NCBI GenBank assembly: GCA_003220955.1
Contig: QHTW01000048.1
Location: 1-32,510, forward strand
Source of the DNA: Gemmatimonadota bacterium
GTDB lineage: Bacteria; Gemmatimonadota; Gemmatimonadetes; Gemmatimonadales; GWC2-71-9
Direction of reading: 5' to 3'
DNA length: 32,510 nt
In this document: piece after piece, positions 1 through 32,510 of the stretch
How the letters are laid out: each line of letters starts with the position of its first letter
Numbering within the stretch: position 1 is the first letter of the stretch
Program-made: the position numbers and the translations under genes
Notes under the pieces: model-generated
What the model was told of the DNA's origin: nothing
Database searches by the model: none
Seen by the model: only the letters and a program-made list of their open reading frames with translations

Positions 1-153
1 CTCAGCGATCCGTTGTTTCGAGCGTTTTGGCGAGGTCCGACGAAGCTGCTGACGAATGCGATCCTGATGGGGCCGAATCGGTAACCTCAATGACGGCAGG
101 GACCCCAAAGGCGGCAAAGGGGGTACCCGTGCCGCCCATGCCGCCCTTCTGCT

Positions 154-1125
154 TTAGATCACCCGGCTCGTCCGAATCACGTCGCGAATCTTCTGCATCG
201 GCAGCCGCAGCTGCTGACGGATTCTCGGCGCCACGCGGAACCAGCTCGGCTCCTCGTGCATCCGCGGTGCCACCTTGTAGTAGCGGTTCTCGTGCTCCGG
301 CACCTTCCAGGTCACGTTCACGTGCTTCTGCTTGCGTAGCACGTCCAGCGTGACGGTTTCTCCGGTGTCATAGGAGCGCAGGATTCGCATTGCCTGCTCC
401 GGTGACGCGGGCTTGCGGCCCCCGATCGACACGATCACATCGCCGCCTTTGAGCGCGAGCGAGGAATCTTCCGGCGCCCTCACGACCAGGACGCCTTCCC
501 GCGTGCCGAAATAGTCGCCGAGATCGGGATTCAGCTTCACCATCTCGATGCCACCCCAGGGGCTCCCAAACGCGAACCCGAATGCCCCGCCCTCCGGCAT
601 CTCCATCCTGGGCATCTCGAAGCGTCCCATATCGGGCATTTCCATGTGACCGGTCCAGCCGGGGCCGCCGAGGTCCTCTGCAACGAGCGTGGCTTTGCGG
701 TTGTCGTTCCCGCGCCGGTACTCGACCCGCGCGGTATCGCCCGGCTCCAGCTTCCGTGCCAGCTCGATCAACTTCATGCCAGGCCCGGAGTCCTCGTCGT
801 TTTCCGCGCGCGCGCCACCGAGGTCGGTGCCGTTGAACCGCGTGATGACATCCCCAACCTTGAGTCCAGCCTTGTCGGCCGGCCCGTCCGGCGTGATGCC
901 ATCGATGCGCGCGCCAACCTTGTCGCGCGTTGCGTCCGAGCGGGGATCCACGATCACGCCGATGCGACCGCGGTTGTCATTGAGCGTATAGACGCCGAAC
1001 GGTCCATCCCGGGTCTCGACCCGCACGCGCGGTCGAGTCGCTCGCCGCGGCGTTCCCTGCGTCGACGCCGCGGCGGGTAACATCAGACAAACGGCAAACG
1101 CGGCCAAAGTCCAATTACGCATCAT
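154..1125 (-). CDS. Secreted protein with two PDZ-like domains, no protease domain visible
   Basis: 323 aa ORF with N-terminal signal peptide (MMRNWTLAAFAVCLMLPAAAS). PDZ-like segments 'GVIVDPRSDATRDKVGARIDGITPDGPADKAGLKVGDVITRFNG' and 'GVLVVRAPEDSSLALKGGDVIVSIGGRKPASPEQAMRIL'. Confidence 0.8.
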   Translation of the reverse strand: MMRNWTLAAFAVCLMLPAAASTQGTPRRATRPRVRVETRDGPFGVYTLNDNRGRIGVIVDPRSDATRDKVGARIDGITPDGPADKAGLKVGDVITRFNGTDLGGARAENDEDSGPGMKLIELARKLEPGDTARVEYRRGNDNRKATLVAEDLGGPGWTGHMEMPDMGRFEMPRMEMPEGGAFGFAFGSPWGGIEMVKLNPDLGDYFGTREGVLVVRAPEDSSLALKGGDVIVSIGGRKPASPEQAMRILRSYDTGETVTLDVLRKQKHVNVTWKVPEHENRYYKVAPRMHEEPSWFRVAPRIRQQLRLPMQKIRDVIRTSRVI

Positions 1126-1143
1126 CAGCTCTCCTTCAGGCTC

Positions 1144-1728
1144 TTAGAGCCCGACGTAGCGAGCGCGTGTCGCGCGTGCGTTCACCAGCTCGCGCATCAA
1201 CCCCACACGCTCCTGCCAAAGTTTGACCAGTTCGGCATCCCGGACGTTCTGTTCGTGCTGCGCCAGGGTGCCATCGAGAACGGAAATCCGATCTTCGAGC
1301 TCGGCCACGACGGCCGCCGCATGACCGCTCAACACGCGGCCGTCGATATCGAATTGCTGCAGGGAATCTTCGAGCGTAGCGGACTGCTGCTTCGCCTGAT
1401 TCAACTCGGCGTGCAGCTTGCCCTGCTCCCCGCCCGGCGGCTGTACCAGAAGGACTGCGGCAATCGTGGCGGCGAGGGCGAGGCTGCCCGTCCAGGTCCC
1501 CCACGTGCGACGGCGGCGGGAGCGCTCGGCGCGCAGCGCCGCTTGAATGGTGGGCCAGCGGTCGCGCGGTGGGTGCAGCGCCGGCAAGGCTTTCAGCTGC
1601 GCGACCCGCTGGTACAGCGCCTCGAGCTCCGCCTGACACGCAGCGCAGGTGGTGATGTGCCGGCGTGCCCACACCGACGCCTCACCTGCCCGCAAGGCTC
1701 CCAGATCTTCCATCGTGCAATGCATCAT
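1144..1728 (-). CDS. Anti-sigma factor-like zinc-finger membrane protein
   Basis: 194 aa; N-terminal HxxxCxxC motif (RHITTCAACQAELEAL), one TM segment (TGSLALAATIAAVLLV), C-terminal coiled coil. Start overlaps the stop of the upstream sigma-factor ORF (ATGA). Confidence 0.8.
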   Translation of the reverse strand: MMHCTMEDLGALRAGEASVWARRHITTCAACQAELEALYQRVAQLKALPALHPPRDRWPTIQAALRAERSRRRRTWGTWTGSLALAATIAAVLLVQPPGGEQGKLHAELNQAKQQSATLEDSLQQFDIDGRVLSGHAAAVVAELEDRISVLDGTLAQHEQNVRDAELVKLWQERVGLMRELVNARATRARYVGL

Positions 1729-2255
1729 GCTTGCGCTCCTTCATCGAGCATCCGCCGCAGCCGAGCGTGGGCTCGCGCGAGCTGCGACTTGGAAAAACTC
1801 ACCGTCTTCCCCATCTGGTCCGCGATCTCTTCGTGTGTGTATCCCTCGACGTCGTGCAGCCACACGACCGCGCGCGATGTTTCGGATAACCGGTCGAACG
1901 CTCGCTCCAGATCGAGGTTCGCCGCGACGTGCATTCCCGGTTTGCCCGGCTCTTCGTCCAGCGATTCCGTCTCGCGAACCTGCTCGCGACGAATGCGCAT
2001 CAACGCCTTGGTCGTCGCGATACGGCGGATCCAGCCCCACAGATAGCCTTCGCCGCGATACTGCTTGATATTGCGCACGACCTCGAGAAACGTCTCCTGC
2101 AACACGTCCTCCGCGTCCTCCGGCCGCCGCAGGATGCGCCGCACGAGATTGTAGACAGGCGTCTCGAAAGCCCGGTACAGGGCTTCGAGCGCTGCTTCAT
2201 CTCCGGCTTGCGCGCGGGCGACGATGACATCGGGAACGGCGAGGGCCACAGTCAT
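1725..2255 (-). CDS. ECF-type RNA polymerase sigma-70 factor
   Basis: Region 2 'LYRAFETPVYNLVRRILRRPEDAEDVLQETFLEVVRNIKQYRGEGYLWGWIRRIATTKALMRIRR' and region 4 'LSETSRAVVWLHDVEGYTHEEIADQMGKTVSFSKSQLARAHARLRRML'. Likely start is the internal ATG (MTVALAVPDV) at 2255. Confidence 0.9.
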   Translation of the reverse strand: MTVALAVPDVIVARAQAGDEAALEALYRAFETPVYNLVRRILRRPEDAEDVLQETFLEVVRNIKQYRGEGYLWGWIRRIATTKALMRIRREQVRETESLDEEPGKPGMHVAANLDLERAFDRLSETSRAVVWLHDVEGYTHEEIADQMGKTVSFSKSQLARAHARLRRMLDEGAQA

Positions 2256-2352
2256 GTCCGAAAAGTTAGATGCGACAACTACGTAGAAGGTCGCGAGTTG
2301 GCCTAGGGAATGGCATGGTTCCTTAACGCGTTGCGGCGGAGTAGCTTGCCGC

Positions 2353-3459
2353 ATGCCCCCAGCCGACGTGAAAGAATGGCTGCATCACTGGCAGGACGAA
2401 GCCGATGCGGCCTACCTCTATCTGGCCCTCGCCGGTCAAGAGTCCGATCCTCACCGCAAGGACGTCTACATCAAGCTTGCCGGTGTCGAGGAGCGGCACG
2501 TGCAGATGTGGAGCAAGCTCCTCGCTGAACACGGCCACAGGGTCGAGCACACCAAGCCTTCACTGAACGCTCGGTTGCGGGCCTGGTTCGGCCGCCGTTT
2601 CGGGACGCGTTATCTGCTTCCGATGCTGCTGCGGGAGGAGGGGGAAGAGGTCAAGGGCTACCTCAACCTGCACAAGGCCAGCCAGCTGCCGGACGCTCAG
2701 GAGGTGTCGCTCCAGCTCGCCAAAGAATCGGCGGCGCACGCGGGCACGCTCGCTGGTTTAGCCGGCAAGGGCGCCGAGCCGTGGCACAAGACCGGGTCGG
2801 GCGGCTTCCTGCGCAACGTGGTGTACGGGTTCAACGACGGCTTGACGGCGAATTTCGGTCTGGTCGCCGGCGTGATCGGCGCGGCGGTGCAGCCGCACGT
2901 CATCATGATCTCGGGGGTCGCAGGGATGATTGCTGACGCGCTCTCGATGGGATCGTCCGGGTACCTCGCGGCGAAGAGTGAGCAGGAGGTGTGGGAACAC
3001 GAGATCGCGATGGAGAAGGAAGAGATTCGCCTGATGCCGGAAGTGGAACAGGAGGAGATGGCCCTGCACTACGAGGCGAAAGGCGTGGACCCTCGGACGG
3101 CGCGCCGCATGGCGGAGGAAGTCATGCGCGATCCGGAGCGCGCGTTGGGCGAGCAGGTGCGCGACGAGCTGAAGATCGGCGAGGCGCACGCCACACCGTT
3201 CCGCGAGGGGTGGATCACCGGTGTGGCGACCGCTGTGGGCGCCTTCATTCCGGTCTTCCCCTTCCTCGTGCTCCAAGGGCGCGCCGCCATTTGGACGGCG
3301 TTTATCATCGCCATGTTGTCGCACTTTGCCGTGGGTGCCGCGCGCAGCTTCTTCACCGGCCGCGGTGTGATCCGCAGCGGCATTGACATGTTCGTCATTG
3401 GGGTGGGAGTCGCCGCGGTGGGCTATCTCGTCGGCGACCTAGTAGCGAAGGCGCTTTAG
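2353..3459 (+). CDS. Ferritin-like domain + VIT1/CCC1-type transporter fusion (MbfA-like)
   Basis: 368 aa; N-terminal rubrerythrin/ferritin-like helices (EADAAYLYLA..EERHVQMW..ESAAHAGTL), C-terminal VIT1 segment (GFLRNVVYGFNDGLTANFGLVAGVIGA...MIADALSMGSSGYLAAKSEQEV). Confidence 0.85.
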   Translation: MPPADVKEWLHHWQDEADAAYLYLALAGQESDPHRKDVYIKLAGVEERHVQMWSKLLAEHGHRVEHTKPSLNARLRAWFGRRFGTRYLLPMLLREEGEEVKGYLNLHKASQLPDAQEVSLQLAKESAAHAGTLAGLAGKGAEPWHKTGSGGFLRNVVYGFNDGLTANFGLVAGVIGAAVQPHVIMISGVAGMIADALSMGSSGYLAAKSEQEVWEHEIAMEKEEIRLMPEVEQEEMALHYEAKGVDPRTARRMAEEVMRDPERALGEQVRDELKIGEAHATPFREGWITGVATAVGAFIPVFPFLVLQGRAAIWTAFIIAMLSHFAVGAARSFFTGRGVIRSGIDMFVIGVGVAAVGYLVGDLVAKAL

Positions 3460-5855
3460 ACGACCAGATTGACGAGCCGGTCCTGCACGTAGATCACCTT
3501 TTTCACTTTCTGCCCGTCGACAAACTTCTTCACCACCTCGTCGGCGAGCACCCGCGCGAGAACATCCCGTTCCGCCATGCCCCGCGGCACAGTGAGGCGG
3601 GAGCGCAGCTTGCCGTTCACCTGCACGGCGATCTCGACGTTGCCGGCCGAGGCCAGGCGCTCGTCGTAGGAAGGCCAAGGCGCCTGGAACACTGATTCCT
3701 GGTTGCCTGACGCCTCCCACAATTCCTCAGCAATGTGGGGCGCGTAGGGCGCGAGCATGATCACGAGCGGCTCGAGGAGCTGCTTGCTCCCCGCTCCCCG
3801 CTCCCTGAGCTCGTTCACATACTCCATCATCGCTGCGATCGCCGTGTTGTACTGCAAGGCTTCGGTCTCGGCGGTGACCTTGCGAATGGTCCGGTGAAGC
3901 TTCTGCTCGGCCGCCGCGGCGCTTTTTGTCCCGCGCTCGTGAACGAGTGCCCAGACTTTCTCCAGGAAGCGCCGAATCCCGACGATGCCCTCGTCCCGGA
4001 AGTCGCCGCCTTCCTGGAAGGGGCCGAGGAACATGAGATACATGCGGAAAGTGTCGGCGCCCCATTCCTTGACATAGGTGTCCGGGACGACGACGTTGCC
4101 GCGCGACTTGGACATCTTCGCGCCGTCCTTCACGATCAGGCCGTGCGCCCGGAACTTCGGGTAGGGCGATTCGAACTGCACGTGGCCGAGATCGGACAAC
4201 ACGAGACAGATAAACCGCGCGTACAGCAGGTGGAGCACGGCGTGTTCGTTCCCACCGATGTAGCTCGAGACCGGAAGCCATTTCTTGGTGCGCGCCGGAT
4301 CGAACGGGCGGTCGGTGAACTCCGTCGACGGATACCGCAGGTGGTACCACGCTGAATCGAGAAACGTGTCGGAGACGTCGGTCTCACGCCGCGCCTGGCT
4401 CCCGCACTGAGGGCACTTCACGAAGTACCACTCTTCATGCCGGGCCAGCGGGCTGACGCCGGTATCGTCGGGGCGGAAATCCTCGATGTAGGGAAGCTCC
4501 ACCGGCAAGTCCTGCTCGGGAACCGGCACGACTCCACACTTCTCGCAGTAGATGATAGGAATCGGTGGTCCCCAGTAGCGCTGCCGCGAGATGCACCAGT
4601 CGTGCAGCCGGTACTGCACCCGCGGCGTGGCGAGGCCCCCCCCCCGCTCGGCGAGCCAGGCCACGATTTTCCGCCCACCCTCGACGCAGGGCGTCCCGTC
4701 GAAGGCACCCGAGTTCATCAGCACGCCGTCCTCGGAAACGATCGGCAACTTTTCTCCGGCGACGGCGACCACCTGCCGGATGGGGAGCTTGAACTGGGTG
4801 GCGAATTCGAAGTCGCGCTTATCGTGCGCGGGGACGGCCATGATCGCGCCGGTGCCGTACTCCATCAGCACATAGTCGGCGATCCAAATCGGAACGGCTT
4901 CGCCGGTAGCAGGATTTCGGGCATACGAGCCGATGAACACCCCGCTCTTGGTCTTCTCGCCCACCCGCCGCGAGACAACGTCCTTCGACTGCACTTCGCG
5001 CTGGTAGGCCTTCACCGTCGAGCGCTGCTCGACGGCCGTGAGCTCTTCCACGAACGGATGCTCCGGCGCAAGCACGAGGTAGGTCGCGCCGAACACCGTG
5101 TCGGGCCGCGTGGTGAAGACCGTGATCTTCTTGCCGCTCGGCGTCTCGAACATGAGCTCGGCACCGTCGCTCCGGCCGATCCAGTTCCGCTGGAGCAGGA
5201 CGGTGGAGGATGACCAGTCGAGGTTCTGGAGGTTCTCGAGGAGTCGCTCGGCGTAATTGGTGATTCGGAAAAACCATTGGTCGAGGAAGCGTTGTTCGAC
5301 CGGTGTGTCGCAGCGCTCGCAGCGGCCATCGATGACCTGCTCGTTGGCGAGCACCGTCTTGTCTTTGGGACACCAGTTCACCGCCGCCCGCTTCTTGTAT
5401 GCGAGCCCCGCCTTGAAGAGCTGGAGAAAGAGCCACTGCGTCCACTTGTAGTACGCGGGATCCGTCGTCGACAACTCGTGGCGCCAGTCGAACATGCCGC
5501 CGAAGCGGCGAAGCTGGCGCCGGAAGCTGGCGATGTTCTGGGGAATGAGCTTGGCTGGATTCGTCCCGATGTTGAGCGCGTAATTCTCGGAATGGATGCC
5601 GAACGCGTCGAACCCCATCGGCTCGAAGACGTCGAAGCCCTGGAGACGCTTGAAGCGGCCGTGGATGTCGGCGCCGACGAAGGCAAACATGTTCCCCACG
5701 TGTAGGCCCTCGGCCGACGGGTACGGAAACATCATGAGGTTGTAGAATGGCCGCGGCGCACGATCGAGGTCCGGCTCGTTCGTGTGGCGTTCGGCCCAGC
5801 GGGCCTGCCACTTTGCCTCGAGCGAAGCCGGATCGTAGCTTGGGATGTCTCGCAT
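3456..5855 (-). CDS. leuS: Leucine--tRNA ligase
   Basis: 799 aa; HIGH-like motif (YPSAEGLHVGN), KMSKSRGN, class I synthetase body with editing domain (TTRPDTVFGATYLVLAPEHP). Confidence 0.97.
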   Translation of the reverse strand: MRDIPSYDPASLEAKWQARWAERHTNEPDLDRAPRPFYNLMMFPYPSAEGLHVGNMFAFVGADIHGRFKRLQGFDVFEPMGFDAFGIHSENYALNIGTNPAKLIPQNIASFRRQLRRFGGMFDWRHELSTTDPAYYKWTQWLFLQLFKAGLAYKKRAAVNWCPKDKTVLANEQVIDGRCERCDTPVEQRFLDQWFFRITNYAERLLENLQNLDWSSSTVLLQRNWIGRSDGAELMFETPSGKKITVFTTRPDTVFGATYLVLAPEHPFVEELTAVEQRSTVKAYQREVQSKDVVSRRVGEKTKSGVFIGSYARNPATGEAVPIWIADYVLMEYGTGAIMAVPAHDKRDFEFATQFKLPIRQVVAVAGEKLPIVSEDGVLMNSGAFDGTPCVEGGRKIVAWLAERGGGLATPRVQYRLHDWCISRQRYWGPPIPIIYCEKCGVVPVPEQDLPVELPYIEDFRPDDTGVSPLARHEEWYFVKCPQCGSQARRETDVSDTFLDSAWYHLRYPSTEFTDRPFDPARTKKWLPVSSYIGGNEHAVLHLLYARFICLVLSDLGHVQFESPYPKFRAHGLIVKDGAKMSKSRGNVVVPDTYVKEWGADTFRMYLMFLGPFQEGGDFRDEGIVGIRRFLEKVWALVHERGTKSAAAAEQKLHRTIRKVTAETEALQYNTAIAAMMEYVNELRERGAGSKQLLEPLVIMLAPYAPHIAEELWEASGNQESVFQAPWPSYDERLASAGNVEIAVQVNGKLRSRLTVPRGMAERDVLARVLADEVVKKFVDGQKVKKVIYVQDRLVNLVV

Positions 5856-5877
5856 ACGGTGGTAAAACTAAACCCGA

Positions 5878-7980
5878 ATGGCCATCAAGTCACAGCAACT
5901 GCGACAGAGTTTTTTGGTTTCGGGGGGCGGTGCCGCCGTCCTCCTCGTCATCTTCGTCGCCTGGATCACGAGTAACCGCATCGGTTCTGTGCTCGAGCAG
6001 CAAGCCGACGAGCGCGGTCACGACGTGGCAACCCGTGCCGCCGCCATCGTCACGCAGTACGTCAAGGAGCGGCGGCGGGAAGTCGCCGTGTTGGCGAGCC
6101 AGCCGCAGCTCGTGGCGGCGGTTCAAGCCGCGGGCCAGGCGGCCGTCGCCCGCGGGCTCGATCGCACGCCGATTCCCGATCTCGAGCGCGCGTTCAACGC
6201 CAGCCGGCAGCTCGGCGCCGACCCGGTGCTGCAGGATTATCTCCGCGCCTACCCGGCGACGTCGGATTTTGCCGAGCTCATCGTCACGGAGAGCCACGGG
6301 TTGAACGTGGTCGCGTCCGAGCGCCCGTCGGATTTTGTGCAGCGCGACGAAGCCTGGTGGCAGCACGCGATCTCGGAAGGAAGCTTCGAAGGCCCAGCGG
6401 GGTTCGACTCCTCCGCGAACGCCGCCGCGATCGAGTTGGACATGGCCATTCGTCCGCCACGGGCGCGGCAGCCGCTTGGTGTGATCAAGACCGTGGTCGC
6501 GCTCAACAGGCTGACGGCGCTGCTCGGCACCCAGGAAGTCGCAGGGGGCACGTATCTCCAGTTGGTGGACGGCAGGGGCAACCTGCTCGTCGCGAAGGAT
6601 CCCGCCTTGTTGCTGCAAAACCTCCCGGACAAGGATCGCGTCCCGCTCGGCCCCGAACCGCGGTCCGCGCAGATCACAACCGTGCGGGGCGAGGACGAGC
6701 TGGTCGTCAGCGTGCCCGCGGGCCAATGGTGGGTGCTCTATCGCGAGCCGCTTGCCAGCGCATTCGCCGCGGCTCGCAGCGCGGAGCGGGCCGTCTGGCT
6801 CGGGGCCCTGCTCGTCGCGGCCATCGCAGTCGGCGCGTTGTTCTGGCTGTCGCAACGACTCGGCCGCCTCGTCACCGAGCCGGTCCGCGCGGCGGGCGCG
6901 ATCGCGAGCCGCGTCGCCGGAGGCGACCTCTCCGTGACCGTCGCGACCCATCGTGCCGAGGCGACGGAAGTCGCGGAGCTGATGTCCTCCGTCCATTCGA
7001 TGGTCGTGGCCTTACGGCGGCTGGTTGGCGCGATCCGCGCCGCGGCGGACGAAGCCGCCGCTATGGCCACGGAGATCTCCGCTTCGACTGAAGAGATGAG
7101 TGCCTCGACCGAGGAGATGGCGGCCACGTCCCAGGACCTCTCGCGGCGCGCGGGTGAGCAGGCGCAACTGGTCCGTGCCGCGGCGGATGACGCGGCGCGC
7201 ATCCTCCAGATTGCCGCAAAACTCGCGCAGGGGGCGGAGGAGGCCGCGCGCCGCAACGCCGACCTGTCGGCGCTGGCGCGACGCCACAAGGAGGGTCTGG
7301 ACGAGAGCACGGTGCGTCTCGCCAAGGTGGCCGAGGAGGTTGCGAAGGGCGCGGCCGAAGCAGAGACGCTGATGCAGGCGACGGCCAAGATTCAGACATT
7401 CGTGGCGCAAACGAAGGCCGTCGCGACCCAGACGAATATGCTCGCGCTCAACGCCGCGATCGAGGCGGCGCGCGCGGGTCCGCAAGGCCGTGGCTTTGCC
7501 GTTGTCGCCGACGAAGTGCGCAAGCTCGCGTCGGTCGCGGCGGGAGCGGCCGGGGCAACGGCCGACACGGTGCGCGAAGTGCTCGCGCGCGTGCAGGCGA
7601 CTCGCGACCGCCTGGTGCGCCTCGCCGAAGGCGCCAGCGCCGTCCGGGAAGCTTCGCAAACCGCGGCGCAAGGTCTGGCGACGGTGGCCGGTGAGGCCGA
7701 CGCCAACGCCACCTGGAGCCGCGAAATCGCTCAGTCGGCCGCCGAGCTGCGCTCGCTCGTCGAAGAAATCGCGGGCCGCCTCACGACGGTCACGGAACAA
7801 ACCGACACGCTGCTCGCATCGGCCGAAGAGCTTGCGGCCTCGGGCGAGGAGCAGAGCGCCTCGACTCAGGAAATCGCCTCGTCGGCCAATCAGCTCGCGG
7901 AAGCGGCCGATCGCCTCACGGGCGCCGTGAAGTCATTTCGATTGTTGGCCGACGAGGTGCAGCCGCAGGCCGCCGATTAG
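5878..7980 (+). CDS. Methyl-accepting chemotaxis protein (Cache-like sensor, HAMP, MCP signalling domain)
   Basis: 700 aa; two TM segments, extracytoplasmic Cache-like region ([10 protein letters not shown]), HAMP-like linker, signalling hairpin '[33 protein letters not shown]'. Confidence 0.92.
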
Positions 7981-8747
7981 GGCTCCGCCTCAAAGACCAC
8001 ACTGCAGCACGTCACTCCACCTTCGGCTTTGGCGAGCTCTATACAGGGGACGGGGACCACACGCACTCCGGCGCGGTCCAGACGTTCTGCTGTCTCTGGA
8101 TGATGGCTTGGATAGATAACCGCCGTCCCGATCCGTAGGGCGTTAGCGCCAGCGGGTTCCGATGGGGCAACGGTCATTATGTCGATCGACGCGAAGCACT
8201 CCGGCCGCACCCAATGCGCATTGATCAGGAGCAGATTGTCCGCGACCTGCGTGACTGCGCTTTTGAGGTGAAGACAGCCGGTGACCGGAACGGGGATGAC
8301 CTCATAACCCCACTCCCTGAGAAGAGTCTCCAGCTGAGCCAGCCCATTGTGATTCGTGCGTGAGGAGAGACCTACGTAGATCGTGCGGCCCACCGCAAGC
8401 ACGTCCCCGCCATCGAGCGTGCCAGGTGGCCGGATCCGTTGCAGCGACCTGTACGCGCTCAAGACCTTGACCATGGATTCGCTTTCCGGCCGCCGCGACG
8501 GAGCGCCTGGTCTCGTGATGACAGCGACCTCGTCGAGCACGAGCGCGGTATCCTCGACAAAGACTGCGTCCGGCAGCGCCGGTTCTTCAGGCGCCCGGAC
8601 AACCCTCGCGCCAAGCAACCGCAGCGCCGCCTCGTAACGCTCGTGGTCGGCGATCGCCTTGGCGACATCGATGGGATCACGCGCCAGGTGGGTCAGCTCG
8701 CATTCGGCGAGCGCGGGACTGACCGCGCGCGTCACCGCGACGATCAC
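7977..8747 (-). CDS. Dimethylarginine dimethylaminohydrolase-like (DDAH) guanidino-group hydrolase
   Basis: 256 aa; DDAH motifs '[23 protein letters not shown]', '[22 protein letters not shown]', catalytic His in '[12 protein letters not shown]', C-terminal Cys in '[11 protein letters not shown]'. Confidence 0.88.
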
Positions 8748-10987
8748 GGCGTGGCCGGCCGGGGCCCCGCTGGGAGATGCTCAAGCAAGTACCGGGTGAG
8801 CAATGAGAAGATGTGCAGCGTCGTGCCGCGGCCCTCGCAGATGCAATGCGAGCGATTGGGATACGCCATGAAGTCGAACGGCTTGTCGAGCTCGACCAGG
8901 CGGTTCACCAGGCGCTCCGTTCCCTGATAATGCACGTTGTCGTCGCCGGAGCCGTGCACGATCAGCAGGCGTCCCTTGAGCCCCTCGGCCTGATTGATCG
9001 GAGAAGCATGCTGGTAGCGTGCGCTGTCGGCCGGGCCGGCCAGAAGACCCATGTAGCGCTCCTGATAGATCGTGTCGTAGAGCCGCTCGTCCGGCACCGG
9101 CGCCACGGACATACCAACCTGGTAGACGTCGGGGTAACGAAACATGGCCTGCAGCGTGCTCGATCCACCGCCGCTCCAGCCCCAGATCGCGACACGCGAC
9201 GGATCGAGATAGCGATGTGATCCCGTGAGGGCCCGCACCGCGTCAGCTTGCTCCCGGCTCGACAAGACGCCGATCGCCCCGTAAACCACTTTTCGCCACG
9301 CGCGTCCGCGTGGCGACGGCGTGCCGCGATTGTCCACCGTGGCCACCACGTAGCCCTGATCCGCGATCATGTGTTCCCACAAGTGACCGCCGCCCCAGGA
9401 GTCGACCGCGGTCTGTCCCGCCGGCTCGCCGTAGACGTACATCAGCAGCGGATAACCCCGAGTGGAGTCGAAATTCGCGGGCTTGATCATCCAGCCATCG
9501 AGTGTCACTCCATCAGAGACCGCGACCTTGAAGAATTCACCGGGACGCGTGATGAGCGGCGCCACCGCCGCCCGCTGTTTCGCATTGTCGACAAGGGTCC
9601 GCACGACCCGGTGCGATGGTAGCTGCACCAGCTCGATCACCGACGGGCTGTCGAAGTGCGAGTAGGTGTGAAAGGCCCAGCGGGCGTCGGGGGAGATCCG
9701 GTAGGAGTGCGTACCCGGCGCCGTAGCCGGCGACACGCGTACCGGGGGCTGCTTACCATCCAGCCGGGTGCGATACAGATAGCGTTGGGTCGCGTTGTCC
9801 GGAGACGCGATGTAGTAGAGCCACGGACCGGGCTCGTCCACCGCCGCAATGTCGACGACGTCGAAGTTGCCGGGCGTGACGTTCGTGACGCTCTTCCCGT
9901 CCCGGCTGACCCGGTAGACGTGCCTCCAGCCGTCGCGCTCGCTCGTCCAGAGAAACTCGGTGCCCTTCGCAAGCCACTGGATCTCGTCCACGACGTCGAC
10001 CCAGGCAGAGTCGCGCTCGGTGAGGACGGTCCGAGTCACTCCCGTCGCCGCATCCGCGAGCATGACGCGGTCGGTGTTCTGGAGCCGGTTGATACGCTGG
10101 AGGATCAGCTCGTTCGGTCCCGCCCATTCCATGCGCGGGAGATAGTTCTCGCGCGGGTCATCGGGGATCTGCAGCCACGTCGTGGGGCCGCCGTCGGCAC
10201 GTACGACTCCTGCCCGCACCGCCGAATTCCTGGTCCCGACCTTGGGATACTGAATGGGAGTGATGTGGGGATAGAGCGAGTCGGTGTCGTTGACGAGGAA
10301 ATACGTGCCCAGGCCCGTCATGTCGAACCGCCAGTAGGCGATCTTCGAGCCGTCGGGTGACCAGCGGAAGGCGTCGCGGAGGTCGAACTCCTCCTCGTAA
10401 ACCCAATCGGTCATGCCGTTCACGTGGAGGGAGTCCGCATCGCTCGTCAGGGCCGTGATGGCGCCGTCCAAGAGCCGCTCCACGTAGACGTTTCCCTGTC
10501 GCACGTAGGCGACTCGATCGCCCGCCGGGGAGAACTTTGCATACATGAGCGAGGACGGCGGGGCGTTCGGTCCTCCGAGCTTTTTCAGCGCGCCGGTCTT
10601 TCGGTTGAGCACCCAGTAGTCGCCCCGAGTATTCTGGCGCCACACGCGTTGCGTGTTGGTGAAAAGCAGCAACAGGTTGCCGTCGGCCGACCAAGTGTAG
10701 TCGTCGAAGTCCGGCACCAGCTGGCGCGCCGAGATGTAGACACTGCGCGCGCCGGCGGCGGTCTCGTAGCGCACGATGTCGAAGGCCCCCGGGTTCGCGG
10801 CCGATTTCTCCACCGTGGTATAGGCGGTGCCGTTTTCGATCCACCGCGCCGGTCCGAAGCGTTGCGGCGCGAATTCTGCCGAGGCGTAGATGCGGCGCAG
10901 CATGTCGGTGACGTGATCCGGCACCTGCGCGACCGCGGGAAGGGGCACAGCCGCGAGCAGCGCCAGGAAACCCCGAACAGCCTTCAT
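8744..10987 (-). CDS. S9 family (DPP IV-type) prolyl oligopeptidase
   Basis: 747 aa; signal peptide, beta-propeller region, catalytic Ser in 'IWGWSGGGSSTLQAMFRYPDVY', Asp in 'IVHGSGDDNVHYQGT', His in 'YPNRSHCICEG'. Confidence 0.93.
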   Translation of the reverse strand: MKAVRGFLALLAAVPLPAVAQVPDHVTDMLRRIYASAEFAPQRFGPARWIENGTAYTTVEKSAANPGAFDIVRYETAAGARSVYISARQLVPDFDDYTWSADGNLLLLFTNTQRVWRQNTRGDYWVLNRKTGALKKLGGPNAPPSSLMYAKFSPAGDRVAYVRQGNVYVERLLDGAITALTSDADSLHVNGMTDWVYEEEFDLRDAFRWSPDGSKIAYWRFDMTGLGTYFLVNDTDSLYPHITPIQYPKVGTRNSAVRAGVVRADGGPTTWLQIPDDPRENYLPRMEWAGPNELILQRINRLQNTDRVMLADAATGVTRTVLTERDSAWVDVVDEIQWLAKGTEFLWTSERDGWRHVYRVSRDGKSVTNVTPGNFDVVDIAAVDEPGPWLYYIASPDNATQRYLYRTRLDGKQPPVRVSPATAPGTHSYRISPDARWAFHTYSHFDSPSVIELVQLPSHRVVRTLVDNAKQRAAVAPLITRPGEFFKVAVSDGVTLDGWMIKPANFDSTRGYPLLMYVYGEPAGQTAVDSWGGGHLWEHMIADQGYVVATVDNRGTPSPRGRAWRKVVYGAIGVLSSREQADAVRALTGSHRYLDPSRVAIWGWSGGGSSTLQAMFRYPDVYQVGMSVAPVPDERLYDTIYQERYMGLLAGPADSARYQHASPINQAEGLKGRLLIVHGSGDDNVHYQGTERLVNRLVELDKPFDFMAYPNRSHCICEGRGTTLHIFSLLTRYLLEHLPAGPRPATP

Positions 10988-10988
10988 G

Positions 10989-13655
10989 CTAGTCTCCGAA
11001 GTTGGCGAGCCGGACGTCCAATACGTCCGGCAATCCCTGCAGCTTGTCGAGCACGCCGTTGGTCAGCGCCTGATCGACGTTGATCGCCGCGAGCGCGTCA
11101 CTCGGTCCGCCGCCCGGCTGCGGGGCGCGCCGCGCCTGATGGTAGCTGGCGATATTGATGCCCGCGCTGCCGAGCGCCGATCCCACGCGTCCGATCACCC
11201 CGGGCACGTCGCGGTTGCGAACCACCAGCATCCAGCCATCCGGCACGACGTCCACATGGAAGTCGTCGATGCGGATCACGCGCCCGTGGCTGTCGCCAAT
11301 CAGCGCCCCGGTCACGCGGACGCGCCCGCGGGTCGTGTCGACCTTGACGCCGATCGAGGTCTCGAATCCGGTCTCCGGGGCGCCGGTGCGTGTGCCGAGC
11401 TGAATCCCCTTCTCTTCGGCGAGCACCTGCGCGTTGACCAGGCTCACCGGCCCGGCGTTCATGGCCGCGAGCAGCCCCTCGAGCGCGGACACGAGCACCG
11501 GCCGCTGCGCCGCCTCTTCTTTTCCGCCGTAGGCGACTTCCACCGCTTTCACCGGCCCGTCGGCGAGCGCGAGCGCCAGCCGCCCCAGCCGTCGCGCGAG
11601 ATCGAGCAGCGGTGCGAGCCGCCGCAACAAGTCACCGCCCATCCCTGGCACGTTGATGGCGAACGAGAGATCGCCGGCGACCAGCGCGTCGCGCACCGCG
11701 CCGCAGATTTCCATCGCCACGCGCTCCTGCGCCTCGGCGGTGGATGCCGCGAGATGAGGGGTCAGGATCACGCGGTCGAGCCCCCGCAGGGGGGAATCCG
11801 GCGGGAGCGGCTCGACGGCGAACACATCGATCGCCGCCCCGCCGATCCGTTTTTCCTTGATCGCCTCGGCGAGTGCGGCTTCGTTGACGAGCTCGCCGCG
11901 CGCGGTGTTGATCAACACGGCGGTCGGTTTCATGAGCTTCAGCCGCTGCGCATCGATCAGATGGTGCGTCTGGTCGGTGAGCGCGACGTGTAACGTGACG
12001 ACGTCTGCCGCGCGGAGCAGCTGCTCGAGCGGCAGCAGGCGGACATGCAGCTCGCCGGCGCGGTCCGGAAGCAGATATGGATCGTGACCGACGACCTGCA
12101 TGCCGAACGCGCGCCCGAGCTGGGCGACGTGACCGCCGATGCGCCCGAGACCCACGACGCCCATCGTCTTGCCACGGAGCTCGGTCCCTTCGAAGCGCTT
12201 GCGGTCCCATTCGCCACGGCGCATCGCCGCCGCCGCGTCGGGGATGCGGCGCACCAACGCCAGCAACAAGCCCATCGCGTGTTCGCCCGCGCTGACGGTG
12301 TTGGCGCCCGGCGTGTTCATCACCGCGATGCCGCGCCGCGTCGCCGCCGTCACGTCGATCGTGTCCACCCCGGTGCCCGCCCGCGCCACCAGGCGCAGGT
12401 GCGGCGCGCGCGCCATCAGGCTCGCGGTGACGCGCGTTTCGCTGCGGACGAGGAGCGCGTGCGCACCGGCGATGGCTTTGTCGAGCTCCGCCGGCTTTCC
12501 CGCGACGTCTACGACCTCGAGATCGGGTGTCTTGGACAGCAAGTCGAGGCCGCTGGCCGCGACGCGGTCGGCCACGACCACTCGCCACGTCATTCCAGCG
12601 CCTGGCATGTGGCCGATCCGGATCGTCGAGTCCTTGAGCGCGCCGTATCCCGCACCGATCGTCCATCCCTGTTGCTTCAGCGCGCCGACGACATCCTTGG
12701 AATGTTTTCCTTCCGGTAGCCGCAGGCAGGAGACGGTCCAGCTGTGCCGGCCCTCGCGCGGGAGGAATTTCACGCCGTGCTCCGCGCTCCAGGTCTCGAC
12801 CCGGCGCCGCATGGCGTCGTGCCGTTTCCACCGCGCCTCGATGCCGCCTTCGCGCTCGATCCGCGCGAGCTGCACTTCGAGCGCGTAGAGCAATGAGACG
12901 GCGGGTGTGTTTGTGGGCTGGAACTTGGTCGTCGCATTCAGGAAGCTGATGACGTCGAAATAGGCGCCGCGCTCCTCGAGCGTCTTGGCGCGATTGACGA
13001 GCCGCTCCGACGCCACCCCGAGCGCCAGCCCCGGCGGCAAGGCGAGCGCCTTCTGCGAGCCGGTGAAGACGAAGTCGAGTTTCCAGGCGTCCGTTTCCAC
13101 CGGCGAGCCGCACATCGAGGTCACCGCGTCGACGAGCAGCAGCACGTCAGCGAATTCCTTGACGACCTCAGCGTAGCCGGCCACGTCCTGGAGCACGCCG
13201 GTCGACGTCTCGGAATGCACGCACGTCACGGCATCGACCGGCGTGCGCTTCAACGCATCGCGCAGCATGTCCGGCTCGATCGCCGAGCCGAGCGGCACGT
13301 CGAGCCGGATGCACTCCTTGCCACACGCCGCGACGATCCCCGCGAAGCGCTCGCTGAAGGCACCGTTGACGAGGGACAGCGCGCGGCGCCGCACGCCGTT
13401 GCGCACCGCCATCTCCATGAATCCGGTCGCCGACGTGGTCCCGACGAAGACCGGCCGCGCCGTACGACAAATCGCCCCGAGCTTCGGGGCGATCCCCTGC
13501 AACAGCTTCTCCATGGACGATGAGCGGTGCCCGATCATCGGCCGGATCATCGCTTCGAGGACTTCGGGGTGAACGTCGGTGGGCCCGGGAAGGAAGAACT
13601 TCCCGAATGTCGGAACCGCGACTGCGTGGGTCGGAACGGATGCGGTGGATGTCAT
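10989..13655 (-). CDS. Fusion of class V aminotransferase (SerC-like) with D-3-phosphoglycerate dehydrogenase (SerA)
   Basis: 888 aa from the ATG overlapping the upstream stop (13653-13655). N-part PLP site 'DFVFTGSQKALALPPGLALG'; C-part NAD-binding 'GKTMGVVGLGRIGGHVAQLGRAFGMQVVGHDPY', SerA body and C-terminal ACT domain. No stop between domains; candidate internal SerA start at 12593. Confidence 0.88.
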   Translation of the reverse strand: MTSTASVPTHAVAVPTFGKFFLPGPTDVHPEVLEAMIRPMIGHRSSSMEKLLQGIAPKLGAICRTARPVFVGTTSATGFMEMAVRNGVRRRALSLVNGAFSERFAGIVAACGKECIRLDVPLGSAIEPDMLRDALKRTPVDAVTCVHSETSTGVLQDVAGYAEVVKEFADVLLLVDAVTSMCGSPVETDAWKLDFVFTGSQKALALPPGLALGVASERLVNRAKTLEERGAYFDVISFLNATTKFQPTNTPAVSLLYALEVQLARIEREGGIEARWKRHDAMRRRVETWSAEHGVKFLPREGRHSWTVSCLRLPEGKHSKDVVGALKQQGWTIGAGYGALKDSTIRIGHMPGAGMTWRVVVADRVAASGLDLLSKTPDLEVVDVAGKPAELDKAIAGAHALLVRSETRVTASLMARAPHLRLVARAGTGVDTIDVTAATRRGIAVMNTPGANTVSAGEHAMGLLLALVRRIPDAAAAMRRGEWDRKRFEGTELRGKTMGVVGLGRIGGHVAQLGRAFGMQVVGHDPYLLPDRAGELHVRLLPLEQLLRAADVVTLHVALTDQTHHLIDAQRLKLMKPTAVLINTARGELVNEAALAEAIKEKRIGGAAIDVFAVEPLPPDSPLRGLDRVILTPHLAASTAEAQERVAMEICGAVRDALVAGDLSFAINVPGMGGDLLRRLAPLLDLARRLGRLALALADGPVKAVEVAYGGKEEAAQRPVLVSALEGLLAAMNAGPVSLVNAQVLAEEKGIQLGTRTGAPETGFETSIGVKVDTTRGRVRVTGALIGDSHGRVIRIDDFHVDVVPDGWMLVVRNRDVPGVIGRVGSALGSAGINIASYHQARRAPQPGGGPSDALAAINVDQALTNGVLDKLQGLPDVLDVRLANFGD

Positions 13656-14323
13656 GCGCTGGCTCGTTCGAGCTCTTCGACCAGACCGCCCATCACCACC
13701 TCGCTCGTCTTCACGAGCCGCACCCCTTCTTCCCCCCACTCTTTCAGCAGATGCTCGGCGACGTCGCGGTCGATCGGCTTCATCGCGTCCACGACAGCGA
13801 ACAGCCGCACCTGCGGCCGGTGCTGGAGCAGACCCTCGATCGCGTACTTGTCGCACACGTCCAGCGCGACACCGTAGAGCACGATGTCGTGAGGGTTTAG
13901 CACGTCGAGGACGGGAAGAACGTTGGGATTGGAAAACACATCGAACCGGTGCTTGTGAAAGAGGATATCGCCATGATGGGTACGAACCTTTGCGGCAAGC
14001 ACCGTGCCGTCCTGCGGATCCGGCTCGATCACCAGAGGATCGCGGAGGGCGGTTTCCGCAAGCTTGCGCTGGCCGGGCGTCCCCCGCAGACAGTGCGGGG
14101 GAAACGTCGTCTTCCAGTCGGGATTCGCCGAGATCTCGCTGTGGTTGACCACGTGATCGTCGGCGCTGGCCACGATGCGGATGCCGTGCCCGTGGGCGTA
14201 GTCGGTGAGTTTGCGGAGGTTCGGAATCAACTGCTCGGCGTCCGGCACGTACAGCTTGCCGTCGGCCTTCATGAAGTCGTACTGGGTGTCAACGTCCCAG
14301 AAGATGACGCGCGAAGTAGACAT
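13652..14323 (-). CDS. Isochorismatase/nicotinamidase-family cysteine hydrolase
   Basis: 223 aa; 'VIFWDVDTQYDFM', 'VASADDHVVNHSEIS', catalytic Cys in 'IVLYGVALDVCDKYAIEGLL'. Confidence 0.85.
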   Translation of the reverse strand: MSTSRVIFWDVDTQYDFMKADGKLYVPDAEQLIPNLRKLTDYAHGHGIRIVASADDHVVNHSEISANPDWKTTFPPHCLRGTPGQRKLAETALRDPLVIEPDPQDGTVLAAKVRTHHGDILFHKHRFDVFSNPNVLPVLDVLNPHDIVLYGVALDVCDKYAIEGLLQHRPQVRLFAVVDAMKPIDRDVAEHLLKEWGEEGVRLVKTSEVVMGGLVEELERASA

Positions 14324-14350
14324 GGGACCGGAAATCTAGACGGGGGGGGG

Positions 14351-14833
14351 CTAAAGCGTCAGCGCTACAGCCACTTCGTCGCACGCGTGCTGGCGCGGGC
14401 AGCGCGCGCAATCGGCCCACACCTTGAGCGGGAACTGCTCCTTCTCCGCCACACGAAAGCCAAGTCTCAGGAAGAACAGGGGTTTGCGCGTCAGCCCGAA
14501 GACCTCGCTCAGGCCGAGCGCGCGCGCGTCCACGAGCAACGCCTCCACGAGGGCTTTGCCGACGCCGCGCCCTTGCTGATCATCGCGCACGGCAAGTCCG
14601 GCGATTTCGGCGAGCTCGGTACTGTAAACCTTGAGGCTGCCGGTCCCCACGAGGCGGCCATCCGGCGCGGTCGCCAGGACGTACTCCTTGATGTGACGGC
14701 ACAGATCGTAGTTCGAGCGCGGCAGGAGATCGCCCGATGCCACGAACGGCGCCATCAACTCTTCCATCGCGGCGACGTCCGCCAGGATGGCGGGACGGAG
14801 CTTCGTCCCCGTGCCGATTGAGAGGCTGGTCAC
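14351..14833 (-). CDS. argA: GNAT N-acetyltransferase, short N-acetylglutamate synthase-like (ArgA)
   Basis: 160 aa; acetyl-CoA motif 'AGLAVRDDQQGRGVGKALVEALL', C-terminal 'CARCPRQHACDEVAV'; start overlaps the stop of argD (14830/14833) in an arg cluster. Confidence 0.75.
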   Translation of the reverse strand: MTSLSIGTGTKLRPAILADVAAMEELMAPFVASGDLLPRSNYDLCRHIKEYVLATAPDGRLVGTGSLKVYSTELAEIAGLAVRDDQQGRGVGKALVEALLVDARALGLSEVFGLTRKPLFFLRLGFRVAEKEQFPLKVWADCARCPRQHACDEVAVALTL

Positions 14834-15996
14834 GCGAGGACCTCTGCGAGAATCGTGACACCCCGCTCGAGATCTTCACGGCTGACGGTGAGGGGCGGGA
14901 CGATGCGCATCACGTTCGGACCGGCCGTCAGGACCAGGAGTTGCCGTTCCCGCGCCACGGCGACAATCGGCGCGGCGACCTCGTTGAGCTCGAGTCCCCA
15001 CATCAACCCGCGCCCCCGGGCCTCGCGAACCCGCGCAGTGGTCGCCGCGAGTCGCCGCAACCGATCGCCGAGCCACGCACCCTTTGCGCGCACGGCGGCG
15101 AGGAACTCGGGTTCGGCGATCGTGCGCACCACGTCGAGCGATACCGTCGCAACAAAGGGACCACCGCCAAAGGTGGTGGCGTGATCGCCCGGCGCGAGCG
15201 CAGCGGCGATCGCGTCGCTCACGAGGATAGCCCCCATCGGCAGACCACCACCAAGCGGCTTCGCCAGTGTGTACATGTCTGGTGTGACGCCCGTCTGTTC
15301 CGACGCGAACAGCGTTCCCGTGCGGCCGAGGCCGCATTGCACTTCATCGAAGATCAACGCGCAGCCGCAGGCGTCGGACCGCTCGCGCAAGAATGCGAGA
15401 AACTCCGCGGGGACGGGTCGGACGCCGCCCTCTCCCTGTACGGGCTCGATGATGACTGCTGCGGTGCGATCCGCCGTGATGGCGTGCTGCGCCGCCTCGA
15501 CGTCGCCGAGGGGTACGATCTGCACGCCGGTGAGGAGTGGCTCGAAGGGCCGGCGATAATCTGGCCGATCGGTTGCCGCGAGCGACGCGAACAGCCGTCC
15601 ATGAAACGAGCCGCTGAAGGCCACGATATCGGTCTTCTTCGACCACTTGCGCGCGAACTTGAACGCGCCCTCGTTCGCCTCAGCACCCGAGTTACAGAAG
15701 AAGGCCTGGCCCGCGAATGCCTTCGTGAGCTCGGCCGCCAGCCGCTCGCCGGGTTCGGTGCGATACAGGTTCGAGACGTGGATCAGACCGATGTCCAGCG
15801 CGCGCAGCACGGCATCGCGAATCACCGGGCTGTTGTAGCCGAGCGCGTTGACCGCGATGCCGGCGACGAAGTCGAGGTAGCGCGTGCCGTCCTCGGCGAT
15901 GAGCTCCGAGCCTTCACCCGCGACGAAAAGCGGGCCAACGCGCGCGTAGACACCGAGGAGTGCCGTGGCGTCGGCTGAGGTCGCCGGAATTGTCAC
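14830..15996 (-). CDS. argD: Acetylornithine aminotransferase
   Basis: 388 aa; 'YLDFVAGIAVNALGY', 'FFCNSGAEANEGAFKFARKW', 'LIFDEVQCGLGRTGTLFASE', PLP Lys in 'TLAKPLGGGLPMGAIL'. Confidence 0.93.
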   Translation of the reverse strand: MTIPATSADATALLGVYARVGPLFVAGEGSELIAEDGTRYLDFVAGIAVNALGYNSPVIRDAVLRALDIGLIHVSNLYRTEPGERLAAELTKAFAGQAFFCNSGAEANEGAFKFARKWSKKTDIVAFSGSFHGRLFASLAATDRPDYRRPFEPLLTGVQIVPLGDVEAAQHAITADRTAAVIIEPVQGEGGVRPVPAEFLAFLRERSDACGCALIFDEVQCGLGRTGTLFASEQTGVTPDMYTLAKPLGGGLPMGAILVSDAIAAALAPGDHATTFGGGPFVATVSLDVVRTIAEPEFLAAVRAKGAWLGDRLRRLAATTARVREARGRGLMWGLELNEVAAPIVAVARERQLLVLTAGPNVMRIVPPLTVSREDLERGVTILAEVLA

Positions 15997-16769
15997 GCTG
16001 TTTGAACGGGGGACGGAGGGACCGCGAGCAGGCGGGTGCCGGCGGTGGCATGCTCGAACATGTCGAGATCACCAATCCGTACGGCCCGAACACCCGCCCG
16101 CAATGCTTGCGCGGCGGCGCGCAACTTGGCGGCCATACCGCCCGTCGCGACGCTGCCTTCAATCATCGTCTCGATTTCGGCGGCCGCAAGGGTGGGCTGG
16201 GTGACGCCGTCTACCGCAACGCCGGGCACGTCGGACACGAACAGCAGCTCCTGCGCCTCGAGCGCCGCGGCAATGGCGGCGGCGGCCTGGTCGGCATTGA
16301 CGTTGAGCGGCCGGACCGGCGCAGCAAGGGAGGGTGCAACGGGCGCCACCACAGGGGTCAGTCCTGCCAGGAGCAGGCTGTGGAGGAGCGACGCCCGCAC
16401 ATTCACGATTTCGCCCACCTCGCCCAGCGCTGTTCCGTTCTGAAGCGGCTCGGCCGTCAGCAAGCCACCATCGACCCCGGACAGCCCAATGGCGTCCAGG
16501 CCGGCGGTCCGGAGCGCGGTCACGACTAGGCGATTCATCGGACCCCCGAGAACCATCTCGACCAGCTGCGCAATCTCGGGAGTCGTCACGCGCAGACCAT
16601 CCCGCTGCTCCACCGGCAGACCAAGCCGGCGAGACCAGGCACTGACCGCCTGGCCACCGCCATGGACGACGACCGACGGTCCGAGGCCCGCAAGTGCACG
16701 AGCGCATGCGCCCACCCATTCCGGGCGATCGAGCTCGTTGCCGCCGATTTTGACGACGCGCGTCAGCAC
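15993..16769 (-). CDS. argB: Acetylglutamate kinase
   Basis: 258 aa amino-acid kinase fold: 'VVKIGGNEL', 'VVVHGGGQAVSAWSRRLGLPVEQRDGLRVTT', 'NVNADQAAAAIAAALEAQELLFVSDVPGV'. Confidence 0.92.
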   Translation of the reverse strand: MLTRVVKIGGNELDRPEWVGACARALAGLGPSVVVHGGGQAVSAWSRRLGLPVEQRDGLRVTTPEIAQLVEMVLGGPMNRLVVTALRTAGLDAIGLSGVDGGLLTAEPLQNGTALGEVGEIVNVRASLLHSLLLAGLTPVVAPVAPSLAAPVRPLNVNADQAAAAIAAALEAQELLFVSDVPGVAVDGVTQPTLAAAEIETMIEGSVATGGMAAKLRAAAQALRAGVRAVRIGDLDMFEHATAGTRLLAVPPSPVQTA

Positions 16770-17722
16770 GGGAGGCCTGCCGTCTCTGGGAGACCCAACA
16801 TCACGTTCATATTCTGGATCGCCTGCCCCGCCGCACCCTTCACGAGATTGTCGATCGCCGCGATCACGGTCAGACGCGGCCGGCGGACGTCCCGCACTTC
16901 CGCGACGACGATGGCCACGCGGTTGCGATACACGACGTCCTTGAGCGACGGCAACACGCCGTGCATCACCTGGACGCAGGGCTCGGCGTCATAGGTCGCG
17001 TCGTAGAGGCCCTCCGCGGTCGCCTGATCGAGCACCCGCGTCAGGGGCACGTGAATGGTCTCGAGAATGCCGCGCTTCACCGGCAACAGATGGGGTGTGA
17101 AGACGACATCCCCGGTGAACCCGCCCTCGCGCGACAGCGACTGCTTCAGTTCGGCCAAATGGCGATGGGTATTGCCGATCGCGTACGCGCGGTAATCCTC
17201 GGCGACTTCGCCGAAGAGCAGCTCCCGCTTGGGATTGCGTCCGGCGCCGGTGACACCCGACGCCGCATCGATGATGACCTCGCGTGAAGGATCGATCAAG
17301 CCGAGCTGTGCGAGCGGAATCAGCGCGAGCAGCGCGGCAGTGGGATAGCAGCCCGGATTGGCGACGAGCTCTGCATCGGCCAAGCGCGGGCGCGTGAACT
17401 CGGTCAGGCCATAGACGGCGTCGGGCGAGAGACGAAAGTCGGCCGACAGGTCGACGGCGCGTTTCCCACCGGCGCGCGCTTCGTGGACGTAGCGCGCGGA
17501 GACGCCGTGCGGCAGCGCCGACAGAATGATCTCGGCATCCTGCCACGGCGCGTCGTCGGCCTTGATGAGCTCGTGCCCGTCCACCGACTCGCCCGCGGCG
17601 GACTCCGCCGTCGCGAAGGCGACCGTCGCGTCCGGGTGTCCGTGCAGCAGCCGCAATAACTCCTCACCGACGTAGCCGGACGCGCCCAGCACGCCGACCG
17701 GGAGGGATGCATGATTATTCAT
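16763..17722 (-). CDS. argC: N-acetyl-gamma-glutamyl-phosphate reductase
   Basis: 319 aa; 'VGVLGASGYVGEELLRLL', catalytic Cys in 'LVANPGCYPTAALLALIPL', 'HRHLAELKQ', 'VVFTPHLLPVKRGIL'. Confidence 0.95.
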   Translation of the reverse strand: MNNHASLPVGVLGASGYVGEELLRLLHGHPDATVAFATAESAAGESVDGHELIKADDAPWQDAEIILSALPHGVSARYVHEARAGGKRAVDLSADFRLSPDAVYGLTEFTRPRLADAELVANPGCYPTAALLALIPLAQLGLIDPSREVIIDAASGVTGAGRNPKRELLFGEVAEDYRAYAIGNTHRHLAELKQSLSREGGFTGDVVFTPHLLPVKRGILETIHVPLTRVLDQATAEGLYDATYDAEPCVQVMHGVLPSLKDVVYRNRVAIVVAEVRDVRRPRLTVIAAIDNLVKGAAGQAIQNMNVMLGLPETAGLPC

Positions 17723-17743
17723 TTGAGCGGAAAATTATGCAGA
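17706..17743 (-). promoter_or_regulatory. Tandem ARG-box-like operator overlapping a candidate -10 and the argC start codon
   Basis: Minus strand reads TC-TGCATAATTTTCCG-CTCAAA-TGAATAATCATGCA-T. Against the E. coli ARG-box core TGAATWWWWATTCA the two 14-mers match about 10/14 and 12/14, start-to-start 20 bp. AT-rich island in a GC-rich region; CATAAT overlaps the upstream box. Confidence 0.45.
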
Positions 17744-17787
17744 CGGCCAGCGTCCCGCAAGATGTAGGGGCGGAGCATGCTGCGCCG

Positions 17788-18849
17788 CTACTCGACGCGC
17801 TCCAGCCGCGGATTAGGCCGGTACGACCGCCCAACCTTCGCGCACGGCTTCCCCTCAAGCATCACCACGTCGGCCGTGAAATCGAATCGTCCCTGGAACA
17901 GGCTCGATCCGACACCATAGGCGTCGACGGGAACGTTCTGCTCCTCGAACTGCCGGATCTTCTCCACCGTGAAGCCGCCGGAGACCACGATTTTGACCTC
18001 TCGATGGCTCGCCGCGTCCAGCGCGCGTCGCACGTTCCAGACGAGCTGGGGATTCACACCGGTCGGCTTGAATGTGCCCATCTGCGGAATGACCGACTTA
18101 TCGACGAGCGTTTCGGAAGTGTCGAGCCGAACGCCGTACAGCCGGTCGCCGAGGGCGCGGGCGACAGCGAGTGAGGTGGCCACACAGTCGTTGTCGAAAT
18201 CCACCAGCGTGATGAGGCGAATCGAGGGATCGCTGCCCTCGGCGAACTTGCGTGATGCGAGGACCGTGTCACCGTTGTATGCCGCGATCAGCGCGTGCGG
18301 CACCGTGCCGATTCCCTCGGAACCCCACCACGATGCCTGTGCATCGGTCGAGACGCCGATCGCGCCCGCGATGTGCGCCGCGTAGCCGTCGCCCGTCTGC
18401 ACCAGCCAGTGATCGTGGCGCGCCGGGAAGAACATTACTTCCTTGGGTTTCGCCGCCTGCACCACCTCGTGCGTGTTGGTGCCGACGCGCGTGCGCCGCG
18501 CGAGCACGCCGAGGTAGAGCGTTTCGAGCACCGCGAAGGCGTCGTACGGCCCCTCGATGAGCAGCACCGTCTCCCACGGCTGGATTTCGTCTCCATCATA
18601 GAGCGCGTGGACGACCAGCTCGTCCCAGCGCTCGGCGCAGAATTTGAGAATCGCAATCGCCTCATCGATGCCGCCGAGATAGGCGTGCGCTTTCCCGAAC
18701 ACCTGCATCGTCACCCGCGGGCGATGCCTGTCTTTGCGCAAGAGATCGCGCGCGCGCACGAAGTATTTGTCCGAGTAATACCCTTCCCGCATTTTGTCGA
18801 CGGGAAGGTGGAAGATGGAAGGATCGAGGCGCTTGCGGCGCGAAGCCAT
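17788..18849 (-). CDS. Nicotinate phosphoribosyltransferase-like protein
   Basis: 353 aa; NAPRTase/QPRTase-type sequence: 'GYYSDKYFVRARDLL', 'FPARHDHWLVQTGDGYAAHIAGAIGVSTDAQASWWGSEGIGTVPHALIAAYNGDTV', 'VSGGFTVEKIRQFEEQNVPVDAYGVGSSL'. Confidence 0.85.
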   Translation of the reverse strand: MASRRKRLDPSIFHLPVDKMREGYYSDKYFVRARDLLRKDRHRPRVTMQVFGKAHAYLGGIDEAIAILKFCAERWDELVVHALYDGDEIQPWETVLLIEGPYDAFAVLETLYLGVLARRTRVGTNTHEVVQAAKPKEVMFFPARHDHWLVQTGDGYAAHIAGAIGVSTDAQASWWGSEGIGTVPHALIAAYNGDTVLASRKFAEGSDPSIRLITLVDFDNDCVATSLAVARALGDRLYGVRLDTSETLVDKSVIPQMGTFKPTGVNPQLVWNVRRALDAASHREVKIVVSGGFTVEKIRQFEEQNVPVDAYGVGSSLFQGRFDFTADVVMLEGKPCAKVGRSYRPNPRLERVE

Positions 18850-19731
18850 TCAGCGCCAGCCCGGCCAGGAGAACGTGGCGGTGAGCGTATCACCGTTCGG
18901 CAGCGCGAGTTGGCGCCCGACGTTGTTGAGCCGCCCGCAGATCGTGCCGAGTGGCTCGGTCCCTTCGGGACGGGCGACGCGGAGGCAGACGACGTCCGCG
19001 TCGAGCGCGAGCGCGCGCTCGCGAGCTGACCGCGCCGGCTCGGGTCGGGTGAGATTCAGCACCAGGGTCGTGGCGCGGCCCCGCAGCACCAGCTGGACGA
19101 TCCGCGATGGCTCATCGGGCACCATATCCATGGGCCGCGGCGCGCTGACGGTGTCGCCGCGCACAAGGTTGAGAATCACCCGAGCGCGCCTGGGCCGTAC
19201 GACCGCCTCCAAGCGGACGTCGCGAGTGGAATCGACGAGCTCGAAGCCTTCGGCCGGTCGCGTCTCACCGCCCGCAAACCGGCGTTCGAGAATCAGCTCT
19301 ACCAGGAGGGCCCTCGAGGCGTGCGCGCCTTGCGTCGAGTTGCCAAACGGGTAAATGCGCGCGGTATCACTCCAGGCGAGGCGGACCAGGCGCCGGTAAG
19401 TGTCTTCCTCCCACAACGGCAAGCCTCTGCGCGAGCGCCCCGCCTGGCGGCGGGTGAAGAATTCTCCGGCGAGGGTCGCAGTGTCGCCGAGCGGCGTGAC
19501 CTGAAACAGCGCCTCGACTTCGGTGGTGTCAGTGCGAAGCGTGAGCCGCATGTCGCTGTCCAGCGGGCCGCTGACGGCGCCGCTCGCGAGGATACGCGGC
19601 GCAGCCGACGCCGGCTCGATGACGCGAATCCGATACGTGAGTCGGGTGCCCGGCGCCTGCAGCAGCGAAAGCGCGGAGAGGAGGCTAGTGAACGACGATA
19701 GTCCCACGCGACTCCTCGAGTGTGCCACCAC
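18850..19731 (-). CDS. Hypothetical exported protein, no recognised domain
   Basis: Long ORF between coupled neighbours; hydrophobic N-terminus (LSSFTSLLSALSLLQAPG). Start ambiguous (GTG codons near 19731 or 19707). Confidence 0.6.
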   Translation of the reverse strand: MVAHSRSRVGLSSFTSLLSALSLLQAPGTRLTYRIRVIEPASAAPRILASGAVSGPLDSDMRLTLRTDTTEVEALFQVTPLGDTATLAGEFFTRRQAGRSRRGLPLWEEDTYRRLVRLAWSDTARIYPFGNSTQGAHASRALLVELILERRFAGGETRPAEGFELVDSTRDVRLEAVVRPRRARVILNLVRGDTVSAPRPMDMVPDEPSRIVQLVLRGRATTLVLNLTRPEPARSARERALALDADVVCLRVARPEGTEPLGTICGRLNNVGRQLALPNGDTLTATFSWPGWR

Positions 19732-20035
19732 TGCCAGGGCGGCCCCACTGGCCGTGGGCGACCCATCCGGCGGCGAGACCGGTACCCAGCGCGATCACGA
19801 CCCACAGGGCGAGGGTGCCGGCGCGGATCGACGGACGCGGCACGACAAACGCGTGCGGATTCCCGGCCGACCGTGCCAGCGCGACCCGCACTTCGAGCTG
19901 GCTCGCGCGTGCGCCGGCACAGTGCGCGCACGACGCCAGATGCTTGGCGAGCGCGGCGCGCTCGACGAGAGAGAGCTCACCGTCCAGCTCGGCATCGATC
20001 TGGACGAGCCACTGCTCGTGCGTGGAATCCGCCAT
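19685..20035 (-). CDS. Putative zinc-finger (zf-HC2) anti-sigma-like membrane protein
   Basis: MADSTHEQWLVQIDAELDGELSLVERAALAKHLASCAHCAGARASQLEVRVAL: HxxxCxxC motif followed by one TM helix. ATG at 20035 overlaps the TAA of the GT2 gene (TAATG). Confidence 0.7.
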   Translation of the reverse strand: MADSTHEQWLVQIDAELDGELSLVERAALAKHLASCAHCAGARASQLEVRVALARSAGNPHAFVVPRPSIRAGTLALWVVIALGTGLAAGWVAHGQWGRPGSGGTLEESRGTIVVH

Positions 20036-20742
20036 TAGACCTCCTCCTTGACGCGGTAGCGGAGCGCCCGGCGCTGCATCCAGCGCACGGCAAAAGCATC
20101 GACCAGCGACCGCAGCACGCGATTCCACATACCGTACTTCGTCACGCCATGTTTCCGGGGCCGGTGACCAACCGGAACCTCGGTCACGGTGCCACCTTGC
20201 ATCTTGATCAGCGTCGGCAGAAAACGATGCATCCCGCTGAACAGGGGCAACGCTTGCACCGCATCAGTGCGAAAGGCTTTCAGCGAGCACCCCGTATCGC
20301 GAATGACTTCGCCGTTGAGCCGGTTTCGCACGCCGTTGGCGATCCGGCTTTGCAGCCGCTTCCAGGGTGTGTCGCGCCGCGTGGCGCGATAGCCGGTCAC
20401 CGCAGTGGCGCCGCTGCGCTGTAAGGTAGCGACGAGCGTTGGAATATCGGCAGGATCGTTCTGCAGGTCGGCGTCCAGCGTGACCACGATCGGCGCACGC
20501 GCCGCGCGAAACCCGGCCGCGAACGCCGCGGTCTGGCCGGCATTTCGCTCGAAGGCGATGACGCGCAACTGCGGATACTGTCGCCGCAAGACTTTGAGCG
20601 CCTCGACCGACCCGTCGCTCGAGCCGTCGTCCACGACGATGACCTCGTAGCTCCGGCGGGCGAGGGCGGCTGCGATTTCGGCGAGCAGCGGGGCGAGGTT
20701 TTCCCGCTCGTTGTACGCGGGGACCACGAGCGAAAGCTCCAC
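20035..20742 (-). CDS. Glycosyltransferase family 2 (DPM1/polyprenyl-phosphate type)
   Basis: 235 aa; 'LSLVVPAYNERENLAPLLAEI', 'VIVVDDGSSDGSVEAL', 'FAAGFRAARAPIVVTLDADLQNDPADIPTLV', 'RRDTPWKRLQSRIANGVRN'. GTG start. Confidence 0.93.
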   Translation of the reverse strand: MELSLVVPAYNERENLAPLLAEIAAALARRSYEVIVVDDGSSDGSVEALKVLRRQYPQLRVIAFERNAGQTAAFAAGFRAARAPIVVTLDADLQNDPADIPTLVATLQRSGATAVTGYRATRRDTPWKRLQSRIANGVRNRLNGEVIRDTGCSLKAFRTDAVQALPLFSGMHRFLPTLIKMQGGTVTEVPVGHRPRKHGVTKYGMWNRVLRSLVDAFAVRWMQRRALRYRVKEEV

Positions 20743-20762
20743 GGGGTGGGAACGATAGCAAG

Positions 20763-20791
20763 TTGACAGCCGCTAGACGAGTGGGTAAAAC
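20763..20791 (+). promoter_or_regulatory. Candidate sigma70-type promoter for a near-leaderless transcript
   Basis: TTGACA (20763-20768), 17-nt spacer, TAAAAC (20786-20791), then 5 nt to the ATG at 20797. Confidence 0.45.
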
Positions 20792-20796
20792 CGTTC

Positions 20797-21846
20797 ATGG
20801 CTGAGTTCTGGTCGCGCCGGGATTTTTTGCGCTCCGCCGCCAGTGGACTGGCCGCGAGCACGGTGACGGGGATTCCCCACCCGATGCGGCCGCCCCGGCC
20901 GCTCCCGCCCGAGTCTCGCTGGGCGGCGAAGCCCGTGGCGATCGCGAGCGCAAACGGCTTGCGCGCCGTGCAAAAAGCGTTCGATCTGATGCTCCAGGGC
21001 GCCGACACGCTCGACGCGGTCATCGAGGGCGTGAAGATCCAGGAGCTCGATCCCAACGACGACTCGGTCGGGTACGGCAGTCTCCCGAACGCGGAAGGCG
21101 TGGTGCAGCTGGACGCGTCCTGTATGCACGGTCCCACCAAGTGCGCTGGAGCCGTCGGCGCGCTCGAGAACATCAAGACGCCCTCGGAAGTCGCCAAGCT
21201 GATTCTCAAGTACACGACGCACATCTTCCTCGTGGGCGAAGGCGCGAAACGGTTCGCGCTGTCGTACGGATTCAAGGAAGAAGAGTTGCTGACCGATCAC
21301 TCGCGCGAAGCGTGGCTGCGCTGGCGGGCGAATCTGAGCCCGAACGATAACTATCTCGACGTGCCCGACACGGAGCACCTCGTCGTCACGAAAACGGGCA
21401 CGATCAACTGCGACGCCGTGACTCCCCAGGGTGACCTGTCGTCCGTCACGACGACCGGCGGCCTGGCGTGGAAAATTCCCGGTCGCGTGGGCGACTCGCC
21501 GATCATCGGCGCCGGGCAATACTGCGACAACGGCGTCGGCGCCGCGGGCTCCACGGGCCTGGGCGAGGCGAACATCAAGGTGTGCGGCGGATTTCTCACG
21601 GTCGAGCACATGCGGCGCGGAATGAAACCGACCGATGCCTGTCTCGAATCGCTGAAGCGCGTCGTCGCGGAAACGGAGGCGCGGCTGCTGGACGCGCAGG
21701 GCAAACCGAAATTCGATCTGGTGTTCTACGCCGTCACCAAGCGCGGAGAATTCGGGGCCGCGTCGCTCTATCCCAACCACTTCGCGGTGCACGACGGCAC
21801 AGACGCCAAGATTCGCGACACGGCCTACCTATTTACCCGCGCCTAA
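20797..21846 (+). CDS. Glycosylasparaginase (N4-(beta-N-acetylglucosaminyl)-L-asparaginase family), Tat-type signal
   Basis: 349 aa; 'SRRDFLRSAASGLAAS' signal; 'TGTINCDAVTPQGDLSSVTTTGGLAWKIPGRVGDSPIIGAGQYCDNGVGAAGSTGLGE' is the family core. Confidence 0.9.
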   Translation: MAEFWSRRDFLRSAASGLAASTVTGIPHPMRPPRPLPPESRWAAKPVAIASANGLRAVQKAFDLMLQGADTLDAVIEGVKIQELDPNDDSVGYGSLPNAEGVVQLDASCMHGPTKCAGAVGALENIKTPSEVAKLILKYTTHIFLVGEGAKRFALSYGFKEEELLTDHSREAWLRWRANLSPNDNYLDVPDTEHLVVTKTGTINCDAVTPQGDLSSVTTTGGLAWKIPGRVGDSPIIGAGQYCDNGVGAAGSTGLGEANIKVCGGFLTVEHMRRGMKPTDACLESLKRVVAETEARLLDAQGKPKFDLVFYAVTKRGEFGAASLYPNHFAVHDGTDAKIRDTAYLFTRA

Positions 21847-22958
21847 CCGTCCTCTTCGTCGCGTTGGCGGCACCGCTCGCGGCGCAGACCGCGGCAAATC
21901 CAAAATACGAATGGGTCGATCATCTCTACCCATACGTTTCCTACAGTTCGGTCGACGGGTTCTGGGGAGCGGGGCATTACGACTGGTCGATCCCGATGGG
22001 CTTCGCCGAACGGCCGGAGCCGAACATCGGCCGCATCGCGTTCGATGCTGGCGCGAGCACCAAGGGCAGCTACCTGCTGACCGCGGACGCACAGTTCCCC
22101 GCCTATTGGGATGGCTGGCGATTCGGCCTGACGGTCGGTCTGGTCCGTGCGAATCGACTCGGCTACTACGGGCAAGGCAATAGCACCACATACGACCACG
22201 ACAGCACGACCGCCCCCGATCGGTCGTACTTCTATCGGGTGAGCCGTAAGACCGGGGGCGCGCGGCTCACCGTGCAGCGGAGGGTTGCAGGCCCGTTGCG
22301 CGTCCTGGTGGGTGGCTCGCTCCAACGGACCGCCTTTCGCACGCTACCCGGCGTGAACCTGTATCAACGGGACAGCGTCGCGCCGTTTAACGATGCCGTC
22401 GCGCGCGCCGGCATCGTTTTCGATTCCCGCGATCTCGAAGCCGACCCCCACCGTGGCATCTTCGCCGAGGCGCTGGTCGGACGGGGTCGCGGCTATACGC
22501 GCACGACCGCCGCCGTACGGGCCTATGTCCATCCGCTCGAGCGTCTGATCCTTGCAGCACGCGTCGCCGGTGAAAAAATGACCGGGACGCCGCCTCTGGC
22601 AGCGCAGCAGACGATGGAATCAAGTGAGGGGCCGCTCGTCGCCGTGGGCGGCTCCCGCTCGCTGCGCGGCTATTACGACGGCCGCTTCGTGGGACCTGGT
22701 AAGCTGGTCGCGGGAGTCGAGGCTCGGTACGGTGTGATCTGGGCGCCGCGCCTGCTCGAGGTAAAGCTGTTCGGGTTCTACGATGCTGGGCGCGTGTTCG
22801 GCCCCGGGGAGGTGGTGCACCTCACGCGCCAGGCGCTGCATTCCGCATGGGGCGGTGGGGTCGCTGCGGCACTCATGCGAAACACGGTGATGACGTTCTT
22901 CGTCGGAAAGGGCACGGAAGGAGCGCTGGTGTCGTTCGCGACGACGTGGAGCTATTGA
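21831..22958 (+). CDS. Outer-membrane beta-barrel protein (Omp85/BamA surface-antigen-like)
   Basis: ORF frame 21468..22958; plausible mature protein after 'YPRLTVLFVALAAPLAAQ'. C-terminal barrel features 'VGGSRSLRGYYDGRFVGPGKLVAGVEARYGV' and terminal aromatic Tyr. No ATG/GTG/TTG at the expected start; 21831 is an ATT candidate. Confidence 0.65.
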   Translation: MYPRLTVLFVALAAPLAAQTAANPKYEWVDHLYPYVSYSSVDGFWGAGHYDWSIPMGFAERPEPNIGRIAFDAGASTKGSYLLTADAQFPAYWDGWRFGLTVGLVRANRLGYYGQGNSTTYDHDSTTAPDRSYFYRVSRKTGGARLTVQRRVAGPLRVLVGGSLQRTAFRTLPGVNLYQRDSVAPFNDAVARAGIVFDSRDLEADPHRGIFAEALVGRGRGYTRTTAAVRAYVHPLERLILAARVAGEKMTGTPPLAAQQTMESSEGPLVAVGGSRSLRGYYDGRFVGPGKLVAGVEARYGVIWAPRLLEVKLFGFYDAGRVFGPGEVVHLTRQALHSAWGGGVAAALMRNTVMTFFVGKGTEGALVSFATTWSY

Positions 22959-22962
22959 TCGA

Positions 22963-24099
22963 TCACGTGACTTGTCGGATCTCCACGCCCCTACGCTTCA
23001 GCTCGTCCACATACGCCTGAAACGGCACAGCTTCATCGGGCGTGTACACCCCCGGTGAAGTGATCCTGCCGTCGACCTGCATGACACCGGTGATCGCGAG
23101 CGAGTACCCGGTGGTCCGCATCATCGCACTGATTCCCGTCGCCTCATCGAAATAGTCGAGCAGCTGCCAGGCGACGCGGCTGCCATTCTTGCCGTCCACT
23201 TGCACGCGCAACGCCACCAGGTCGCGGCCGTTGGGTTTGGTAAGATGCGGTGAGACGGCCGCGATGAACGCGTCGCGCGGCACGATCTCCGTGCCTTTCA
23301 ACTTCACCGGCTCCAGCGACAAGAGTCCCAGCTCGCGAATGGGTCGCATGATCGCCACGTGACCAGGGTAGCGGAGCGTCTTGTATTCCATCGTGCGTAC
23401 GTTGCCCTGGTACGCCCATGGCATGGTCGAGATCCCGCCGCCCGTGTGAAACGCCTCGAGCGTCCCGACGGGGCTCGGAAACTCGACGTCCTCGAGCTCC
23501 GACAGGGCGTCCACGCGCTCGGGGCGGCCGTCGCGCAGCACCCAGGACGGCGTCGTGTAGTAGTCGAGCGCGCCTTCGAGCGAGTAGACGATCTGATAAT
23601 TGAGTGGCGGCTCCGGCTGCTGCGGCAACCCGTCCACGAAAATCTTCACACTCTCGGCATCGCCGACGCGGCGAATGCCCTCGGCGGCGATGATGTTGAC
23701 CATGCCTGGCGCGAGACCGCAGTCGGGAATCACCGAGACGTGCTGTTTCTGTGCGGCAGGGTGGAGCGTTTTCTGTTTCTGGACGATTTCGGTGTTGCCG
23801 CCCAGGTCGGCGCAATGCAGGCCCACCGCGACGGCGGCCTTGGCGACGGGATAGTTGAAGTAGTAGGGCAACGCGTTCATGACCGCGTCGTGCCCGCGCA
23901 TGAGCTGGCGAAGCTGGGTCCCCCGCTTGGCATCGAGCCGGACGGTGACGAGGCGTTTGTCCTTCTTCTTCTTTAGGAAGGCGGCGGCGCGTTTCGGTTG
24001 CAGGTCGGCCAGGGTGACGCGCTCGACGTCCGGACGCTGCAGGAGGTCAAATGCGCAGGCAGAACCCTGCAGCCCAGCCCCCAGCACGAGCATGCGCAT
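22963..24099 (-). CDS. Saccharopine dehydrogenase family (lysine 6-dehydrogenase-like)
   Basis: 378 aa; N-terminal Rossmann 'MRMLVLGAGLQGSACAFDLLQ', 'ALPYYFNYPVAKAAVAVGLHCADLGGN', 'VIPDCGLAPGMVNIIAAEGI'. Confidence 0.85.
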   Translation of the reverse strand: MRMLVLGAGLQGSACAFDLLQRPDVERVTLADLQPKRAAAFLKKKKDKRLVTVRLDAKRGTQLRQLMRGHDAVMNALPYYFNYPVAKAAVAVGLHCADLGGNTEIVQKQKTLHPAAQKQHVSVIPDCGLAPGMVNIIAAEGIRRVGDAESVKIFVDGLPQQPEPPLNYQIVYSLEGALDYYTTPSWVLRDGRPERVDALSELEDVEFPSPVGTLEAFHTGGGISTMPWAYQGNVRTMEYKTLRYPGHVAIMRPIRELGLLSLEPVKLKGTEIVPRDAFIAAVSPHLTKPNGRDLVALRVQVDGKNGSRVAWQLLDYFDEATGISAMMRTTGYSLAITGVMQVDGRITSPGVYTPDEAVPFQAYVDELKRRGVEIRQVT

Positions 24100-24165
24100 T
24101 GCGTCTCACGCCTCCGATGATTGTTGGGAGATGAAGCGGCGGGAAAGCTAGTAGATTCGGCCACG

Positions 24166-24933
24166 GTGTTGCACCCCTCGCACTTCTCGAGCTCGCCTGC
24201 CGGCGCCGCAGAGCTCACACGCCAGCGCTTGATTCGCGCCGCCCTGGAGTTGTTCACGACCCGCGGCTACCACGACACCACGACGGCCCAAATCGCCAAG
24301 AAGGCCGGGATCGCCGAGGGGACGATTTACCGCCATTTCGCCAGCAAGCAGCAATTGATGAACGAGCTGTATCGCGCCGCCCAACGGTGGGCTACGAAGT
24401 TGGTCCAGGAGACCGCTCGCGATCCGGAGGCGCGAACGGCCCGCGCCCAACTGATGGCCGTCGCGCACGGTTTGTTCCAGGGGGCGGCGGAGGACACGGC
24501 AGTCGTCAAGCTCGGATTGCTGGAGCGGCTCGAAGCGGTGATCGATGATGAGAGCCGCAAGACAGCGCGGGAGTTTCGGTTGGCGCTCGAGCGGATCGTC
24601 GCCGAAGGCAAAGCTCAGGGTGCAGTACGAACGGGTGCGGTCGAGATCTGGGCGGGGGTCTGGCTGGCGACGATCAGCCACGCGTTAGAGAAGATCGTTG
24701 CCGGCGACTGGAAACCGGGAGATGCCGGCGTGCGATTGGTGATATTAGCGTGTGAGCGATGGGCCCCACTTCGCGACAAAACAAGGCAGTCGCTCCGCGG
24801 GGCCCATCGCTCCCACGTTTTTAGGCACGACGTAATTCGAACAACGCAATCTCTGGCGGCACGAAAACGCGTAGCGGCACCCCGACCACGCCAATTCCCC
24901 TGCTCACGTACAGCTGGCTGTTTCCCTGTGTGA
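24166..24933 (+). CDS. TetR/AcrR family transcriptional regulator
   Basis: N-terminal HTH 'LTRQRLIRAALELFTTRGYHDTTTAQIAKKAGIAEGTIYRHFASKQQLMNELY'. Likely GTG start at 24166 (ORF opens at TTG 24121). C-terminal ~50 aa run through a hairpin and antisense to the next gene, so the 3' end is uncertain. Confidence 0.85.
   Translation: MLHPSHFSSSPAGAAELTRQRLIRAALELFTTRGYHDTTTAQIAKKAGIAEGTIYRHFASKQQLMNELYRAAQRWATKLVQETARDPEARTARAQLMAVAHGLFQGAAEDTAVVKLGLLERLEAVIDDESRKTAREFRLALERIVAEGKAQGAVRTGAVEIWAGVWLATISHALEKIVAGDWKPGDAGVRLVILACERWAPLRDKTRQSLRGAHRSHVFRHDVIRTTQSLAARKRVAAPRPRQFPCSRTAGCFPV
24747..24822. terminator. Long inverted repeat between convergent genes, probable intrinsic terminator
   Basis: Perfect 14-nt arms GAGCGATGGGCCCC (24754-24767) / GGGGCCCATCGCTC (24799-24812), extendable outward with one mismatch and one wobble, inner GCGAC/GTCGC stem, followed on + by TTTTT (24818-24822). 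Confidence 0.6.
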
Positions 24934-26014
24934 AGTGCCCCATCACGTACTTCGTGATCAGGCGGCCTGGTGACCAGCCGACCACCGGCAGATAGAACTG
25001 GCCACCGTGGATGTGGCCCGCGAGCGTAAGGGGGATGCCGCGTGGTGCCGCGCCGTCAAACGCACCGGGGCGGTGAGCGAGCAGGATGCGGAACGCGTCT
25101 TTCGCGGGCGGCGTGAGCCGCAGCGCGGGCTCGAGGTCGTAGTCCTGGGGATCGTCCGCGTGCCAGTTGCGCGGGTCGTCAATGCCGATGAGCGCGAGCG
25201 CGGCGCCGTCCCGCTCGATGACGTGCGCGCCATTCTTCACGAACACCTGCCCCGCGTCGCGCACGCCACGAATCACGGCGTCCTCGCCCGTGTAGCGATC
25301 GTGATTGCCCAGGACAGTCACCACGCCGAGCGGAGCGCGCAGGTCGCGAAACGCTCGCACATAGTCCGAGATATACGATTGCGAGATGTCGATCATGTCG
25401 CCGGTCTGCACGATCAGATCGGCGCCGAGGGCGTTCGTCTGCGCGACGATGGCCCGCATTTTCGCTTCGGACATGTGAATGCCGGCGTGCACATCGGAGA
25501 GATGCGCGATGCGGAGCCCGTCGAGCCCGGCCGGCAGATTCGGAAATACCAGCGCGCGGCGCGTGACCTTCGGGAGGCGCTCGGCGCTCCAGATGCCGTA
25601 CGCCGACACGCCGAGTCCCACGACGGCATATGCGTAGGTCGCGCGTGCGAGGAACTGTCGACGCGACATGGCGGTTGGGCGGTTGAGCGGCTCGGCGGTT
25701 GGAGAGTGGCGCAGTTTTCCAACCGCCCAACCGCCGAACCACCAAACCGCCTTCGTGAGTATGTAAAGCGCAACCAGCCCACAGAAAATCCAGCCGAGCA
25801 GCTGCCAGGCGATCCACGGCGCAATGTAGGGAACACGACTGATCCCCCACAGACTGCCGGAGAACATCCGCACGGCGACGATGCCCCACGGGATGTTGAA
25901 GACGACGAACACGACGGTGAGCCAGCGCCGCGCCGAGAGCGGCAGGCGCTCACGCAGATAGAGGAATAGCAGTATTTGAGGCGCCGCGAACAGCAAAAGG
26001 TAGATTAGGGCCAT
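24821..26014 (-). CDS. Membrane-anchored metallophosphoesterase (YkuE-like)
   Basis: 397 aa; N-terminal TM helices, then 'MSRRQFLARATYAYAVVGLGVS', then 'IAHLSDVHAG', 'GADLIVQTGDMID', 'VLGNHDRYTG', 'LLAHRPGAFD', 'LAGHIHGGQF'. Confidence 0.92.
   Translation of the reverse strand: MALIYLLLFAAPQILLFLYLRERLPLSARRWLTVVFVVFNIPWGIVAVRMFSGSLWGISRVPYIAPWIAWQLLGWIFCGLVALYILTKAVWWFGGWAVGKLRHSPTAEPLNRPTAMSRRQFLARATYAYAVVGLGVSAYGIWSAERLPKVTRRALVFPNLPAGLDGLRIAHLSDVHAGIHMSEAKMRAIVAQTNALGADLIVQTGDMIDISQSYISDYVRAFRDLRAPLGVVTVLGNHDRYTGEDAVIRGVRDAGQVFVKNGAHVIERDGAALALIGIDDPRNWHADDPQDYDLEPALRLTPPAKDAFRILLAHRPGAFDGAAPRGIPLTLAGHIHGGQFYLPVVGWSPGRLITKYVMGHFTQGNSQLYVSRGIGVVGVPLRVFVPPEIALFELRRA
25670..25751. repeat. 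Palindromic octamer-repeat element, copy 1 (inside the metallophosphoesterase gene)
   Basis: Left arm GGCGGTTG-GGCGGTTG-AGCGGCTC-GGCGGTTG-GA; reverse complement of right arm GGCGGTTT-GGTGGTTC-GGCGGTTG-GGCGGTTG-GA; 28/34 identical, 14-nt spacer. Confidence 0.75.
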
Positions 26015-27311
26015 GTCATCCCGTACGCTGACGTTTTTTGGCTTGTTCCCCGCGCTTCTCGGCGCCCAGCGACCCGCGAGTGTCGATCGACAACTGGCGG
26101 CCGCTGGTCTGTGGGCCGAAGCACGCTACAACTATGCCTACTGGGACGTCGTCCGCGCGAATTGGGACTCCGCGTTCGCTGCGACGGTCACCTTTACAGA
26201 AGCGCGGCCCGCGCCGAGCGACTTGCAATTCCTTCGGCGGCTGCGGCGCTGGGGCGCGCTGCTCAATGACGGCCAGCTCGAGCTGCTCGCGCCGGCCGCC
26301 GTGGCGAACCGCATCGCGCGACCACCCCTGGCGCTGCGCAGCATCGAGCGCCGGCCATTCATCATCGACTACGTCGTCAACGACGAGATGCGCGTGGCGC
26401 GACCCGAGCGGTTGGCGGAGATCCTGGCGGTCCAGGGCATCCCTGCCGCCGCGTGGATTCGCGACTCGGTCGTGCCGGAAGTCGCCGCAACCAACGAGGC
26501 GAGCCGCTGGGAGCGCGCCGTCGCGCAGATGCTCGACGGTGAGCGCGGCACGGCGCTGCACCTCCTGCTGCGACTCCCGGGCGGTGCCGAGCGCGGCGCG
26601 AGCGTCACACGCACGCTGGCGTTGACCGCGCGGTCGTCGCTCGACCGCGCCGCGCTCGAAGCCGATACCCTGCCCGACGGCGTGATCTGGATGCGCGTGA
26701 ACTCCCTCGCCGATCCGGATGTCCTCAGCCTGTTCGATCGCTCCGTCGGCAACGCGGCGCGCGAAGGACCACGCCATCGCGGCTTGATTCTGGATCTTCG
26801 GGAGACCACCTGGACCCCACACGAGCGGGATCAAGGCTACGCGCTGCTGCTCTCGCGCCTCATCGACCGCCCGTTCCTTACCGCCCAGCGTCGCAAGGCG
26901 CGCTACAGCCTCGACTCGCTCGCCTGGGCCGGCACGCCGCCCGACACGATCTGGCCACCGCCGCGGCGCGAGCGGATCGCGTACAGCGGCCCAATCGTCG
27001 TGCTCTGCTCGCCGCGCACGGCCGGCGCCGCGGAAGACTTCGTCGTCGCATTTCGGGCGGGCGGGCGCGGTCCGATCATCGGCGAGCGGACGGCCGGGAG
27101 CACGGGACAGACGGCGGTGCTGCCGCTCGCGCCCGGATGGAAGATCCGCCTGACCGTGTCGCGCGACGCGTTCCCCGACGGCAAGGAATTCGTGGGCACC
27201 GGGATCGCGCCCGACATCCCGGTGGACGTGCGCGTCGAGGACGTGCTCGCCGGGCGAGATGCGGCGTTGGATCGCGCGCGCGCCTACCTCAGCGAAACGG
27301 CCCGGCGCTAG
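26013..27311 (+). CDS. S41 family peptidase-like protein
   Basis: 432 aa; signal peptide; C-terminal TSPc-like region 'GLILDLRETTW...GPIVVLCSPRTAGAAEDFVVAFRAGGRGPIIGERTAGSTGQTAVLPLAPGWKIRLTVSRDAFPDGKEFVGTGIAPDIPV'. Confidence 0.85.
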   Translation: MSSRTLTFFGLFPALLGAQRPASVDRQLAAAGLWAEARYNYAYWDVVRANWDSAFAATVTFTEARPAPSDLQFLRRLRRWGALLNDGQLELLAPAAVANRIARPPLALRSIERRPFIIDYVVNDEMRVARPERLAEILAVQGIPAAAWIRDSVVPEVAATNEASRWERAVAQMLDGERGTALHLLLRLPGGAERGASVTRTLALTARSSLDRAALEADTLPDGVIWMRVNSLADPDVLSLFDRSVGNAAREGPRHRGLILDLRETTWTPHERDQGYALLLSRLIDRPFLTAQRRKARYSLDSLAWAGTPPDTIWPPPRRERIAYSGPIVVLCSPRTAGAAEDFVVAFRAGGRGPIIGERTAGSTGQTAVLPLAPGWKIRLTVSRDAFPDGKEFVGTGIAPDIPVDVRVEDVLAGRDAALDRARAYLSETARR

Positions 27312-28087
27312 GTCTTCAGCTGCGCGCGGAAGAAGCTGATCACCGCGCGCCACGCGCTGTCGGCGACTTCCGGTTTCTCGCGCGTGCGCAGAAAGCCGTG
27401 CCCGACCCCCGGATAGACGGTGTACGGGTAGGCCTTGCCGGCAGCCCGCATCGCCGCCGCGGCGTCCGGTAGTCCCGCGTCGATGCGCGCGTCGTTCTCG
27501 GCATACACGCCGAGCCCCTTCGCGCGAATCTTCGGTATATCGGCGGTGTTGGGCGCAGGACCATAGCAGACCACAAAGGCTTTCAATTCAGGCGCATTCG
27601 TCGCGTACCGGAAACTTTGCCCGCCGCCCCAGCAGAAGCCGATGACCCCGACGTCGCTCGCACGGGCGGCCTTCACGGTCTTTAGAAAGGCGCGCGTCGC
27701 CTCGAGATCGGCCGTTATGGTATCGGGGTTCAGCGTTGCGATCAGTTTGCGCGCGGAATCTTGCGACGCCGGCGTACCACCGCGGTGCGACAACAAGTCG
27801 GGCGCAATCGCGACGAAGCCGTCCTTGGCGAGCTGCTCGATTGTCTGCTTGATAAAGTCCGACATGCCGAAGATCTCGTGGATGACGATCACCGCCGGCG
27901 CCGGCTGCGGGCGCTCCGGATACGCGATGTACGCGGTCACCGTGTCTTTGCCGTTGAGGAACTTCACGTACTCGGAGTGGATGTCGGTTAGGCGGTTAGA
28001 CGGGTAGGCGGTTAGCACAAACCCGACCAACCCCGCCGCCGCGACGAAACCGCTAACCTTCCAACCGTCTAGCCGCCTAGCGCCCAT
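27308..28087 (-). CDS. Dienelactone hydrolase family protein
   Basis: 'PAVIVIHEIFGMSDFIKQTIEQLAKDGFVAIAPDLLSHRGG', catalytic Cys 'VGVIGFCWGGGQSFRYA', Asp 'AENDARID', His 'YPGVGHGF'. N-terminal ~35 aa are encoded by a repeat element, so the true start is uncertain. Confidence 0.88.
   Translation of the reverse strand: MGARRLDGWKVSGFVAAAGLVGFVLTAYPSNRLTDIHSEYVKFLNGKDTVTAYIAYPERPQPAPAVIVIHEIFGMSDFIKQTIEQLAKDGFVAIAPDLLSHRGGTPASQDSARKLIATLNPDTITADLEATRAFLKTVKAARASDVGVIGFCWGGGQSFRYATNAPELKAFVVCYGPAPNTADIPKIRAKGLGVYAENDARIDAGLPDAAAAMRAAGKAYPYTVYPGVGHGFLRTREKPEVADSAWRAVISFFRAQLKT
27984..28084. repeat. Palindromic octamer-repeat element, copy 2 (junction of sugar dehydrogenase and dienelactone hydrolase genes)
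   Basis: Left arm TCGGTTAG-GCGGTTAG-ACGGGTAG-GCGGTTAG; reverse complement of right arm GGCGCTAG-GCGGCTAG-ACGGTTGG-AAGGTTAG; about 37-nt spacer. Confidence 0.72.
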
Positions 28088-29147
28088 AGCTCACCCTCCA
28101 GATTTTGCCGCCCATGTCATCACTCACCAGCAGCGATCCGTCCGGCAATACGAGCAAGCCGACGGGCCGTCCCCAGCGACTGCCATCGGGACGTTGCCAG
28201 CCGACGATGAAATCCTCGACGCCGGCGCTGTCGACCTCCACCCGTACGACTTTTGCGCTCGTGGGAACGCTGCGGTTCCACGAGCCGTGCAGCGTGACAA
28301 ACGCATCGCCGCGATACTCGGCGGGGAACTGCGTTCCCGTGTAGAACGCGATGCCGAGCGGCGCGGAGTGCGCCTGGATCGTGATCGCCGGCGGCTCGAC
28401 AGTCGAGCAGTTCGCCGAACCGTACTCGGGATTCGGCTTGCCGGGGAGATAACACTCCGGCCAGCCGTAGTTGCGACCGTCTTTGATGATGTTGATGTGC
28501 TCGGGCGGTGCGTCATCGCCGAGGTTGTCGCGGTCGTTGTTGCCGCCCCACAGCTCGCCCGTTTTCGGGTTGAATGCCAAGCCGACCGTGTTACGCAGCC
28601 CCCGCGCGAATATCCGGCCCCCCGAAGCGTCGGCGTTGAACTGCGTCACGGCCGCCCGCATTGAGTCACGCTCGTCGCAGACATTGCATGAGGACCCGAC
28701 CGCTACGTACAGCTTGCCGTCCGGACCGAACACGATCGTCCGGGTCGAATGACCGCTGCGTGGCAAGCGCAGCAGCGTCTTTGGCTCACGGACGCCCGGA
28801 TCGTAACGAACGAGCTCGAGCTCCCCGGCGACGTACATGGTGTCGCCGCGGAAGGCGATGCCGAAGGCGCCTTTCAGTCCGCTCGCGACCGTCACCACGC
28901 TGTCGCGGACACCATCGTGATTCGCGTCGATGAGCTTGACGACCAGACCGGACCCCGGCTGCGAGGCATAGACCACGTTGCCCGGGCCGAGCGTCATGAA
29001 GCGGACGTTCGGGAGATTCTCGGCGAATACGGCGATCTTGAACCCGGGCGGTACGCGGAGCGCGTCGTCGCTCCTTGCTTGACTCCGGGCGGGAGCTCCG
29101 CCGCAGGCGACGGCGATGACGGCGGCGAACAAGGCACGTAGACGCAT
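28077..29147 (-). CDS. PQQ-dependent sugar dehydrogenase-like (sorbosone/glucose dehydrogenase family), secreted
   Basis: 356 aa; signal peptide; 'VPPGFKIAVFAENLPNVRFMTLGPGNVVYAS', 'GHSTRTIVFGPDGKLYVAVGSSCNVCDE', 'RIFARGLRNTVGLAFNPKTGELWGGNNDRDNLGDDAPPEHINII'. Confidence 0.9.
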   Translation of the reverse strand: MRLRALFAAVIAVACGGAPARSQARSDDALRVPPGFKIAVFAENLPNVRFMTLGPGNVVYASQPGSGLVVKLIDANHDGVRDSVVTVASGLKGAFGIAFRGDTMYVAGELELVRYDPGVREPKTLLRLPRSGHSTRTIVFGPDGKLYVAVGSSCNVCDERDSMRAAVTQFNADASGGRIFARGLRNTVGLAFNPKTGELWGGNNDRDNLGDDAPPEHINIIKDGRNYGWPECYLPGKPNPEYGSANCSTVEPPAITIQAHSAPLGIAFYTGTQFPAEYRGDAFVTLHGSWNRSVPTSAKVVRVEVDSAGVEDFIVGWQRPDGSRWGRPVGLLVLPDGSLLVSDDMGGKIWRVSYGR

Positions 29148-29150
29148 TCG

Positions 29151-30701
29151 TTACCTCCGACCGATGGCGGTGACTCGCAACAGGAGTCTGCCGTCCGGGT
29201 CCACTCGAACCTCGGTAGGCGCAAACGGCAGATCGACACGAGCAGACGTGGCGCGGCTTCCTTCGCTCACCGTGACAGTGCGGCGCACGTTCGCGCCGTT
29301 CGCTCTTCGGAACTCGAGCGTCAGCTCCGGGAGTCGGAACAGGCCCCACTCAGGTTTTTGGTGTTGGGTGATACCCAGAACCACTTTCCTCGCTCCCGCC
29401 TCGTATTGCCACGTCACGTCGAGCTGTGTATACCCCGGTTGGTGCAGCCATTGGTGGAAGAACCAACCAAGATCCGCTCGGGCTTCCTTCTCCATTACGC
29501 GCTGGAAGTCCTCACTCGTTGCGGTAGAGTCGCGGTAGGTACGGTAGTAGGCTCGGAGCCCGCGGAAGAAGGCCGAATCGCCGATCGTGCCGCGGAGCAT
29601 GTGCAGCACCCATGCACCTTTGGCATACCCCGAGTCCACGATCGGCCGGTCGGTGACCGCGGATTTGAAGTAATTCTCGGCGTTCGCGCGCATGACGTTT
29701 GCCAATACCGAGTCGCCGTCCAGCGCGGCGCCTATGACGCCATCGAAGTAGGTCGCGAAGCCTTCAGAGAGCCAGATATCGGGCCAGTCGCGTTCTGTGA
29801 CGGCGTCGCCGAACCACTGGTGCGAAGTCTCGTGCCGCACGACGCCCTCGCCCATCCTGCGCTCTACGTACGGCTTCTCCGCATAGAAGATGGCGCTCGA
29901 GTTCTCCATGCCGCCGAATTTCGTGGATGACTGCACCTGGGCGAGCTTCTCGTAGGGGAACGGCCCGATGAGTCGCTGCATCACCTCGACGATCTCGGTG
30001 GCGCGACGAAACGGACCCGAGTCGGCGTATGCCGAGTCCTCAGGATAGGTCCAAACTTCGATGGGGATCGTGTCGCGGCCGTTGATCGCGGGCCGGTGCG
30101 TTGAGACCGTGAACTCGCCGGCGCCGATGACCATCGTATATGTCGGGATCGGATGGGATTCGGTCCACATCCCCGAAGTCGAAGTCTTGCCATTTGCAAC
30201 GACTCGCCACGATGGCGGAGCCGTGATGTTGAACATGACGCGGGCCTTGTCCGACGGGTGGTCGAGCGTGGGAATCCAGAACCGCGCTCGCTCCGGCCAG
30301 TTGTCCGCAAACGCGACGCGGCGTCGCCGCGCGCTCGGCCCGATGATCAATCCATCTTGTGGGCTCCCGTGATATCGGATCATCAAACCAGCGGTAGGTT
30401 CCCCGTCTGTGGGGACGGAAATGATCCGGCCGTCATAGTGAAACGAAATCGGTGTACTGTGATCGTCGCCATCCACGCGCGAGACGGAATCGATCTGCAT
30501 CCCGACGAGGTTCAGCCGGATGGTGTCCTCGCCCGATGGTCGTACAAGTATGCCCGTGCGGCCGCTGATGACGGTTCCCGTATCTGGAATCGTCAAGTAC
30601 ACGAAATAGCGAAGAGCATCACTGGGCCGCTGTTGAGCTAGAGTGTTCCCTGCTCCGAAGAGCGCCAACAATAGGCTACCGACCGTTCGCATACACTCCA
30701 T
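29151..30701 (-). CDS. M1 family metallopeptidase
   Basis: 516 aa; GGMEN exopeptidase motif (KFGGMENSSAIFY) and HExxH-x18-E (VVRHETSHQWFGDAVTERDWPDIWLSEGFATYFDG). Start may be the internal ATG at 30692. Confidence 0.94.
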   Translation of the reverse strand: MECMRTVGSLLLALFGAGNTLAQQRPSDALRYFVYLTIPDTGTVISGRTGILVRPSGEDTIRLNLVGMQIDSVSRVDGDDHSTPISFHYDGRIISVPTDGEPTAGLMIRYHGSPQDGLIIGPSARRRRVAFADNWPERARFWIPTLDHPSDKARVMFNITAPPSWRVVANGKTSTSGMWTESHPIPTYTMVIGAGEFTVSTHRPAINGRDTIPIEVWTYPEDSAYADSGPFRRATEIVEVMQRLIGPFPYEKLAQVQSSTKFGGMENSSAIFYAEKPYVERRMGEGVVRHETSHQWFGDAVTERDWPDIWLSEGFATYFDGVIGAALDGDSVLANVMRANAENYFKSAVTDRPIVDSGYAKGAWVLHMLRGTIGDSAFFRGLRAYYRTYRDSTATSEDFQRVMEKEARADLGWFFHQWLHQPGYTQLDVTWQYEAGARKVVLGITQHQKPEWGLFRLPELTLEFRRANGANVRRTVTVSEGSRATSARVDLPFAPTEVRVDPDGRLLLRVTAIGRR

Positions 30702-31767
30702 CCAGCGCTGTCTCTCCCTTCGGCATCTTCTCCCGGCTCGCGATCGCCTCCTCGGCGGCCTTTGACACTCCCGCCGTCACCTCGGCCTCGATCTCGCCGA
30801 GCTGCTTGGCCTTCACGCCTTCTTCCTTCAAGTACTCCTCATAGAGCCCAACAGGATCGCGCTTGCCCCACGAGCGAAACAGCTCGGCCGGGAACGTCTC
30901 TCGCGCCTCGCGCTCGTCGTGCGTCGCGTGCCCGCCCATCCGGAACGTCTCCGCAATCAGTAGCGCCGGCCCGTTCCCGCTACGACACCGCTCGGCGGCC
31001 ATTCGTGTCGCCGCAAAGGCGTCGAGCACGTTGTTGCCGTCGAACGACACGCCCCACACGCCATAGCTCGCCGGCCAATCCTTGAAATCGGCGGGCAGAT
31101 GGTGCTGTTCGAGACGCGTGCCGAGCGCGACCTGGTTGTTCTCGATAATGAAGATGGCGGGGACACGCTGCACGGCGGCAAAGTTGGTGCCTTCGTGCGC
31201 CGCCGCGGTCTTCGTGGAACCATCACCAACCCACGTGAGCACCACGCGCGGCTCGCGCTTGAGCTTGAACGTGAGCGCGATCCCTGCAATGACGGGCACC
31301 ATGTCGCCGACGTGCGAGATCGGTTGGAGGACTCCTTGAGCGAACGATCCCACGTGCAGATCGCGTCCGGCGCTCGGCGAGTCTGCAGTGGCGAGATAGG
31401 CGCGCAGCATGTCGGCGATCGACATCCCCATTTCGCAGCACGCCGCGGCGTTGCGGATCATCGGGGCGACGATGTCGGTACCGCGCGCGAGCGCCTGTAC
31501 CGGCCCGACCGTCGTCGCTTCTTCACCGGTGCCGAGCCACGCTTTCGAGATGACGCCCGTGCGCACCCAACGCTTCAGCTCGATGTCGTGCAGTCGCGCG
31601 CGCAGCAGACCGCGATAAAGCTGGAGTTTGGCGTCAGGAGTCAGGGCTGATACGATCGAAGCGCGCTCGGGATCATTTTCGATCGTGGCTCGGAATGCCT
31701 TGACGAGCTTCAGGTCAGGCTTCCAGTCGACGTACTCCGGTGGGTCGAACGCGGGGAACCGCTTCAC
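30676..31767 (-). CDS. Thiamine-diphosphate-dependent 2-oxoacid dehydrogenase E1 alpha subunit
   Basis: GTG start at 31767 (VKRFPAFDPPEYVDWKPDLK) overlapping the upstream TGA. ThDP motif 'WVGDGSTKTAAAHEGTNFAAVQRVPAIFIIENNQVALGT', 'RNAAACCEMGMSIADMLRAYLAT'. Confidence 0.9.
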   Translation of the reverse strand: MKRFPAFDPPEYVDWKPDLKLVKAFRATIENDPERASIVSALTPDAKLQLYRGLLRARLHDIELKRWVRTGVISKAWLGTGEEATTVGPVQALARGTDIVAPMIRNAAACCEMGMSIADMLRAYLATADSPSAGRDLHVGSFAQGVLQPISHVGDMVPVIAGIALTFKLKREPRVVLTWVGDGSTKTAAAHEGTNFAAVQRVPAIFIIENNQVALGTRLEQHHLPADFKDWPASYGVWGVSFDGNNVLDAFAATRMAAERCRSGNGPALLIAETFRMGGHATHDEREARETFPAELFRSWGKRDPVGLYEEYLKEEGVKAKQLGEIEAEVTAGVSKAAEEAIASREKMPKGETALDGVYANGR

Positions 31768-32510
31768 GGCACTCCGGCAACGCTCCGGCCGAGGACTTGT
31801 CCGTCGCGCTTGAACACCGCGCCACCCTTCATGACGAAATCGACGTGCTCGAGCGTGCTGATGGTTTGTATCGGATCGCCGCGCACCGCGACGAGATCGG
31901 CATACTTCCCCACCGCGATCGTGCCGACATCGCGCTCCAGGCCGAGCAGGGTCGCGCCGTTCGACGTGCCAGCAACGATTGCCTGCATCGGCGTCATGCC
32001 ATAGCGCACCATCAGACCGAACTCCCGCGCATTGGTGCCGTGCTTCATCACGCCGGCGTCGGTGCCGAGCGCGATCTTCACGCCGGCGTCGACCGCCAGT
32101 TTGAAGGAGTTGCGGTGGCGGGGCGCGATGGCGAGGGATTTCGCGGCGATCGGCGGCGGAAGGCGGCCCGCAGTCGCCAGCGACTCGACGGTGAAACCAG
32201 CGAGCAGCGTCGGGACGAGCCACGTGCCGTGCTGTTTCATGAGTGCGACGGCTTCGGCGTCGAGAATCGAGCCGTGCTCGATCGACGTCACGCCCGCGCG
32301 GACCGCCGCCTTGATCCCGGCGCTGCCGTGCGCGTGCGCGGCGACGCGGCGATCGAGCTGGGTGGCGGTCTCCACGATCGCGCGCATCTCGTCTTCGGTA
32401 TACTGCTGCACGCCGACGGAATCGGTCAGCGACAGCACGCCGCCCGTCGCGCAGATCTTGATGACGTCGGCGCCGTACTTGACCATGTAGCGGACGGCGT
32501 TGCGGACCTC
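31764..32510 (-). CDS. Amidohydrolase family protein (N-terminus outside the window)
   Basis: 'DVIKICATGGVLSLTDSVGVQQYTEDEMRAIVETATQLDRRVAAHAHGSAGIKAAVRAGVTSIEHGS', 'IALGTDAGVMKHGTNAREFGLMVRYGMTPMQAI', 'GTIAVGKYADLVAV'. Frame stays open to the window edge. Confidence 0.92.
   Translation of the reverse strand, partial: EVRNAVRYMVKYGADVIKICATGGVLSLTDSVGVQQYTEDEMRAIVETATQLDRRVAAHAHGSAGIKAAVRAGVTSIEHGSILDAEAVALMKQHGTWLVPTLLAGFTVESLATAGRLPPPIAAKSLAIAPRHRNSFKLAVDAGVKIALGTDAGVMKHGTNAREFGLMVRYGMTPMQAIVAGTSNGATLLGLERDVGTIAVGKYADLVAVRGDPIQTISTLEHVDFVMKGGAVFKRDGQVLGRSVAGVP

Follow-up and report, generated by a model that had tools for sequence, protein, structure and literature searches.

Inverted ladders of short tandem units are dispersed through Gemmatimonadetes genomes, are mostly translated in frame, and differ in unit between species

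Short palindromes ("ladders"), in which a locus-specific spacer separates four degenerate CGGTTNGG units from four inverted ones, are present in dozens of copies per genome in a group of Gemmatimonadetes, the counts combining pattern searches with the stretches examined. Ladders are mostly translated in frame with stops avoided, they come and go as units between congeners, and both of their arms switch unit together. The whole is best read as a set of selfish, dispersed, in-frame palindromic repeats, working in the manner of the Rickettsia palindromic elements (RPE) and built in the manner of the heptamer hairpins of cyanobacteria, a reading given about an even chance.

The window (the whole 32,510-nt stretch of DNA that was analysed, contig QHTW01000048.1 of assembly GCA_003220955.1) comes from a soil bacterium of the Gemmatimonadetes lineage, and its features are listed in Table 1. 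Ladder 1, predicted from the letters as an octamer palindrome, is confirmed: it consists of 4+4 units of 8 nt in two 32-nt arms, and the arms match the prediction to the letter, with 25670–25701 reading GGCGGTTG GGCGGTTG AGCGGCTC GGCGGTTG and the inverted arm at 25720–25751 reading CAACCGCC CAACCGCC GAACCACC AAACCGCC. In the register of the CGGTTNGG unit, the remaining spacer is 14 nt, and a related version of it is retained in orthologs with the same unit. Translation in frame as a linker is likewise confirmed, the 397-aa host ORF encoding, in order, N-terminal hydrophobic segments, the ladder-coded linker AVWWFGGWAVGKLRHSPTAEPLNRPTA, an SRRQFL segment, and the phosphoesterase domain. The same architecture had been noted further along the window and proves to be a second ladder copy, with its core at 27987–28081, forming the N terminus of the dienelactone-hydrolase-family gene. 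The paired 16-mer, with three mismatches allowed, occurs 9 times in the window against 0.76 expected; a broader scan, open to inverted tandem ladders whatever their unit, returned exactly these two, and none in ten 3-mer-shuffled copies (the ladder scan required arms of at least 30 nt).

Table 1. Ladders and host genes in the window (positions of the forward strand)
Feature	Position	Strand	Remarks
Octamer ladder 1	25670..25751	.	Four units + 14-nt spacer + four inverted; in frame in ORF 24821-26014
Left arm, unit register	25672..25703	+	CGGTTGGG CGGTTGAG CGGCTCGG CGGTTGGA
Spacer of ladder 1	25704..25717	.	GAGTGGCGCAGTTT
Right (inverted) arm	25718..25749	-	TCCAACCG CCCAACCG CCGAACCA CCAAACCG
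Host ORF of ladder 1, 397 aa, metallophosphoesterase	24821..26014	-	Calcineurin-like phosphoesterase domain
Octamer ladder 2	27984..28084	.	Four units, loop ~35 nt, about four inverted units
Host ORF of ladder 2, 259 aa, dienelactone hydrolase family	27308..28087	-	N-terminal signal-like segment MGARRLDGWKVSGFVAAAGLVGFVLTAYPSNRLT ladder-coded
Upstream ORF, glucose/sorbosone dehydrogenase family	28077..29147	-	TAG stop 28077-28079 within ladder 2

Further copies had been expected elsewhere in the source genome, and they were found. Exact tandem unit pairs number 22 in this assembly (2.64 Mb, 75.5% complete, 326 contigs), against 0 in reversed controls, and with one mismatch the paired units rise to 141 against 14. 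Relatives found by pattern are Gemmatimonadetes metagenome-assembled genomes (MAGs), and all named relatives are draft MAGs. Among 84,980 species, the strict 2+2 form was found in 23 stretches, 20 of them titled Gemmatimonadetes or Gemmatimonadota; CGGTTNGG ladders are mainly confined to Gemmatimonadetes. One stretch titled Acidobacteria gp6 (L084, contig QHWF01000043.1) raised the idea of horizontal spread to Acidobacteria; this was rejected, as the contig is probably a misassigned Gemmatimonadetes one, being 74%–87% identical in nucleotides over ~2 kb to loci of the source genus.

Anatomy was read from 44 CGGTTNGG palindromes of six congeneric species. The 4+4 arrangement is found in 27, and most others carry 3 or 5 units in one arm. 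Within the unit, the first G and the C, G, G, T, and T positions hardly vary, the last G varies more, and N takes any base (153 times G, 100 A, 55 C, and 33 T). A neighbouring gene could be called, by codon-bias heuristics, for 39 of the 44 palindromes, and 36 of these 39 are open in that gene's frame, compared with 16.7 ± 3.0 (maximum 27) when N is permuted; the copy that precedes rpsJ, counted among the 36, in fact lies between genes. One reading phase prevails, being used by 27 of the 36 copies and, when counted by hand, by about 14 of 20 coding loci.

Merging of orthologs by hand left about 21 independent loci, and at around 17 of them the ladder forms an N-terminal export-signal-like segment of one of a series of unrelated proteins, an assignment that reads composition and position. 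Typically, the left arm encodes AVGRLGGWAV, a hydrophobic loop follows, and the right arm encodes LTAQPPNRLTAQ, after which comes the mature part. Among the gene products are an M19 membrane dipeptidase, a cytochrome c protein, and PorV-like, SPOR/TPR, and PD40 proteins. Other ladders are inter-domain insertions: in the source genus, CGGTT units are found in PheT (between B1 and B3/4) and in YidC (before the periplasmic domain); in other Gemmatimonadetes, they are found in GlmM and GlcF linkers; and further ladders, with units that are related or different, lie in DnaX, MnmE, and a protein kinase. The original prediction that the element tolerates coding DNA is supported by stop avoidance in frame; it had missed that most copies look like export signals. 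That the ladders are simply ordinary coding sequence with codon-level repeats, as the translation of most copies might imply, is effectively refuted and retains hardly any probability: 8 nt is no multiple of a codon, the arms are inverted copies of each other, many unrelated genes hold the CGGTTNGG unit, and shuffled windows contain no ladders.

Orthologous sites are either empty or filled with ladders of other units of 7, 8, 9, or 10 nt. A unit-blind scan of the source genome and its congeners recovered ladders of AATGCGG, GTCGTGC, GTGGTGC, GCCGTGC, AGGTGTC, and CGGCCNGA, together with 10-nt GGCGGCGRAG and GGCGGTAARR types; shuffled controls, run for part of the sets, gave no ladders. At the metallophosphoesterase site, CGGTTNGG units are present in four species and 7-nt units in four others. 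The PheT site holds CGGTTNGG, CGGCCCGA, CGGTCAAGG (9 nt), or CGGATGGG, with no ladder in two species, and the unit also differs between species in YidC, DnaX, and two export signals. Arms within one element match each other better than they match the arms of orthologs, and in YidC the species have a conserved loop between arms that both vary. Orthologs differ in the linker peptide rather than conserving it, and the turnover of the unit at fixed sites had escaped the original prediction.

Several unit types coexist within one genome, and there is a genome-wide bias to one of them, a dialect: among 8-nt ladders, with types assigned by hand from printed alignments, different loci of the same genome agree in type in 44 of 61 comparisons versus 23 expected, a value not reached in 20000 permutations. 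A five-locus tree does not group the species by unit type; dialect does not follow the tree. In G006, a second dienelactone hydrolase locus (L159) has a GGAAGGTT-type ladder and the first a CGGTTNGG ladder, giving two unit types at paralogous sites in one genome.

The earlier suggestion of a mobile repeat is supported by empty sites beside filled ones in close relatives. Between tuf and rpsJ, the junction is bare (~10 nt) in G009 and in the nearest relative, G002, which is 93.5% identical to the window's species over five tree loci. At this same junction, the window's species has a CGGTTNGG palindrome, G005 a CGGATGGG-like palindrome, and G007 and G008 a common AATGCGG palindrome, amounting to three kinds of ladder across four species. 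Between fusA and tuf, the window's species carries an AGGTGTC palindrome (L113:1057–1121) and G008 a GTCGTGC one (L308), with the other readable species bare. The DTIPPGYGTL gene has a short signal of ~12 residues in four species and a CGGTT ladder form in three, and the DSQFGI gene has ladder-free signals in G003 and G004. Since close relatives may be filled or empty at one and the same site, ladders have been gained or lost as units of roughly 70–90 bp, the comparison being one of congeners without outgroup polarity; furthermore, the same sites are struck by different units. The tuf-rpsJ palindromes of G007 (L306) and G008 (L308) appear identical despite differences in the flanking genes, a pattern suggestive of transfer or recombination. 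Recombination between species could also carry ladders along with their flanks.

The favoured reading supposes that ladders are selfish repeat DNA. Copies would arise through replication slippage together with template switching or ectopic conversion, for which resident ladders would act as seeds, and these same processes would rewrite existing ladders. A new copy would survive only where its peptide is harmless, as in linkers and at operon junctions, or useful, with the arms serving as a workable n-region on one side of the hydrophobic loop and as an LTAQ-type cleavage region on the other. Signal peptides would shelter such copies well, since all that they require is basic residues at the start, a hydrophobic core, and small residues at the end, which arms and loop might provide. 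In favour of selfish repeats stand the copy number against its control, in-frame openness (36 of 39 against 16.7), the export-signal pattern in unrelated genes and the inter-domain linkers, the empty and filled states of tuf-rpsJ, fusA-tuf, and the two export-signal genes, and a unit that switches in both arms with a genome-wide dialect off the tree.

Set against the same reading is that no enzyme was found, no consistent pattern of target-site duplication at empty and filled sites, and no near-identical donor: for the tuf-rpsJ palindrome of the source genome, the best match in available sequence is 81% within its own genome and 84% in a relative. N patterns are unrelated between loci, unlike those expected of recent copy-and-paste. 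Recent copies of one master were rejected on these patterns and on the lack of a near-identical donor for one lineage-specific insertion. A further candidate came from the source-genome tuf-rpsJ locus (L004), where the loop sequence TATTTC repeats the six bases just after the right arm; the loop as a copy of flanking DNA was dropped, given that loop/flank repeats are not general.

The conserved YidC loop between differing arms sits better with rewriting in place than with insertion of whole elements. Accordingly, one alternative, possible if unlikely, is that ladders are old and vertically inherited, with little new insertion, and that concerted evolution via conversion among ladder arms rewrites their units where they stand. 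A dialect common to the loci of one genome, and the many sites filled in most congeners, would be expected in that case; close relatives filled and empty at tuf-rpsJ, fusA-tuf, and the two export-signal genes would not, nor would unrelated unit types at one junction or N patterns that are not common between loci. It is also conceivable, if improbable, that an unrecognised templated activity writes ladders de novo at preferred sites (four degenerate units, spacer, four inverted units), the template setting the dialect. A change of template would then rewrite or replace a genome's ladders, signal-peptide ones included.

In the more distant ortholog pairs, substitution reaches 42% at N, 3%–15% in the core, 22% at the last G, and 22% in the flanks, rates taken from pairs still recognisable as CGGTTNGG and thus biased, since unit-switched ladders drop out. 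A core that changes less than its flanks, a free N, and units in all codon phases are consistent with arrays of sites for a DNA- or RNA-binding protein (a regulator or nucleoid protein), and the genome-wide dialect would then reflect protein specificity. G015, from another genus of the family, has the CGGTTNGG unit as one-sided direct arrays of 4–17 units (L129–L135), mostly non-coding and mostly just downstream of the 3′ end of a gene in the gene's sense, which also speaks for such sites. This proposal is nonetheless rather improbable: the rate estimate excludes unit-switched ladders, several unit types occur in one genome, close species differ in presence and absence, and many ladders lie within genes such as PheT and GlmM. 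A DNA uptake sequence was ruled out, as single CGGTTNGG units are not over-represented genome-wide; lone units beyond the ladders occur at or below expectation.

Movement by a RAYT (Y1 transposase), with the ladder as a REP/MITE-like element, had been raised in the original prediction and is unsupported. REPs are extragenic, mostly bear a tetranucleotide tag, and are associated with RAYTs (PMC3733652, PMC2817692). Like them, ladders are short imperfect palindromes, dispersed and in species-specific families (PMC3733652, PMC2817692), and the source genome (G000) does contain a Y1_Tnp gene. In two other genera, palindromic ladders of other units lie within ~0.2 kb (G013, L099:2023–2087) and ~1 kb (G015, L103:2841–2960) of Y1_Tnp genes, a possible lead towards a RAYT. 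Yet the 10 kb surrounding the source genome's Y1_Tnp gene contain no ladder, G007 has ladders and no Y1_Tnp match, ladders are mostly intragenic, no near-identical donor was found for the tuf-rpsJ palindrome, and the two window copies show no GTAG/GGAG-type tag at the stem foot. A RAYT-driven origin is therefore decidedly improbable. As for classical MITE features, the arms are inverted, and empty and filled sites show no consistent duplication.

The original prediction also proposed a structured-RNA element and called for folding. Folded as single-stranded DNA, ladder 1 is better than all 200 shuffles (z −3.8), and ladder 2 shows a weaker excess (z −2.0); together with the many copies near start codons, this might point to an mRNA hairpin acting, for example, on translation or stability. 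Such a role is very improbable and the proposal finds no support: cross-arm pairing at N is at chance level, double changes between orthologs are rare and close to the level of the slid control, and no credible Rfam family matches. With N pairing at chance and compensation near control, fold stability is apparently not what is kept. GTTRGGC resembles the attC core; an attC-like site was dropped on reading, since the arms consist of tandem octamers and lie in unrelated genes rather than at the boundaries of cassettes.

That no named family covers these palindromes was a fair claim, and no account of such repeats in Gemmatimonadetes turned up in the literature search; close relatives in kind do exist in RPE and in the Nostoc trnL intron, which has a hairpin made of 7-nt repeats. 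RPE are ~150 bp long, encode a conserved peptide, and comprise several families, with many copies in frame in unrelated genes (PMC10969869). Ladders share with RPE the form of short dispersed palindromes, many in frame in unrelated genes (PMC10969869), as well as in-frame translation, many copies, and presence/absence between orthologs, and no homology is claimed. They differ in that each arm is four tandem 7–10-nt units, the spacer is locus-specific, export signals appear to prevail, the unit changes between species at one site, and the phylum is another.

In build, the closer likeness is to P6b of the Nostoc trnL group I intron, a heptanucleotide-repeat hairpin whose arms are tandem degenerate 7-nt units; each orthologous hairpin uses one or the other of two unit classes, and the class is inferred to have shifted repeatedly (PMC4476775, PMC3488679). 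Ladders resemble P6b and the cyanobacterial short tandem repeats (STRR) in their tandem, degenerate short-unit arms and in unit switching at an orthologous site, with units of 7–10 nt. P6b, however, is one cyanobacterial intron stem in which pairing is thought to matter (PMC4476775, PMC3488679), whereas ladders are genome-wide, lie in protein-coding DNA, have many unit types, and show no pairing signal at N. Their units also differ from the TDNGATT and NNTGAGT quoted in PMC4476775, and common descent is not claimed. TAACTGA heptamer repeats of Beggiatoaceae, cyanobacteria, and Bacteroidetes are similarly dispersed, tandem, patchy in distribution, and often near start codons, but are direct rather than inverted and mostly intergenic (PMC4679880). 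In contrast to REPs, ladders are mostly intragenic, untagged in the window copies, and without a link found to a Y1 gene.

Ladders extend two isolated oddities, the in-frame palindromes known from Rickettsia and a Nostoc intron hairpin whose heptamer class switches, to a genome-wide phenomenon in an unrelated phylum. Ten congeners with filled and empty sites and several unit dialects offer a comparative system that bears on how short-unit palindromes arise, spread, and change together. As judged from sequence, the ladders suggest that repeat DNA supplies protein parts, both as linkers in essential enzymes and as export signals in many secreted proteins that are unrelated to one another. Ladders may also lie close together: on contig JAEUJI010000371.1 (L076), several long palindromic ladders of the GGGGAAAC type are grouped within a few kb.
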